Shown piece after piece: positions 1 through 64,000 of a stretch of 64,000 nt of DNA. The stretch's first letter is position 1. Each line of letters begins with the position of its first letter. Below the pieces are notes generated by a model, which did not search any database, had not been told where the DNA came from, and worked only from the letters and a program-made list of their open reading frames with translations. Position numbers and translations under genes: made by a program. The DNA comes from Leptolyngbya sp. CCY15150. Lineage in GTDB: Bacteria; Cyanobacteriota; Cyanobacteriia; RECH01. The stretch covers positions 1 through 64,000 of the forward strand of contig NZ_JACSWB010000164.1 in assembly GCF_016888135.1 (NCBI RefSeq), written 5' to 3'.

Positions 1-94
1 ACCACTCCGACCCATCCCGAACTCGGTTGTGAAACGCTGCAGCGGCGAAGATACTTGGGGGGTAGCCCCCTGGAAAAATAGCTCGGTGCCAGGG
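1..94 (+). rRNA. rrf: 5S ribosomal RNA, 3' part (5' end outside window)
   Basis: The window starts inside a 5S rRNA gene. The stretch CCACTCCGACCCATCCCGAA near the start is the conserved 5S loop B/C region, and GGGGGGTAGCCCCC near position 60 is the helix IV/loop E part. The mature 3' end should lie near 94, after GCTCGGTGCCAGG. About 25 nt of the 5' end are missing. It implies a 16S-23S-5S operon immediately to the left of the window. Confidence 0.95.
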
Positions 95-107
95 CTAATA
101 CTAACGA

Positions 108-146
108 GAGCCGCCTTTATTGTCATGATAGAGGCGGTTCTTTTTG
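108..146 (+). terminator. Rho-independent terminator of the rRNA operon
   Basis: The arm GAGCCGCCTTTA and its near-complement TAGAGGCGGTTC enclose a short loop and are followed by TTCTTTTT. It lies about 15 nt after the 5S gene on the same strand, so it most likely ends the rRNA transcript. Confidence 0.85.
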
Positions 147-203
147 GCATCTATTGTCACTCATGACTCTGGTTTGGAGGTCGCCAGTTGCGTGAGGATA
201 AAC

Positions 204-236
204 AAACGGGGCGATCGCTAAGATCGCCCCGTTTAA
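204..236 (-). terminator. Rho-independent terminator behind purB
   Basis: A perfect 13-bp stem (204-216 with 222-234) with a 5-nt loop, built around a HIP1 octamer. Read on the minus strand it is followed by TTTGTTTA. It sits about 25 nt after the purB stop and separates purB from the oppositely directed rRNA operon. Confidence 0.8.
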
Positions 237-261
237 TTCCCTGTCGGTCTATGTTGGGCTA

Positions 262-1557
262 TCAAATACTGAGGCGCTGATAGATATGTTCTAGGTTGCG
301 AAGATGGTGCTGAGGGTTGAAACAATCGTCAATGTCTGCCTCTGTTAGTGTTGCTGTGACACTAGGTTCTTGGCTAATCAATGCCTTGAAGTCTCCCCCT
401 TCTTTGTTCCAAGCGGCATGGGCGCAGGTTTGAACAACGGCATAGGCATCTTCTCGGCTCATGCCGGCCTCAACGAGAGCTAGCAGAACCCGCTGACTGA
501 AGACCACGCCGCCATAACAGTTGAGGTTGCGCTTCATGTTGTCTGGGTAGACCAAAAGGCTTTTGACGAGGTCAATGGTCTCGACCAACATGAAGTGGGT
601 GAGGATGCAGGCATCGGGAAGGATGACGCGTTCAACGGAGCTATGGGAGATATCGCGCTCGTGCCATAGGGCCACATTTTCGAGGGCGGAAACCGCGTAG
701 CCGCGGACAATGCGGGCCATGCCGGTCAACCGTTCTGAACGAATTGGGTTACGTTTGTGGGGCATGGCAGATGAACCCTTCTGCCCTTTCGCGAAAAATT
801 CTTCGACTTCTAGAACATCGGTGCGCTGCAGGTTGCGAACCTCGACGGCAAATCGTTCAAGGGATGCTGTGAGCAGGGCTAGGGTTTGCAGGAAGTCGGC
901 GTGGCGATCGCGTGAGATCACTTGAGTTGAGGCGGTGTCTGGCTCCAAGCCCAACATTTGACAGGCGATCGCTTCAATTTTAGGATCGATGTTGGCGTAG
1001 GTACCGACGGCACCGGAAATCTTACCGACGGCAATTTCTTTTTGGAGACGACAGAGGCGATCGCGATGGCGCAGGACTTCAGCTAGCCAGCCCGCTAGCT
1101 TGAAGCCAAAGGTAATCGGCTCTGCATGAATGCCATGGGATCGCCCGGCCATCACCGTATATCGATGCTGTTGAGCCTGGTAGCGAATGGCTTGAACGAG
1201 GTCTTCCAGCCGCTCCATCAAAACATTGACACTTTCAACGAGTTGCAGAGCTAGGGCTGTGTCTAAGACGTCAGAGCTGGTCAGCCCTAGGTGGATATAT
1301 CGTCCAGCATCGCCAACATGTTCATTCACGTTGGTTAAAAAGGCGATCATGTCGTGGCGGACTTCAGCCTCAATTTCGAGGACGCGCTGGATATCAAAGT
1401 CAGCTTTGGCCTTGATCTCCTCGACTGCCTCGACGGGGATGCGGCCTAGCTCTGCTTGGGCTTCGCAGACCGCAATCTCCACTTGTAGCCACGTCTTCAA
1501 TTTATATTCGTCAGTCCACAAGTTGCCCATCTCGGGCAAGGTATAGCGTTCAATCAA
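262..1557 (-). CDS. purB: Adenylosuccinate lyase (PurB)
   Basis: Cytoplasmic homotetrameric lyase of purine synthesis. It cleaves SAICAR to AICAR and adenylosuccinate to AMP, releasing fumarate. The fumarase/aspartase superfamily signature SSAMPHKRNP is present, as is a TSSDVLDTA substrate-loop motif. The length of about 431 residues is normal for the bacterial short type. The family N-terminus is (M)IERYTLPEMG, which places the start at a TTG at 1557; a second in-frame TTG at 1578 would add seven residues. Neither start has a clear Shine-Dalgarno sequence. It appears monocistronic, with its own terminator downstream. Confidence 0.96.
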   Translation of the reverse strand: MIERYTLPEMGNLWTDEYKLKTWLQVEIAVCEAQAELGRIPVEAVEEIKAKADFDIQRVLEIEAEVRHDMIAFLTNVNEHVGDAGRYIHLGLTSSDVLDTALALQLVESVNVLMERLEDLVQAIRYQAQQHRYTVMAGRSHGIHAEPITFGFKLAGWLAEVLRHRDRLCRLQKEIAVGKISGAVGTYANIDPKIEAIACQMLGLEPDTASTQVISRDRHADFLQTLALLTASLERFAVEVRNLQRTDVLEVEEFFAKGQKGSSAMPHKRNPIRSERLTGMARIVRGYAVSALENVALWHERDISHSSVERVILPDACILTHFMLVETIDLVKSLLVYPDNMKRNLNCYGGVVFSQRVLLALVEAGMSREDAYAVVQTCAHAAWNKEGGDFKALISQEPSVTATLTEADIDDCFNPQHHLRNLEHIYQRLSI

Positions 1558-2023
1558 GGCTCGTATCGCAGAACACAACCGTTACATTTTAAGCTATAGT
1601 CTGCCGCCTTGAGCTTGAATTGTGATAGATCGCGGTGGATACGGTTGCTTGTTGCTGATGGTTTGGCACAATGCAGGGTATTGGTGGCATGGTTGGTTGA
1701 ATCAGCCTGTTTTGCTTAGGAGTAGAACTGATGCTGTTGATAGGAATCTATGATGCTGGTGCTAAAAGTCTGGACTGCGTAGGGCTTGAGCCGTCGGGTT
1801 GAATGGTGCTAACTCGACTATCTTGGTGGACGATGAGGTAGGCGCAGGGCGATCGCTTTTAGACCGTTAGTTCTCCATGCTTTGTCCAGGGCTTCGTTAA
1901 GATTCTAGATAGGCTTAGCGATGGAGAAACGGTTGTCGAGAAGAGTTTTGTGGGGAATGCGCTAGGTCTAGAACAGCATCTGGCTATCAACGTTCACATT
2001 TATCATTGAGCACACGGCCTTTT
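1558..2023. other. Intergenic region between divergent purB and the CNNM-type gene
   Basis: About 465 nt without a convincing reading frame. It must hold both divergent promoters, but I found no clear -35/-10 pair. It contains one HIP1 site and the long inverted repeat at 1863-1933 listed separately. Confidence 0.6.
1863..1933. repeat. Long inverted repeat upstream of the CNNM/CorC gene
   Basis: ACCGT-tag-TTCTCCAT (1863-1878) is complementary to ATGGAGAA-ACGGT (1921-1933). This gives 13 paired bases with one 3-nt bulge around a loop of about 42 nt. It ends about 90 nt before the start of the downstream gene, so it could fold in that gene's 5' leader. No T-run follows, so it does not look like a terminator. 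Confidence 0.5.
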
Positions 2024-3334
2024 ATGTCTTCAATCACGTTGGAGCTGCTGATTATTTTGGTGTTGGTGTTGGCCAACGGATTGTTTGCCATGTCAGAAAT
2101 TGCGGTGGTGTCCTCTCGTAAGGCACGGCTGCAAGAGATGTCGGATAAAGGCGATTTGAAGGCGCGGGCAGCGCTGGAGTTGGCGAATTCTCCCAACCGC
2201 TTTTTGTCCACAGTGCAAGTGGGCATTACGCTCATTGGCATTCTGGCGGGGGCCTTTGGCGGTGCGACCTTGTCTCAAAGTTTAGCGGTCTATTTGAAGC
2301 GGGTTCCGATCGCCATGATTGTAGAGTCGAGCGATGCGATCGCCCTAGTTGTTGTTGTCTTGAGTATTACCTACCTCTCGTTGATTTTAGGAGAGCTGGT
2401 GCCCAAGCGCTTGGCGTTGAACCATCCGGAAAAGATCGCGGCCTCCGTCGCCGTTCCCATGCGATTTCTATCCGTGATGACTGCGCCCGTTGTGCATCTT
2501 TTAACGACATCGACGGAGTGGGTTTTGAAGGTGTTAGGGATTGAGGCGAATCCCAATGAACCGTTAGTCACCGAAGACGAAATTAAGGTTCTCATTCGGC
2601 AGGGTACCGAGGCCGGCATGTTTGAAATGGCAGAACAAGACATGCTGGAACGGGTCTTTCGCCTCAGTGATCAGACGGTGAGTGCTCTGATGACGCCTCG
2701 CCCAGATATTCTGTGGCTAGATCTCAACGATACGATTGACATGAACCGTCAGAAGCTAATTCGCAGCAACCATACCCGGTTTCCGGTTTGCCAAAATAGC
2801 TTGGACAACATGCTGGGGGTGGTGAGCGTGACGGATGTACTCGCTCGTAGCTTGACGGAACAGGCGATTGACTTCACGGCCCTTTTACAGCAGCCTCTCT
2901 TCATTCCAGAAAATACTCGGGCCTTGAAGGTTTTAGAGTTCTTCAAACAGTCGGGCACCCACATAGCCTTAGTGGTAGACGAATATGGCGTCATACAGGG
3001 CTTGGTGACGCTGAATGACGTGATGGAAGTGATTATTGGCGACATTCCTTTCTCCGATCAGCCTCAAGAACAGCCTGCCATTCAGCGAGAGGATGGTTCC
3101 TGGCTTGTTGATGGCATGTTGCCGATCGATCGCTTCAAAACCCTCTTTAAAGTCCGTGATTTACCGGGAGAGCAGTGGGGAAACTATCAAACCTTGGGAG
3201 GTTTTGTCATTACCTATTTAGGACGGATTCCTGCTGCTGCCGATCATTTTTACTGGAATGGATTTCGGTTTGAAGTGATGGATATGGATGGTAACCGAGT
3301 TGACAAAATGTTAGTCATGCCGCCGACTTCATAA
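2024..3334 (+). CDS. CNNM/CorC-type membrane protein (DUF21, CBS pair, CorC_HlyC)
   Basis: The layout is that of the HlyC/CorC or CNNM family: a hydrophobic DUF21 domain (about residues 1-185, with the family motifs ANGLFAMSEIAVVSSRKARL and LGELVPKRLA), a CBS pair (about 200-340), and a C-terminal CorC_HlyC domain. Such proteins are thought to export or sense magnesium or cobalt, or to act in membrane stress; the substrate cannot be told here. I chose ATG 2024, since it begins just before the first helix; a TTG at 2006 would add six residues. The gene stands alone and diverges from purB. 'Hemolysin' names in databases are historical. Confidence 0.88.
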   Translation: MSSITLELLIILVLVLANGLFAMSEIAVVSSRKARLQEMSDKGDLKARAALELANSPNRFLSTVQVGITLIGILAGAFGGATLSQSLAVYLKRVPIAMIVESSDAIALVVVVLSITYLSLILGELVPKRLALNHPEKIAASVAVPMRFLSVMTAPVVHLLTTSTEWVLKVLGIEANPNEPLVTEDEIKVLIRQGTEAGMFEMAEQDMLERVFRLSDQTVSALMTPRPDILWLDLNDTIDMNRQKLIRSNHTRFPVCQNSLDNMLGVVSVTDVLARSLTEQAIDFTALLQQPLFIPENTRALKVLEFFKQSGTHIALVVDEYGVIQGLVTLNDVMEVIIGDIPFSDQPQEQPAIQREDGSWLVDGMLPIDRFKTLFKVRDLPGEQWGNYQTLGGFVITYLGRIPAAADHFYWNGFRFEVMDMDGNRVDKMLVMPPTS

Positions 3335-3791
3335 ATCTAAAAACCTAGCTATATAAGTTTTTGTTTTGTAACAAAAGTGACGCGTAGATTCTGGACTTCG
3401 TTAGTGTGTTTTATAACAAGGGTTTATCTTTTTTAAGAATTGTTGTGCTTAAATAGCTCCTTCCCATAGCTTCATAGCCATGGTTTTGATGGATTATAAC
3501 GATGCCTTTCTTGCGACCTTAGAGCACGAAAAAATCTGTGAAGCTTAGTGGCACGGGGTAAACGGGGATCATTCTACATGTAGAAACATAGGGGATCATG
3601 GGATGATTGGATCTAATGCTATGGGGCAAGCGTTACCCACAGGCTATAACCCACACTTCATATCCTCAAAATCAGGGCATTCTAGATATAGGGGTGTAGC
3701 TCAACGTCCAGGGTGGGATCAACATACAACGTCTAGGTTTGGGATGTGAGTTAGGGGATGACCGTGCGACTGTCGATTATGATCGCATCGA
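3335..3791. other. Intergenic region ahead of the LOV-GGDEF-EAL gene
   Basis: About 457 nt, AT-rich in its first part, with no reading frame I would defend. It carries a 14-bp perfect palindrome inside a pair of 9-bp direct repeats (3564-3599), listed separately. I saw no tRNA and no strong terminator behind the CNNM gene. Confidence 0.6.
3564..3599. promoter_or_regulatory. Palindrome within direct repeats, possible operator
   Basis: TTCTACATGTAGAA (3572-3585) is a perfect 14-bp palindrome. The 9-mer GGGGATCAT occurs at 3564-3572 and again at 3591-3599, framing it. It lies about 200-450 nt upstream of the possible starts of the GGDEF-EAL gene. It does not fit the NtcA (GTAN8TAC) or CRP patterns. 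Function is unknown. Confidence 0.35.
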
Positions 3792-6700
3792 GTGGCTGTA
3801 ATCTTGCTCTTTCCCCAGACGGTGGCTGGGACTTGCGTAAGCAATATGTATAAAAACGAACAAGGTTGTGAACATAATGGTACTCAGGCACCTTTTGTTG
3901 TCTGTGGTCAATTACGTTCATCTCCAGGATCAGATGGCCAGGCGATCGCTCCAGTATCCACGAGCTGGATCACATCGCCCCTATTAGGCTTGGAGGATTA
4001 TCCAGAACTGTCGGAGGGGCAAATGTTGGAGGCCAGTGATACCTCTGCGATTACCGCCTTGCTCGGCATTCCGTTGGCGATCGCCCACCCCCAGGATGGA
4101 CGTATTTTATATGCGACGCCTGTCTTGGCTGAGCAGTTAGCCATGCCGTTAGACGGGCTGATGGGGCAACCTTTGTCTGCCATCGTGGAAGATGTCTGCC
4201 ATTTAGAGTGGGTCGCGCAGTGTCAAGAGCAGCCCAATGATCAGCATGAGGCGATCCGTCGATTGCGGCACCAACCGGATCATGGGTCTTGTGATGATGC
4301 AGAACCAGGGGCGGGCGATCGCTGGCTAGATTTGCGCTATGCGTCAGTTATTTTTGAAGGGCAGCCTGCCCTAGGCATACTCGTATACGATATTACACCC
4401 CAGACCCAGGTCGCCCAAGAACTACGGGGGCGAGTGGCTCAACAGGAAGCGATCGCTCGCCTAGGACAGCAGGCCATTGCTGAGCCTGATCTTGTATTCT
4501 TGCTGAGTACTGCGGTGGCGGTGGTGCAGGAGACCTTAGGGGTTGACTATGTGCAGATTTTAGAACTGTTGCCCAATGGTCACACCCTTTTGCTGCGCAG
4601 TGGTGTGGGCTGGCAGGATGGCATGGTGGGGAATGCGACCATCAGCACGCGACCGGATACCCAAGCGGGCTATACGCTGCTGCACCAAAAGCCTGTGATA
4701 GTGGAAGATTTGCAGATTGAAACCCGCTTTTCGGGCGCACCCTTCCTGCACAATCACCAAGTAATGAGCGGGATGACGGTGGTGGTGCCGGGAAAGCAGG
4801 ATGGCTTTGGCGTTTTGGGGGTGCATACGCGTCTCTATCGTCGTTTCACCCAGGATGACGCTAATTTTTTGCAGGCGATCGCCAATGTGCTGGCTGCCGC
4901 CATTGCTCGCCAGCAGGTGGAAGATGATCTGCGGTTGATGAAACGAGCGATCGCGGCCAGCAGCAACGGCATTGTGATCACCGATCCGACCCAATTAAAC
5001 AACCCCGTTATTTACGCTAACCCTGCCTTTGAGCGGATCACCGGCTACAGCGTGACTGAAATCATTGGGCGCAACTGTCGGATTTTGCAGGGAGCTGATA
5101 CGGCAATAGAAGCAAAGCAGCACATTCGCCAGGCTCTACAGTCGCACCAGGACTGTCACGTCGTGCTGAAAAACTACCGTAAAGACGGCACGCCCTTTTG
5201 GAATGAGCTGTTCATTGCGCCGGTGTTTGATGCCAATGGCTATCTCACCAACTTTGTGGGTATCCAAAATGACATTACCCAGCATCGTCAGGCGCAGGAG
5301 CGCTTGCTGAATGAATACAGCTTGTTGAATGGGATTCTGCAAACGAGCGTCACGGCGGTGATTGTGTTTGATCACACTGGCGCGATCGTGTTTGCCAATG
5401 ATCGGGCGGAAGAGTTGCTGGGCTTGAGCACAACCGAACTGATGCAGCAGAAGTATGACTCGTTGACATGGACGGTTTGCAATGAGGATGGTTGTACTCT
5501 GCCTGGGGAGCAGCCGTTTCAAACCATTGTGCAATCTGGGCAGCCATTGTTTAACGTCTCCGTGATGATGACGCGGCATGATGGATCTATCCGCTACTTG
5601 TCGATGAACGGATCACCGCTACGGGATTCTGAAAGGGCGATCGCTGGGGTGGTGTTCTCCATCGCTGACATGACCGAGCAGCGGCGGATGGAGGCGGCTC
5701 TGCGCGAGAGCGAGTATCGGCTGAATAGCATCCTGGATTCCCTGGATGACGTCGTTTGGTCGTACTCGCCGACCATGGCTCTGCTCTACGTGAGCCAAGC
5801 GGTGGAGAGCGTGTATCAACGCCCGGTGGCAGCTTTTCGGGAAACATCTAGTCTGCGGCTGGAGATGGTGCATCCCTATGATCAGGGGGTGGCCCAGTCT
5901 AGTTTGCACACGTTACTAACCACAGGACAGTCGGACTGTATCTACCGGATCATGCGTCCTAGCGGGGAAACTCGCTGGATTCGCGATCGCGCCCATGCGG
6001 TTTATGACGCCCAGGGGCAGGTGCTGCGCTTTGATGGCATGAGCAGCGACATCACCGATCGTAAGCGGGCTGAGGATGATCTGCGCAAGAGTGAAGAGCG
6101 CTTCCGCTTAACCTTTGAGCGCGCTCCCATCGGTATGGCCATCACCACCCCGGCGGGACAGTTTTTGCAGGTGAACCAAGCGCTCTGCCAAGCCTTGGGC
6201 TATCGGGAAGTAGACCTGCTGAAGCTCACGGCCGATGCGGTGACGCATCCAGCGGATATTGTTGCCGATCGCTTGATGCTGCAACGGTTGCTGGATGGAG
6301 AACTGTCTGATGTGCAACTGGAAAAGCGCTACATCAGTCAAGATGGCAGCTTGGTCTATGCCATTTTGCAAGTGGCGCTCATCCGCGATCGCTATGGTGC
6401 GCCCCTCCATGTGATCCACCAGGTAATTGATATTACGGCCCGTAAACGCATGGAGGAGCAAATTCTCCACGATGCTCTCCATGATGTGTTGACAGGGTTA
6501 CCCAATCGCCTCCTTTTCCTCGATCGCCTCCAGCAGGCCATGGCCCGGGCCGAGCGAGATCCCTCCCGGCAGTTTGCCGTACTGTTTCTCGATATCGATC
6601 GCTTTAAGGTGGTGAACGATAGTTTGGGGCATCGTGTGGGCGATCAACTCCTGAAAGCGATCGCTGAACGCCTGGATCAATGTCTGCGTCCTGGTGATAC

Positions 6701-7772
6701 TATTGCCCGTCTGGGAGGGGATGAATTCGCCCTGCTCCTCGACAATATTCACGGCGCAACCGGCGCGGCCCACGTGGCTGAACGTATTTATCAATTGCTG
6801 CAGTTACCCTTTCATCTAAATGGCTATGATGTCTTTGCCACCGTGAGTATTGGCATCACCCTCAACATGCAGGGCTATACTGAGCCAGAACATTTGCTGC
6901 GCGATGCCGATACAGCCATGTATCGAGCCAAGGAGAATGGCCGAGGGCATTATCTGCTGTTTCAGACGGATATGTATGATCAGGCCGTTGCTGTTTTGGA
7001 ACTAGAGAGCGACCTGCGTCGAGCGATTGAGCGGCAGGAACTGCGGGTCTACTATCAGCCAATTGTTTCCTTAGTGACAGGAAAACTATCGGGGTTTGAG
7101 GCCCTGGTGCGTTGGCAGCATCCTAAGCGTGGCTTGGTCTCTCCGGTTGACTTCATCCCGATCGCTGAAGAAACGGGATTAATCATTCCCATTGGCCTGT
7201 GGGTGTTGCAAGAAGCCTGTCAACAGCTCCAGGCTTGGCGATCGACCCTGCCCCAAGCCGATCGCTTGATTATGAGCGTCAATCTATCACCCCGGCAATT
7301 GTCGAGCCCAACTCTGGTGGACGATATTCAGCAGGTCATTGAACAAGTGGGCTTGCCTCCCCACTGTCTCAAACTGGAAATAACCGAAAGCGGCATTATG
7401 GACAATGCTACCCATGCGGCGGCGCTGCTTGAGAGCTTGACCCAGCGCGGTATTCAGTTATGCATTGATGACTTTGGGACGGGGTATTCATCCCTGAGCC
7501 GTCTTCATGCGTTTCCCATTGGTATGCTCAAGATCGATCGATCCTTTGTCAGCGAGATTATGCATGATGAAGGGAAAGCCAAGATTGTGCAAGCTATTGT
7601 AGCCTTGGCCCATGCCCTGGGAATGGGGGTGATTGGGGAAGGCATTGAAACCCCTGAACAGCTTGCCGCCTTGCGATCGCTCCATTGTGATTCGGGGCAA
7701 GGCTATTGGTTTGGTAAGCCTGTATCTGCCAACGACACGGTGGAATTGCTCAAGAAGGGACAAGTGTGGTGA
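3792..7772 (+). CDS. GAF/LOV/PAS sensor with GGDEF and EAL domains
   Basis: A 1326-residue c-di-GMP enzyme without obvious membrane segments. Order: PAS-like (about 85-200), GAF (about 225-370), LOV (about 385-495), three further PAS/PAC units (about 505-885), GGDEF (about 890-1060), EAL (about 1070-1320). The fourth unit has the LOV signature GRNCRILQG, with Cys429 in the place of the flavin-adduct cysteine, so blue-light sensing through FMN is likely. GGDEF is intact (GGDEF at 975-979), with an RxxD inhibitory site (RPGD, 966-969). EAL is also intact (EAL at 1103-1105; DDFGTGYS near 1226), so both cyclase and phosphodiesterase activity are possible. The start is uncertain: GTG 3792, ATG 3846, or ATG 4023, which alone follows a good GGAGG. 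It converges with the WD40 gene, 3 nt apart. Confidence 0.92.
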   Translation: MAVILLFPQTVAGTCVSNMYKNEQGCEHNGTQAPFVVCGQLRSSPGSDGQAIAPVSTSWITSPLLGLEDYPELSEGQMLEASDTSAITALLGIPLAIAHPQDGRILYATPVLAEQLAMPLDGLMGQPLSAIVEDVCHLEWVAQCQEQPNDQHEAIRRLRHQPDHGSCDDAEPGAGDRWLDLRYASVIFEGQPALGILVYDITPQTQVAQELRGRVAQQEAIARLGQQAIAEPDLVFLLSTAVAVVQETLGVDYVQILELLPNGHTLLLRSGVGWQDGMVGNATISTRPDTQAGYTLLHQKPVIVEDLQIETRFSGAPFLHNHQVMSGMTVVVPGKQDGFGVLGVHTRLYRRFTQDDANFLQAIANVLAAAIARQQVEDDLRLMKRAIAASSNGIVITDPTQLNNPVIYANPAFERITGYSVTEIIGRNCRILQGADTAIEAKQHIRQALQSHQDCHVVLKNYRKDGTPFWNELFIAPVFDANGYLTNFVGIQNDITQHRQAQERLLNEYSLLNGILQTSVTAVIVFDHTGAIVFANDRAEELLGLSTTELMQQKYDSLTWTVCNEDGCTLPGEQPFQTIVQSGQPLFNVSVMMTRHDGSIRYLSMNGSPLRDSERAIAGVVFSIADMTEQRRMEAALRESEYRLNSILDSLDDVVWSYSPTMALLYVSQAVESVYQRPVAAFRETSSLRLEMVHPYDQGVAQSSLHTLLTTGQSDCIYRIMRPSGETRWIRDRAHAVYDAQGQVLRFDGMSSDITDRKRAEDDLRKSEERFRLTFERAPIGMAITTPAGQFLQVNQALCQALGYREVDLLKLTADAVTHPADIVADRLMLQRLLDGELSDVQLEKRYISQDGSLVYAILQVALIRDRYGAPLHVIHQVIDITARKRMEEQILHDALHDVLTGLPNRLLFLDRLQQAMARAERDPSRQFAVLFLDIDRFKVVNDSLGHRVGDQLLKAIAERLDQCLRPGDTIARLGGDEFALLLDNIHGATGAAHVAERIYQLLQLPFHLNGYDVFATVSIGITLNMQGYTEPEHLLRDADTAMYRAKENGRGHYLLFQTDMYDQAVAVLELESDLRRAIERQELRVYYQPIVSLVTGKLSGFEALVRWQHPKRGLVSPVDFIPIAEETGLIIPIGLWVLQEACQQLQAWRSTLPQADRLIMSVNLSPRQLSSPTLVDDIQQVIEQVGLPPHCLKLEITESGIMDNATHAAALLESLTQRGIQLCIDDFGTGYSSLSRLHAFPIGMLKIDRSFVSEIMHDEGKAKIVQAIVALAHALGMGVIGEGIETPEQLAALRSLHCDSGQGYWFGKPVSANDTVELLKKGQVW

Positions 7773-7775
7773 ACC

Positions 7776-10700
7776 TTAGGATCTGCAGAGTTGGCGATCG
7801 CTCTCGCTGAGGTTGGCATGGCGTAGATAGTCTTGCAGCCAGCTACAGCCAATGGTGGTCAATTCATCAAGATTACCCAGCACGTTGGTATGCCAAAGGA
7901 GGACGGTGCGATCGTCACTGGCGGAGGCTAGGAGGCGACCATCGGGGCTAAAGCTGAGGTTATTAACGGTTCCCGTATGACCTGGCAGGGTGGTAATCAG
8001 CGTGCCGTCCAGCCGCCAGAGCTTCATGGTGCGATCGGCGCTAGCGGTGGCGATGCCGTCGGGAAAAAACTGCACTGCCACCACGCCATCACTATGCCCC
8101 TCCAGTGTGGCTAAGCGGTTGCCCTGTCGATCCCACAAGCCGACAGTATTGTCGTAGCTGGCGGTGGCAATGGTTTCCCCATCGGGGCTAAAGACAGCAT
8201 CAAAGATCCAGCCGCTATGGCCCTTGAGGGTTTGAAGTACCTGCCCGTCTAGGCTCCAGAGTTTGGCCGTCGTGTCCCAGCTCCCGGTGAGCAATGTTTG
8301 ACTGTCGGGACTGAATTGCACCGTCAAGACGCCGTTGCTGTGGGCTTCGATTTGCCGAACCAGACGACCATCCCTGGTCCACAGCCGGACGGTTTGGTCA
8401 TCGCTAGCGGTAGCCATCCAGCGGCCATCAGGGCTGAAGACAACCGCATACACCGGTGCGCGATGCCCTCGCAGGGTATGGAGCAAGGCTCCGGTCTGCG
8501 GGTTCCAAAGCTTGACCGTCCAGTCGGAACTGCTGGAGGCTAGCTGTTGACCATCGGGACTAAAACTCAGATCCCAGATCGACGAATCATGGGCCGTGAT
8601 CGATCGTTCTTCCGATCCCTCAAGGTTCCAGATCTTGATGGTGGAGTCTGCGCCGGTGGTGGCTAGGTGTTGGCCATTTGGGGAAAACTCGACGTCGTAG
8701 ACCTGCCCTGTATGGGATTGCAGGGGGGTGAGCCATGGGCGATCGAGGCTCCAGATTTTGATGCTGCGATCGCCCCCCGCCGAGGCCAACCAAGCACCAT
8801 CGGGCGTAAAGCTGAGGCTACGGACTTGGGAGGTGTGACCGCCGAGGGTGGAGACTAAACTGCCATCCAGCCGCCAAAATTTGATGGTTTTATCGGCGCT
8901 GGCCGTGGCAAATTGGCGACCATCGGCGGAAAATCGCACTTGATGGATCAGGTCATCATGGGCCTGCACCGTGCGCACCGGGGTGCCGTCGGTGCGCCAT
9001 AGTCGTACCGTGTGATCCCAACTGCCTGAGATTAAGAATTGACCGTCGGGACTAAAGTCGATGGCATAGACCCGAGCGGTATGTCCTTGGAGTTCCCGGA
9101 GGGGACTGCCATCCGATCGCCACAGCCGCACGGTTTGGTCATCGCTGGCCGAGGCAATGAGCTGCCCATCGGGGCTAAACCGTACATCGCGCACGGCGGC
9201 ATTATGCTGGGTGAGGGTGGTGATTGGGGTGCCGTCGAGCTGCCATAGCCTTACGGTGCTATCGTCACTGGCGGAGACCAGGCGTTGACCGTTGGGGCTA
9301 AAGCGGACATGGTTAACGGCGGCGCTATGGCCTGTGAGGGTGGTGACTAAGGTGCCATCCGATCGCCAAAGTTTAATCGTTTGGTCTTGACCCGCCGAGG
9401 CAATCAGCTGACCATCCGGGGAAAAGGAAACCCCTAACACCGGCTGGGTATGGCCCTCTAGGCTATGCAGTAGGGTGCCGTCGGGTCGCCATAATCGCAC
9501 GGTGCGATCGCCACTGGCGGAGGCAATAATCTGTCCATCTGGGCTATAGCTCACGTCCCAGACAATGCCGTTATGCTGCTCTAGCTGATTGCGTTCTCGT
9601 ACCCAGAAGATGGCTTGCTGGAGAGCTGTGAGCACCTGGGCCTGTAGCTCAGCAGGAGGACTGCTGTAGGCTGCTTGAAGCTGGTAACCGGCTCGCATAG
9701 ACTGCAGCAAGGCATCAAAACGCTGATTGCCATCAAAGAGGGCTTCAGAGGCTTGGGTGAGGGCACGAATCCGCTCGTGGTCAGCTTGATCCCGCAGGTT
9801 TTCGGCCAATAAGCGATTGTGTTCAGCCTGTTGGTAGAGCAAGAAGCTGCTGCCTCCCAGACCTACAGCGGCGATCGACACGAGGGTGATAATGCCTAGC
9901 CAACGGCGTTGACGCTTGAGGGTAACGTTTTGCTGATGTAGTGCTGCGGCCTGTCGGGCGGCTTCAGCTTGGCCAGACGCCAGAATATATTCATGGTGGA
10001 GGGGAGCTGGGGCTGGCACTTTGCTGCCGCTGCTGCCGTACCACTGTTTTGCATCATGGAGATCGCTGCCCCGCAGGAGAAAACTTTCATCCTGCTGGCG
10101 ATCGCTCCATTCCTTGGCTCGAATGAGAATGCGCGTATGCATGCGCACATAGTCGAGGTCGGTGTCTAGCGCGGTGACCAGTTTGCGAATACTTTCCCCA
10201 AACTGATCGACATCGCGGACAAAGATCCAGTTGAGCCGGGCGAGTTCGGGATGCACGTCACTGGGATTAACGTCCTCACAAACAACCGGGATCATCCGCT
10301 TGTTGTGCAGCAGGGCATGATTGATTTCCTGGGTGCAGATCGGAGACTGAACCGAAGCTGGACTGAGCACAAACACGAAGGTATCCGCAAGTTCAATACC
10401 TAGTTCAATTTCTTTCCACCAGTCCGCCGCCGAGGGAATGCTCTCCCAATCCACCCAAATTTCACGACCGTGCTTCTTTAGGGCATCATAAAGCCGCTGC
10501 ACAAAGGGTTTATTGCGGCGTGAATAGGAAATAAAAATATTGGCTGTAGGACTGTTGTGATCCAGAATATCCCAAATGTTTTTGGGCATCTGGCGACCGC
10601 TCTTGGCTGCAAGCTGAACACGATAGCGAGGTGGATGGCCGGCTACAACCTGCACATAGCTTTGACGAATCAGTTCCTCTAGAATCGGCTGAAGGGCGAT

Positions 10701-10877
10701 CGCCTCTTGCTGGAAATGCTCTGCAAGGTCGGCCATCGTTACTTCATCGCGACGGAGCATCCAGTTGACAATGCGCTGTTGATCCTTGGGCAGAATCAGC
10801 AAATCTGCCACATTGAGACCGCGTTTTCGGCGTGAACGGCCGACGGGCTGGAAGTCTCCAAGGGAATTGGAGGTCAT
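7776..10877 (-). CDS. TIR domain, transmembrane helix and 14 WD40 repeats
   Basis: 1033 residues. A winged-helix-like segment (about 25-90) precedes a TIR domain (about 112-240, starting NIFISYSRRNK). A single hydrophobic helix (about 326-347) and a charged coiled-coil stretch follow. Fourteen WD40 repeats (about 435-1000) are enough for two seven-bladed propellers. The cyanobacterial WD40 tail motif (CSWLQDYL) ends the protein. In the TIR domain, CTQEI places Glu194 where NAD-cleaving TIR domains carry their catalytic Glu. No NTPase (STAND/NACHT) domain lies between TIR and the WD40 part, unlike many bacterial receptors of this kind. AGGGAG lies upstream of the ATG. A role in signalling or NAD-depletion immunity is inference. 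Confidence 0.9.
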   Translation of the reverse strand: MTSNSLGDFQPVGRSRRKRGLNVADLLILPKDQQRIVNWMLRRDEVTMADLAEHFQQEAIALQPILEELIRQSYVQVVAGHPPRYRVQLAAKSGRQMPKNIWDILDHNSPTANIFISYSRRNKPFVQRLYDALKKHGREIWVDWESIPSAADWWKEIELGIELADTFVFVLSPASVQSPICTQEINHALLHNKRMIPVVCEDVNPSDVHPELARLNWIFVRDVDQFGESIRKLVTALDTDLDYVRMHTRILIRAKEWSDRQQDESFLLRGSDLHDAKQWYGSSGSKVPAPAPLHHEYILASGQAEAARQAAALHQQNVTLKRQRRWLGIITLVSIAAVGLGGSSFLLYQQAEHNRLLAENLRDQADHERIRALTQASEALFDGNQRFDALLQSMRAGYQLQAAYSSPPAELQAQVLTALQQAIFWVRERNQLEQHNGIVWDVSYSPDGQIIASASGDRTVRLWRPDGTLLHSLEGHTQPVLGVSFSPDGQLIASAGQDQTIKLWRSDGTLVTTLTGHSAAVNHVRFSPNGQRLVSASDDSTVRLWQLDGTPITTLTQHNAAVRDVRFSPDGQLIASASDDQTVRLWRSDGSPLRELQGHTARVYAIDFSPDGQFLISGSWDHTVRLWRTDGTPVRTVQAHDDLIHQVRFSADGRQFATASADKTIKFWRLDGSLVSTLGGHTSQVRSLSFTPDGAWLASAGGDRSIKIWSLDRPWLTPLQSHTGQVYDVEFSPNGQHLATTGADSTIKIWNLEGSEERSITAHDSSIWDLSFSPDGQQLASSSSDWTVKLWNPQTGALLHTLRGHRAPVYAVVFSPDGRWMATASDDQTVRLWTRDGRLVRQIEAHSNGVLTVQFSPDSQTLLTGSWDTTAKLWSLDGQVLQTLKGHSGWIFDAVFSPDGETIATASYDNTVGLWDRQGNRLATLEGHSDGVVAVQFFPDGIATASADRTMKLWRLDGTLITTLPGHTGTVNNLSFSPDGRLLASASDDRTVLLWHTNVLGNLDELTTIGCSWLQDYLRHANLSESDRQLCRS

Positions 10878-11184
10878 GGTGTAGAAACTCCCTGATGAAC
10901 AGCATGGATGACGATGGTGCCTCAGATAGCGGTCGGTCGGCTGGTTGAGGCATTGATGCTGGTCTATGGATAGGCTGACCTGGAGGTAGATACTCTAGTT
11001 AAACAGTAGTTTAGCGGTTAACTCTGATACGGGGATGACTAGATAGATGATTCGATCAAAGGGGAGCGATCGCGTTCATAAGAAACCCCCTAGACCTGAG
11101 TCTAGAGGGTGGTTTTCTAAGCTGCTGATGCTGACCGCATGGGCAAGTGTTGATAATAGATTGAGCTGGTTGTTTGTATAAGGT
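10878..11184. other. Intergenic region between the TIR-WD40 and DUF4278 genes
   Basis: About 307 nt holding the upstream region of the WD40 gene and the terminator of the DUF4278 gene (11083-11117). One HIP1 site is present. I found no coding sequence and no clear -35/-10 pair. Confidence 0.6.
11083..11117 (-). terminator. Rho-independent terminator behind the DUF4278 gene
   Basis: The arms ACCCCCTAGAC and GTCTAGAGGGT enclose the loop CTGA. Read on the minus strand the stem is followed by TTTCTT. It lies about 70 nt after the DUF4278 stop. Confidence 0.75.
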
Positions 11185-11367
11185 TTAGCGATGGCCTAAG
11201 TAGTTAATGCCACGGTAGGTTAACACTTGGACACTATCTGGAACATGGACGGTCGCACCGTCGAAGGATAAGGCTGCGCCTCGATAGGTGCCCTTCTGGG
11301 ATGGTTGCACACCTAGCTGGCTGGAAGACTGGGGCTTGTATTCAATACCGCGATATGCATATTTCAT
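11185..11367 (-). CDS. DUF4278 domain-containing small protein
   Basis: A 60-residue protein of the cyanobacterial DUF4278 family, recognised by the motif pattern MKYAYRGIEY at the N-terminus and LTYRGINY near the C-terminus. A third YRG (TYRGAAL) lies in the middle, which suggests internal duplication. AAGGA sits 9 nt before the ATG. No signal peptide or membrane helix is seen. The function of the family is unknown. A perfect 7-bp hairpin (11413-11432) lies about 45 nt upstream in the probable leader, and a terminator follows the gene. It is codirectional with the tandem-repeat gene 264 nt upstream. Confidence 0.8.
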   Translation of the reverse strand: MKYAYRGIEYKPQSSSQLGVQPSQKGTYRGAALSFDGATVHVPDSVQVLTYRGINYLGHR

Positions 11368-11412
11368 GGTGAAATTTCCTTGGGGGACGAGTGAACGATT
11401 TTAGGACGGGTG

Positions 11413-11432
11413 CTCAGACGTGGTTGTCTGAG
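11413..11432 (-). other. Hairpin in the DUF4278 upstream region
   Basis: CTCAGAC (11413-11419) and GTCTGAG (11426-11432) pair perfectly around a 6-nt loop. No T-run follows on the minus strand, so a leader structure is more likely than a terminator for the repeat gene upstream. Confidence 0.35.
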
Positions 11433-11631
11433 GAGCAATGAACGAGGTTTAGACGTTGAGCAACTCGTTTGTGCTTGTAATCAAAACTTCAGGGGCGATC
11501 GCGTTCCTTCCTTAGGAAAGCTGGTGTTTAAGATCCGGCTGGGGCGTGACGGTTGTCATAGTGCGATCGCCCCTAAGTTGCTGTGGCATGGTTGTGAGGG
11601 TAGAGGAGAGTCCCCCACACTTGCGATCGCC

Positions 11632-12249
11632 TCAAGCGTTGATGGGAAAAGAGGTAGGATTCGGTAGCTCGGAATCACGGTGGCGGGAAGCCGTCACTTG
11701 AGGGCCACCAAAGGTCGTAGGATTCGGTAGCTCAGAATCGCGGTGGCGAGTAGCGATGGCTTGAGGGCCACCGAAGGTCGTAGGATTCGGTAGCTCAGAA
11801 TCGCGGTGACGAGTGGCGATCGCCTGAGGGCCGCCGAAGGTCGTAGGATTCGGTAGCTCGGAATCGCGGTGGCGAGTAGCGATCGCTTGAGGGCCACCAA
11901 AGGTCGTAGGATTCGGTAGCTCAGAATCGCGGTGACGAGTAGCGATGGCTTGAGGGCCGCCGAAGGTCGTAGGGTTAGGTAGCTCGGAATCGCGGTGACG
12001 AGAAGCGATCGCCTGAGGGCCGCCGAAGGTTGTAGGATTCGGTAGCTCAGAATCACGGTGACGAGAAGCGATGGCTTGAGGGCCACCGAAGGTTGTAGGA
12101 TTCGGTAGCTCAGAATCGCGGTGGCGAGTAGCGAGTTCTGTTTGAGTGGCTGCGGCAATGCGGTTAATGGCGGTGGGGGTGGCGATCGCTTCCAGGGCAA
12201 TGGCGGAGAGAGCGAGGAGAGACAGACCGGAAATGATAGTGCGTTTCAT
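11632..12249 (-). CDS. Exported tandem-repeat protein, eight 21-residue repeats
   Basis: I do not recognise a family. The 205-residue product begins with a typical signal peptide: MKR, a hydrophobic core, and a likely cleavage after AIA near residue 23. A short linker follows, then from residue 42 to the end only repeats: seven full units and one shortened. Each full unit starts RHRDSELPNP and ends TTFGGPQAIA plus S or T. The last unit ends in TSFPINA. Repeats 1 and 2 differ at five bases, all silent. The mature protein has no Cys, one Ile per full unit and much Pro, so it is probably unfolded or only periodically structured. AGGAG lies 6 nt before the ATG, a strong start. It could be a structural or surface protein, or a precursor cut into identical peptides; both are guesses. 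Confidence 0.8.
   Translation of the reverse strand: MKRTIISGLSLLALSAIALEAIATPTAINRIAAATQTELATRHRDSELPNPTTFGGPQAIASRHRDSELPNPTTFGGPQAIASRHRDSELPNPTTFGGPQAIATRHRDSELPNPTTFGGPQAIATRHRDSELPNPTTFGGPQAIATRHRDSELPNPTTFGGPQAIATRHRDSELPNPTTFGGPQVTASRHRDSELPNPTSFPINA
11635..12126 (-). repeat. 63-bp tandem repeat array, 8 copies
   Basis: Units on the minus strand: 12126-12064, 12063-12001, 12000-11938, 11937-11875, 11874-11812, 11811-11749, 11748-11686 and a shortened 11685-11635. The period is exactly 63 bp, so the reading frame is kept. Differences fall mainly at third codon positions (CGC/CGT, GGT/GGC, CAA/CAG, GCC/GCG, AAT/AAC). In some copies these changes create or remove a HIP1 octamer around the GCG-ATC-GCT codons. 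Confidence 0.95.
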
Positions 12250-12562
12250 GATGAACTCCTAAAGTATTGAGTGGGTGAGGTGTTTTCCCTCAACACTTAT
12301 GAGTATGGGGGCTGGGGCTGAAGCCTATCTGAAGTGTGGTTAAGAGTTTCTCCCAGGTTCTTCTCAGCAAATTCCTAGGTAACCAGAGTTCGGGATAAGC
12401 TGAAAACCTTATTCTTCCGTGAGCTAAGATCTTGATTCTTTCGTCCAACAAGCTGAAAAACCCTAACCTGAACTGACGCTATACCAACAAAACCCGCGTA
12501 GGCGGGTTCATAGGGTTCGGCGAGTTGGCATGCAAGATTGACGGAGGTCAGCAGCTTCTTCG
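12250..12562. other. Intergenic region between the repeat-protein gene and era
   Basis: About 313 nt containing the upstream region of the repeat-protein gene and the era terminator (12486-12508). The repeat-protein SD (AGGAG) is at its left end. No further gene is seen. Confidence 0.6.
12486..12508 (-). terminator. Rho-independent terminator behind era
   Basis: AACCCGC and GCGGGTT (12491-12497 and 12502-12508) pair around GTAG and are followed on the minus strand by TTGTTGG, reading GGGTTTTGTTGG in full. It lies about 55 nt after the era stop. Confidence 0.7.
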
Positions 12563-13570
12563 TTATTCTTCGACTTGATAGCCTAACTCTGCCAGGTGCA
12601 TCCGCGATTGTCGCCACCGGGGCTGAACTTTCACAAACAGCTCAAGGTAGACTTTGCCCATGATCAGCTTTTGGATTTGGGTGCGGGCGGCGCTGCCGAT
12701 CGCTTTTAGCATTTGCCCGCCTTTGCCGATCAGGATGCCTTTTTGGGAATCGCGTTCCACATTGATGGCAGCGAAGACGCGGGTGAGGCTAGGGGTTTCT
12801 TCCACCCGTTCAATGGCGATCGCCACCGAGTGGGGCACTTCCTCGCGGGTGAGCTGCAAAATTTGTTCACGGATCAGTTCGCCCATGATGAAGCGTTCGG
12901 GCTGGTCGGTGACTAAATCCGGTGGGTAGTAGTAGGGGCCAGGATCAAGATGCTGCATGAGTTGGTGCTGTAGCTCGGGCAATCCTTGACCGGTGAGGGC
13001 CGAAAACTTGGCGGTAGACCATCCGTGGGGTTCGGCGAGGTCGCGATAGGTTTGGTCGAGGGTGCCCCGTTCTGGATCTTGGGTATCGGCTTTGTTGAGG
13101 CCTAGGATCACCGGTACGGGAGCGTGGCTGAGCAGGTCGGTAACGTAGCGATCGCCCCCGCCAGCTTCGTTGGTGCAGTCCACGACAAACAGCAGCACGT
13201 CTACGGATTGAATCGCCTGTTTGGCATTTTGCACCAGTACTTTGCCCAGTTGGTGATGGGGTTTGTGAATACCGGGCGTATCCACGAAAATAAACTGGGC
13301 TTCGGGGGTGGTGAGGATGCCCCGTAGGCGATTGCGTGTGGTTTGGGCGACGGGAGAGGTGATGGCGATTTTTTGTCCCACCATCTGGTTCATCAAGGTC
13401 GATTTACCCACGTTGGGCCGGCCGACGATGCCCACAAAGCCGGAGCGAAACCCAGGCGGAGCCACAGGAATGCTGGGTATACCCCAGGCTTGTAAGGGAT
13501 CGGTGGGTGATGCTTCCGAGGGGCGATCGCCGCTATCGGATGGTGAGGTCTGGATCGGTTCGTCGGTCAT
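12563..13570 (-). CDS. era: GTPase Era
   Basis: Essential GTPase that binds the 3' end of 16S rRNA and assists 30S subunit assembly. The G domain shows G1 GRPNVGKST, G3 DTPG and G4 NKAD. The C-terminal KH RNA-binding domain contains the GxxG-type loop GILIGKGGQMLKAIG. At 335 residues it is about 30 longer than E. coli Era because of a Pro/Ser-rich N-terminal extension (about residues 1-38), common in cyanobacteria. It follows the amino-acid transporter genes on the same strand, 68 nt behind them, and ends at its own terminator. Confidence 0.96.
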   Translation of the reverse strand: MTDEPIQTSPSDSGDRPSEASPTDPLQAWGIPSIPVAPPGFRSGFVGIVGRPNVGKSTLMNQMVGQKIAITSPVAQTTRNRLRGILTTPEAQFIFVDTPGIHKPHHQLGKVLVQNAKQAIQSVDVLLFVVDCTNEAGGGDRYVTDLLSHAPVPVILGLNKADTQDPERGTLDQTYRDLAEPHGWSTAKFSALTGQGLPELQHQLMQHLDPGPYYYPPDLVTDQPERFIMGELIREQILQLTREEVPHSVAIAIERVEETPSLTRVFAAINVERDSQKGILIGKGGQMLKAIGSAARTQIQKLIMGKVYLELFVKVQPRWRQSRMHLAELGYQVEE

Positions 13571-13638
13571 CCCTGAGTCCTGCTACGCTGTGCGGGTTTG
13601 TCGAGCATCCATCTTAGCAGGTGCAGCCAGCCGGGTGC

Positions 13639-14508
13639 CTATTGTCCAAGGTAGGCTTCTAGGACGGCTGGATTGGTTTGGATTTCGGTGGGAGTGCCGG
13701 TGGCTAGGTTGCGCCCTTCTGCCATCACCCAAACGCGATCGCACAGGGACATAATCACGTCCATATTGTGTTCAATAATCAAAAACGTCATGCCCTCTCG
13801 GTTCCACTGCTGAATGTGGGTGCAGATTTGATTAATCAGGGTGGGATTGACGCCGGCGGCTGGTTCATCCAGAAGGATCAGCTTGGGGTTCACCATCAGG
13901 GCGCGGGCCATTTCCAACAGCTTGCGTTGCCCGCCGGACAGGGAACCGGCATACTGATGGGCCATGTGGGATAGACCGACGGAGTCTAGGATTTCTAGAG
14001 CATGGCGGCGCTGTAAGCGTTCTTCTTTGGCAATTTGTCGCGATCGCGTCCAAACATTTAGCAGCGCTTCGCCGGTTTGGTTCTGGGTGGCTAGCAGCAT
14101 ATTGTCGAGGACGGATAGGCGAGATAGCACCCGCGCCACTTGAAAGGTGCGCACTAGGCCGCGCTGGGCAATTTGATGGGAGGGCAGGGGATGGATGGGG
14201 GTGCCGTTAAACATCACGTCGCCGCTGTCGGGGCGTGTGAAGTTGGACAAGAGATTAAACAGGGTGGTTTTACCTGCACCGTTGGGGCCAATCAACCCAA
14301 TAATGCTGCCCTGGGGTACCTCTAGAGAGGCATGATCCACGGCCCGCACACCGCCAAAGGATTTGCAAAGATCCTGGGCGGCGAGCAGGGGCGGCAGGCT
14401 GGCATCAAAGGTGCGATCGCTCTTGGAGCGTTGGGCAGGGCGATCGATGGATGGATGATCAGTGGATGGACGATCTATAGGTTGCGGTGAGGATGGATTA
14501 TCGACCAA
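13639..14508 (-). CDS. ABC transporter ATP-binding protein, LivG/NatA family
   Basis: ATPase subunit of a branched-chain or neutral amino acid uptake ABC transporter. Walker A GPNGAGKTT, signature LSGGQRK and Walker B LILLDEPAAGVNP are intact, and the C-terminus carries the LivG-type segment EHNMDVIMSLCDRVWVM. The first 35 residues are a Pro/Ser/Asp-rich extension before the ATPase fold. The start overlaps the end of the permease gene by 11 nt, so the two are translationally coupled. The cyanobacterial N-I system (NatABCDE) is the closest known arrangement; substrate range cannot be read from sequence. Confidence 0.9.
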   Translation of the reverse strand: MVDNPSSPQPIDRPSTDHPSIDRPAQRSKSDRTFDASLPPLLAAQDLCKSFGGVRAVDHASLEVPQGSIIGLIGPNGAGKTTLFNLLSNFTRPDSGDVMFNGTPIHPLPSHQIAQRGLVRTFQVARVLSRLSVLDNMLLATQNQTGEALLNVWTRSRQIAKEERLQRRHALEILDSVGLSHMAHQYAGSLSGGQRKLLEMARALMVNPKLILLDEPAAGVNPTLINQICTHIQQWNREGMTFLIIEHNMDVIMSLCDRVWVMAEGRNLATGTPTEIQTNPAVLEAYLGQ

Positions 14509-15832
14509 GGGTCAGCTCCTCCTTGTTGCCTAAAATCCCCTGGGGTCGCCAGACCATCAGCACCATCAGCAGGAGGCCAATCATCATCACCCGAAAGGCA
14601 CCCAGACGGGCGTCGTCTAGGGGAATAATGTCAGACAAAATGAAGCGGGTCACGCTTTGGTAGGCCCAGAAGATGGCGGCTCCCAAAATGGTGCCAAGGT
14701 TGTTGCCAGCGCCCCCAAGGACGACGATCGTCCAGGCATTGAAGGTGAGCAGGGGTTGGAAGTTGTCGGGGTAGACGACGGTGAGTTGCCAGGCATAGAG
14801 CGCGCCGGCCAGTCCGGCAATAAAACCGCCTAGCATGAAGGCTTGCAGCTTATACCAAAACACATTTTTGCCTAGGGCGCGGGCCACGAACTCGTCTTCT
14901 CGGATGGCTTTGAGGATGCGTCCCCAGGGCGATCGCACTAGGGCCTGGAGTGCCTGGTAGATCAGGGCGACCAGCAGGACGGCGATCCACATGAGGCCAT
15001 TTTTCGTGGGGCTGCGATCGTAGTGGTAGAGGGCGATCGCGGCAATGGTGGTCAACCATCCGCCTAGGAGCGAGAGGATGGACACCCACACCAAGGATAG
15101 GGCGGTTGTTCGAGCGGCTAGGGGCATAAGAAAGCGCTTGGCGAGCCAGGCATAGAGCAGGCTGGTGCCCACGATGGCGGATAGCAGGCCTAACCCTAAG
15201 ACCCAACTGGGTAGACTAGCGGCGGCCTTCAGCGATCGCGCCCCTAGACCAATCCCCACAATCAGAATACTGAGCGATACGAGGTAACTCAAGATGGGCA
15301 CTAGGCTGGTGACGAGCTGCGATCGCGAGATCGGTTGAAGCTGTTGTCCCATCCATCGCCAAAGATGGCAGTAGGCGATACCGATCACCAAGAGAAGAAT
15401 GGCGATCATGCCCAGCCGGGTGGGAAGGTTGGGGCTAAACTGCCCTAGAGGTAAAGGATAGCGCTGGATGCCAAAGGATCCTCGGGTCAGCCATTCTTCA
15501 TTGAGGGCGATCAGGCGCACAATTTCTGAAACCCCAATGGTGACAATCGCTAGATAGTCTTCCCGCAGACGCAGGGTGGAGAAGCCAATCAACAGGCCTA
15601 GGGTGGCGGCTAGGGTTGCGCCCAGGATGACGGCTCCGAAAATCTGTAGGGGGAGAGGTAGCCATGGAATGTCGATGGAGCTTAGCAGTGCCGTGGTGTA
15701 GGCTCCTAGGGTCATAAAGGCGACATGGCCGAAGTTAATCAGCCCCGTAAATCCCCACTGTAGATTGAGCCCTAGCCCAAAAATAGCGAGGATAGCGGTA
15801 AAGATAATGAGCGAAACGATGTATCCTTCCAT
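14498..15832 (-). CDS. Branched-chain/neutral amino acid ABC permease, LivM family
   Basis: Inner-membrane permease. The LivM signature is present in the N-terminal FGLGLNLQWGFTGLINFGHV segment and in the C-terminal EDEFVARALGKNVFWYKLQAF cytoplasmic loop (EAA-like), followed by FMLGGFIAGLAGALYAW. ATG 15832 is chosen because the extra residues from TTG 15847 are not conserved. About 100 additional, partly hydrophobic residues (roughly 160-265) separate the two halves, so more membrane segments are expected than in short NatC-like permeases. No LivH partner or periplasmic binding protein is encoded next to it; in cyanobacteria these subunits are often scattered. Confidence 0.9.
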   Translation of the reverse strand: MEGYIVSLIIFTAILAIFGLGLNLQWGFTGLINFGHVAFMTLGAYTTALLSSIDIPWLPLPLQIFGAVILGATLAATLGLLIGFSTLRLREDYLAIVTIGVSEIVRLIALNEEWLTRGSFGIQRYPLPLGQFSPNLPTRLGMIAILLLVIGIAYCHLWRWMGQQLQPISRSQLVTSLVPILSYLVSLSILIVGIGLGARSLKAAASLPSWVLGLGLLSAIVGTSLLYAWLAKRFLMPLAARTTALSLVWVSILSLLGGWLTTIAAIALYHYDRSPTKNGLMWIAVLLVALIYQALQALVRSPWGRILKAIREDEFVARALGKNVFWYKLQAFMLGGFIAGLAGALYAWQLTVVYPDNFQPLLTFNAWTIVVLGGAGNNLGTILGAAIFWAYQSVTRFILSDIIPLDDARLGAFRVMMIGLLLMVLMVWRPQGILGNKEELTLGR

Positions 15833-16248
15833 ACCGTTACCATGCAAGGTAATACTGCCAGGAGCGAGAGGGCAGGGCAGGGACGGTCATCTTCAGAAGA
15901 TAGCCAAGTCCTCGGCGCGCTGATCCGTTGCTGGGGCAGAGTTTGAATTTTATCGCATTCGGTGGAGCATCCTGTGCTTAGTCTACCGATCGCTCAAGGT
16001 TGGACATGTATTCTAGACATGCATTGACGCAGAAGATAGACATAGATTCAGGACGATGGACGCATCAAGGCAAGATTCTTTGAGAACCTTGAATATGCCT
16101 TAAGGCACGGAGTCCGGTTGACCGAACTCGGTAAACTGGTAGGGGTTCCATCACGAGCCGCCGGTCGAGAGAGTTGACCTACCACCCTAGGGTGGAGCAA
16201 TGGATATCTTATTGATGTCACTACATAAACATTTACGTGAGAGTTTCT
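15833..16248. other. Intergenic region between divergent livM-type gene and pgi
   Basis: About 416 nt. It contains the perfect 14-bp palindrome CCACCCTAGGGTGG (16182-16195), which starts 3 nt after a TTGACC hexamer (16174-16179), 54 nt before the pgi ATG. I could not pair the hexamer with a good -10 box. No coding sequence is evident. Confidence 0.55.
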
Positions 16249-17835
16249 ATGGATGCGATCGCACTCTGGCAACGGTATCAAGATTGGTTGTACTACCACA
16301 GTGGTTTGGGGCTCTACCTCGATATCAGTCGGATGCAGTTTGATGATGCGTTTGTGGAGGAGATGCGTCCCAGGTTTGAACAGGCCTTTGCCGATCAGGT
16401 CGCTCTAGAGGGAGGAGCGATCGCCAACCCGGATGAAGATCGTATGGTGGGCCACTACTGGCTGCGCAATCCCGACCTTGCGCCGACCGCTGAACTCAAG
16501 CAAGACATTGTTGAGACCCTAGAGCAGATCAAAACGGTTGTTCACAAAATTCATACCGGCGAACTGCATCCACCCCAGGGCGGCAAGTTTACCGATGTGC
16601 TGTCGGTGGGCATTGGTGGATCGGCCCTAGGGCCCCAGTTCGTCGCCGAGGCTTTAGCCGATCCCAACCCGCCGTTGCGGATGCACTTCATTGACAACAC
16701 CGATCCCACCGGCATCGATCGCGTCTTGGAACGCTTGGGCGATCGCTTAATTTCCACCTTGGTGATCACCACCTCCAAATCAGGCGGAACGCCGGAAACC
16801 CGCAACGGCATGATGGAAGTTCACCATGCTTACCAGGCTCGGGGTCTAGAGTTTTCTCGCTATGCGATCGCTGTCACCGGCCATGGCAGCACGTTGGATC
16901 AATTAGCCAAATCCGAAGGCTGGCTGGCCACCTTCCCCATGCACGACTGGGTGGGAGGACGCACCTCGGAAATGTCGGCGGTGGGCCTGTTGCCGGCGGC
17001 GCTTCAGGGCATTGATATCCAAGCCATGCTAGATGGCGCAGCGGAGATGGATGCGGCTACCCGTGTGCCGACCCTGGAAAAAAATCCGGCGGCGCTCCTG
17101 GCCCTGAGCTGGCACTATGCCGGCAATGGGAAGGGCGATAAGGACATGGTGATGTTGCCCTATAAAGACAGTCTGCTGTTGTTTAGCCGCTACCTGCAGC
17201 AGTTGGTGATGGAATCCTTGGGCAAAGCTACTGACCTCGATGGCAATACGGTGCATCAAGGCATTGCGGTGTATGGCAACAAGGGATCAACGGATCAGCA
17301 CGCCTATGTGCAACAACTGCGGGATGGCGTTCCCAATTTCTTTGTCACCTTCATCGAAGTATTAGGCGATCGCTCTGGCCCATCCATCGAGGTGGAACCG
17401 GGGGTGACCAGCGGTGACTATCTGTCGGGGCTGCTGCAAGGAACCCGTCAGGCCCTGTTCGAAAACCAGCGCGATTCCATTACGGTGACCATTCCTGCCG
17501 TGACGCCGCAGATCGTAGGAGCGTTGATTGCTCTTTATGAGCGGGCGGTGGGCATCTATGCCTCCTTGGTCAACATCAATGCCTATCATCAACCGGGTGT
17601 AGAAGCCGGCAAAAAGGCCGCTGCTGGTGTCCTCAGTTTGCAGCAGCAGGTGGTCAAAACCTTAGCTGCAGCCAAGCAACCCCTGTCGCTCAAGACCCTG
17701 GCAGATCAGGTCGGCGCTCCCGATCAAATCGAGACGATCTACCGAATTGTGCGCCATCTCCATGCCAATCAGCGGGGAGTTGTGCTCAAGGGCGATTTGG
17801 CCCGTCCCAGTAGCTTGGCGATCGCTCTAGAGTAA
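16249..17835 (+). CDS. pgi: Glucose-6-phosphate isomerase
   Basis: Interconverts glucose 6-phosphate and fructose 6-phosphate in glycolysis, gluconeogenesis and the sugar-phosphate exchange with the Calvin cycle. Diagnostic motifs are [22 protein letters not shown] (phosphate binding) and [21 protein letters not shown]. The 528 residues match the cyanobacterial type. The start is ATG 16249, since [14 protein letters not shown] is the usual N-terminus; an in-frame GTG at 16237 would add four residues. It converges with msrA, 34 nt apart. Confidence 0.97.
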
Positions 17836-17869
17836 AACGGGAATCGGGCGTCTGTGGGGGCGATCGCTC

Positions 17870-18352
17870 TTACGCTTGGCCCGCCCGCTTCTTAGCGTAA
17901 TAGTTCTGATGGGCATCTTCCGCCATATAGAAAGCGGAGATCGGCTGAATCTGCGTTTGTAGCGGGCGATCGTATTGACCGGACTGGATAATCCGCTGTT
18001 TGGAGGCTTGGGCCCGCTGTTCTTGATCAGCACTATGAACAAAAATCATAGAGCGGTACTGGGGGCCCTTGTCGGGGCCCTCGCGATCAAGCTTGGTGGG
18101 ATTATGGATGCTCCAAAAGACTTCCAGGAGGCGATCGTAGCTGATGCAGCTCGGTTCATAGTCGATCTGCACGGCTTCCACATGCCCAGTCATGCCGCCA
18201 CAGACGTCTAGATAACTAGGATTCAGCCAATGTCCACCGGTGTAGCCCACCGCTGTGTTCACAACGCCATCCAGTTGGCGGAACGACGCTTCAACGCCCC
18301 AAAAACATCCAGCAGCAAAGGTTGCAGTCTGTGTGGATGGAGTAATATTCAT
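17870..18352 (-). CDS. msrA: Peptide-methionine (S)-S-oxide reductase MsrA
   Basis: Repairs oxidised methionine (S-sulfoxide) in proteins, with thioredoxin as reductant. The catalytic motif GCFWGVEASF and the family motifs GYTGG, GHVEAV and DREGPDKGPQYRS are present. The 160-residue product from ATG 18352 begins MNITPSTQ and has AGAGAAG-like SD bases 6 nt upstream. An upstream ATG at 18412 would add 20 residues with no homology that I recognise. The Cys of GCFWG is the nucleophile; no C-terminal recycling cysteine pair is seen. Confidence 0.93.
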   Translation of the reverse strand: MNITPSTQTATFAAGCFWGVEASFRQLDGVVNTAVGYTGGHWLNPSYLDVCGGMTGHVEAVQIDYEPSCISYDRLLEVFWSIHNPTKLDREGPDKGPQYRSMIFVHSADQEQRAQASKQRIIQSGQYDRPLQTQIQPISAFYMAEDAHQNYYAKKRAGQA

Positions 18353-18712
18353 GGCTAACTTCTCTGCGTTCTTACTGCATCCAGCCGTAATCTGGCCAGC
18401 TATGTTCACCATAAGACGGAACTTACGATGTGTCTGCTATCTCGGTTGCTTGTCATGGAGGCCCTGTGCCGATAGCGATCGAGGGGGGAGGGCGGGTTAA
18501 TCCAACGTGAGTCTCCAACGAAAGGGGTGCGGTAAGGCACAAAAAAACATTGGAGATCCAGTTCCCCAATGCATCCTTTGTTGTCGTTATAATCGTTTTC
18601 GTTACAGTTGTTATAGTGCTGTTGCTCGAATAGCTGATCTTTTAGTCAGAAGCCAGGGCGATCGCTCTATATCATGCTGTCGGTTGATATGAACTAGGTG
18701 TTTGAGGGAATG
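18353..18712. other. Intergenic region left of the small membrane protein gene
   Basis: About 360 nt. It holds the imperfect hairpin CATTGG/CCAATG (18548-18553 with 18566-18571) and an isolated TATAAT (18588-18593) without a matching -35 box. A 61-codon frame crosses it on the plus strand but has poor, Cys/Arg-rich composition and no start signal. No gene is called. Confidence 0.5.
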
Positions 18713-19042
18713 CTAGTTCTGGGCGATGCGAGGAGAGCTTTCAACCCAGCTAGGATAATCTTCAACGGAAACAGTCCAGCCTGACATGTCTTCTGATAGG
18801 TAACTACGTTGGGTCATGTCGTTCATATAGCCGACGTAGTGCCCCATTAAAAAGTAGACGCCAACTAGGCCGGCGGCGGCGCTGGAAACCAGGAATCCTG
18901 CCAGCATTAGCGAAAACTCATGGCTCTCCACGGCTTGCTGCATCAGGTGTAATGCCCAGGCAACTAGACCTATAACTAAAAATAGGATTAGAACCATTGC
19001 TTTTCTTAAATGTGCGTTAACTAAAATTAACATTTCACTCAT
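18713..19042 (-). CDS. Hypothetical two-helix membrane protein
   Basis: A 109-residue protein that I do not recognise. Two hydrophobic segments (about 14-35 and 43-67) are separated by a short loop and followed by a mostly polar tail with two Trp and several Tyr. This tail could be cytoplasmic or periplasmic. The beginning of the gene is AT-rich. The SD is weak. It lies alone on the minus strand, 178 nt downstream of hisF. Confidence 0.65.
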   Translation of the reverse strand: MSEMLILVNAHLRKAMVLILFLVIGLVAWALHLMQQAVESHEFSLMLAGFLVSSAAAGLVGVYFLMGHYVGYMNDMTQRSYLSEDMSGWTVSVEDYPSWVESSPRIAQN

Positions 19043-19220
19043 TGTAACAGTTTCTTTTACAAACGCACAGGCTGAGGCAGGGGTGGTGTCTGCAGAAAAC
19101 CTTAAGACTTTTGGAAGGGCGATCGCTCCCTAAATCTATCAAGCTCATAACTGGTAAGGTATTCCGTGTTATTGAGGGTGAGAGCGATCGCCGAGAGATA
19201 GCGCAGGTGGATGGGGTCGG

Positions 19221-19988
19221 TTAGTGCCGCACCGGGATCTGTTGGGAGGCTAAATACTCTTTAATCTCAGAAATGGTGAGTTGACCATAGTGCAGTAAAG
19301 ATGCTAAAAGAGCTGCCTCGGCTCCTCCGTCGGTCAAGGCTTCTCCAATATGGGCGCAGGTGCCGGCCCCGCCGGAGGCAATCACCGGAATTTGCACGGC
19401 GTTGGCAATGGTGCGAGTGAGCTCTAGGTCATAGCCAGCCTGGGTGCCGTCGGCGTCCATGCTGGTAATTAAGAGTTCGCCAGCGCCGCGTTCAGCCACA
19501 TCTCGGGCCCAAGCGATCGCGTCTAGTCCGGTATTTTCGCGACCGCCCCTGATGTAGACATCCCAGCCAGGGTTGGTGGGATCGGGACGTCGCCGGGCAT
19601 CAATGGCCACTACGATGCATTGATTGCCGAAGCGATCGCTAGCCCGGTTTACAAAGTCTGGATTGCGCACGGCAGAAGAGTTAATGCTGATTTTGTCGGC
19701 TCCCGCCCTTAACAATTTTTTAATCGACTCTAAGGATTGGATGCCGCCGCCCACCGTCAGCGGAATGAAGACTTGCTCCGCTGTGCGATAGACCACGTCA
19801 AAAATAATGTCTCGATCTTCATGGGTGGCGGTGATGTCTAAAAAGACCAGTTCGTCGGCCCCAGCTTGGTTGTAGATCTGGGCCAGCTCCACTGGATCCC
19901 CAGCATCCTTCAAGTTGACGAAATTGACTCCCTTCACGACCCGTCCTGCTTTTACGTCTAAGCAGGGTAAAATCCGCTTTGCCAGCAT
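19221..19988 (-). CDS. hisF: Imidazole glycerol phosphate synthase cyclase subunit HisF
   Basis: A (beta/alpha)8 barrel that uses ammonia from HisH to convert PRFAR to imidazole glycerol phosphate and AICAR, in histidine synthesis. The catalytic aspartates are in [15 protein letters not shown] and [12 protein letters not shown], and the phosphate loop GGGIQ is present. The length is 255 residues, as usual. ATG 19988 is chosen ([12 protein letters not shown]) with AGGTGA upstream; two earlier in-frame starts (GTG 19997, ATG 19994) overlap that SD. No other his gene is adjacent, the usual scattered state in cyanobacteria. Confidence 0.96.
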
Positions 19989-20229
19989 AGCCATCACCTA
20001 TACGCCAGCCCTTATGGTAAACGACTCGGTGGCGATCGCTGTTGAGGAATCCCATCTTTTTCCGGTGCCATGGGGCGATGGCGTGAGGGTCACCCACGAA
20101 ATTGCTGTTGATCGGGGAGAGAAAAGTTACCAGATTGGGGCAACCAGGCATTCAAATGAGTAACTTCAGGCTGATAGACTGTGAGATGGTTTGCTATGGA
20201 TGGTTTATTAGTTGTTGGGACTTGTTTGA

Positions 20230-20433
20230 ATGGCGATCTTAGAAGTAGGACAAAAGGTTCGGCTCTGCCGGCTGCGCGATCGGACGTCGGATGATGTGGT
20301 GAAGCGCTTGGGTAAGACGGGTGTGATCGAAGGCTTCAAAATGGTAGACGGCAGTGGTGTGGGACTGGTCGTCAAGTTTGAAGATGATCAGTTTTCCACC
20401 TGGTTTTTTGAGGACGAGCTGGAGATGGCATGA
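20230..20433 (+). CDS. petP: Cytochrome b6f complex subunit PetP (DUF2862)
   Basis: A 67-residue SH3-like protein that matches what I know of PetP: EVGQKVRLCRLRDR at the start, then GKTGVIEGFKMVDGSG and a WFFEDEL end. PetP is a peripheral, cytoplasm-side subunit of the cyanobacterial b6f complex that affects linear electron flow. The short acidic C-terminus is typical. No good SD is visible. The gene stands alone between hisF and the Get3d gene. Confidence 0.88.
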   Translation: MAILEVGQKVRLCRLRDRTSDDVVKRLGKTGVIEGFKMVDGSGVGLVVKFEDDQFSTWFFEDELEMA

Positions 20434-20533
20434 GCTTGAGTGGCGGCGATCAGTGGCGGGTTTCCTCGCATGTTGCCCTCCCGTGACCCATCCAATCAAC
20501 TAGGCTACCGTCCCGATTGGTACGGCTATCATC

Positions 20534-20560
20534 CTGCCCTGGGGGTATCCTTCAGGGCAG
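20534..20560 (+). terminator. Possible terminator behind petP
   Basis: CTGCCCTG (20534-20541) pairs with CAGGGCAG (20553-20560) around an 11-nt loop. Only a weak T-rich stretch (CGTTTGG) follows, so termination is plausible but not certain. Confidence 0.4.
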
Positions 20561-20632
20561 ACGTTTGGCTAGCCTAACAAAGGAACACTCCCATGGCTTT
20601 GTTCCAGATGTCGATTGCGTAGAAGGTCAACC

Positions 20633-21721
20633 ATGTCATTTATTTTGACGTTTTTAGGAAAAGGGGGCACAGGTCGCAGCACCATGGCGATCGCTGCTGC
20701 CCATCGTTTTGCTGCTCAAGGGCAGCGTACGCTACTCTTGGGTCAAGATCCAAGTCCAGGGTTTTCAACGCTACTGGGGCATGACGTCGGGACAAGTCCG
20801 GCAGCGATCGCCCCCAACTTGTCTGTGGTGCAGCTTCATACGGCTCAGTTGCTGGAGCAAAGCTGGGATGAACTGAAGCGCCAAGAGGCTACTTACCTGC
20901 GCACCCCGTTTTTCAAGGCCGTCTATGGACAAGAGCTGGGCGTGCTGCCGGGCATGGATACAGCCCTAGCTCTGAATGCTTTGCGGGAGTACGATGCTAG
21001 TGGTTCCTATGATGTCTTGGTCTACGACGGGACGGGGGATATGGCTACCCTGCGGATGCTGGGAATGCCGGAAATTTTGAGCTGGTATATACGCCGTTTC
21101 CGCACCGTTTTGAGTGAGTCGGATTTAGGTAAAACCCTTTCGCCGTTTGTGCAGCCCATTGCCGGAGCGATTTTGAATGTAGACTGGTCGGGAGATATTT
21201 TCTCGTCGCAGCCCGCGGGGCAAGTGAATAATCTTCTGGATAACGGCAAAATGGCGGTGGCGGATTCCAGTCGGGTGGCGGCCTACCTCGTGACGACGGA
21301 TCGCCCGGAGGCGATCGCCACGGCTCGATACCTGTGGGGCAGTGCGCAGCAGGTGGGGCTCACCGTTGGCGGTGTGTTGCTCAACCAAGCTGAGGGTGAT
21401 GTATCGGCGGAGTTTGCGCCCCTGTCCGTATCGTCCATTCCTCACCAGGCTAGTTGGGAGGCGATCGCCCCGGCTCTGCCCGATTTTCGCCAAGCCACCC
21501 AAGCGCCCCGCCCCATTACCGTGCATGAAAGCGATCGCAAGGTGAGTTTGTTTTTGCCAGGGTTCAATAAAACCCAGGTTAAGCTAACCCAGTATGGCCC
21601 TGAGGTGACCATCGAAGCCGGGGATCAGCGACGCAACATCTTCCTGCCGCCGGCCCTGCAGGGGCGATCGGTGACGGGGGCAAAATTCCAGGACGGATAC
21701 CTGATCATCTCCTTTGGCTAA
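20633..21721 (+). CDS. Get3d-type ATPase with C-terminal alpha-crystallin domain
   Basis: A 362-residue member of the ArsA/Get3 family. A P-loop of the deviant type, GKGGTGRST, starts the protein. The C-terminus (about residues 295-362, KVSLFLPGFNKTQVKL onward) has the Hsp20/alpha-crystallin fold pattern. This combination is the Get3d class found in cyanobacteria and plastids, whose client is not settled; canonical Get3 inserts tail-anchored proteins. In the P-loop an Arg stands where most Get3 proteins have the second Lys. ATG 20633 follows AGAAGG by 6 nt. An in-frame TTG at 20615 is rejected, since it lies upstream of that SD. Confidence 0.85.
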   Translation: MSFILTFLGKGGTGRSTMAIAAAHRFAAQGQRTLLLGQDPSPGFSTLLGHDVGTSPAAIAPNLSVVQLHTAQLLEQSWDELKRQEATYLRTPFFKAVYGQELGVLPGMDTALALNALREYDASGSYDVLVYDGTGDMATLRMLGMPEILSWYIRRFRTVLSESDLGKTLSPFVQPIAGAILNVDWSGDIFSSQPAGQVNNLLDNGKMAVADSSRVAAYLVTTDRPEAIATARYLWGSAQQVGLTVGGVLLNQAEGDVSAEFAPLSVSSIPHQASWEAIAPALPDFRQATQAPRPITVHESDRKVSLFLPGFNKTQVKLTQYGPEVTIEAGDQRRNIFLPPALQGRSVTGAKFQDGYLIISFG

Positions 21722-21895
21722 GCGCGACCAGCGAGGGTCATGATCTCGGGACGTTAGGCATCTACTTACTCATCAGGCGACCATCCCGCTGTATACCTTG
21801 AATACACTGAAGAACATCGATGGCGATCGCTGGTTACAGCGGCGATTCTGTCGATCCGTTTGGTGGTCTTCAACTTAGTCTCTGCCTTGAACCCT

Positions 21896-23338
21896 ATGAT
21901 TCCTGACCTAACTCAACTCTTGCAGTCTCTGCACGTCGATGCAGACTGGATCGGCCTGCGGGCCATGCGAGAGGTGTCAACGCGGCGATCGGTGCGCCGT
22001 CAGCATCCTACCCACAACGGCACCCGTTTAAATATGGGCATCATGGTGGAGGTGGTGGTGGATGGACAGTTGGGCTATGGAGCCACCAACTCCTTTGATC
22101 GTGACGATGTCCAGCGAGCTGCGGATCAAGCACAGCTCCAGGCGATCGCCGCTCGGCAGTGGGGGCTACATGCCTGTACCACGTCGGTGCGCCCGCCCGT
22201 GGTGGGGCACTATCGCTCGCCCTGTGCAAAACCGCTGGATGTGCTGACGGCGGGGGATGTGAATGATATTCTGCTGCGGCTATGTCGCCATTTGACGGTG
22301 TCGTCTCAGGTTGTGCAGGCGATCGCCACCGCCGTCACCCGGGAGATCGATATCTGGCTGGTGAGCAGCAGCGGTTCGGATGTGCATCAAACTCTGTCGG
22401 TAGTGGAAGGGCATCTGTCAGCCACGGCGGAGGATGGCGCGATCATTCAGCAGCGCAGTGACCACGGATACCTAGCCCATTCCTACCAAGGGGGCTGGGA
22501 ATGTTTTTTGACGGATGATCTCTGGGCGCGATCGCAGAACATTGGGGAGCAGGCGGTGGAACTGCTGACGGCGGAGGAATGCCCGACGGCCAAAACGACC
22601 CTCGTTCTGGCTCCTGATCAAATGATGCTGCAGTTGCATGAAAGTGTGGGGCATCCCCTAGAGCTGGATCGCATCTTGGGGGATGAGCGCAACTATGCGG
22701 GCGGTAGCTTTGTGAAACCCCAAGATTTCGGACGGTTGTCCTATGGTTCGCCGTTGATGAATGTGGTGTTTGATCCCACCATTGATGGCGAGCTAGCCAG
22801 CTACCAGTTTGATGACATCGGAGCCCCGGCCCAGCGGCAATACCTGATCCGAGCTGGCACCTTAGAGCGCGGTTTGGGCAGTTTGGAAAGCCAAGAGCGG
22901 CTGCGGGTGGGAGGCGTGGCCTGCGCTCGGGCCACCTCTTGGAACCGTCCGCCCATTGATCGCATGGCCAACCTCAACCTAGAGCCGGGTTCAACGCCCT
23001 TGCCGGAGCTGATTGCCCAGATTGACGATGGTATTTATATGGAAACCAATCGCTCTTGGTCGATTGACGATCAGCGCTATAAGTTTCAGTTTGGCTGTGA
23101 ATATGCCAAGCGGATCGAACAGGGACAGATCACCCGCACGCTGCGTAATCCCAACTACCGCGCCACAACGCCCGAGTTTTGGCATAGTCTCCGTCTTGTG
23201 GGCGATCGCTCCACCTGGCAACACTATGGCACGCCTCTCTGTGGCAAGGGTGAGCCCAATCAGTTGATTTGGGTGGGCCATGGATCGCCGGTCTGCGCCT
23301 TTGAGCACGTAGATGTTTTTGGAGGAGGGGCAGCATGA
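21896..23338 (+). CDS. tldD: TldD family metalloprotease subunit
   Basis: TldD/TldE form a heterodimeric zinc protease that degrades unfolded peptides and matures some modified peptides. The zinc motif HESVGHPLELD (HExxxH) is intact, and the downstream CGKGEP motif typical of TldD is present. The length is 480 residues. ATG 21896 is chosen; TTG 21860 or GTG 21863 would add non-conserved residues. The stop overlaps the start of the partner gene by 4 nt, so the two subunits are translationally coupled. Confidence 0.9.
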   Translation: MIPDLTQLLQSLHVDADWIGLRAMREVSTRRSVRRQHPTHNGTRLNMGIMVEVVVDGQLGYGATNSFDRDDVQRAADQAQLQAIAARQWGLHACTTSVRPPVVGHYRSPCAKPLDVLTAGDVNDILLRLCRHLTVSSQVVQAIATAVTREIDIWLVSSSGSDVHQTLSVVEGHLSATAEDGAIIQQRSDHGYLAHSYQGGWECFLTDDLWARSQNIGEQAVELLTAEECPTAKTTLVLAPDQMMLQLHESVGHPLELDRILGDERNYAGGSFVKPQDFGRLSYGSPLMNVVFDPTIDGELASYQFDDIGAPAQRQYLIRAGTLERGLGSLESQERLRVGGVACARATSWNRPPIDRMANLNLEPGSTPLPELIAQIDDGIYMETNRSWSIDDQRYKFQFGCEYAKRIEQGQITRTLRNPNYRATTPEFWHSLRLVGDRSTWQHYGTPLCGKGEPNQLIWVGHGSPVCAFEHVDVFGGGAA

Positions 23339-24678
23339 TGTCCACCAAAGCCGACCAGCTTGAACTTGCCTTCCGGCACTTGGTGACGGCCCTGGGCGAT
23401 CGCCTCCATGCCCATGAGCACATGAGTCTTGAACTCACGGGCGAACAAAGCCAGTTTGTCCGCTTCAATCGCGCGAAGGTTCGCCAAATTGGTACCGTCA
23501 GCGACTGTCAGGTGCGGCTGACGTTGATGGCCGATCAGCGTACCGGCTACTACGACCTACCGCTGACGGGCATCTGGGATCAAGATTGGCACCATGCCCA
23601 AGCTGCCCTCGACACCCTGCGGCGCGACCTGCCCCAACTGCCGGTGGATCCCTACTTGGTCTTGCCCAGCGGCACGGCCACCAGCGGCGAACTCTATCAG
23701 GGCAATATCCCGGCTCCCAGGGATGTGCCGGATTTGGTGTTGGCGGAGGTGGCGGGACTAGATTTTGCGGGCCTATATGCGGGTGGACGCATGGTGCGCG
23801 GCTACGCCGATTCGGTGGGGCAATATCACTGGTTTGCCACCGATTCCTTCACCCTCGACTATTCTCTATTTACCGCTGAGGGGCAGGCGGTGAAGGGTAC
23901 CTATGCCGGTAGTCATTGGCAGCCCAATCGCTATACTGCCCGGCTCGACCAAGCCAAGCAGCAGCTCACCCGCTTAGCTCAGCCGAGTAAGGCGGTGCCA
24001 GCGGGCAGCTATCGCACCTATTTTGCTCCGGCGGCGATCGCTGAACTGTTGAGCATGTTTTCCTGGGGAGGGATCAGTGAAGCCGCGCTGCAGCGGGGGG
24101 ATAGTGCCTTCCGATTGCTGCAAACCGGGGAGCGCCTATCGCCCCTGTTCACCCTGTCGGAAGACTTTAGCCATGGTTTGGTACCCCGCTTTAACCAACT
24201 GGGCGACATGACGCCTGCCCACGTGCCGCTGATTGTGCAAGGAGAGTTGGTGAATACCCTGGTCAATGCTCGCACGGCCAAGGAGTATGGCAAGGTTGCT
24301 AACGGAGCCAATGAGGGGGAAACGCTGCGATCGCCTGATCTCCAGCCAGGTACTCTATCCCCCGATCATGTCCTGTCCACGTTGGATACCGGGCTGTATG
24401 TCTCCAATTTGCACTATCTCAACTGGAGCGATCGCCCCACGGGACGAATTACCGGCATGACTCGCTATGCTTGTTTTTGGGTCGAAGCTGGTCAGATCAT
24501 TGCCCCCATTGAAAACCTACGGTTTGACGAAAGTTTCTACCGCTGCTTTGGCAGTAACCTGGTGGCGTTGACGCAAACCCAGGACTTTGTGCCAGAAGTG
24601 GGTAGCTATGAACATCGCGATCTAGGCGGTATGTGGGTTCCTGGCGCGATCGTCGATGATTTTGTCTATACTCTTTAA
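23335..24678 (+). CDS. TldE/PmbA family subunit, partner of TldD
   Basis: The second subunit of the TldD/TldE protease. It has the general fold pattern (RFNRAKVRQIGT near the start, NGANEGETLRSPDLQPG near residue 330, then LDTGLYVSNLHYLNWSDRPTGRITGM) but lacks an HExxxH motif, as expected for TldE/PmbA. 447 residues. It overlaps the tldD stop by 4 nt. The product usually forms half of the active-site chamber and supplies no zinc ligand. The next 400 nt contain no clear terminator. Confidence 0.87.
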   Translation: MMSTKADQLELAFRHLVTALGDRLHAHEHMSLELTGEQSQFVRFNRAKVRQIGTVSDCQVRLTLMADQRTGYYDLPLTGIWDQDWHHAQAALDTLRRDLPQLPVDPYLVLPSGTATSGELYQGNIPAPRDVPDLVLAEVAGLDFAGLYAGGRMVRGYADSVGQYHWFATDSFTLDYSLFTAEGQAVKGTYAGSHWQPNRYTARLDQAKQQLTRLAQPSKAVPAGSYRTYFAPAAIAELLSMFSWGGISEAALQRGDSAFRLLQTGERLSPLFTLSEDFSHGLVPRFNQLGDMTPAHVPLIVQGELVNTLVNARTAKEYGKVANGANEGETLRSPDLQPGTLSPDHVLSTLDTGLYVSNLHYLNWSDRPTGRITGMTRYACFWVEAGQIIAPIENLRFDESFYRCFGSNLVALTQTQDFVPEVGSYEHRDLGGMWVPGAIVDDFVYTL

Positions 24679-25076
24679 CGGGACAGGATTTGAACGGGAT
24701 CAAGATAGCGGCGGCAAGATGCCATCTAGGGCTGAGTACGGTGATGGGGACATCTGATCCCTTAGCTTTCCCTTAATCCAAGGGGGTGATCCAAGGGGTA
24801 TCCAGCCGACTCGTCATGCTTGGGGACAAAAAATGGTATCGAAACTAGGGCTCAGCCTACAGGTGGGCACTGTCTACCCTACAACGGCCGTCCATCTTCG
24901 GTGCAGCCGCAGGTCGATCAAAAGCATGGTCGCTGCCGCGGCGGCACCCTGCGTTGCCGATTCGGGCTCAACCCAGGCGATCGCTCAGGGATAGTTAATC
25001 TAGCGTTGTCTAGGTGGCGAACCTAGGCGTAAGTTTCTGTGCTAGTCCTGGCGGCGTGATCCCGTCTCCCGCGTTT
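24679..25076. other. Intergenic region between tldE and the AI-2E transporter gene
   Basis: About 398 nt with a direct repeat of ATCCAAGGGG near 24777 and a HIP1 site near 24980. A 68-codon plus-strand frame here has Cys/Arg/Gly-rich composition and no start signal. I see no gene, no terminator and no clear promoter. Confidence 0.5.
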
Positions 25077-26237
25077 ATGGCTAGTTTGTTTGTGCATAAG
25101 GAGCCCGATCCATTGAACGGTGTACCTGAACAACGGTTTACGTTGTCTCTCTCAAATATTTTGGTGGTGTTGGGGAGCATTGTGCTGGTGGTGCTCCTGT
25201 GGCAACTGCGCAGTTTGCTGCTACTGCTGATGATCTCCGTGGTCTTAGCTGCCACCTTCGCTCCGATTGTGGATTGGGCAGAACAGTGGCGCATCCCGCG
25301 TTGGGTGACGGTGATCTTGGTCTACCTCACCTTGATCTCGGGGATCATTGGCGTCAGCTTGATTATTGGCCCCACGGCCTTCGAGCAAATTGAACGGCTG
25401 ATTCGCAAACTGCCGGTTTACCTCAAAGACGTGTTGGCGATCGCTGAAACCTGGGCGATGCAGCAAAACGAAACCCGTCCAGATTTGGTCAGTCAGCTTT
25501 TTGATCAGTTCTTTGATGTGCAAGGGGTGACCCGCTGGGCCATTACCTCCACCCAAAAAATTCTTCTGCGTTCATTTAGCCTTACCACCGGGTTTGTGGG
25601 GGGCATTTTTAGCCTGATCCTGGCGATCTTCCTCTCGGGCTACATTTTGTCCGATAGCCGCACGCTGTTGGGGAACCTAGCGCGGCTGTTGCCCCAGCCT
25701 TGGGATGAACGCCTTGCTGCGCAGTTTGCCCCCATGACCCAGCGCATGGGCAGCTATATTCGGGGGCGAGTGCTGGTGTCGGCTATTTTGGGCGTGGCAA
25801 TTACCACCAGTCTTGGTTTTCTGGGGCTATCGGAGTATGCCTTGGGTCTGGGAGCGATCGCAGGTGTTACCAACCTGATTCCCTTCTTGGGCCCGATTTT
25901 GGGCTCAATTCCCGCCCTACTCGTTGCCGTTTCCCAGGGGTGGTGGACGTTCCTTTGGGTCTTGCTGCTGTTTGTGATCATCCAAAATATTGAAACCTAC
26001 GTCCTGGATCCGCTCCTCGTGGGCTCCTCCGTAGGGGTGCATCCTCTCTACCAACTTCTGGCCGTGCTAGGGGGCGCGCAGGTTCTGGGCATTATTGGAG
26101 CCTTAATTGTGCCGCCTTGGATTGCTGGCGGTACCGTTTTGCTAGAAAATCTATACCTTCAGCCCAAACTACGTGCCGAACGCCAACTGAAGCTTCAGAA
26201 CCAGGCTGAAGCTTCTGCCCCCGTTTCACCGTCTTAG
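25077..26237 (+). CDS. AI-2E family transporter (PerM/UPF0118)
   Basis: A 386-residue integral membrane protein with the family layout: two N-terminal helices, a long cytosolic segment (about 95-170), then at least five helices, including the motif FLGPILGSIPALLVA and PPWIAG near the end. Family members export autoinducer-2, move other small solutes, or act as Na/H antiporters; the solute here is unknown. ATG 25077 (MASLFVHKEP) is chosen, since the residues added by GTG 25014 are not protein-like. It stands alone. Confidence 0.88.
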   Translation: MASLFVHKEPDPLNGVPEQRFTLSLSNILVVLGSIVLVVLLWQLRSLLLLLMISVVLAATFAPIVDWAEQWRIPRWVTVILVYLTLISGIIGVSLIIGPTAFEQIERLIRKLPVYLKDVLAIAETWAMQQNETRPDLVSQLFDQFFDVQGVTRWAITSTQKILLRSFSLTTGFVGGIFSLILAIFLSGYILSDSRTLLGNLARLLPQPWDERLAAQFAPMTQRMGSYIRGRVLVSAILGVAITTSLGFLGLSEYALGLGAIAGVTNLIPFLGPILGSIPALLVAVSQGWWTFLWVLLLFVIIQNIETYVLDPLLVGSSVGVHPLYQLLAVLGGAQVLGIIGALIVPPWIAGGTVLLENLYLQPKLRAERQLKLQNQAEASAPVSPS

Positions 26238-26418
26238 CTAGGGACCACCAGACCTCCGTAAATCCAGGGAGGGCACCTCAGAAACATCACAAAACCATAC
26301 ATATTCGCTTAGAAAAAACCACGTTTCTCTTCCACGCGCTACGCTATATGGATGTGAACAGTCTGGTTACGCGTTAGACCGGCTGAATCGTTTCCAATCG
26401 CATCAAATTTATGAGTTT

Positions 26419-26604
26419 CTAACTCCAATTGGTTACGATTCGCGCAAACTTCACGGAAGTTCCGTCAGGTTGACTGAATCCCATAGGTAACGAGTCGTCA
26501 GCTTCCCTAGCTGCGCCGTTGAATGCTTCGACAAGCTTGCCCATCGATCCAACTTGTCTTGCTTGATACGGTACCCGTTGGACAACTTCGCTAGCGTAGG
26601 TCAT
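26419..26604 (-). CDS. Hypothetical 61-residue protein
   Basis: Not recognised. From ATG 26604 the product is a soluble, mixed-charge protein (starting MTYASEVVQR, ending FARIVTNWS), with normal codon use for the window and no signal peptide or helix-rich membrane stretch. A TTG at 26625 would add seven residues. It diverges from the DUF1815 gene, so the 154 nt between them may hold two promoters. I found no SD. It is either a lineage-specific gene or chance; the composition favours a gene. Confidence 0.45.
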   Translation of the reverse strand: MTYASEVVQRVPYQARQVGSMGKLVEAFNGAAREADDSLPMGFSQPDGTSVKFARIVTNWS

Positions 26605-26758
26605 GCTGCTGTTACTAAACAGCAAACTAGAAACGACTGTTGATTAGTTTTTCTGTAGTCAAAGCTACGCTAGGTTCGAAAATCCTAATCAGTGGGGTGT
26701 GGAATTCTTAAAAAAAGATTAAAGTGTTTAAATTGTGTGAGGTGACTGGAGGCAACTC

Positions 26759-27100
26759 ATGTTTACACGTCTTGCAGAGCAACATCGACAATTTGTAAAA
26801 GATCTCGTGATGAATCTCCAGGCCATGGCGATTGTGCTGGAGCGTCGCGGCTACTTAGCGTCTTGCTACACCTGTGGCGGGCAGATGAATAGCGCATCAT
26901 TTATGGTGAGCTTAGGTGATAATCACTTGATTCGGTTTTTGGTGTCCGACTACGGCATCACTTGGACGGAAATGCGCGATGATCGCGAACTGATGAAGCT
27001 AGAGGGAGCTGAGGCCATTAGTCAATTGCAGGACTTAGCGAATTTGATTAAATATCACATTCAACCGTCTGAGCAGTTTGCTATCACGAATGCGTCATAG
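26759..27100 (+). CDS. DUF1815 family protein
   Basis: A 113-residue protein of the cyanobacterial family DUF1815, recognised from the conserved block RRGYLASCYTCGGQMNSASF and LVSDYGITWTEMRD. The CYTC pair of cysteines could bind metal or form a disulfide; no function is established. GGAGG (in GACTGGAGGCAACTC) lies 6 nt before the ATG. A mainly AT-rich promoter region separates it from the divergent small gene. Confidence 0.88.
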   Translation: MFTRLAEQHRQFVKDLVMNLQAMAIVLERRGYLASCYTCGGQMNSASFMVSLGDNHLIRFLVSDYGITWTEMRDDRELMKLEGAEAISQLQDLANLIKYHIQPSEQFAITNAS

Positions 27101-27214
27101 GCTAGCCTGACCCCATGACCGATGTGTGATGGCATCTATGATGGGGACTGGCAGTGAGTCGGTAGCTTTCGCCTAACGTAATCCTTAAATCACCTAACGT
27201 TGCAGCTAAGGTGA

Positions 27215-27245
27215 GAGATGTCTGGTGAAAAGATGTCTGGTGAGC
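27215..27245. repeat. Short direct repeat (AGATGTCTGGTGA, two copies)
   Basis: The 13-mer AGATGTCTGGTGA occurs twice with 4 nt in between, just beyond the stop of glcD. No function is suggested. It may be a local slippage product. Confidence 0.5.
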
Positions 27246-27257
27246 AGCGATCGCTCC

Positions 27258-28748
27258 CTAAAAACGCTCTACATTGTCTGGCCACGATTCAGGTACAGCG
27301 TTTCGAGCTGCTTCACCGCAGGTTCGGGGTGTTGGAAAAAGCTTCTCAGGATTCGCTAACCCCCTTGGATTCAGCGCCTGCCGCACGTATTGCATGGTTT
27401 CAAGATCCGAGTCAGAAAACATCTCCGGCATATAGCAGCGTTTGTCTGAGCCAATGCCATGTTCGCCGGAAATACTTCCCCCCACTTGGACACAAAGCTT
27501 CAAAATATCGCCTCCCAGGGCTTCTACCGCTTCTAGCTGCCCCGGTATGGAGTTGTTGTACAAAATCAGGGGATGCAAGTTGCCGTCTCCGGCATGAAAC
27601 ACGTTGGCTACGCGATAGCCATGTTTCTCGCCAAGGGCTTCAATCGCCTGAAGCACTTCCGGTAGCTTGGTTCTAGGAATGACGCCGTCTTGGACGTAGT
27701 AGTCTGGGCTGAGTTTGCCCATGGCCGCAAAGGCCGCCTTCCGCCCCTTCCAAAGCCGCAGCCGTTCTTGTGCCTCGGTGGCGGTGACTACGTTGCGGGC
27801 TCCGTTGCGCCGACAAATCTCGGCAACCCGATCGCTGTTGGCGGAGACGTCTACGGCCAGTCCGTCCAGTTCAATCAGCAAAATGGCGATCGCATCTCGG
27901 GGATAGCAGGCGGTGGCCACCACGTCTTCCACGGCATTGATGCTAAAGTTGTCCATCATTTCCATGCCGGCTGGAATGATCCCGGCGCTGATGATGTCCG
28001 ACACGGCAGCGCCAGCCGCTTCCACACTCATGAAGTCCGCTAGGAGGACTTGGATGGATTCGGGCACCTTGAGAATTTTGAGGGTGATTTCTGTGGCGAT
28101 CCCCAGGGTGCCTTCCGAGCCGACGACAACGCCGGTGAGGTCATAGCCAGGCATCTCCGGTACAGCGCCCCCTAGGTCTTTCACCGATCCATCGGGCAGC
28201 ACCAGCCTGAGTCCTAGGACGTGATTGGTGGTGACGCCATACTTGAGGCAATGCACCCCGCCAGAATTTTCAGCCACGTTCCCGCCGATGGAGCAGACGC
28301 TTTGGCTAGAGGGATCGGGGGCATAGTAGAAACCGGCTCCGCTCACGCTCTGGGTGACCCAGGTGTTGATTACCCCTGGCTGGACGGTGACGCATTGATT
28401 CTCGTAGTCCACCTTGAGGATGCGTTTCATTAAGGTGGTGACAATCAGCACGCTGTTTTCCACCGGCAGAGCACCCCCCGATAGCCCCGTACCCGATCCT
28501 CGGGCAATGAAGGGCACCGAATGGCGATCGCAAAGCTTGACCAAGGCGGCCACTTCCTCCGTGGTGCGAGGCAGGACGACGACCGCAGGACGCTGACGAT
28601 AGCTGGTGAGCCCATCGCATTCATACACCAAGAGTTCTTCCTGGCGCAGGATCACCCGACTTTTGCCCACCACGGCGGTAAAATCCTGAGCGATCGCTGA
28701 CCAGTTGATGCTGGTGGAACTGGGGGGCTTGGGCATCCGGATGGTCAT
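27258..28748 (-). CDS. glcD: Glycolate dehydrogenase FAD subunit GlcD
   Basis: FAD-linked oxidase of the D-lactate/glycolate dehydrogenase family. In cyanobacteria it oxidises glycolate to glyoxylate in the photorespiratory C2 cycle. The FAD-binding type 4 domain includes PFIARGSGTGLSGGA and SIGGNVAENSGGVHCLKYG; the C-terminal domain contains HAGDGNLHPLI and GSISGEHGIG. 496 residues is the family's usual length. AGGA lies 10 nt upstream of the ATG. glcE and glcF are not adjacent, as is normal in cyanobacteria. It is downstream of the SLC13-type permease gene on the same strand. Confidence 0.93.
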   Translation of the reverse strand: MTIRMPKPPSSTSINWSAIAQDFTAVVGKSRVILRQEELLVYECDGLTSYRQRPAVVVLPRTTEEVAALVKLCDRHSVPFIARGSGTGLSGGALPVENSVLIVTTLMKRILKVDYENQCVTVQPGVINTWVTQSVSGAGFYYAPDPSSQSVCSIGGNVAENSGGVHCLKYGVTTNHVLGLRLVLPDGSVKDLGGAVPEMPGYDLTGVVVGSEGTLGIATEITLKILKVPESIQVLLADFMSVEAAGAAVSDIISAGIIPAGMEMMDNFSINAVEDVVATACYPRDAIAILLIELDGLAVDVSANSDRVAEICRRNGARNVVTATEAQERLRLWKGRKAAFAAMGKLSPDYYVQDGVIPRTKLPEVLQAIEALGEKHGYRVANVFHAGDGNLHPLILYNNSIPGQLEAVEALGGDILKLCVQVGGSISGEHGIGSDKRCYMPEMFSDSDLETMQYVRQALNPRGLANPEKLFPTPRTCGEAARNAVPESWPDNVERF

Positions 28749-28875
28749 GGGGATCGCGTCCTAACACAGTATGGGAATCGCAGGGGAGCCGTGCTACCGG
28801 TCGTCGTCTGGGGGCAGGCTAGCGGTAGAAAGATGGCTGTACTCAAATGCTACCGTGAGCAGCCTAGAACGGCTA

Positions 28876-28896
28876 GGGATCAGAGGCATTGATCCC
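28876..28896 (-). terminator. Possible terminator behind the SLC13-type gene
   Basis: GGGATCA (28876-28882) pairs with TGATCCC (28890-28896) around a 7-nt loop, 15 nt after the permease stop. No T-run follows, so it may only stabilise the 3' end. Confidence 0.35.
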
Positions 28897-28910
28897 CCAG
28901 AGATTTTCCC

Positions 28911-30722
28911 CTAGAGTCCATAGATCAGCACAATCAGCAGCGGCGTCACAATGGAGAAAATGAGACTCAGGGGTGCTCCTACGCGGGTAAAGTCTAAGAA
29001 GCGATAGCCCCCTGGCCCATAGACCATGGTGTTAGTTTGATAGCCGATGGGGGTCATGTAGCTATTGGACGCGGCAAAGGTGACGGCAAACATGAAGGCG
29101 AAGGGATTGAGGCTCAGGGCGCGAGCTACCTCAACGGCGATCGGCAGCATGAGCACCACGGAGGCATTATTAGACAGGATTTCCGTTAGCAGTGATGTGG
29201 CCACATAGAAAAGGAAAAGAATCCAGTATCCAGGTAAATTGCCTCCGAGGGCCAGGAGTCCTTGGGCGATCCATTCTGTGGTGCCTGACTTTTGCATGGC
29301 GATGCCCAAGGGGATCAAGCCCGCCAACAGAAAGATAATGTCCCAACGGACGGCACCATAAAGTTCGCCAGGCTTGAGGCAGCCTGTGAGCACCATGGCA
29401 ATCACGCCGGCTAAGGCGGTGACCATAATCGGTGCAATATTGAAAGCCGACAGCACGATGACCGACAAAACAATGGCCACTGATATCCAGGCTTTGTCGG
29501 CTCGCAGGTTTTCAATATCTCGCTGCTCTAGCACCAGCAGCTCCCGCGTGGTCTGTAGACCGAGGATACTATCCCGTGGCCCTTGCACCAACAGCACATC
29601 GCCGAAGCGCAGGGGCACTCGTCCTAGCCGCTTGCGCAACACGTCTTCTCCACGACGAATGGCGAGTACGGTGGTGTTGTAGCGTTGGCGAAACCGGATT
29701 TCCTTGAGGGTTGCGCCGCTAAGTCGAGAATTGGAGAGGATCAAGACTTCCGCAACCTGTTCTTCCCCAGAGCTAATTTCAGAGGCTAAGCTCTCGCCGC
29801 CAAACTGCACTTCGGGCAAGATATCGAGCCCCCGCTCTTCCCGGATACCTAGTAAATCTTCTCGACTGCCCCGCACGATTAAAATATCCCCTGCAGCGAG
29901 CACTTTGTCTGCAAGGGGTTGGGGAAAGTGGGTATTTTCGCGAATGATTTCTAGAACATCAATATCAACTTTGCGCTGCAGTTGGCTAGCACGAAGGGTT
30001 TGGCCAATCAAGCTAGATCGGGCAGAGACGACCACTTCACTGACGTAATCATTGAGCTCATAATCGCGTCCGAGGAATTCACCACGGGGTGGCTTGCGGG
30101 CAGGCAGGAGGTTTGGAGCTACAAGGGATAGGTATGCCATACCAATGCTGAAGACAATGATCCCCAGGATGCTGAACTGAAAGAGAGAAAACTCGCCGTA
30201 GCCCAGTTGAGCCGATATACCGCTGGCCAGGACGTTGGTGGAGGTGCCAATGAGAGTGAGCATGCCTCCCATAACCGTGGCGTAGGAAAGGGGAATCAGC
30301 AGCTTGGAGGGCGATCGCCCTTGAACCTTGCACCAGTCTTCCACAATCGGCAGGAACACGGCGACGACGGCGGTGTTATTGATGAAGGCTGTAATCGGCC
30401 CCACAATCATGCCCATGACGAAGATTTGTTGGGAAATGCGTTGACCGCCCCAGTCAATCAGCCAACTCCGCACGACTTGGATCACCCCTGTGCGAGCAAT
30501 GCCAGCACTGAGGATAAACATGGCCATGACGGTGATGGTGGCTGAGTTGCCAAATCCTGAGACGCCCTCTTCTGGGGTCACCAGACCTAGGAGCATTAGC
30601 AGTACTGCGACCATCAAGGCCGTCAGGTCAACGGGTACCCATTCGGCCACGAAGCTGATCAGCGCTAGCACAATGACCAAGATGGTCTGAAAAATGGGAC
30701 TCATGACGATCGAAATCAGCAT
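28911..30722 (-). CDS. SLC13-type anion permease with two TrkA-C domains
   Basis: A 603-residue membrane transporter of the SLC13/DASS-like group. The N-terminal membrane half contains FINNTAVVAVFLPI and LIGTSTNVLASG. A soluble insert (about 220-400) contains two TrkA-C (RCK_C) repeats, and the C-terminal half has EILSNNASVVLMLPIA and SYMTPIGYQTNTMVYGPG. Cyanobacterial relatives are annotated as sulfate or anion transporters; the substrate here is unproven. TrkA-C domains usually bind small ligands or nucleotides. Two starts are possible: ATG 30722, or ATG 30704 beginning MSPIFQ. Neither has a good SD. Confidence 0.87.
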   Translation of the reverse strand: MLISIVMSPIFQTILVIVLALISFVAEWVPVDLTALMVAVLLMLLGLVTPEEGVSGFGNSATITVMAMFILSAGIARTGVIQVVRSWLIDWGGQRISQQIFVMGMIVGPITAFINNTAVVAVFLPIVEDWCKVQGRSPSKLLIPLSYATVMGGMLTLIGTSTNVLASGISAQLGYGEFSLFQFSILGIIVFSIGMAYLSLVAPNLLPARKPPRGEFLGRDYELNDYVSEVVVSARSSLIGQTLRASQLQRKVDIDVLEIIRENTHFPQPLADKVLAAGDILIVRGSREDLLGIREERGLDILPEVQFGGESLASEISSGEEQVAEVLILSNSRLSGATLKEIRFRQRYNTTVLAIRRGEDVLRKRLGRVPLRFGDVLLVQGPRDSILGLQTTRELLVLEQRDIENLRADKAWISVAIVLSVIVLSAFNIAPIMVTALAGVIAMVLTGCLKPGELYGAVRWDIIFLLAGLIPLGIAMQKSGTTEWIAQGLLALGGNLPGYWILFLFYVATSLLTEILSNNASVVLMLPIAVEVARALSLNPFAFMFAVTFAASNSYMTPIGYQTNTMVYGPGGYRFLDFTRVGAPLSLIFSIVTPLLIVLIYGL

Positions 30723-30939
30723 TCAAGTAAACCAACTGCGTCAGGATTGCGGATGAGAGTTGGGGGTTGGGTTTCCATGACGACAGGTAATGAAATAGAG
30801 TGCCATGGAAAGTTTCGCTAGTATAGCGCTTCGTGGTTCCGAGGAAAGAGGTAGACTGGCTTGGGAATCTAGCTTTTAGGTATCGGGCGGTTATCAGGTT
30901 TGCACCAAGGGTTTCACGCTATGTGTCAGAATGTAAAGC

Positions 30940-31962
30940 GTGTGGATCACTTCGTCACTCACTACAGCGCGCACCCCAACGGTTGCCGCTCTTGGAAATT
31001 TTGATGGTGTCCATCGTGGACATCAAAGGGTTCTTGCGCCAATTTTGCAGGGATCTCCCGTTAATCAGCTAGATTCAGGTTCGGTAGCTACGTCGGGCCA
31101 GCAACCTTCTCAACTTGAGAACTGTCAGGGATCCGATCGCTCTCCTGATCCTAATCCCCAAGGCGATCGCCCGTTGCGAACCGTGGTGACTTTTTTCCCC
31201 CATCCTCGGGAATTTTTTGCCGGAGAACGTCGTCCGTTGCTAACGCCCCTAGATGAGAAGGTGCGGGAGTTGGCCAAGCTGGGAATTGAACAATTGGTTT
31301 TGCTGCCCTTTGACCAAGGCTTAGCGCAGTTGACCCCTCAGGAGTTTGTGCAGCGTATATTGGTCGATGGTCTTGATGCTCGTCATATTAGCGTCGGTGA
31401 AGACTTTTGCTTTGGCCGCGATCGCTCGGGAACAACGGCAGATTTGAGGGCGATCGCGGCGACTTTTGGCGTTCAGGTGACGGTGGTGCCGCTCTATGCT
31501 GATGGGGGCGATCGCATCAGCAGTTCTGCAATTCGCAACGCTCTCAGTCAGGGCACGGTGGCCAGGGCGAACCATCTGCTGGGGCGACCCTATGCCCTCA
31601 CCGGCACGGTGGTGCAGGGGCAGCAGTTGGGGCGTACCCTCGGCTTTCCGACGGCAAATCTAGAGACGCCACCCCAAAAATTACTGCCCCGCCAGGGCGT
31701 CTATGCGGTGTGGGTTGATCTCGACGGCACCCTGCACCCCGGCGTGATGAACCTGGGACATCGCCCTACGGTGAATGGCCTGCAGCAAACCCTAGAGGTG
31801 CATCTGCTGAATTGGTCAGGCGATCTGTACCATCGCCGACTGTCTGTTTTTCTTAGCCACTTTCTGCGCCCCGAACAGAAATTCGACTCCCTGGATGCTC
31901 TGAAGGATCAGATCCAAGCCGACTGCCAGAGGGCGATCCATCTCCTTATTGCTTCAGGCTAG
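30940..31962 (+). CDS. ribF: Bifunctional riboflavin kinase/FAD synthetase RibF
   Basis: Makes FMN from riboflavin and then FAD. The N-terminal FAD synthetase domain has the nucleotidyltransferase motif ALGNFDGVHRGHQ and SSSAIRNALSQG. The C-terminal kinase domain has LGRTLGFPTANLETP and VMNLGHRPTVNG. The 340-residue length is normal, although the first domain has a 35-residue Ser/Gln/Asp-rich insert (about 40-76). The likely start is GTG 30940 (MWITSSLTTARTPTVAALG). No SD is evident and no FMN riboswitch is seen upstream. Confidence 0.94.
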   Translation: MWITSSLTTARTPTVAALGNFDGVHRGHQRVLAPILQGSPVNQLDSGSVATSGQQPSQLENCQGSDRSPDPNPQGDRPLRTVVTFFPHPREFFAGERRPLLTPLDEKVRELAKLGIEQLVLLPFDQGLAQLTPQEFVQRILVDGLDARHISVGEDFCFGRDRSGTTADLRAIAATFGVQVTVVPLYADGGDRISSSAIRNALSQGTVARANHLLGRPYALTGTVVQGQQLGRTLGFPTANLETPPQKLLPRQGVYAVWVDLDGTLHPGVMNLGHRPTVNGLQQTLEVHLLNWSGDLYHRRLSVFLSHFLRPEQKFDSLDALKDQIQADCQRAIHLLIASG

Positions 31963-32151
31963 TACTGCAAGATAGAAGAACGAAGACAGAAAAATGAAAA
32001 GGACTTCCAGGACACATAAGGTTTTCCGCCTGAGCAACTAGGCGGGTTACGTCCGCCTTAGAGTACTAGGGCGTAGTTTAAAACTCATCCAAACCCTGAT
32101 TCTCTTGTACGAAAGATCAAGGGGTTTAGCAGGTTTTAAACCAGAGCCTAG
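31963..32151. other. Short convergent spacer between ribF and cysQ
   Basis: About 189 nt containing CCGCCT/AGGCGG (32026-32031 with 32040-32045) and an AACCC.../...GGGTT inverted repeat near 32093-32123. One of these may act as a two-way terminator, but neither has a clean T-run. Confidence 0.4.
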
Positions 32152-33048
32152 CTATCGGGCATCAATGGCGGCTAAAAGAGTGCGGGCGGTGGTGCAAAGG
32201 TCGGTATGATGCTGACCATTGCTGGCAATCAGACATCCCCACTGGCTCACGTCTCCCCGGTTGTACTGCAAGGGCGTTTCATCGGCGTAGGTGAACTGCC
32301 CGCCAGCTTCCGTCAAAATCAGCTCCGGTGCCGCCATATCCCAATCCTTGGGAGCCGATTTGCCCGAGAGCGAAATATAGACATCGGCCCGTTGCTCCAC
32401 CACCGCTGCAATCTTGCCACCTACGCTGCCCACGGCAATTTGATGTTGGCAAGGAAGCTGCTTCAGCAGTTGGTTAAAGCGGTCATCGCGGTGGGTGCGG
32501 CTCATGACTACGACTAAGTCCTCGGGGCGATCGCGTCGGGATACCTGCAGGGGTGTGGTGGTGCCCTCGGTTGTTTCCACAAAGGCTCCGCCGCCCTTGG
32601 TGGCGTAGTACAGCTTGCCCAGTTCAGGACAGACGACCACCGTCAGCATGGGACGACCTTGGTAGGTCAACGCGATATGGAGCGCATATTCGCCAGTGCG
32701 ATCGATAAAATCGCGGGTGCCATCTAGGGGATCAATAATCCATAGCCAGTCTTCGGGGAAGGGTGCTTGGCATTTCTGCGCTTTGTAGGTTTCTTCACTC
32801 AAGTAGCCAAAGGTGTCTTGCCCAAAGGCGGTGGTTAAGCGATCGAGGATGTAGTGATTGGCGGCCAGATCGGCGGAGGTCACGGGGCCATCCTTGCCTT
32901 CCTGCACATTTAGCCCTGCCTGTGCGCCGACTGGTGTTTCTCCGCGATAGTAGGTCTGTAAAATCTCCGCTGCGCCCCAGCCGATGGAGCGGGTAACCTC
33001 TAGAATATGCTCCGTGGAGAGTCCGGCAATGGTGGTCGGCAAGTTCAC
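32152..33048 (-). CDS. cysQ: 3'(2'),5'-bisphosphate nucleotidase, CysQ/IMPase family
   Basis: A metal-dependent phosphatase. The IMPase-superfamily motifs are IDPLDGTRDF (metal site), GYLSEE upstream of it, and KDWDMAAPELIL near the C-terminus. The N-terminal KDGPVTSADLAANHYILDRL is more CysQ/SAL1-like than IMPase-like. CysQ removes phosphate from PAP or PAPS and so recycles a by-product of sulfate assimilation. GTG 33048 is chosen because GAGGA lies 8 nt upstream and it gives about 298 residues. An upstream ATG at 33282 would add 78 non-conserved residues and overlap the next gene. The true substrate may differ. Confidence 0.8.
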   Translation of the reverse strand: MNLPTTIAGLSTEHILEVTRSIGWGAAEILQTYYRGETPVGAQAGLNVQEGKDGPVTSADLAANHYILDRLTTAFGQDTFGYLSEETYKAQKCQAPFPEDWLWIIDPLDGTRDFIDRTGEYALHIALTYQGRPMLTVVVCPELGKLYYATKGGGAFVETTEGTTTPLQVSRRDRPEDLVVVMSRTHRDDRFNQLLKQLPCQHQIAVGSVGGKIAAVVEQRADVYISLSGKSAPKDWDMAAPELILTEAGGQFTYADETPLQYNRGDVSQWGCLIASNGQHHTDLCTTARTLLAAIDAR

Positions 33049-33259
33049 GCGTAAGATCCTCGCTAATGATAAAGACGGGTGGATGAGGTGATCGACTGTA
33101 GAGATTCCCTTTTGAGCCCATCGCATCATAACAGACCGGTTTGTCGTCGGGTGACGTTTGCTGGTTGGCCTGTGAAATCTCGAATCTACGGAGGCGATCG
33201 CCCTCGGTTGGAAGCAAATATTCGGCAAGGCTAACCGGTTACAGGCATGGGAGCAGCCC

Positions 33260-35908
33260 CTAGCTAGCATCGGTGTCGGCAATGGGGTACGAAATCATGG
33301 GGTGGGATGGCTGGCTTGTGTCTGGGGTAGGTATAGGGGCGGGGACAAAATGGCGTGGTTTCCAGCAGGGATTGGCGGCCAAAATGGCGGTGGCGTCCTC
33401 GGCGGTGAGCGGTTTGGCAAAGAAGTAGCCCTGGCCATACTCTGCCTGGAAGTGACATAGGCAGTCCATTTGCCGCGCGTCTTCAATACCCTCTGCAATC
33501 ACCGTCATGCCTAGATTATGGGCTAGACCGACAATGGCGCGGACGATCGCTTCTCCATCATTCTCAGTGCCAATGCAGCGCACAAAGGACTGGTCGATTT
33601 TGACGGTGTCGATGGGAAATTGATGCAGGTAGCTGAGGGACGAGTAGCCGGTGCCGAAGTCGTCAATCAACAGTTGGGTATGCAGATCCTTGAGCTGCCG
33701 CAAAATGGCGGTGGCCACTTGGGCATCTTCCATGACAGCGCTTTCGGTAATCTCTAGCTTGAGGGTGTGGGGTGTCAGTTGGAAGTCAGCGATCGCTTGC
33801 TTGACTTGCCCCAGCAGGTCATTGGAGGAAAACTGCCGACTGGATAGATTGACGCTCATGGCCAGAGGATGCACCTGGGGGAACTGATCTTGCCAGATTT
33901 TCAACTGTCGGCAGGCTTCCCGCAGCGTCCAGTGACCAATTTGGGTAATCAGCCCCGTTTCCTCCGCCACCGGAATGAATTCTGCTGGTGAAACCAGACC
34001 TCGCTTAGGATGCTGCCAGCGCACTAGGGCCTCAAAGCCCATGATGTACCCTGTGGATAGCGAGACGATCGGCTGGTAGCGCATCTGGAAATCTTGGCCG
34101 TCGTCTGGGGTTTTGCTGGGATAGCTCAACAGGGTGGGGGTAGTTTGTCCGGCTGCGATGGTCAGCCGCAGATCGGTTTCTAGTTTGAGGCGGGCAACGA
34201 CGCGATCGTACATTTCTACGTTGAAAATTTCGTGACGAGCCCGTCCCAACGACTTGGCGCGATACATGGCCGTATCGGCGTTGCGGAGGAGTTCATCGGG
34301 GCGATCGCACCCCGTATCACTGAGGGCAATGCCAATACTGACGGTGGTAAAGACATCCTGTCCGCCCAGGGTGAAGGGCTGTTGAAGCTGTTGGTGGATG
34401 GTATCGGCGACCCGAGTAGCGGCACTGAGATCTTGAATGTTTTCCAGCAGGATAGTGAATTCATCGCCCCCGAGGCGGGCCAGGGTATCGCCAGGGCGGA
34501 GACAACTTTCTAAGCGACGGGCGATCGCCACCAGCAACTCATCCCCAATGATGTGCCCGAGGCTATCGTTGACCACCTTAAAGCTGTCTAAATCTAGGAA
34601 CAGCACGGCAAAGAGGTAATGTCCCTGCCGCTTGGTCTGCTCAATGGCATGGCTAAGCCGATCCATAAACAGGGCGCGGTTAAACAACCCCGTCAGACTA
34701 TCGTGGAGGGCATCGTGCAAAAGCTGCTCCTCCGCCCGTTTGCGTTCGGTGATGTCGGTTTGCGATCCGGCCATGCGATAGGCCACCTGTTGCCCATCCC
34801 GCACGGCCAGCCCCCGACTGAGCATCCAGCGATAGGAGCCATCGCGGTGGCGCATCCGGTGTTCGACTTCAAAGCTGGGCGATCGCCCTTCTAAATGGGC
34901 AGCAAGCTGGGCCTTCAGCCAATCCACTTCCTCGGGATGCACGCGGCTGAACCATTCGTCGGGCCTATTGCCGATATCGGGTTCTTGATAGCCCAGCATG
35001 GTTTTCCAGCGTGGTGAAAAATAAATGCTAGAGGTTTTTAGGTTCCAGTCCCACAGACCGTCATTCGCTCCGCGCACGGCTAGGGCATAGCGTTCCTGGC
35101 TTTCCAGCAGCGCCTCTTCCACCCGCTTACGCTCGGTAATATCTAACCCCACAAAGACAGCCGCTTCCCCCTGCTGATACTTCTGGGCCACGATCAAATA
35201 GTGGCGGGGTTGATGATTGACCGTGGCGACAATTTCTACATTGCTCTCTTGCAAAGAACTTTGAAAGAAGCGTTTCACAAACTCGGCAAAGCCAGGGCTG
35301 GAGGCCATAAACCCCAGCTTCTCGCCAATAAACGAGTCGGCATTGAGCTGAAAGGTGGCGGCTAGGTAGCGATTGATGCCCAGGTAGGTGAGGTCGGAGC
35401 TAAACCATGACACACAGCCTGGGACGGCATCTAAAACGGCCTGGAGTTGATCTTTAGCATCCAGCAGCGCTTGGTCAGCGCGTTTGCGATCGCTAATGTT
35501 ACGGCTAAAGACCGCCACCCCCTCCACCCGACAACTGGGGGTTAGAATTGGGTTGAATGCAACTTCACTGTGGGCAGGAATTCCGGTCACGTCGCTGTGG
35601 AACTCGGCCGTAAAGCGATCGCCCTTGAGGGCCTGATCATAGTAAGTCTGCCAGCGATCGCGCTCTGACGGCGGTAGACAGTCCAGATGGTTCATGCCAA
35701 CCTGAATATCACGACCATAGGCCGCCACAAACTGCTGCTGAAAGACTAAGTTGAGGGTGGTAATACTATAGTGCGGGTCAATCGACCACACGGCATCCTG
35801 CGTGTTTTCAATCAGGGCCAGTAAATTGGACACCTGCCGGCGTAACTCCGACTCTGCCTGAGTTCGCATGACTTGGTCATAGTCGCTGACATCGCTGGTA
35901 GACACCAT
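33260..35908 (-). CDS. PAS-GGDEF-EAL c-di-GMP enzyme
   Basis: 882 residues, without signal peptide or membrane helix. Three PAS domains (about 30-140, 155-258, 275-388) precede GGDEF (about 395-565) and EAL (about 605-860). GGDEF is intact (480-484), with an RxxD site (RPGD, 471-474), and EAL is intact (626-628). None of the PAS domains has a LOV cysteine, so the signal is unknown. A 22-residue Thr/Pro/Asp-rich linker separates the catalytic domains. The final 45 residues are rich in Pro and Ser. The catalytic half is very similar to the LOV protein at 3792-7772, which suggests a shared ancestor. It is upstream of cysQ on the same strand. Confidence 0.93.
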   Translation of the reverse strand: MVSTSDVSDYDQVMRTQAESELRRQVSNLLALIENTQDAVWSIDPHYSITTLNLVFQQQFVAAYGRDIQVGMNHLDCLPPSERDRWQTYYDQALKGDRFTAEFHSDVTGIPAHSEVAFNPILTPSCRVEGVAVFSRNISDRKRADQALLDAKDQLQAVLDAVPGCVSWFSSDLTYLGINRYLAATFQLNADSFIGEKLGFMASSPGFAEFVKRFFQSSLQESNVEIVATVNHQPRHYLIVAQKYQQGEAAVFVGLDITERKRVEEALLESQERYALAVRGANDGLWDWNLKTSSIYFSPRWKTMLGYQEPDIGNRPDEWFSRVHPEEVDWLKAQLAAHLEGRSPSFEVEHRMRHRDGSYRWMLSRGLAVRDGQQVAYRMAGSQTDITERKRAEEQLLHDALHDSLTGLFNRALFMDRLSHAIEQTKRQGHYLFAVLFLDLDSFKVVNDSLGHIIGDELLVAIARRLESCLRPGDTLARLGGDEFTILLENIQDLSAATRVADTIHQQLQQPFTLGGQDVFTTVSIGIALSDTGCDRPDELLRNADTAMYRAKSLGRARHEIFNVEMYDRVVARLKLETDLRLTIAAGQTTPTLLSYPSKTPDDGQDFQMRYQPIVSLSTGYIMGFEALVRWQHPKRGLVSPAEFIPVAEETGLITQIGHWTLREACRQLKIWQDQFPQVHPLAMSVNLSSRQFSSNDLLGQVKQAIADFQLTPHTLKLEITESAVMEDAQVATAILRQLKDLHTQLLIDDFGTGYSSLSYLHQFPIDTVKIDQSFVRCIGTENDGEAIVRAIVGLAHNLGMTVIAEGIEDARQMDCLCHFQAEYGQGYFFAKPLTAEDATAILAANPCWKPRHFVPAPIPTPDTSQPSHPMISYPIADTDAS

Positions 35909-35995
35909 GCTCTCCTCTGATCGCGAAACATATGGATTCTAATCAGTCTCGGCCTTGGCTGTTGTTCACAGCCCGCCACGACATCGCAATGTTAC

Positions 35996-36037
35996 TAGGG
36001 GATGACAGTAGGGGATGACAGTAGATGACAGATGACC
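35996..36037. repeat. 13-bp tandem repeat
   Basis: TAGGGGATGACAG occurs twice head to tail, followed by the decayed copy TAGATGACAGATGAC. It lies about 90 nt upstream of the GGDEF-EAL gene. Slippage repeat; no known function. Confidence 0.7.
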
Positions 36038-36311
36038 CTAAGTCCTGCAACCCTGATTGACGGGCAAAACTCCTGCGACCCTGATTCTTTTGTCGGTTGG
36101 TTTAGCGTCAGCCAAGGGAATCTAAGCATTGGATTGAGCAACGGGAAACCCAGCCTACGTCAAAAGATGAGTCAGTCAACCAGCTTTCAACCTTCAGATT
36201 GTGGTGCCTACCGGAGGTGCTTGCCCGAGGCAGGATTAATGGGTATCTCAAATGGATATCTCAATTAAAACGCTAGTCCACGATCCCTTAACGTACTAAG
36301 TCTGATTTGTA

Positions 36312-36527
36312 TTATTCCAGGTTCCTTAGGTCTAGCGTCTCATAGAAGGCTGAGAATGGTCTACTGCGTTGTTGGACAGAGGGAAAAACCTGTTGATTTG
36401 CGAACCCTCTAGCTAGAAATCTAGTTGGAAACACGGATATTTTGCCCTCAGGGGTGATCCAGAGCATGGCAGTCTCATCCATAGAGCGATCGCCATAGCA
36501 TAGAATGGATTGTAAACGGATCGTCAC
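36312..36527 (-). CDS. Doubtful small ORF, 71 codons
   Basis: Begins with GTG (or ATG after 15 codons, MDETAMLWITPEGK). No SD and no recognised family. Its composition is protein-like, with few Cys, but this is the only support. It may be chance in a long non-coding gap. Confidence 0.25.
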   Translation of the reverse strand: MTIRLQSILCYGDRSMDETAMLWITPEGKISVFPTRFLARGFANQQVFPSVQQRSRPFSAFYETLDLRNLE

Positions 36528-36626
36528 ACTTTAGCGAGGCTGACCCTTGCTTGCCATATCCCGGTCATTGCGTCTGCCGATCTGCCCGCTCGCTATACCC
36601 ATCCTCCGGAAAACCAGAGAAACACT

Positions 36627-38333
36627 ATGCTGCGTCTAGAACATATCTGCAAAATTTATCCAACTGGTGAAGTTCTCAAAGATGTGAACTGGGAGGTGAA
36701 AACGGGCGATCGCATTGGCTTGGTAGGGGTCAATGGAGCTGGCAAGTCCACCCAGTTGCGGATTATTTCGGGAGAGGAAACGCCTACGGCTGGGGAGGTG
36801 ATTCGTCCCAATAATCTGCATATTGCTCACCTCACCCAAGAATTTGAGGTTGATCCCAGCCGTACGGTGCGGGAAGAGTTTTGGACGGTGTTTGATGAGG
36901 CCAATCGGGTGCAGCTCAAGCTGACCGATGTGCAGCATCAGATGCAGTCGGCGGATCCCCAGCAACTGGATGATTTGATTCATGAGATGGATCGGCTGCA
37001 GCGTCGCTTTGAGTCCCTGGATGGTTACGGTCTAGAAGCCCGCATTGAAAAGATTTTGCCGGAGATGGGGTTTGGTGCTGAAGATGGCGATCGCCTCGTC
37101 AGTGCTTTCAGCGGTGGCTGGCAGATGCGCATGAGTTTGGGAAAAATTCTGCTGCAAAGTCCAGATCTGTTGCTGCTGGATGAACCGACCAACCATTTGG
37201 ATTTGGAAACCATTGAGTGGCTGGAAATTTACCTGAAGGCCCTGAATACGCCGATCGTGATCGTGTCCCATGACCGGGAGTTTCTCGATCGCCTCTGCAC
37301 CCAAATTGTGGAGACTGAGCGGGGTGTGTCTACCACCTATCTAGGCAACTACAGCGCCTATTTGGCTCAGAAAGAAGAAGCTCAACTAGCTCAGCTCAGC
37401 GCCTACGAACGGCAGCAAAAGGAACTGGAGAAGCAGCAGGCCTTTGTCGATCGCTTTCGGGCTAGCGCTACCCGCAGCACCCAGGCCAAGAGCCGGGAAA
37501 AGCAACTAGACAAGGTGGAGCGCATTGAGGCTCCGACAGGACATTTGCGATCGCTGCGGTTTCAGTTTCCCCCCGCGCCGCGCAGTGGTCGGGAAGTGGT
37601 GCGTATCGAAGATTTGGTCTATGCCCACAATGAAGACATTTTGTTCCTCGGGGCCAATTTGTTGATTGAGAGGGGCGATCGCATTGCTTTTCTAGGGCCC
37701 AACGGCTGCGGTAAGTCCACCCTGCTGCGTTTGATCATGGGCATGATTAAGCCGGATGAGGGAACGGTTGCCATCGGCGAACACCAGGTGATCCCCAGCT
37801 ATTTTGAGCAAAACCAAGCGGAAGCGTTAGATCTATCTAAAACCGTGCTCGACACCATCCACGATGAAGTGCCGGACTGGACGAATGAAGAAGTGCGGAC
37901 GCTGTTGGGGACGTTTTTGTTCAGCAAAGACACGGTCTTTAAGTCGGTTGAATCCTTGAGCGGTGGCGAAAAGGCTCGACTGGCTCTGGCAAAAATGCTG
38001 CTGCGCTCGGCTAATTTATTGATTCTCGATGAGCCCACCAACCACTTGGATATTCCCGCCAAGGAGATGCTGGAAGAGGCCCTGTGTCAGTACGATGGCA
38101 CGCTGGTGTTGGTCTCCCATGACCGGTATTTCATCTCCAAGGTGGCCACCAAAATTGTGGAAATCCGCGACGGCGAACTGCGGCTGTATCGGGGTGACTA
38201 CCACTACTATCTAGATCGCCTAGCCGAGGAAAAAGAGAAAGCTAGACTGGAAGCGATCGCCGCCGAGAAGGTAGCCAAGGCAGAAGCGAAGCGCGACAAG
38301 CAAAAGCAAAAACAGCAGTCAAAACGCTCCTAA
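36627..38333 (+). CDS. ABC-F family ATPase
   Basis: A soluble protein with two ATP-binding cassettes and no membrane domain. The first cassette has Walker A GVNGAGKST and signature FSGGWQMRM; the second has GPNGCGKST and LSGGEKARL. Both show Walker B ending LLLDEPTNHLD or LILDEPTNHLD. The charged linker between them (about 245-315) is the ABC-F P-site tRNA interaction motif region, and the C-terminal 40 residues are Lys/Glu/Ala-rich. ABC-F proteins bind the ribosomal E site and relieve stalled or drug-bound ribosomes. The subfamily is not assigned. 568 residues. Confidence 0.92.
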   Translation: MLRLEHICKIYPTGEVLKDVNWEVKTGDRIGLVGVNGAGKSTQLRIISGEETPTAGEVIRPNNLHIAHLTQEFEVDPSRTVREEFWTVFDEANRVQLKLTDVQHQMQSADPQQLDDLIHEMDRLQRRFESLDGYGLEARIEKILPEMGFGAEDGDRLVSAFSGGWQMRMSLGKILLQSPDLLLLDEPTNHLDLETIEWLEIYLKALNTPIVIVSHDREFLDRLCTQIVETERGVSTTYLGNYSAYLAQKEEAQLAQLSAYERQQKELEKQQAFVDRFRASATRSTQAKSREKQLDKVERIEAPTGHLRSLRFQFPPAPRSGREVVRIEDLVYAHNEDILFLGANLLIERGDRIAFLGPNGCGKSTLLRLIMGMIKPDEGTVAIGEHQVIPSYFEQNQAEALDLSKTVLDTIHDEVPDWTNEEVRTLLGTFLFSKDTVFKSVESLSGGEKARLALAKMLLRSANLLILDEPTNHLDIPAKEMLEEALCQYDGTLVLVSHDRYFISKVATKIVEIRDGELRLYRGDYHYYLDRLAEEKEKARLEAIAAEKVAKAEAKRDKQKQKQQSKRS

Positions 38334-38655
38334 GTTGCGATCCCCACCGGATCATGCCTGCAACTCTAGTATATTTACCCAGAATTGCTCTCCTTCTGGG
38401 GCAGGCAAGCCATGGTTGACCTACGGGGAGCTGGGCGCAATGAGCTGATAGAGGCTTGATTTTAGACTGTTTCAAAGGATACGTTTCGCTATATGCTTAG
38501 AGCATCATGGCTCGATCCGCGCTAGATCCACCCTGAAACGTCTTGCGTCACATCCCCAATTAGGGATACATTCTCGATGGTACGGTTGCTGCGCAATTTC
38601 ACGATCGCACAGCAAGACTTAAAACATTTAGCACTAGTAGATAGGGACGATCCAC
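38334..38655. other. Intergenic region between the ABC-F gene and gpmI
   Basis: About 322 nt. CCCAGAA (38378-38384) and TTCTGGG (38394-38400) could pair in a hairpin about 45 nt after the ABC-F stop, but there is no T-run. An AT-rich stretch with AGGGA precedes gpmI. No gene is seen. Confidence 0.5.
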
Positions 38656-40254
38656 ATGGTACAAGAGCCGATCTCTCCAGTGGTTCTAGTCATCTTAGAT
38701 GGTTGGGGGTATCGTGAAGAGGCCGATGGCAATGCGATCGCCGCTGCCCGTACCCCTGTCATGGATGCACTCTGGGCAACATATCCCAGCACCCTAATTC
38801 GCACCTCAGGCAAAGACGTTGGACTGCCGGGGGGGCAAATGGGGAACTCTGAAGTCGGTCACCTGAATATCGGTGCAGGTCGGGTGGTTCCTCAAGAGCT
38901 GGTGAGAATTACAGACTCCATTGAAGATGGCACCTTTCTCAGTAACGCCGCCTTAGTTCGTGTATGCCAACAGGTGCAGCAGTCGGGAGGCAAGCTGCAT
39001 GTGATGGGCTTGTGCTCGGAGGGCGGTGTGCATTCCCACACCGAACACCTCTATGGGTTGCTAGAACTGGCTAAGGATCAAAACCTGACCGATGTTTGCA
39101 TCCACGCCATTATGGATGGACGTGACACGATGCCTACCGATGGGTTGGCGATGATCCAACGTATGCAACAAAGGGTTCAAGCTATCGGGCTTGGACGCAT
39201 TGTCACCATTAGCGGTCGTTACTATGCCATGGATCGCGATCGCCGCTGGGATCGGGTGAAGCGCGCCTATGATGTCATGACCCACGACAGCCCCTCGGTA
39301 GAGCAATCTGCCACGGAGGTGCTGCAAGCCTCCTACGACAATGGGATCACCGATGAATTTATCGATCCGGTGCGCATTGCTCCTGGATCCATTGAGCCCG
39401 GTGATGGCGTAATTTTCTTTAACTTCCGTCCTGACCGGGCTAGGCAGCTCACCCAGGTCTTTGTGGATCCAGCCTTCCAAGGTTTTGAACGGACGCTGAT
39501 TACGCCCTTGGCCTTTGGCACCTTCACGCAATATGACGCCCACTTTGATGTGCAGGTGGCCTTCGAGCCCCAAAACCTCAACAACATCTTGGGTGAAGTG
39601 GTAGCCAATCACGGGCTGCGCCAGTTTCGTACTGCCGAAACAGAGAAGTATGCCCACGTCACCTATTTCTTCAACGGCGGTATTGAAGATCCGCTGGAGG
39701 GAGAAGATCGGGAGTTGGTGCAGAGCCCCATGGTGGCGACCTACGATCGCGCTCCGGCTATGTCGGCCCAGGCTGTCACGGATGTGGTGGCGGCGGCGCT
39801 GGCGAAACAAATCTATTCCTTGGTCGTCATTAACTATGCCAATCCTGACATGGTAGGCCACACGGGCAATATCGACGCTGCGGTGCAGGCCATTGAGACG
39901 GTCGATCACTGCCTCGGGGAGTTGCTCGATCGTGTGGGCAAGGTGGGCGGTACCACCATCATCATTGCTGACCACGGCAATGCTGAGTACATGTGGGATG
40001 AGCATAAAAATCCCTGGACCGCCCACACGACCAATCCGGTGCCGTTTATTTTGGTGGAAGGTGAGCGGCGCAAGGTGCCGGGGCACGGCGCTGATGTGGT
40101 GCTGCGCTCGGACGGACGCTTGGCAGATGTTGCCCCAACCATCCTGCAATTGCTGGGGCTGCCTCAGCCGGAGGAAATGACGGGCAAGTCAATGATTGAT
40201 TCTGCTGCTATGGATGTGCGCCCGAACCGAACGCCGGTGCGTCTGTCGATTTAA
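38656..40254 (+). CDS. gpmI: 2,3-bisphosphoglycerate-independent phosphoglycerate mutase
   Basis: Interconverts 3- and 2-phosphoglycerate with two Mn ions, in lower glycolysis. In cyanobacteria this step is a control point for carbon flow, inhibited by the small protein PirC. The metal and catalytic motifs are present: ILDGWG, MGNSEVGHLNIGAGR (phosphoserine), MDGRDTMP, and NYANPDMVGHTG and ADHGNAE near the end. 532 residues, the normal length. AGGGA lies about 9 nt before the ATG. secG follows at 236 nt on the same strand. Confidence 0.97.
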   Translation: MVQEPISPVVLVILDGWGYREEADGNAIAAARTPVMDALWATYPSTLIRTSGKDVGLPGGQMGNSEVGHLNIGAGRVVPQELVRITDSIEDGTFLSNAALVRVCQQVQQSGGKLHVMGLCSEGGVHSHTEHLYGLLELAKDQNLTDVCIHAIMDGRDTMPTDGLAMIQRMQQRVQAIGLGRIVTISGRYYAMDRDRRWDRVKRAYDVMTHDSPSVEQSATEVLQASYDNGITDEFIDPVRIAPGSIEPGDGVIFFNFRPDRARQLTQVFVDPAFQGFERTLITPLAFGTFTQYDAHFDVQVAFEPQNLNNILGEVVANHGLRQFRTAETEKYAHVTYFFNGGIEDPLEGEDRELVQSPMVATYDRAPAMSAQAVTDVVAAALAKQIYSLVVINYANPDMVGHTGNIDAAVQAIETVDHCLGELLDRVGKVGGTTIIIADHGNAEYMWDEHKNPWTAHTTNPVPFILVEGERRKVPGHGADVVLRSDGRLADVAPTILQLLGLPQPEEMTGKSMIDSAAMDVRPNRTPVRLSI

Positions 40255-40490
40255 GATCGGTTGAGTCTGGTTGAGAATCGATCCAACATCGGTTCAACGA
40301 TGATTGCCGATGGGTAGCGGAGGCGATCGCCCCTGCCATCCACGTCTATAGTCCGGTAAACATCGGTAGAATAGTTAGAATATGTGCGGGATCAGGCCCT
40401 CTTTAAGTTGGGGGATCGCTACTTTGGATATGCGATCGCTCCTAGGTGAGGGCGATTTCCGCCGTAAGGTTCTGTTGACAACATGGTGTT

Positions 40491-40730
40491 ATGGCATTAA
40501 CCAATATTTTGCAGATTATTTGGGCAGGCTCTGCCCTCGGGCTGATTATCCTCGTGCTGCTCCATAGCCCTAAGGGGGATGGTCTGGGGGGTTTGGGTGG
40601 ACAGGCCCAGCTTTTTACCAGCACCAAGAGTGCTGAAACCACGCTCAATCGCTTAACCTGGACGCTGACCGTTGTCTTCATGGGCTTAACGGTCATTCTC
40701 AGTGCGGGCTGGCTAACGCCTGCAGCTTAA
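40491..40730 (+). CDS. secG: Preprotein translocase subunit SecG
   Basis: Small component of the SecYEG channel in the plasma and thylakoid membranes. Two hydrophobic segments (about 5-23 and 55-75) flank the Gly-rich family loop GDGLGGLGGQAQLF. The 79-residue length fits. The gpmI-secG order is a common cyanobacterial neighbourhood. Confidence 0.93.
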   Translation: MALTNILQIIWAGSALGLIILVLLHSPKGDGLGGLGGQAQLFTSTKSAETTLNRLTWTLTVVFMGLTVILSAGWLTPAA

Positions 40731-40763
40731 CCAAGGCTTGGGCATCATGGGCTAGGGCTATCT

Positions 40764-41519
40764 ATGGATAATCGACGGGGATGGCTCACGCGAATGCGTC
40801 GATGGGCTCTAGTCTGGCTAGGGCTACTAGGGTTAATCGCGGTTTTGGGCTTGGGGAAAGCGATCGCTCAAGATGCCCCATCGTTGCCGCCCCTCTCGGC
40901 CTACCCCTTGCCAGACGCCTTGGTAGCCTGGAATCCTGACAGCCAGGATGACTACTTTGACGAGATCACGCCCATTGAGGGGATTGGCTATCTGGTTTGG
41001 CCCGATCGCCCTGTTCAGGTCTATGTTGAACCGCCTACTGACCTCAACGATCGCTCTCAAGTTTGGTCTCAGTTGGTGCAAGGAGCGGTTCATGCCTGGA
41101 GTATCTACTTTCCCCTAGCGCTGACGACCCAGCTAGAGGATGCTAATATCGCGATTTGGCGAGATACGCCTTCGATTCAGTGGGAAGCTAATCAGTCGCC
41201 TCGGGCCCGGTCTGCGGAAACGCGATATCGCATTTTTGTAGATTCTCCTGATGATGCCACCTCCCGCCTGCGCCACCAGATGACGTTAATTATTCGTCCT
41301 GGTCAGTCGGATCAGCATATTGCCGGTGCTACCCGCCATGAACTCGGTCACGCCCTGGGTTTGTGGGGCCATAGTCCACTGGAAACCGATGCTTTGTACT
41401 ATTCCCAGGTGCGCAATCCTCCCCCGATCTCGGTGCGGGATGTCAACACCTTGAAGCGTTTGTATGAGCAACCCACCCGATTAGGTTGGCCCCTGGTGCG
41501 ATCGCCTTCTATTCCATAG
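40764..41519 (+). CDS. Secreted zincin-type (matrixin-like) metalloprotease
   Basis: 251 residues. An N-terminal twin-arginine-poor hydrophobic segment (about 13-31) followed by AIAQD suggests a signal peptide cleaved near residue 35. The zinc motif HELGHALGLWGH (about 192-203) follows the HExxHxxGxxH pattern of metzincins. After it come SPLETDALYYSQV and the end region VRDVNTLKRLYEQPT, typical of matrixin-like proteins. The Met-turn methionine expected after the zinc motif is replaced by Leu in DALYYS. Cyanobacterial homologues are annotated as peptidases, with no known substrate. It is followed by the LapA-like gene after 11 nt, so they may be cotranscribed. Confidence 0.72.
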   Translation: MDNRRGWLTRMRRWALVWLGLLGLIAVLGLGKAIAQDAPSLPPLSAYPLPDALVAWNPDSQDDYFDEITPIEGIGYLVWPDRPVQVYVEPPTDLNDRSQVWSQLVQGAVHAWSIYFPLALTTQLEDANIAIWRDTPSIQWEANQSPRARSAETRYRIFVDSPDDATSRLRHQMTLIIRPGQSDQHIAGATRHELGHALGLWGHSPLETDALYYSQVRNPPPISVRDVNTLKRLYEQPTRLGWPLVRSPSIP

Positions 41520-41530
41520 CCTGGTTTGCC

Positions 41531-41785
41531 ATGTCCCTTTCTGCCAACGCCATCGCGGCAATTTTGATAGCGGCATTTTGGTCGGTTGTCCTACCGTTAA
41601 TCGCCATCCAAAATGCTGAGATTGTTGTCCTTAAGTTCCTCACCCTACAGTCCGTATCTCTACCGTTAGGTCTAGTGTTGGCCTTGAGTGTAGCAACGGG
41701 GATGGTGGGAACCATTGCTGTGCGTCTACTCTGGACAACGCCATCCCGCCGCCGACCTGCCTTTTATGAAGAGCCGCTAGATTAA
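41531..41785 (+). CDS. LapA-like (DUF1049) membrane protein
   Basis: A small two-helix protein of 84 residues from ATG 41531. Hydrophobic segments (about 5-23 and 43-68) flank the loop QNAEIVVLKFLTLQ, the LapA/DUF1049 signature (QNxxxVxLxFL). The C-terminus is Arg-rich (SRRRPAFYEE). LapA proteins are linked to lipopolysaccharide assembly in proteobacteria; the cyanobacterial role is unknown. Translation may also begin at an upstream TTG (41486), inside the protease gene. Its stop codon overlaps the convergent nuclease gene by 4 nt. Confidence 0.75.
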   Translation: MSLSANAIAAILIAAFWSVVLPLIAIQNAEIVVLKFLTLQSVSLPLGLVLALSVATGMVGTIAVRLLWTTPSRRRPAFYEEPLD

Positions 41786-43038
41786 GCTTCGTCGCAACAA
41801 AAGCCAGCTAAGAAATGATAAAGCTCTTCTTCCTCTGCACCACTGAGCTGTAACTGTTTCAGATCAAGTAATGCTTCCGATAAAGGCTGGGCTTGGGATC
41901 GATAGGCACTGCTGGCCGACAGCAGGTCTAAATAGATATCGCGTTCAATCTGATGGCGATCGCTGTCGGGGCTGGAAGGGGATCCGTAGGCTAGGGTATC
42001 GACGTTGAACTTGAGGAGAAAAATTAGCGCATGGGTGAGGGTTTGTAGTTGCTGTTGCAGATCTCGGAGGTCGAGATCAAGACGGTTGAACCCGACGGTG
42101 CCGCGAATTTGCAACTCCACAATGGGCCGTTCTTCTGGACAAATAGCTCCACGAGCGATCGCCGCTTGAGTTTCTTGTAAGGCAAGCTGCACGAGGTCTT
42201 CCATCAACTCCTGCCCCTGAGTTTTGATACTCAGCCGCACAATAGGGCGTTGCTGATAGTCTTGACAGAGCTTGGCTTGAATGCCGCTAGGATCGATAGT
42301 GACTTGAAAGCCCCCGCGCTCATAGCGAACTTCTTCGACGCTGTTGGCCTCCACCGAGCCTGGGTTAAACACCCAATCTTCGACAATGTAGCTCTTGTGG
42401 ATGTGACCTAGGGCTAGATAATCGACGCCAGCGGTCTTGAGCGGTAGCAGATCGCCATAGCGCAAGGCACCTTGGTAGCGAGCAATTTGTCCTTCTAGCC
42501 CATGGTGGAAAAGGAGGATCTGATGGGCTGGCCCCGGTGGGAGCTGTTCGATGGCGGTGGCAATTTGCTGAATAGCCATGGGAGCCGAAGCTCCATACCA
42601 TTGGGAGCCGATGATCCGCACCCCACAGTCCAGATCAATATACCCACCACGCTGGCCATCCCAGGGTTCATAAAAGGGCTCACCCGCATCCTGGGCTCCT
42701 GGCTCAAGCAGGGTTAACAATCCCCAGTCGGAGAGGTAGCGGAGCCAACTGGTTGCAGCTCCGTAGGGACGATTGTCGTGATTTCCCTCAATGGCAATTA
42801 CTGGAATATTGGCAGCTTGGAGCGATCGCAGAACAATCTGGGCGTGATTCAAGACGGCCGGCTGAATTGTGCGATGCTCAAACAAATCGCCCACAATAAT
42901 GACGAAATCAACCGCATCCTCAATGGCATAGCGCTCGACGAGGTCGTTAAAGGCATAAAAAAAATCGCGGGTTCGCTCTGGGCTATCGTAGCGATCAAAC
43001 CCAAGATGAACATCCGCGATATGAAGAAATCGAGCCAT
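41782..43038 (-). CDS. SbcD/Mre11-like DNA repair metallophosphoesterase
   Basis: Calcineurin-like phosphoesterase of the Mre11/SbcD type. Metal motifs in order: DVHLG (about 9-13), GDLFEH (about 50), GNHDNR (about 86), FHHG and GHIHK (about 205). The C-terminal 200 residues form a helical capping part. 418 residues. SbcD normally pairs with the ATPase SbcC to open DNA hairpins and trim ends; no sbcC is adjacent. It begins 4 nt after the prfA stop, so it is probably read through from the ribosomal cluster. The 3' end overlaps the convergent LapA-like gene. Confidence 0.83.
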   Translation of the reverse strand: MARFLHIADVHLGFDRYDSPERTRDFFYAFNDLVERYAIEDAVDFVIIVGDLFEHRTIQPAVLNHAQIVLRSLQAANIPVIAIEGNHDNRPYGAATSWLRYLSDWGLLTLLEPGAQDAGEPFYEPWDGQRGGYIDLDCGVRIIGSQWYGASAPMAIQQIATAIEQLPPGPAHQILLFHHGLEGQIARYQGALRYGDLLPLKTAGVDYLALGHIHKSYIVEDWVFNPGSVEANSVEEVRYERGGFQVTIDPSGIQAKLCQDYQQRPIVRLSIKTQGQELMEDLVQLALQETQAAIARGAICPEERPIVELQIRGTVGFNRLDLDLRDLQQQLQTLTHALIFLLKFNVDTLAYGSPSSPDSDRHQIERDIYLDLLSASSAYRSQAQPLSEALLDLKQLQLSGAEEEELYHFLAGFCCDEA

Positions 43039-43042
43039 GGCT

Positions 43043-44149
43043 TTAGACCGATGCTGAGGCGGTGGAGACGGCCATTTCTTGGAGACGCTCCTGCTGATCT
43101 TTGGAGATACAGGATTGAATCACCGTTTCTAACTCGCCTTCTAAAATTGGCATCAGCCCATAGTTCTGACCCAATCGATGATCGGTGGCTCGATTATCTT
43201 TGTAGTTATAGGTGCGAATTTTCTCAGAACGAGCCCCTGTGCCCACCTGCGATCGCCGCATTGATGTGACGGCCTCTTGCTGCTCCCGTAGCTTTAATTC
43301 GTAGAGCTTAGCCCGCAGAATTTGCATGGCGCGCTCTCGGTTTTGCAACTGCGATCGCTCTTCGGTGCAAAAAATACGAATCCCGGTGGGTTTGTGGAAC
43401 AGGTCAACTGCCGTTTCAACTTTGTTCACGTTCTGACCGCCGGCACCGCCGGAACGAGCTGTGGTTAGTTCGATCTCTTTAGGATCAATCTCAACTTCAA
43501 CATCGTCCACTTCCGGCATGATCGCCACAGTGGCCGTTGAGGTATGAACTCGCCCACCCGCTTCCGTCACCGGGACGCGCTGCACCCGATGCACGCCAGC
43601 CTCAAACTTCAGCTTGCTATAGACGCGATCGCCACAGATTTCTAGGATAGCTTCCTTAAAGCCGCCCATATCCGCAATGGATTCACTCACAAGCTTGACC
43701 TGCCAACGCTGACTTTCCGCATAGCGAGAATACATGCGCACCAAGTCGCCTGCCCAGATACTAGCTTCATCCCCACCTGTGCCAGCCCGAACCTCCAACA
43801 TGATGTTTTTGTCATCATTTGGATCTTGGGGCAGCAGCAGAATTTTGAGGCGTTCCTCTAAACGGTTTGTTTCCGCGACTAGCTCTTCAACCTCGGCTGC
43901 TGCCATCTCGCGCATGTCCGGATCGGCATTAGCTTCTTTGAGGACTTGCCTTGCGCCTTCCAGCTCCTGCTGAGCCAGTTTCCACGACTCAAACGTGTTC
44001 ACCGTTTCCTCTAAGGAGGAACGGGACTTGGCTAGGCGTTGAAATTCCTGTGGATCAGTCGCCACGTCAGGGTCAGCTAAACGACGAGTCAGTTCATGAA
44101 ACGTTTGCTCAACCGATCTCAGTTTATCTAGCAAGTAAGACTCAGTCAT
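43043..44149 (-). CDS. prfA: Peptide chain release factor 1
   Basis: Class I release factor that reads UAA and UAG and triggers peptide release in the ribosome. The GGQ motif lies in [16 protein letters not shown]. About 368 residues from ATG 44149 ([12 protein letters not shown]). An in-frame GTG at 44158 would add three residues. It follows rpmE by 114 nt and precedes the SbcD-like gene by 4 nt. Confidence 0.96.
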
Positions 44150-44263
44150 TCGATCCACTCATGCGGCAATCAACAGACACGCTATTACCATCATGACTTT
44201 AGCAGGATGGGGATGTGTCTTTTTTCCTAGTACAGGTCACAGGCAAGTCGGGAGATGACCCTG

Positions 44264-44491
44264 CTAGCTATTCGCTGACGATGAGTCTGTCATCCCATAC
44301 TTCCGCAAGAAGCGCTCAACGCGGCCTTCCGTGTCAATAATCTTCTGGGTTCCGGTGTAAAACGGATGGTTTCCAGACCAAACGTCCACGTGCAACTCTG
44401 GCTTGGTTGATCCAACGGTCATCACCACTTCGCCATTGCAGTAAACTTTGGCTTCAGGATACCACTCTGGATGAATACTGTCCTTTGGCAT
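44264..44491 (-). CDS. rpmE: 50S ribosomal protein L31
   Basis: 75 residues. The N-terminus MPKDSIHPEWYPEAKVYCNG and the block WSGNHPFYTGTQKIIDTEGRVERF identify bacterial L31. Only one cysteine (YCNG) is kept in place of the Cys4 zinc set, so this is the zinc-independent (C-) form. It contacts 23S and 5S rRNA near the B1 bridge. It follows rpsI after 83 nt. Confidence 0.95.
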   Translation of the reverse strand: MPKDSIHPEWYPEAKVYCNGEVVMTVGSTKPELHVDVWSGNHPFYTGTQKIIDTEGRVERFLRKYGMTDSSSANS

Positions 44492-44574
44492 AGCCCTTCC
44501 CTCGTGTCTTGTTTCAAAATTACGAACGATACAATTCCAACCTGGCTGGCATTGCGAAAAGCCAACATTCCATC

Positions 44575-44988
44575 CTAACGCTTGGAGTACTGAGGAGCTT
44601 TCCGAGCCTTGTGCAAACCATACTTCTTCCGCTCTTTGCGTCGAGGATCACGGGTGAGGTATCCTTCAACTTTCAACGGCTTGCGGTTTTCTGGATCCAG
44701 CTCACATAGAGCCCGAGCCACACCCAAACGAATTGAATCGGCTTGGCCGGTGAGACCACCGCCATGGGCATTCACAAGAATGTCGTACTCGTTCTCTAGA
44801 CCCAAGGTTTCCAAAGGAGACTTGGCGGCGGCGAGGTAGGAGGGATTGAACTGGAGGTAAAGATCCCCAGGACGACCGTTAATGGTTAGTTGTCCTGTGC
44901 CGGGCACGAGACGAACCCGAGCCACCGATGACTTACGTCGTCCTGTTCCCCAATACACTACGCGATCTGACTTGTCCGTTGCTTGCAT
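44575..44988 (-). CDS. rpsI: 30S ribosomal protein S9
   Basis: 137 residues ending in the universally conserved S9 tail with terminal Lys-Arg (PQYSKR), which reaches the P-site tRNA. The motif [15 protein letters not shown] near the start and [11 protein letters not shown] near the end are diagnostic. The stop of rplM and the start of rpsI share one nucleotide, so they are coupled. Confidence 0.97.
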
Positions 44989-45440
44989 TAACCTTGTCCT
45001 CCAGTCTTGTTCAGTTGTAATACTTTGGGCTGCTGTGCTTCGTGGGGATGGGTGGAGCCAGCATAGACCTTCAGCTTGGTGAAGAGCTGACGTCCTAGGG
45101 AGTTCTTGGGCAACATGCCTTTGATAGCTTGTTCAACAATCCGCTCAGGGACACGGGCTTGCAGCTTGGCAAAGGTTTCTACCTTCATCCCACCAGGACG
45201 ACCGGAATGGCGGCGGTAGAGCTTCTGGGTGCGCTTACGCCCAGTCACTTCAATTTTTTCGGCGTTAATCACCACCACAAAATCACCCGTATCCATATGA
45301 GGGGTGTAGATGGGCTTGTTTTTGCCACGCAGAATGCGAGCTACTTCACTCGCCAGCCGACCGAGGCGCTGACCTTCCGCATCAATCACGTACCAGTCAC
45401 GGACGATGTCGGCTTGAGGGGGAACGTACGTTTTAATCAT
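44988..45440 (-). CDS. rplM: 50S ribosomal protein L13
   Basis: 150 residues. Recognised from [19 protein letters not shown] and [18 protein letters not shown] and the GMLPKN...LGR block. An early-assembling 23S rRNA binder. Coupled to rpsI; it lies 35 nt after truA. Confidence 0.97.
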
Positions 45441-45475
45441 GACCCACTAAGTAATTCTAAAATTTGCAACAACCA

Positions 45476-46357
45476 TTAATAGATAGATTCGCTAGGATCT
45501 CGTTCTAGAACAGGGGCGGGGAACAGAGAAAACTGTGGCTGGGTATCAAACCATAGAGCGGGATGCAACGGAAAGTCAGGATATCCAACTCTGAGCAGAC
45601 AAAGTCCTTGAGGGGGAGCGGCATACCTCACCTGATCTCGCTGCTCTTCGCGCCAGATCGTTGTAAAGCTGTCTGGCGATCGCTCTCCAGTACCCACCTC
45701 TACTAGCATACCAACCAATAAGCGCATCATGCCGTACAGAAACCCGCTAGCCTGTACTTCAATGGAGACTAATGCTCCGTGGCGTTGTGCTCCTACTTCA
45801 TGGACATCGACCCAAGAGTGAGGACGACTCGACCCGGCCCGATGAAATGCTGCAAGGTGGTGTCGTCCTACTAGAGGATTGAGCGCTTGCTGCATGAACT
45901 CGACTGACAGGGGGGTGTGGTAGTAGTGCCAACTGTAAGGACGCAGGAACAGGTTGGGGCGTCGCCCTGTGTAGATGGTGTACCGATATCGCCTGGAAAT
46001 CGCCGAAAACCGCGCATGCCAGTCTAGGGACATTTGGGTGGAGGCGGTGATGACAATATCGGTCGGCAGCCGAGGGTTTAACACATCTGCCCAGCGAGCT
46101 GCCGGGATTTGCATGGGAGCATCAAAGTGCGCAACCTGAGCGGCGGCATGAACACCTGTATCGGTTCGTCCAGAGGCATGTAAAACAACGGAATAGCCTA
46201 ATACAGAGGCGATCGCTGCTTCAAGTTCTTCCTGAACCGTCCGCTGGCGTGGTTGCCGCTGCCATCCTCGGAAGTGAGTGCCTAGGTATTGAATGACCAG
46301 GGCAACTCGCTGCTTGGGAGAGTCCACTGGCAAATGAATCGCCATTCTGTTGCTCAA
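45476..46357 (-). CDS. truA: tRNA pseudouridine synthase A
   Basis: Forms pseudouridine at positions 38-40 of the tRNA anticodon stem. The catalytic Asp is in GRTDTGVHA (about 61-69). 293 residues, somewhat long because of a C-terminal tail. It lies between rplQ and rplM, the usual position for this enzyme in cyanobacteria, with 29 and 35 nt spacers. Confidence 0.95.
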   Translation of the reverse strand: MSNRMAIHLPVDSPKQRVALVIQYLGTHFRGWQRQPRQRTVQEELEAAIASVLGYSVVLHASGRTDTGVHAAAQVAHFDAPMQIPAARWADVLNPRLPTDIVITASTQMSLDWHARFSAISRRYRYTIYTGRRPNLFLRPYSWHYYHTPLSVEFMQQALNPLVGRHHLAAFHRAGSSRPHSWVDVHEVGAQRHGALVSIEVQASGFLYGMMRLLVGMLVEVGTGERSPDSFTTIWREEQRDQVRYAAPPQGLCLLRVGYPDFPLHPALWFDTQPQFSLFPAPVLERDPSESIY

Positions 46358-46386
46358 CGCCTACTTACCCTATCCCTTAGAACCTA

Positions 46387-46737
46387 TTACAGCAGCTCAA
46401 TGACAGCCATTTCCGAGTTGTCGCCACGACGGCTCACGGTCCGGATAATTCGGGTGTAGCCGCCTTCGCGATCGGCATAACGCTCAGGTGCCTGTTCAAA
46501 CAAAGCATGAACGAGGGGCTTATCGTACATATAGCCCAAAGCCCGACGCCGAGCCGACAGGGAGCCATCCTTGGCTAAAGTGATCATTCGTTCTGCTTCT
46601 GAACGAACTGCCTTAGCCCGAGTCTTTGTGGTGGTAATCCGTCCGTGACGGATCAACTCAGTCGTCAATGCCCGTAGGAGCGCTCGACGCTGGTCAGCCG
46701 GTTTTCCCAAGAGAGGGACTTTACAACGATGACGCAT
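46387..46737 (-). CDS. rplQ: 50S ribosomal protein L17
   Basis: 116 residues with the family start [20 protein letters not shown] and the motif [11 protein letters not shown] near residue 84. It follows rpoA at 140 nt, the standard alpha-operon order. Confidence 0.97.
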
Positions 46738-46877
46738 AATAACCTAAGTGGACTTGCCCTTAAACAACTTACAACTGTTAACGTGATCCGTTATGTGATC
46801 CGTACCTCTTCAAGACCATAATCTGTGGGAGGCAACGGACGGCATCAGCACTCTTTCAAGCGTGGATGTGCTTTTAC

Positions 46878-47822
46878 CTAGGCTCCCTTGGGAGACTTTT
46901 CATGGGGAAGAGTAATGCCAAGGCGCTCTTGGAGTGCAATGATCACTTCTTCCGCCGACTTTGCCCCGAAGTTCTTGATTTCTAACAGATCTTCTTGGCT
47001 GTAATCAAGGAGGTCAGAAACAGAGTTAATCTGAGCGCGCTTCAAGCAATTGTAGGCGCGGACAGAAAGCTGCAATTCTTCGATGGGAATTTGGCTTTCA
47101 GGGCTTTGGGTATCCTGAGTATCATCGGCACTGGGCGTAAAGTCGATGTCTTTCAGAGGATTGAAGAGATCAACGAGAATCATGGCAGCTTTGCCGAGGG
47201 ACTCTTGAGGTGTCAGGCTGCCGTTAGTCCAGATCTCCATAATCAGGCGATCGCGCTGTAGGGATCCGCCTACCCGTGCATCTTCAACGGTGTAGTTGAC
47301 TTGTCGAACTGGCATGAACACAGAGTCAATCTGCAAAAAGTCCAGTGCGGCTGTTTCGTCTTGCCCGCGCTCAATCGCTCGGTACCCAACCCCAGTCTCA
47401 ATCCGAAACTCCATTTCCAAGGTCGCACCTGCGCTGACCGTTGCAATGTATTGATCTGGATTGATCACCTCGATTTCTGGTGGAAGTTCGAAGTGCCCAG
47501 ATGTTACGGTTGCTGGCCCTTGAACCATCAACCGCCCAATTTGAGGCTGGGACGAATAGCTTCTAACGACCACTTCCTTCATGTTCAGCAGGATATCTAA
47601 CACATCCTCCCGAACACCAGGAACCGCCATGAATTCATGGGTGACGCCAGCAATCCGAACCGCTGTTACTGCCGCTCCCTCAATGTTAGAAAGCAGTACT
47701 CGCCTGAGGGCATTGCCCACGGTAATGCCTTGACCTCGATCAAGAGGCTCAATCACAAATCGGCTATAGGTATTCGGTTCGGTTCCACTATCCGCTTCCA
47801 CGTCAACCTGGAATTGCATCAC
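46878..47822 (-). CDS. rpoA: RNA polymerase subunit alpha
   Basis: 314 residues with an N-terminal assembly domain (about 1-230; GNALRRVLLSNIEGAAV and MEFRIETG) and the C-terminal UP-element/activator domain (about 245-305; LELSVRAYNCLKR-like block, then NFGAKSAEEVI). Translation may begin at GTG 47822 or the adjacent ATG 47819. AGGAGG lies 8 nt before the GTG and 11 nt before the ATG, which favours the GTG. The final residues (HEKSPKGA) vary in the family. Confidence 0.97.
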   Translation of the reverse strand: MMQFQVDVEADSGTEPNTYSRFVIEPLDRGQGITVGNALRRVLLSNIEGAAVTAVRIAGVTHEFMAVPGVREDVLDILLNMKEVVVRSYSSQPQIGRLMVQGPATVTSGHFELPPEIEVINPDQYIATVSAGATLEMEFRIETGVGYRAIERGQDETAALDFLQIDSVFMPVRQVNYTVEDARVGGSLQRDRLIMEIWTNGSLTPQESLGKAAMILVDLFNPLKDIDFTPSADDTQDTQSPESQIPIEELQLSVRAYNCLKRAQINSVSDLLDYSQEDLLEIKNFGAKSAEEVIIALQERLGITLPHEKSPKGA

Positions 47823-47869
47823 GACTTAATCCTCCTGCTTGCCCCAACAAAACATGTATCCGTTCATTC

Positions 47870-47885
47870 GTGACATTGATGTCAC
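47870..47885. promoter_or_regulatory. 16-bp palindrome upstream of rpoA
   Basis: GTGACAT-TG-ATGTCAC, perfect 7-bp arms, lies in the 151-nt rpsK-rpoA spacer about 48 nt before the rpoA start. The spacing of GTGA and TCAC (8 nt) does not match the CRP site (6 nt), and it lacks the GTA/TAC ends of an NtcA site. It may be an operator or a small mRNA hairpin. Confidence 0.35.
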
Positions 47886-47973
47886 CACCGGGCGTCTTTG
47901 CGCCTCACGGCTCCTGAAGAGAAAAGATGATGAACTAATCTCTAGGTGGCGGATGAACTTGACCCCACGTACC

Positions 47974-48369
47974 TTAGACCCGACGACGTTTCGGAGGGCG
48001 ACACCCATTGTGAGGAATTGGGGTCACATCACGAATTAACGTAATCTCTAACCCGGCAGCTTGGAGGGCACGGATAGCCGTTTCACGCCCTGCTCCTGGG
48101 CCGCTGACCATCACTTCAACTTGTCGCATCCCTTGATCCGAAGCTCGGCGAGCGGCTGCTTCGGCTGCGGTTTGAGCCGCAAAGGGTGTTCCTTTTTTAG
48201 CACCCTTGAATCCACTGGATCCGGATGATGCCCAAGAAATAGCATTTCCTGCGGTGTCAGAAATCGTGACGATCGTGTTATTAAACGTGGATTGAATATG
48301 AACAACCCCATTTGGAATATTGCGTTTCTGACGCTTTGCGCCACCACGCTTTGCTGTTTGACGTGCCAT
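47974..48369 (-). CDS. rpsK: 30S ribosomal protein S11
   Basis: 131 residues; the block [21 protein letters not shown] and the end [19 protein letters not shown] are diagnostic. Platform protein of the small subunit. It follows rpsM by 220 nt, a wide spacer with two HIP1-like sites and no gene I would call. Confidence 0.97.
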
Positions 48370-48589
48370 TCGTTACCCCATTTACCCAGGTCAGTGATGT
48401 ACAAAAAGATGCAGCGGACTAAGTGCAGTCTGGTGTCTTGGTGCATCAGATTACCAATGGCGATCGCTTCTTGGATCCCATCGTTACCTGATGTGGCGAT
48501 CGCTCCATTGCAGTTGAGCGCTAAACGCCATAGGAACGGCTGCTGCAGCTTGTGCTTAGAACCGGCTCCATTCACCAAGGCTCCACTAA

Positions 48590-48973
48590 CTACTTCTTGC
48601 TCGGGGCCTTCTTCTTGCCCGCCACTGTTCGACGTCCCCCTCGACGAGTCCGAGAGTTGGTACGAGTTCTCTGCCCTCTCACGGGAAGCCCCATGCGGTG
48701 ACGTCGACCTCGATAGGCACCAATGTCCATCAATCGCTTGATGTTCATTGCCTCCCAGCGTCTTAAATCACCCTCGATCTGATACTTACTCTCAACTTCT
48801 TCCCGCAGAGACGCAACGTCAGAATCTGACAAATCCTTAACTCTCGTATCAGGATTGACACCTGTAGATTCTAGAATTTGCTTGGATCGAGCTAGACCGA
48901 TGCCATAGATGTAGGTCAGCCCGATTTCAATACGTTTGTCTCTTGGAAGGTCAACTCCGGCAATCCGTGCCAC
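48590..48973 (-). CDS. rpsM: 30S ribosomal protein S13
   Basis: 127 residues, starting at GTG ([20 protein letters not shown]). Conserved motifs are YIYGIG and [20 protein letters not shown]. It contacts the head of the 30S subunit and the P-site tRNA. It follows rpmJ by 80 nt. Confidence 0.97.
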
Positions 48974-49053
48974 GCTCTACTTCTCCCAGAACTACTTCTA
49001 CTCAACCAATGTTCAATGCTGATGCCCAACGGAACACAGCTTACGTAGGGATG

Positions 49054-49167
49054 CTATCCCTGACGTTGCTTATGTTTTGGGTTTTCACAAATGACCATAA
49101 CTCGACCGCGACGACGGATCACGCGGCACTTTTCACACATTCTACGAACCGATGCTCGGACTTTCAT
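49054..49167 (-). CDS. rpmJ: 50S ribosomal protein L36
   Basis: 37 residues, readily overlooked for its size. It reads [17 protein letters not shown] and then [20 protein letters not shown]. Three Cys and one His of the zinc ribbon are intact (CEKC, C, H). AAGGTG lies about 10 nt before the ATG. A near-consensus promoter sits just upstream (49202-49230). Confidence 0.97.
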
Positions 49168-49484
49168 GTCCCAACCACACCTTAACAACTGCAAAACTTT
49201 TATATTAATAATCAATGTGACAGAAGTCAACCGTATAGGCGAGAAGATTCTGTCTGGCTCAAGTGACTATAGTTAGGCAGTGTGACGGCTAGGATGACTG
49301 TTGATTGATTACAGTCGCGTCACTCGATCGCTAGCTATATCATCAACCTCGGACGTGATCGGAGGGTTGATGAACCCCTAGGGGGCGATCGCTACCAAGC
49401 AATGTTGCTATGAGATTATGGAAACTGAAAAGGGCTAACGCTGTAAGAGCGACAATAACTCTCCTACGGTAAAGTGTCCTTTGC
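49168..49484. other. Spacer between infA and rpmJ
   Basis: About 317 nt, the widest gap inside the cluster. It holds a strong promoter next to rpmJ (49202-49230), a GACTGT/ACAGTC inverted repeat (49296-49301 with 49311-49316) and a GGGTT/AACCC hairpin (49364-49377) without T-run. No coding sequence is evident. Confidence 0.6.
49202..49230 (-). promoter_or_regulatory. Sigma-70 type promoter upstream of rpmJ
   Basis: Minus strand: -35 TTGACT (49225-49230), a 17-nt spacer, and -10 TAATAT (49202-49207). Start of transcription is expected near 49195, leaving a leader of about 28 nt before rpmJ. This would feed rpmJ, rpsM, rpsK, rpoA, rplQ and the genes after them. Confidence 0.7.
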
Positions 49485-49709
49485 CTACTTTTTCCGTAGC
49501 CGGTAGGTGATGCGCCCCTTCGTCAAGTCGTAGGGCGTTAGCTCAACCTTGACGCGATCGCCCGGCAGAATCTTAATGTAATTCCGGCGAATTTTGCCAG
49601 AGATATGGGCTAAAACGTTAAACCCATTGTCGAGATCAACTCGAAACATGGCATTAGGAAGTGAATCGGTAACCGTTCCTTCCATTTCAATTAAGTCTTG
49701 TTTAGACAA
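49485..49709 (-). CDS. infA: Translation initiation factor IF-1
   Basis: 74 residues, an S1-fold protein of the A site. The family sequence [20 protein letters not shown] is preceded by nothing in frame, and the first codon is TTG (49707-49709). AGGAGG stands exactly 7 nt upstream, which makes this start convincing. A rare start codon in a ribosomal-cluster gene could be a translational control. adk lies 270 nt upstream and rpmJ 317 nt downstream. Confidence 0.96.
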
Positions 49710-49979
49710 AGCAAAGTCCTCCTAAGGAATGAGCACACTACTGAAGTTGGGATGAATAGCAGACGAACGTCCTTTATGAATCTGGATAATGGGCCAGATC
49801 CTTTAGGAATCAGCATTCAGCACCTTTCATAGCTTAACAAATGACGATAGATCTCATCGGAAAAACCCCTGCCAGGTCGTTGATCGACCGCCTTCAGTAG
49901 CGCCCAAGATTGATGAGCTTCAAGATGTTCCGTAGCGGGATCGCGGCTTATCCCGCTGACAGCATGGGGGCAACCTGAA
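49710..49979. other. Spacer between adk and infA
   Basis: 270 nt containing the infA ribosome binding site and a strong hairpin 22 nt after adk (49934-49957, listed separately). No gene was found. An upstream promoter for infA is possible but not visible. Confidence 0.5.
49934..49957 (-). other. Strong hairpin just behind adk
   Basis: AGCGGGAT and ATCCCGCT pair perfectly around an 8-nt loop, 22 nt downstream of the adk stop. No T-run follows on the minus strand, so it may be an RNA-processing or stability element rather than a terminator. Confidence 0.5.
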
Positions 49980-50543
49980 CTAGTGAGCCAGGCTATTGAC
50001 GACAGCTTTTAAGGATTGGGTGACCTCTTCCACAGAGCGATCGCCATTTACCGAAACTAGCTTCTGGCGGCTTTGGTAAAAATCAATCAAGGGTGCGGTT
50101 TGCTGACGATAGACCTGAAGACGGTGGCGAATCACCTCTTCATTGTCATCTTTGCGCCCTCGCTCCAAGAGCCGCTTGACGATGGAATCATCCGACACCT
50201 GAAGGTTTAGCACCCGATCACAGGTTTGACCAATGCCATCCAGCAACGACTCTAGATAGGTCGCCTGTTCAACGTTTCGAGGAAAACCATCGAGCAACCA
50301 GCCTGTTTTGGCATCTGGTTCGCTCAGGCGATCGCGCACAATACCTAAAATCAACTCATCGGGTACAAGATCGCCCCGGTCCATGTAGGTTTGTGCCTTC
50401 TGACCTAGTTCGGTTCCTTGGCTTACCGCTTGGCGCAGGATGTCCCCAGTGGAAATATGGGGAAAGCTGTAGGAACCAGAGATAACTGCTGCCTGGGTAC
50501 CTTTACCGGAACCCGGAGGCCCGAGAAATATCAACCGAGTCAC
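49980..50543 (-). CDS. adk: Adenylate kinase
   Basis: 187 residues, the short form without a zinc LID. The P-loop GPPGSGKGTQ and GFPRNVEQA are present. It balances AMP, ADP and ATP. It starts with GTG, sharing one nucleotide with the secY stop. The secY-adk pair is the conserved end of the spc part of the cluster. Confidence 0.97.
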   Translation of the reverse strand: MTRLIFLGPPGSGKGTQAAVISGSYSFPHISTGDILRQAVSQGTELGQKAQTYMDRGDLVPDELILGIVRDRLSEPDAKTGWLLDGFPRNVEQATYLESLLDGIGQTCDRVLNLQVSDDSIVKRLLERGRKDDNEEVIRHRLQVYRQQTAPLIDFYQSRQKLVSVNGDRSVEEVTQSLKAVVNSLAH

Positions 50544-51850
50544 TACTGCTTCACCATCCCTTCATAGCGCTGCGAAATCACGTAGGTTTGTACTTGTTTC
50601 GCTGTGTCGATGGCAACACCTACCAAGATTAGAAGGGAGGTTGCGCCTAGTCCTTGGAAGGTTCTGATTTGAGTTGCCCCTTCCACAATGGTGGGAATAA
50701 TAGCCACCAAGCCTAAGAAGATGGCTCCCAAAAAGGTGAGACGGTTGAGAACCCGCTCAATGTACTCCGTGGTTGCCCGTCCGGGTCGAATCCCTGGAAT
50801 ACTAGACCCCATCTTTTTGAGGTTCTTAGACATGTCCTCAGGATTGACAATCAACGAAGCGTAGAAATAGCTGAAGAAAAGAATCATCAGCAGGTAGACG
50901 CCAATGTAAACCCAACTGCCTGGGGTGAGATAGCTCACGGCCTGGTTAAGGGTATCGTTTTGAAAGAAGTTGGCTACGGAGGCAGGCAAGATCAAGACTG
51001 CCGAGGCGAAAATGATCGGCATGACCCCGCCTTGGTTCAGCCGCAATGGTAGGTAGCTGCTGCGCTCTAGGTAGAGACGACGCCCCACTTGGCGACGGGC
51101 TGAAATGATGGGAATTCGGCGCGTGCCTTCTTGAACGAAGACAATGCCGACAATCATAGCCAGGAAGACGAGCAGTAGAATAATCACGCCACCGACTAGG
51201 CTGCGATCGCCACTTTCTGCCAACTGGATGGTTTGCCCCAGCGAGGTTGGGAGTGTGGAAACAATGTTGACGAAGATCAGCAGGGAGGCACCGTTGCCGA
51301 TACCGCGTTCTGTAATCAGCTCACCCACCCACATCACAAACATGGATCCAGCCGTGAGAGCTAGAACGGTTTGGATGAGGAAAACAGGCCCCTGCACTTC
51401 AGCGTACTGACGGACTAACCAGGCGATCCCTCCACTCTGCAGGACGGCCCATCCCAGAGCCACGTAGCGAGTGATCTGAGAGATTTTCCGCCGGCCGGCT
51501 TCCCCCTCATTTTTTTGAAGATCTTCAAGCTGGGGCACGGCTGCCGTTAACAACTGGATGATAATCGAGGCATTGATATAGGGAAGAATCCCTAGCGCAA
51601 AAATCCCGAGAGCAGACAGACCGCCCCCGGAGAAAATATCTAAAAACCCAATAATGCCGCCGAGGGCATTGCCCTCAATGCCAGCCTGAAATGCGGCTCG
51701 GTCAATACCAGGAACGGGAACAAATACCCCCAAGCGCACAAGGATTAGCATTCCAATAGTGACAAGCAACCGACCTCGTAAGCCGGCTGCTTGAGCCATT
51801 TGCATAAATGTTTCTTGTGCAGTTGGAGCCTTATCGCGGCTAACAACCAT
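50543..51850 (-). CDS. secY: Preprotein translocase subunit SecY
   Basis: 435 residues with ten predicted helices; it forms the Sec channel in plasma and thylakoid membranes. The family segments FVPVPGIDRAAF, FALGILPYINASIIIQLL and GIRPGRATTEYIERVLNRLT are present. It lies 118 nt after rplO. Confidence 0.97.
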   Translation of the reverse strand: MVVSRDKAPTAQETFMQMAQAAGLRGRLLVTIGMLILVRLGVFVPVPGIDRAAFQAGIEGNALGGIIGFLDIFSGGGLSALGIFALGILPYINASIIIQLLTAAVPQLEDLQKNEGEAGRRKISQITRYVALGWAVLQSGGIAWLVRQYAEVQGPVFLIQTVLALTAGSMFVMWVGELITERGIGNGASLLIFVNIVSTLPTSLGQTIQLAESGDRSLVGGVIILLLVFLAMIVGIVFVQEGTRRIPIISARRQVGRRLYLERSSYLPLRLNQGGVMPIIFASAVLILPASVANFFQNDTLNQAVSYLTPGSWVYIGVYLLMILFFSYFYASLIVNPEDMSKNLKKMGSSIPGIRPGRATTEYIERVLNRLTFLGAIFLGLVAIIPTIVEGATQIRTFQGLGATSLLILVGVAIDTAKQVQTYVISQRYEGMVKQ

Positions 51851-51968
51851 TCAAACCTACCTCCACTGGCGATCGCAACAAACTCTTGCCTTTGGCGAAT
51901 GACACGGCCCTAGGGTTTGCAGCAAACACCACCACCCTTGGAACACAACGGACATCCCTACATTTAGT

Positions 51969-52415
51969 CTAGACCACTAGATGGCAGGATCCACCCGCCG
52001 CCTCAATTTTTGCCTTGGCACCGGCGGTAAATGCAGTGGCTTCTACCTCCAGAGCTACGGATAACTCACCATTACCCAAAACCTTGAGAGGCCCGTCATC
52101 CGTGGTGAGAAGACCAGCTTCGAGCAGAGAGTCTAGGGTGACTTTCGTGCCCGCAGGTAGCTCCTGCAAGTCTTCTACATTGATGATGGTATAGTACTTA
52201 CGATTGATAACCGTGAAGTGCTTCAACTTAGGAATACGGCGGTACAGAGGCATTTGACCCCCTTCAAAGCCAGGGCGAGTGCTCCGACCAGAGCGAGACT
52301 TTTGACCCCTCATCCCGAACCCGCAGCTTGCGCCTTGTCCTGCCGCAATACCTCGACCAACCCGCCGTTTTCTTCGACGAGAGCCGGCTTGGGGCACAGC
52401 ATCATGTAATCTCAT
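51969..52415 (-). CDS. rplO: 50S ribosomal protein L15
   Basis: 148 residues from ATG 52415 ([20 protein letters not shown]). The Gly/Arg-rich N-terminus and the block [18 protein letters not shown] are typical. A TTG at 52421 would add two residues. It follows rpsE by 28 nt. Confidence 0.96.
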
Positions 52416-52443
52416 GTTCAATACCTCTAGCTACTTCTGTCTA

Positions 52444-52965
52444 TTAGGCGTATAGCCGTTCAATGGGGATGCCCCGCTCTTCTGCCACTTCACTGAAGGT
52501 GCGGAGAGAGGATAGGGCGTTAACAGCAGCTCTTGCATTGTTGAGAGGGTTATCTGAACCCAATTGCTTGGCAAGAACGTTCTTGACCCCTGCCAGTTCT
52601 AGTACGGTTCGCACCGCACCCCCGGCAATAACCCCCGTTCCTGGCGCTGCAGGACGCATCATCACCTTAGCGCCACCACCTACACCATTCGTAGGATGGG
52701 GCAAGGAGCTAGATTTTGTCAGAGGAACATCAATGAGATGCTTCTTGCCATCGGCTACGCCCTTACGGACTGCACCGATGACGTCACTGGCTTTGCCGAC
52801 GCCAACGCCGACTTGACCCCGCTCATTGCCAACGACAACAATGGCACGAAAGCTAAGTTTTTTACCGCCTTTGACCACTTTGGTGACCCGACGGATTTGA
52901 ACAACGCGTTCTTGCCAATCGGTCTCTTTTTCCTTTGCTCGTCCGCTTTTCCGACGATTTGCCAT
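52444..52965 (-). CDS. rpsE: 30S ribosomal protein S5
   Basis: 173 residues. [21 protein letters not shown] (S5 N-terminal domain) and [21 protein letters not shown] are diagnostic. It helps maintain decoding accuracy. Spacer to rplR is 108 nt. Confidence 0.97.
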
Positions 52966-53073
52966 AATTTCAGCCTTTTACTGTAACGTCAGACAGTGAT
53001 AAAACTCGTGCTCCCTTCGGGCATATAAAACAGAAGCGATGCTGCTGTCTCTGAGCCAAGAAGGGCAAGCCGA

Positions 53074-53436
53074 CTAAAAATCTAGCCCTTGTTCGCGGGC
53101 AGCTTCAGCGAGCGCCTGCACTCGTCCATGATAGAGGTTGCCACCTCGGTCAAACACAACTTGTTTGATACCTAGCTGAAGCGATCGCTCCGCAATTAAC
53201 TTCCCAACCTGAGCTGAGGCTTCACAGGTTCCTCCAGACTTAAGGCTAGAGCGAACCTCGGGCTCCATGGTGGAGGCCGCCGCTAAGGTATGGTGACGAG
53301 TATCGTCAATGAGCTGCACATAAATATGTTGGTGGGAACGAAAGACAGCTAGCCTTGGGCGCTCGGGCGTTCCAGATACGGCGCGCCGGATGCGTGCATG
53401 CCGCCGTCGCAGTGATTCCTTGCGAGTTTGTTTCAT
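53074..53436 (-). CDS. rplR: 50S ribosomal protein L18
   Basis: 120 residues, a 5S rRNA-binding protein. [23 protein letters not shown] and the end block [28 protein letters not shown] identify it. Only 2 nt separate it from rplF. Confidence 0.97.
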
Positions 53437-53438
53437 CT

Positions 53439-53978
53439 CTATTTCTTCCCTGACTTCCCAGCCTTGCGTCTAACTTGCTCACCTGCGTACCGAATCCCTT
53501 TACCTTTGTAAGGCTCGGGAGGACGGACACCCCTAATTTGTGCGGCAATGTTACCTACAATTTCTTTATCAATACCGCTAATAATGACATTGGTGTTGTT
53601 CTCAACAGCTACGTCAATACCTTGTGGCGGCTCAATTTGAACTGGATTGCTATACCCTACGTTGAGGGTTAAGTTACGACCTTGAACTTGAGCACGATAC
53701 CCAACTCCCTGGATCTCCAGGCGCTTCTGAAATCCTTGGGACACACCCTCAACCATGTTGGAGACTAGCGTTCTGCATAGTCCATGGAGTTGACGAGCGG
53801 TACGGGATTCATTGCGGCGGCGAACCGAGAGGATACCGTCTTCTTGAGACACTTCCACATGTTCGGGCAAAACTCTAGAGAGCTCTCCCTTTGGCCCTTT
53901 GACCGCAACGGTTTGACCATCAATGGTGACAGACACCTTTTGCGGTATGGGAATAGGGCGTTTACCAATACGAGACAT
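53439..53978 (-). CDS. rplF: 50S ribosomal protein L6
   Basis: 179 residues from ATG 53978 ([17 protein letters not shown]). The C-terminal signature [22 protein letters not shown] is present. An in-frame start at 54035 would add 19 non-conserved residues and is rejected. It lies near the factor-binding site of the 50S subunit. Confidence 0.96.
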
Positions 53979-54076
53979 GACTGACTTACTCCTGTATGCG
54001 GCAATAGCTATGGACTCACGTGATGCAGAGTGCAATATGACCCCGTCTAACTGAGACCTTGGGGATTACTGAACAC

Positions 54077-54478
54077 TTACCAGATGTAGCAAAGCACCTC
54101 GCCACCTAGCCCTTTCCGCCGAGCATCGCGATCGGTCATGATACCGCTAGAGGTGGAGATAACCGCCACCCCAATACCGCCCAAAACCCGCGGTAGTTCT
54201 TTGCAACTCGCATACACTCTCAATCCGGGCTTACTCACCCGTTTTAAAGTGTTGATAATCGGCTGATGACTCCGTCCCTGATATTTCAGAGAAATCATGA
54301 GTTTGCGCTTCACGCCTTCGCCGTCTTCTGTAAAATCGGCGATAAAACCTTCGTCACGCAAAACCTGAGCAATGCTCCGAGTCATCTTAGTCGAAGGAAC
54401 CTCAGTGACCTGGTGCCTTGCCAAGCTTGCGTTCCGGATGCGTGTCAGCATATCTGCAATCGTGTCGTTTGCTGCCAT
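54077..54478 (-). CDS. rpsH: 30S ribosomal protein S8
   Basis: 133 residues ([18 protein letters not shown]; end [31 protein letters not shown]). Central-domain 16S rRNA binder and a known feedback regulator of the spc operon in E. coli. rpsN, between rplE and rpsH in E. coli, is missing here. Confidence 0.97.
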
Positions 54479-54501
54479 AGCTTCCTCTTAGTGAAAATGC
54501 C

Positions 54502-55047
54502 TCAGTTATCCCGGAAGGGCATACCAAATTCTTTGAGCAATGCACGACCTTCTTCATCGGTCTGTGCAGTGGTCACAATCGAAATATCCATGCCACGAAT
54601 CTGGTCAATGCCGTCGTAGCTGATCTCTGGAAACAAGAGTTGTTCGCGCAACCCTAGTGTGTAGTTCCCTCGTCCGTCAAAGCTTTTAGGGCTAATCCCG
54701 CGAAAATCGCGGATGCGGGGCAGAGCTAGGTTAACGAGTCGGTTTAGGAAGTGGTACATCCGATCCGAGCGAAGTGTAACCGTCACGCCCACGGGCATCC
54801 CCTGACGGATCTTGAATCCAGCGATCGCCTTCTTAGCACGGGTGACCACGGGCTTTTGTCCGGTGATAACCGCAAGTTCATTCAGCGTCGATTCCAACGC
54901 TTTCGCGTTTTGAGCGGCTTCACCAATGCCGCGATTCAGGGTGACCTTGACTAACTTTGGAACCTGATGAATGTTCTCATATTGGAACTGCTTCATCAGA
55001 TTCGGAACAATGGTTTCGCGATATACGGTCTTGAGTTGAGCTGTCAT
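54502..55047 (-). CDS. rplE: 50S ribosomal protein L5
   Basis: 181 residues. [16 protein letters not shown] and the block [27 protein letters not shown] identify it. It binds 5S rRNA and touches the P-site tRNA. Spacer of 23 nt to rpsH. Confidence 0.97.
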
Positions 55048-55140
55048 AGTTTTTGAACCTCACAATCCCTGGGCTTGGTCAGGGACATTTCAAGTGCTTG
55101 AGCCAATGGGAAGAATTCATAGAGGTCAGCCGACGTTGGA

Positions 55141-55488
55141 TTAGTCGATGACTTCGCCTGTTTTCTTCAACATCCGAACCTTCCGTCCGTCGTCGGTGTA
55201 GGTGTAGCACACACGGCTAGCCACCTTTTGCTTATTGGAATAAAGCATGACGTTGGAACTATGAACCGGGGCTTCAAAGGTCGTAATTTGACCCGATTCA
55301 CCCTCTTGCTGAGGCTTAATGTGCTTGGTTTTGATGTTGACCCCTTTCACCACTACCTTGCTCGACTTGGGCAAGACAGTCATGACTTCGCCAACTTTAC
55401 CCTTCTCGGCACCCGAGATGATTTGAACGGTATCGCCTTTTTTAACGTGCATTTTGTGCCGTTGAGGCTTAACGTTTGCGCTTGCCAT
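55141..55488 (-). CDS. rplX: 50S ribosomal protein L24
   Basis: 115 residues with the KOW motif in [21 protein letters not shown]. Assembly initiator of the 50S subunit, near the exit tunnel. Only 3 nt from rplN. Confidence 0.96.
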
Positions 55489-55491
55489 AGA

Positions 55492-55857
55492 TCAAAGTAC
55501 CTCCGGTGCCAGGGACACAATCTTCATGTAGCCCTTTTCTCTAAGTTCCCGCGCCACAGGGCCAAACACGCGGGTTCCGCGAGGGTTGCCTTCAGCGTTG
55601 ATAATGACTGCGGCATTATCATCAAACCGGATGCTCATGCCACTGTCTCGGCGAAGCCCCTTGCGGGTACGCACCACGACGGCACGCACCACGTCGGACT
55701 TCTTGGTAGCCATGTTGGGCAGTGCATCTTTTACAACGGCGACGATTACGTCTCCAACCCCGGCATAGCGACGATTGCCGCCGAGTACACGGATACACAT
55801 GAGCTTTTTGGCTCCACTGTTATCCGCTACGTTCAAATATGTTTCTTGCTGTATCAC
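55492..55857 (-). CDS. rplN: 50S ribosomal protein L14
   Basis: 121 residues. Starts [20 protein letters not shown] and contains the signature block ending [26 protein letters not shown]. It forms intersubunit bridges. 18 nt after rpsQ. Confidence 0.97.
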
Positions 55858-55875
55858 AATTCCCCTCCCCTTCCC

Positions 55876-56127
55876 TTAAACACGAGATGCAGTGCTCAAA
55901 ATCTCAGCGACAGTCCAGCATTTGGTGCGACTCAGGGGACGAGTTTCCTGAATTTTGACGCGATCGCCCACGTTGCACTTGTTGTCTTCATCGTGGACTT
56001 TGTACCGCTTGGTACGAACCACAATCTTGCCGTATTTTGGGTGGGGAGCACGGTTCTCGATTGCTACCACCACCGTTTTGTCCATTTTGTCGCTTACGAC
56101 TACGCCAATGCGCTCTTTAACAGCCAT
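55876..56127 (-). CDS. rpsQ: 30S ribosomal protein S17
   Basis: 83 residues, an OB-fold protein with [19 protein letters not shown] and [19 protein letters not shown]. It follows rpmC by 76 nt. Confidence 0.97.
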
Positions 56128-56203
56128 CTAAACTCTCTTCCTCTTGTTCAGTCATTCCCATAGGTTAGTGTTGAAACGGAATTAATCCTCAGGTGCGATC
56201 GCG

Positions 56204-56431
56204 TCAGCCGTTTGATTCAGATTGAGATTCTGAGGCTATTTGACGTTCCCGTTCAACGGTCAATAGTTGGGCAAGACGACGACGAAGATGCTTAATGTCA
56301 TGGGGCTTTTCTAAGCGGCGGGTTCCTTTTTGAAACCGTAGATTAAAAAGCTGACGCTTAGCTGCCAAAATCTCGTCACTGAGTTCCTGCTCGCTCAAAC
56401 TACGAGCTTCCGAAGCCTTGGATAGAGGCAT
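56204..56431 (-). CDS. rpmC: 50S ribosomal protein L29
   Basis: 75 residues, two helices; LSDEILAAKRQLFNLRFQ is diagnostic. A Ser/Glu-rich tail ends the protein. It sits by the exit tunnel, where trigger factor docks. 3 nt from rplP. Confidence 0.95.
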   Translation of the reverse strand: MPLSKASEARSLSEQELSDEILAAKRQLFNLRFQKGTRRLEKPHDIKHLRRRLAQLLTVERERQIASESQSESNG

Positions 56432-56434
56432 CGC

Positions 56435-56854
56435 TTACACCTCCCCCTGTTCACGCATGATAAATTTAGTCTTAATGGGCAGCTTGTAATCGGCTAGGCG
56501 CATAGCTTCCCTTGCAGTTGCTTCCGGCACCCCTTCAATCTCAAACAAGATGCGTCCGGGCTTCACTACTGCAACCCAGTACTCGGGGTTACCTTTACCA
56601 GAACCCATCCGGGTTTCTGCAGGACGCATGGTGACTGGCTTGTCAGGGAAAATGCGAATCCAGATTTTCCCACCCCGGCGAATATAGCGGGTCATCGCTC
56701 GACGACTGGCTTCAATCTGACGAGATGTGATCCAGTGGGGCTCTAGGGCCTGCAACGCAAATTCACCGAAGCTGATTTCGTTGCCTCGTGTGGCCATGCC
56801 GCGCATTCGACCGCGGTGCTGCTTACGAAACTTTGTTCTTTTAGGACTTAACAT
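56435..56854 (-). CDS. rplP: 50S ribosomal protein L16
   Basis: 139 residues. [19 protein letters not shown], then [24 protein letters not shown], identify L16, which helps position A-site tRNA. Confidence 0.97.
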
Positions 56855-56912
56855 GAATCCGTACCTTCTCTACCAAGTGCAGGGATAGCTGTAAATTGCA
56901 TCAATACTTCAG

Positions 56913-57656
56913 CTATGAATCGTTAGAGCGATCTTCAAATTGTTGCCGACGTCGCTGCTGCTGTTGCCGACGGCGCGGCTGGGTATTGGCAGGAGTTTGA
57001 ACTTCCTCTTGTCCAGGGATGACCTCTCCCTTGAACACCCACACCTTGATGCCCAAGACGCCATAGATGGTTTGAGCGGTGCGGTAGCTATAGTCAATAT
57101 CAGCTCGCAGCGTGTGGAGCGGTACTTTACCCTCACGGGTGTATTCTGTCCGAGCAATTTCTGCCCCATTCAACCGACCACTGACCTGAATTTTGATGCC
57201 TTGAGCTCCAGCTCGCTGCGCCCGCTGAATCGCTTGACGCACGACTCGTCGGAACGAAACCCGGCGTTCAAGCTGCTGAGCTACATACTCAGCGATCAGG
57301 GCGGCATCTGCATCGACTCTGGCGACTTCAACAACGTTGATGCCAATTTGACGACTGCCATTCCCTAGCTCTTTCTGGAGTCCAACGCGTAGGGACTCAA
57401 TCCCTGCGCCGCCGCGTCCAACCACAACACCAGGACGGGCAGTGCGAATTTCGAGCTGGATCTGATCCGCTTTCCGTTCAATGCGAACATCAGAAATGCC
57501 AGCGTTCTTTAAATCCTTATCATTCGCAATGTAGCTGCGAATTTGGTGATCTTCTTGAAGTAGTGCTGGATAGCGGCTGGAATCAGCGAACCACCGTGAA
57601 CGGTGTTCTTGAGTAATGCCAAGTCGAAACCCTACTGGGTGAATTTTTTGTCCCAC
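56913..57656 (-). CDS. rpsC: 30S ribosomal protein S3
   Basis: 247 residues. Start [20 protein letters not shown]; the KH-domain core [14 protein letters not shown] and the C-terminal block KVWVFKGE are intact. The tail (about 215-247) is Gln/Arg-rich and family-variable. It forms the mRNA entry channel. Confidence 0.97.
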
Positions 57657-57738
57657 AATCTGCCCTCTATTGAATACGTCCTGGTTTTGTTTGGTTTAAC
57701 CGTTCCTGAGCAATGCTGATCACACAATCGGTATGAGC

Positions 57739-58098
57739 CTAGTCTTCTTCACCCGGTGCCACCATGATGGTGATGTGGCAGGTTGGCTTACGAATTTGAT
57801 AGGCCCGACCCTGGGCGCGGGGACGAAACCGTCGTAGGGACGGCCCCTGATCCGCATAGGCCTGGGTAATCACCAAGTTTGATGGGCTATACCCATTGTT
57901 GTGTTCAGCATTGGCGACCGCGGATCGCAATACCTTCAGAATGGGTTCACAGGCTCGGTAGGGCATGAACTCTAGAATAATTAGAGCTTCCCGATAGGAG
58001 CGTCCCCGAATTTGATCTAAGACTCGCCGCACTTTATGGGGGGACATCCGAATATAGCGTGCGATCGCTTTTACATCTTGTGCAGTTCCAACAGCCAT
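57739..58098 (-). CDS. rplV: 50S ribosomal protein L22
   Basis: 119 residues. [20 protein letters not shown] and the end [20 protein letters not shown] are conserved. Its long loop lines the exit tunnel. Macrolide contacts map to this loop in other bacteria. Confidence 0.97.
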
Positions 58099-58176
58099 TT
58101 ATTTCCTCCGATTGCCAACTCCAAATCACTCAACTTAGGGGAGCGATCGCAACTGGATATCCAGCTAATACAATCT

Positions 58177-58455
58177 TTATCGACGTGCTTTCTTGTCGCT
58201 CTTGGCGTGACCCCGGAAGGTGCGAGTTGGCGCAAACTCACCCAGCTTGTGTCCCACCATCTGCTCACTCACATAGACCGGAACATGCTGACGACCGTTA
58301 TGAACCGCGATCGTATGTCCAATCATTTGAGGAAGAATTGTCGATGCCCGAGACCAGGTTTTGATCACCTGCTTCTCACCCTTGGCATTTAAGTTTTCAA
58401 CTTTTTTCATTAAGTGATCCGCTACAAACGGACCCTTTTTTAGCGAACGAGCCAT
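58177..58455 (-). CDS. rpsS: 30S ribosomal protein S19
   Basis: 92 residues. Start [18 protein letters not shown] and [18 protein letters not shown] are diagnostic. It pairs with S13 in the subunit head. 54 nt after rplB. Confidence 0.97.
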
Positions 58456-58509
58456 AGCCTCAACCTACAGAAATCACTTACACAACCGTACCCAACTATC
58501 CAGCCTGCG

Positions 58510-59373
58510 TTAGGCGTTACGACCGCCCCGACCCCGCTTCGATACCCGACGACGACGGCGCACAATCAGCGCATCGCTTCGCTTGGTTTTCTTGCGCGTC
58601 TTGTAGCCGAGAGCCGGCTTACCCCAAGGCGTAACAGGCCCACTCCGACCAATAGGAGCCCGACCTTCACCACCACCATGGGGGTGATCCACAGGGTTCA
58701 TGACGCTACCCCGAACCTCAGGACGTCTGCCTTTCCAGCGTTTCCGACCCGCTTTACCTAGGCTGATGTTGCGGGCATCGGCATTACCTACCTGACCGAT
58801 GGTGGCGTAGCATTCCCGACGCACCATGCGCACTTCCGTAGACGGCAGCTTCAGGGTCACATAGTTGCCATCTTTAGCAACAACCTGTGCGCCGGTGCCG
58901 GCTGCGCGGACAATTTGTCCACCGCGCCCTGCCACAAGCTCCACATTGTGAACCATCGTACCCAGGGGCACATTGCCCAGGGGAAGAGCATTGCCAACCT
59001 CAAACGGAGCATCTTCTCCAGCGATGATGGTGGTGCCAACTTCTAACCCAGCCGGGTGCAAGATATAGCGCTTCTCGCCATCTTCGTAGACCACTAGAGC
59101 GATACGAGCATTGCGGTTCGGATCGTACTCAATCGTGGTTACTTCTGCGGGAATTCCTCGCTTATCGCGATGGAAATCAATGAAGCGATACAGGCGTTTA
59201 TGACCGCCGCCCCGGTGGCGACAGGTAATCACCCCCCGATTGTTGCGACCCTTCGCCCGATGGATGGAGCGCGTGAGGGACTTTTCAGGTTTGCTGCGAG
59301 TAATCTCAGAAAACTCTGAAACGGTGCGCTCACGAGTTCCAGGCGTGTATGGTCGGTAGTAACGAATACCCAT
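58510..59373 (-). CDS. rplB: 50S ribosomal protein L2
   Basis: 287 residues. The peptidyl-transferase-associated block [19 protein letters not shown], with its conserved His, is present. One of the oldest 50S proteins. 95 nt after rplW. Confidence 0.97.
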
Positions 59374-59468
59374 AATTTAGAACTCTGTTATCTCAAGACT
59401 GCCTACGAAATTAAATGACTGGGCTGAGTAGGGCGGAATGCCGAGGACGATCTCCCTTCTCTACAGCG

Positions 59469-59780
59469 TTAGACCTCAGGGAAAAGGGTGATGGAATCTC
59501 CCGGTGCGAGGGTAACGACAGTTTTTTTGTAGTGAGCTTTGTACCCGGCAAAGCGGCCAACCCGGCGCTTCTTCAGGGGAGGATTTTGGGTGTTGACCTT
59601 GACGACCTTGACATCAAAGAGCTGCTCGATGGCAACCTTAATTTGATCTTTGGTTGCCTTGGCAGCCACTTTGAAGACATATTTGTTGTCTTCTAGCAGG
59701 AGGGTTGCCTTTTCCGTAATCACCGGCACCCGGATCAGGTCGGCCAGATCTCTGGGGTTGTATCGATCAAAACTAGCCAC
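59469..59780 (-). CDS. rplW: 50S ribosomal protein L23
   Basis: 103 residues. [22 protein letters not shown] and the L23 end motif [22 protein letters not shown] are typical. It is the docking site for trigger factor and SRP. Its start overlaps the rplD end by 8 nt. Confidence 0.97.
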
Positions 59781-60405
59781 CGTATACCTCCTGGATCTTT
59801 TCGAGGGCAGACTGGGTTACGACCAGCTTGTCTGCCAGCAATACATCATAGATATTGAGATTGGTTGACGAAATCAGCTTTAGGCGATCGATGTTGCGAG
59901 CTGATAAGTAGACCATCTCATTCTTTTCGCCGGTAATCAGCAAAACCCGATCAGATTCCTGCACGCCCCAGCGGGATAGCGCTTGAATCATGTCCTTGGT
60001 TTTGGGACGAGCAAGCTGTTCGGCAAAGTCTTGCACCACAATCATGCTGTCTACCCGGCTTTGGAACGCTGTGCATAGCGCTAAGCGGCGTTCCTTTTTG
60101 TTCATCTTGGTGGAATAATCTCTGGGCTTGGGGCCAAAGATGACACCGCCCCCTTTCCAAAGCGGGGATCGGTTAGAACCAGCTCGGGCGCGCCCTGTAC
60201 CTTTCTGACGCCAAGGTTTCCGACCACCCCCACGCACTTCGGCTCGGGTTTTGGATGATGCGGTGCCTTGACGCGCATTGTTCATCTGACGGACGAGGGC
60301 TCGGTGAACCACGTGCGCCGACGACGCTTCTTTTGCTACGCGCAAGCTTAACGATGTTTCACCTGCTTCTTGCCCTTGCCAATCTCGAATTATGCAGCTA
60401 ACCAT
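59773..60405 (-). CDS. rplD: 50S ribosomal protein L4
   Basis: 210 residues. The central loop [19 protein letters not shown] identifies it. In E. coli, L4 represses its own operon; whether this holds here is unknown. 69 nt after rplC. Confidence 0.97.
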
Positions 60406-60474
60406 TTCCTCTGCCTCATGTACCTTCCAATGCCACGTCGTTGTTCTGCTGAGCTGTTACACCGGGGTAAGCTC

Positions 60475-61119
60475 TTAAGCCTGTCCAACAATCGTGGCGG
60501 GCTTAATATTTAGGAGACTGCCGGGCTTGCCGGGAACAGCACCCTTGATCAGCAGCAGGTTTTGGTCAGCATCGATCCGGACGACTGTGAGTTTCCGAAT
60601 GGTGACTTGCGACCCGCCTAGGCGACCTGCCATGCGCTTACCTGGGTAGACGCGTCCGGGGGTGGTGCCAGCTCCAGTGGAACCAGGTGCTCGGTGGTTC
60701 TTAGAACCGTGAGCCATGGGCCCTCGTCTGAAGTTGTGGCGTTTTTGGTACCCGGCAAATCCGCGACCAATACTAGTGCCTACGACGTCAACGAGTTGTC
60801 CTGCTTCAAACGTCTCAACCCCTAACTGTTGCCCTAGCTCGTAGGGGCCGGCCTGGCTCAAGCGATATTCACAGAGATGTCGTACGGGGACACTGCCAGA
60901 TTTTTTGAGGTGCCCTAGCTCAGGCTTATTCAGAGCCTTTTCCGTCACCTGCTTATATCCGACCTGAATTGCAGAGTAGCCATCCGTTTCGGGGGTTTTG
61001 ATTTGCGTTACGGTGCATGGATTAGCCTGCACAACCGTGACGGGGATAGCCCGACCTTCGTCATCAAAGACTTGGGTCATGCCAATTTTCGTGCCGAGAA
61101 TACCAACAGACACAGTCAC
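60475..61119 (-). CDS. rplC: 50S ribosomal protein L3
   Basis: 214 residues, from GTG 61119 ([19 protein letters not shown]) behind GGGAGA; the next GTG (61113) is a second possibility. The block [27 protein letters not shown] is diagnostic, and its loop reaches the peptidyl-transferase centre. First gene of the cluster here, since rpsJ is elsewhere, as is usual for cyanobacteria. A leader of about 400 nt precedes it. Confidence 0.97.
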
Positions 61120-61195
61120 AAGTCTCCCTTGCTCAACTAAAAACGCGGCGAAACGTAGCCAGCCTATTCCGCTTCCGGTTTAGGATCTGACTGTT

Positions 61196-61226
61196 CCTCC
61201 TTACTAAATGGCTGCAGAAGCAGCCA
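61196..61226 (-). other. Leader hairpin followed by an orphan ribosome-binding-like run
   Basis: Minus strand: TGGCTGC-TTCT-GCAGCCA forms a perfect 7-bp stem (61209-61226), then TTTAGT, then AAGGAGG (61196-61202). No ATG, GTG or TTG follows the AAGGAGG within a usable distance. The element lies about 80 nt before rplC. It might be an attenuator or a binding site for a ribosomal protein. Confidence 0.4.
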
Positions 61227-61523
61227 GAACCCCACAAAACTGGTGTCAGCTTAGAGTTCTATGTCTTTTTGAAACCAGAGGCTGAAGGATTAGCAATTCA
61301 GATCCGCTTCAGCGCTTACGCCGAGACTTAAGCAGATGCATCAAAAAAATCCACTCAGTATCTCCTCACAGCCTGGAAAGCAGCACTAACCAGACTTGCC
61401 TGTGGCTCTATCCCATGTGACAGGAGGGTTTGACAATGTCATTGCCTTCACCCGTCTGAGCCTTTAGCCAAGTCGTGAATCATTAGCTATTTACTCTCTA
61501 TGCTGTCTTGGCGACAATTTTAG

Positions 61524-61553
61524 ATTATAGACGTATGAATATCTATTTGTCTA
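61524..61553 (-). promoter_or_regulatory. Sigma-70 type promoter of the ribosomal cluster
   Basis: Minus strand: -35 TAGACA (61548-61553), an 18-nt spacer, and a perfect -10 TATAAT (61524-61529). The expected start near 61517 leaves a leader of about 398 nt before rplC. Confidence 0.7.
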
Positions 61554-61621
61554 GACCATTTCCAACAAAAGGGCAACAAATTTTCTGGATGCGGAGATGC
61601 GGTAGGGCGATCGCCACCCCT

Positions 61622-61627
61622 TATAAT
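61622..61627 (+). promoter_or_regulatory. Possible -10 box of ndhN
   Basis: A perfect TATAAT about 148 nt upstream of ndhN. At the expected distance upstream I find only GCGGTA, no -35 match, so this assignment is weak. Confidence 0.3.
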
Positions 61628-61774
61628 AGCGGCAAGAGGTGAGGGAAACGCCATTTGTTCAGGATGACTGAGACCTAAGACGATGAAGGACTCGGATCCA
61701 TACTGATAATGAACTAATGAACCCGTGCCGACATGATTGGATGAATGTGATGTAGGAGGCCGCAGACAGCATTT

Positions 61775-62251
61775 ATGGCATTAATTACAACGGGTAAACC
61801 TTTCATTCGAGCCTTAGAACAGCATGGGGCTCTCGGCCTTTACATCCCCTTGGAGGGAGGAGCAGAGGGGCGGTATCAGCGGCGTCTGCGAGCGGCGGGC
61901 TATGGTATGGAACACCTGACTGCTCGGGGGTTGGGCGACTTGTCGGCTTACTTGTTAGACGTGCATGGGGTGCGTCCGGCCCATTTGGGTAAAAAGTGTG
62001 TGGACAGCGATGCCGCGGTTGGTTACACCTACTATATTCCGCCGATCGCTCGCTATCAGCTTGAGCAGTTACCTGCCAAGTCGAAGGGATTAGTGCTGTG
62101 GTTGTTGGAGGGGCATGTGCTTTCGCGTCAAGAGCTAGAGTTTTTGGCGAACTTGCCGACTCTAGAACCCAAGTTAAAGGTGGTGATTGAGATGGGAGGC
62201 GATCGCACCTTCACCTGGCAACCTTTAAAAACAGTGGTGCAAGCCGCCTAG
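61775..62251 (+). CDS. ndhN: NAD(P)H-quinone oxidoreductase subunit N
   Basis: 158 residues, an oxygenic-photosynthesis-specific subunit of NDH-1 on the cytoplasmic side. It is used for cyclic electron flow, respiration and CO2 uptake. MALITTGKPFIRALEQHGAL at the start and YTYYIPPIARYQLEQLP identify it. The function within the complex is structural. AGGAGG (in TGTAGGAGGCCG) lies about 16 nt before the ATG, farther than optimal. The gene is followed by an unrelated membrane protein gene. Confidence 0.94.
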   Translation: MALITTGKPFIRALEQHGALGLYIPLEGGAEGRYQRRLRAAGYGMEHLTARGLGDLSAYLLDVHGVRPAHLGKKCVDSDAAVGYTYYIPPIARYQLEQLPAKSKGLVLWLLEGHVLSRQELEFLANLPTLEPKLKVVIEMGGDRTFTWQPLKTVVQAA

Positions 62252-62314
62252 GTATGAAATTCGGGGTATCTCCTCCGGAGAGCGATCGCTGTTCTATCCA
62301 TAGGTCAAGGAATC

Positions 62315-62824
62315 ATGACCGCAAATCAACGTCCTGGTAGTGTTACAGCCATCGCGATTTGGCTGATTGTAGCGGGTGTGTTTTACGCCTTATTTGCACT
62401 GATCTTCCTGTTGGTGCAAACCTTCTTTGCCTCCGAAGACGGTCGGCAAATGATGCTCCAAGAACCTGAGATGCAAGCCCTGCCGCCAGAGATCTTGGAT
62501 TTGATGGGCCCCTTATTTCTGGGGCTGGGCTTAATCTCGTTGGTGTTTGCGGTCATCTGCGTCGTTATGAGCGTGGGGCTCTTTCGCCTCAAGGGCTGGG
62601 GGCGTATGGGCACCATCATCTTTCACTGGGTTTGCATTGGGCTAAATGCCTTCCAGTTGCTCGGCTCGATCTTCAGCGCAGGGACAGCGGGTCTCACGGT
62701 TCTCCCTACCCTGCTGTTGCTGGTGTTCAATCTTGCGATCGCCGGCAGCATTGTTTACATCTTGCAGCAGCCCGATGTCCGTCAAGCCTTTCGTCCTGTC
62801 TCGATCAGCGATCAGTCGTTCTAG
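62315..62824 (+). CDS. Hypothetical four-helix membrane protein
   Basis: 169 residues; I do not recognise the family. Hydrophobic segments lie at about 13-37, 66-91, 103-120 and 128-148. The first loop (about 38-62) is acidic and Met/Pro-rich, and the end is polar (QPDVRQAFRPVSISDQSF). The ATG lacks a strong SD. It follows ndhN by 63 nt and could be cotranscribed. A membrane role is the only safe inference. Confidence 0.7.
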   Translation: MTANQRPGSVTAIAIWLIVAGVFYALFALIFLLVQTFFASEDGRQMMLQEPEMQALPPEILDLMGPLFLGLGLISLVFAVICVVMSVGLFRLKGWGRMGTIIFHWVCIGLNAFQLLGSIFSAGTAGLTVLPTLLLLVFNLAIAGSIVYILQQPDVRQAFRPVSISDQSF

Positions 62825-62835
62825 ATGGTGTAGAT

Positions 62836-62871
62836 TCAGTTGAGTTCTGGAATGGCCCAGCGCTCAACTGA
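62836..62871. terminator. Possible two-way terminator
   Basis: TCAGTTGAG and CTCAACTGA pair perfectly (9 bp) around an 18-nt loop, between two convergent genes. A GTGTTT stretch follows on the plus strand, so termination is plausible but the loop is large. Confidence 0.4.
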
Positions 62872-62927
62872 TCTGTGTTTCAGGCTGATTTGTACTGCAG
62901 GCTGATAGAAGCTTCCTAGCGCTGGGA

Positions 62928-64000
62928 CTACTGCAGCATCGTTTTGGAGACCATGCGGGTTTTCTTGCGATCGCTCTCGCTGAGTTCTTCCCCAGACTGG
63001 AGGCGCGTGGCGTTGTCTTGCAAGACGGTGGCAGCGCCTTCATCGCCCATTTGTAGCGCGGTCTTAGCGGCCGACTGGAGCATGGTGGCCGCACCGGTGC
63101 GATCGCCATCCTTGAGCTTTTGTTCGGCAATCTGCGTCTGACGGTATTTGGCCAGGGCTAAGACATGCTGCTGGACTTGAGGATTCACTTGGGGCTGGAA
63201 GGCTTCCAGCACTTTGGCAACCACGGGAATGGCCTCGGAGAAGAGTCGTTCCTTGCCGCTGTTGGGGTCATCGTAGCGCACCTGCAGCCCGGCAATTTGC
63301 TGGGAGCCAGGAGGCAACTGTCCAGCATAGAGATTCACTAGCACTACCCGAGGTGCATCTACCATCAGGTCTCCCAGGCGCGCTAGGTATTGATCCCCTT
63401 CTTGGATGATCGCTAGTTCAACTGTGTCGGGTGACACTTGGGCAATGGGTTTTAGATCGGCGAGACGGATGTGGGAGCCCAGGGTGAGGGTGAGATAGGC
63501 ATTGGTGAGCCCCACGGACTGGGCGCGGCTGAAGAGCCGGTCAAACTCACTCACGGCCTGGTCGGGGGTTTGAATGTAGGACAGGGTGCCACCGGCTGCG
63601 TCGGCGATGCGTTCGAGGACATCTTGGTTCCAATGATCGCCAAACCCCAGGGTGCTGAGGGTCATGTTGTAGGTGGCGGCCAGCTCCGCTAGTTTGAGGC
63701 AGCGATCGTTATCGCCATGCTCATTTTCCCCGTCGGTGAGTAAGAAAGCCTGGGAAATGGTGTCCTGCTTGCCCTTGGCTAGCTCCTCAATGCCCAACTT
63801 CATGCCTTCATCAATGGCCGTGCCGCCACTGGCCCGCAGTTGACTGAGCTTCACCTTGACCTCGGCAGGATTCTCAATGTGTTGATTGGACAGTAAGACC
63901 TTAGCCTTATGATCAAACGCCACAATGGAGAGGCGATCGCCCGGTGAAAGCTGTTCCACAATGCGGTTGGCGGCTTGCTTGACGATGTCGAGCGGTTTCC
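62928..64000 (-). CDS. von Willebrand factor A domain protein, 3' part (5' end outside window)
   Basis: At least 357 residues of a larger protein that begins to the right of the window. The vWA domain occupies about the first 160 visible residues. Its metal-site region is partly seen (SGGTAIDEGMKLG, LLTDGENEHG); the DxSxS motif should lie just outside. The later part has beta-rich sequence (about 175-265) and a helical, Gln/Asp-rich end. Cyanobacterial homologues are annotated only as vWA or VWA-domain proteins, of unknown function. No partner gene is visible. Confidence 0.85.
   Translation of the reverse strand, partial: KPLDIVKQAANRIVEQLSPGDRLSIVAFDHKAKVLLSNQHIENPAEVKVKLSQLRASGGTAIDEGMKLGIEELAKGKQDTISQAFLLTDGENEHGDNDRCLKLAELAATYNMTLSTLGFGDHWNQDVLERIADAAGGTLSYIQTPDQAVSEFDRLFSRAQSVGLTNAYLTLTLGSHIRLADLKPIAQVSPDTVELAIIQEGDQYLARLGDLMVDAPRVVLVNLYAGQLPPGSQQIAGLQVRYDDPNSGKERLFSEAIPVVAKVLEAFQPQVNPQVQQHVLALAKYRQTQIAEQKLKDGDRTGAATMLQSAAKTALQMGDEGAATVLQDNATRLQSGEELSESDRKKTRMVSKTMLQ

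Follow-up and report, generated by a model that had tools for sequence, protein, structure and literature searches.

Purifying selection on a short repeated motif in a predicted exported protein of Leptolyngbya sp. CCY15150, a possible multi-copy peptide precursor

The stretch of Leptolyngbya sp. CCY15150 DNA analysed here (64,000 nucleotides; the window) carries at 11632-12249, on the reverse strand, an open reading frame of 205 residues, in which a signal peptide is joined by a short linker to eight tandem units. It is strongly supported that this array gene is protein-coding and under purifying selection at the peptide level, with the first 11 residues of each unit held most strictly. The core statement best supported by the sequence is that its product would be an exported protein whose function lies in a short, multiply repeated motif. 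Our best reading, to which we give somewhat less than even odds, is a Sec-exported precursor that carries one peptide in many copies.

On re-examination, the coordinates, strand and translation in the preliminary description of this locus all match. Residues 1-24 (MKRTIISGLSLLALSAIALEAIA, with T as the next residue; 12178-12249, reverse strand) are predicted to form a Sec-type signal peptide by inspection and by hydropathy, which is about 2 across residues 4-22. A Shine-Dalgarno-like AGGAGTT lies about 6 nt 5′ of the ATG, and the start is conserved in a paralog described below. The linker (residues 25-41, PTAINRIAAATQTELAT; 12127-12177) leads into the array proper (residues 42-205 plus stop; 11632-12126), both on the same strand. 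The eight copies reported earlier consist of seven full 63-bp units, RHRDSELPNPTTFGGPQ(AIA/VTA)(S/T), followed by a shortened eighth, RHRDSELPNPTSFPINA. The full unit peptide, RHRDSELPNPTTFGGPQAIA(S/T), is 21 residues long, with the VTA variant present in one unit. Tandem Repeats Finder reports a single array at 11654-12134 (period 63, 7.6 copies, score 745); setting aside a period-189 reading of the same segment, the runner-up in the window scores 68. The protein is rich in Pro, Gly and Thr, has a pI of about 7 and, as was noted earlier, contains no Cys. R-H-R supplies the sole basic residues of each unit, and the mature protein is without any dibasic pair.

The case for selection on the peptide comes from 15 full units, taken from the array gene of this genome (G000) and its ortholog in a sister species (G001). 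By the method of Nei and Gojobori, the G000 units differ among themselves with dS 0.39 and dN 0.029 (ratio 0.07), those of G001 with dS 0.80 and dN 0.043, and units compared between the two species give a ratio of 0.05; the whole-unit range is thus 0.05-0.07, with small replacement counts taken from no more than two complete arrays. Replacements are far outnumbered by silent changes, in keeping with the earlier remark that differences between repeats are largely silent, and the five base differences between units 1 and 2 are indeed silent in five of five cases. The few replacements within the G000 gene are S/T at residue 21, AIA to VTA in unit 7, and those at the end of unit 8. Residues 1-11 (RHRDSELPNPT) show no replacement in any of the 15 units, while silent variants occur at 11 of 11 codons; a minimum of 12 changes, all silent, gives a neutral P of 1e-7 to 2e-6 across transition/transversion weights of 1-8, a value that is indicative since changes are taken as independent. 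Residues 12-21 are looser (ratio 0.10-0.19), with residues 12-20 still fairly conserved. The selection proposed earlier is therefore upheld, and its focus is sharpened to the first 11 residues.

The units are also old. Four flanking genes (era, an ABC ATPase gene, the WD40 gene and pgi) show silent divergence of 0.10-0.29 between species, which is exceeded by the between-unit dS inside one genome (0.39-0.80). Hence the units predate the separation of the two species and are not freshly slipped. A DNA-level tandem repeat with an incidental reading frame, for example through slippage of a segment containing the HIP1-type sequence GCGATCGC, would account for the presence of that sequence at the AIA codons of some units and for an array that was clearly built by tandem duplication. 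It is contradicted by the substitution pattern, and we consider it very improbable: third positions make up 18 of the 24 variable sites, the core changes are all silent, the Shine-Dalgarno sequence is good, and a separate paralog shares the motif and resembles the array gene in its signal peptide. Furthermore, every one of the other five frames is interrupted by a stop in one or more units, and in four of them the replacement rate is above the silent rate, so that the annotated frame is the only one that combines open units with a low replacement ratio. An invariant core with silent variation, in the sole open frame that shows such a pattern, points to a real gene selected at the level of its peptide.

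Unit number varies between species, with 8 in G000, 9 in G001 and at least 2 in a third genome, G002, where the array runs to a contig end; all three assemblies are draft, and these counts carry some doubt. The array nevertheless turns over, and its last unit is identical in DNA. The preliminary description had named hits in this one strain only, with many frameshifted or nonsense copies, as a finding that would speak against it; three genomes carry the array, but none of them lies beyond a single genus. Neither the array gene nor the paralog was found in the single genome that represents a different genus within the family, and among 390 genomes of the class both an exact-motif DNA pattern and a profile search gave nothing convincing beyond the genus. 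Four weaker matches were rejected: a motif-pattern match in G345 with a TGA stop among the matched codons (chance), a profile match in G213 to the signal-peptide part only (E=0.002), a match in G026 that contains 4 stops (E=1.9e-4), and a chance match on contig C172 of G000 (E=4.8) in which RHRDS sits in a different context. Searches of plasmids, IMG/VR and PDB gave no match. The statement that no named family is known with this unit also stands, as no Pfam, NCBIfam or PDB family reaches a curated cut-off or significant E-value; the best matches, DUF374 and carphisopro, span just 11 residues and fall short of the cut-off. The motif was also sought in the literature, where no report turned up. 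As far as the searched collections reach, the family is restricted to the genus.

Within G000, the motif is carried only by the array gene and one paralog (contig C214, locus L009 7878-8273, reverse strand), which has an ortholog in G001 and is thus present in two of the three species with the array gene. Its signal peptide is closely similar (MKRMIIAGFSLLALTAVGIEAIATP), and its motifs RHRDSSLPNPHNF, RHRDSDQPNPHSF and RHRDSDQPNPVFG begin at residues 35, 75 and 115. RHRDSxxPNP is common to both genes. The 21-residue unit is not retained: motif spacing is 40 and 40 residues (20 beyond the stop), the spacers are unlike those of the array, and the residues before the motifs (TVAT, PAAT/PATT, SPST) do not keep the A-x-A junction. 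One spacer half, EERTSELSSPYRAGVEPAA, aligns to the array unit better than 494 of 500 shuffles; the other half gives no such signal in the same shuffle test. This suggests that the paralog may also have begun as an array of units of about 20 residues, some of which later decayed. In both species, an in-frame TAG follows the third motif, directly succeeded by an ATG, and the stretch past it (L009 ~7765-7877, reverse strand; L075 ~770-885, forward strand) holds two more motif remnants. The constraint ratio is 0.58 past the TAG versus 0.21 before it, from few changes. Continued coding past the stop is weakly supported; the relaxed constraint suggests decay, and reinitiation at the ATG is possible.

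That the paralog keeps the motif among unlike spacers argues for the short motif as the functional part and against a regular solenoid. A regular periodic fold with turns of 21 residues, such as a beta-solenoid, is improbable. Short strands at TTF and QAIAS do appear in most units in both AlphaFold2 runs; against this, mean pLDDT is 52 and 48 with no residue above 70, each unit has few hydrophobic residues, and in the paralog neither period nor spacer is conserved. The preliminary description had left the choice between a periodic surface or matrix protein and a polyprotein precursor of short peptides. Of these, a strictly periodic structural role is disfavoured by the paralog's spacing and spacers, and we keep a matrix and a precursor reading side by side.

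According to the precursor reading, the array gene would give a Sec-exported and probably flexible protein in which RHRDSELPNPT, in eight copies, is the working part. After export, the array would be cut between units, either at the uniform junctions between A/V-x-A and S/T or at the R-x-R cluster, freeing a single kind of peptide, about 19-21 residues long, in many copies; this peptide may act as a signal or effector inside this genus. An export-type N-terminus, tandem units, purifying selection on the core, a copy number that changes from species to species and a paralog that keeps the motif among otherwise different spacers are observed; we infer that the array is cleaved, that peptide is released and that a receptor or target exists. 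Computed from the sequence, trypsin-like cutting at the RHR clusters would yield near-uniform products of 19 residues, and of the two fitting cleavage places, the A/V-x-A junction before S/T is absent from the paralog while R-x-R is retained there within the motif. The precursor reading is favoured by export, by a restricted lineage, by a copy number that varies and by conservation centred on short segments with variable spacers between them, as in tandem propeptides. Counting against it are the absence of the A-x-A junction from the paralog, conservation of residues 12-20 beyond what a mere spacer would need, and the surroundings of both genes, in which no recognisable receptor or dedicated protease adjoins the array gene or the paralog.

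Nearly all of the same facts are explained by an unprocessed exported repeat protein, in which each RHRDSELPNPT would serve as a binding motif and the flexible array would form a multivalent coat or linker within the cell wall, the sheath or the matrix of the mat. We rate this possibility almost equal to the precursor. It fits a signal peptide that comes with no obvious second processing system, the composition and pI given above, low-confidence structure predictions that are compatible with disorder, and a unit number that differs between species; multivalent binding would also tolerate the unlike spacers of the paralog. However, 11 consecutive residues are wholly fixed across units and species, and disordered matrix repeats are usually less strict than this. 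Furthermore, no cell-wall anchor or domain was found with Pfam or NCBIfam.

The array gene sits between an Era-like GTPase gene (era, named by reading; one match per genome in 12 genomes) and a gene for a 60-residue DUF4278 protein (PF14105, E=2e-12) downstream on the same strand at 11185-11367, which may share the array transcript. Past the latter lies a terminator-like stem (11085-11110, reverse strand), in a region whose stem count is not above that of shuffles. Comparison of the intergenic region after era (12250-12562, reverse strand) shows about 100 nt, 12310-12400, to be nearly invariant in the sister species. ACTCTTAAC stands at -98 of the array gene, and the same 9-mer is found at -113 of the paralog; since chance alone would give two upstream regions a 9-mer in common with a probability of roughly 5-10%, it is possibly, on weak evidence, a candidate site for common regulation of the two genes. 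Rfam gives no match in the array region, and inspection of the DNA downstream of era in other genera revealed no small repeat protein of this kind. In G002, the sequence past era (contig C83, L063 1-268) differs from that of G000 and contains a CCCCTTCTCCC-type repeat, and adjacency of array and era is unproven there since the array is on a different contig, at its end (end of L076).

The neighbours of the array and paralog loci are unrelated, with no gene recognised in common. A 1033-residue protein encoded two genes from the array (7776-10877, reverse strand) has 14 WD40 repeats assigned by Pfam, preceded by a TIR-like region (about residues 113-207) that stays below curated cut-offs; this defence-like architecture has orthologs in G001 and G002. 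Convergent with its gene is one for a 1326-residue protein of PAS/GAF-GGDEF-EAL type, by reading (3792-7772, forward strand). Beside the paralog, L009 8456-14363 encodes a Trypco1 protein and, divergently, caspase-VMAP-C, AAA ATPase and SAV_2336-FGE-sulfatase genes, a putative VMAP-type conflict cluster. The G001 paralog is near a contig end, and its neighbourhood is comparable only as far as the Trypco1 gene.

Known precursors offer partial parallels. Some propeptides of Bacillota are reported to carry tandem pheromone copies, up to 8, with the mature peptides as the conserved part (PMC11343458). Like these Phr propeptides of Rap-Phr systems, the array protein has a Sec-type signal, several copies of a short peptide and conservation centred on that peptide; unlike them, it is cyanobacterial, unrelated in sequence and filled over nearly its whole mature length by 21-residue units (PMC11343458). 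No TPR/Rap-type receptor of the Rap-Phr/RRNPPA kind adjoins it, the neighbours being the Era-like GTPase, DUF4278 and TIR-WD40 genes. Fungal KEX2-processed repeat proteins (KEPs) and alpha-factor precursors are secreted as well, start with a signal peptide and contain three or more repeats that are nearly identical and comparable in size to the units here; the array protein differs in being bacterial and without Kex2 (PMC6339444). A signal peptide (by hydropathy and inspection) with at least three repeated motifs, as used to recognise KEPs, is present, but no KR, RR or KK site lies between the repeats, where the translation offers R-H-R only. PatX of filamentous cyanobacteria is also a small Sec-exported precursor of a short peptide, and PatX/PatP involves maturation by an extracytosolic peptidase; PatX carries an HRGTGR peptide, whereas the array protein repeats its own peptide many times (PMC12756182), and RGSGR/RGTGR-type motifs are absent from its translation. 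Multicore RiPP precursors have modification enzymes alongside and a leader peptide rather than a Sec signal; by reading, no obvious maturase was seen among the ORFs at 5-20 kb. The array thus lacks defining features of both the Phr and alpha-factor families and would resemble them in its manner of working. Put in full, the proposal is of a genus-specific RHRDSxxPNP peptide family, Sec-exported as multi-copy signal precursors and encoded by the tandem-array gene together with its diverged paralog. Processing would take place outside the cytoplasm in a way akin to that of tandem Phr and alpha-factor precursors, with unrelated sequence and protease; taken as a whole, the proposal is rather unlikely.

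Under either the precursor or the matrix reading, the two genes make up a small orphan family for which standard annotation has no name. If the array protein is a matrix protein, it would illustrate cleanly how a short motif can stay fixed across many copies as the underlying DNA diverges. If it is a precursor, cyanobacteria would gain a repeated-propeptide signal, unlike their known exported peptide PatX, which is built differently, and its predicted products, such as SRHRDSELPNPTTFGGPQAIA or DSELPNPTTFGGPQAIATR, could be searched for in culture or mat extracts.
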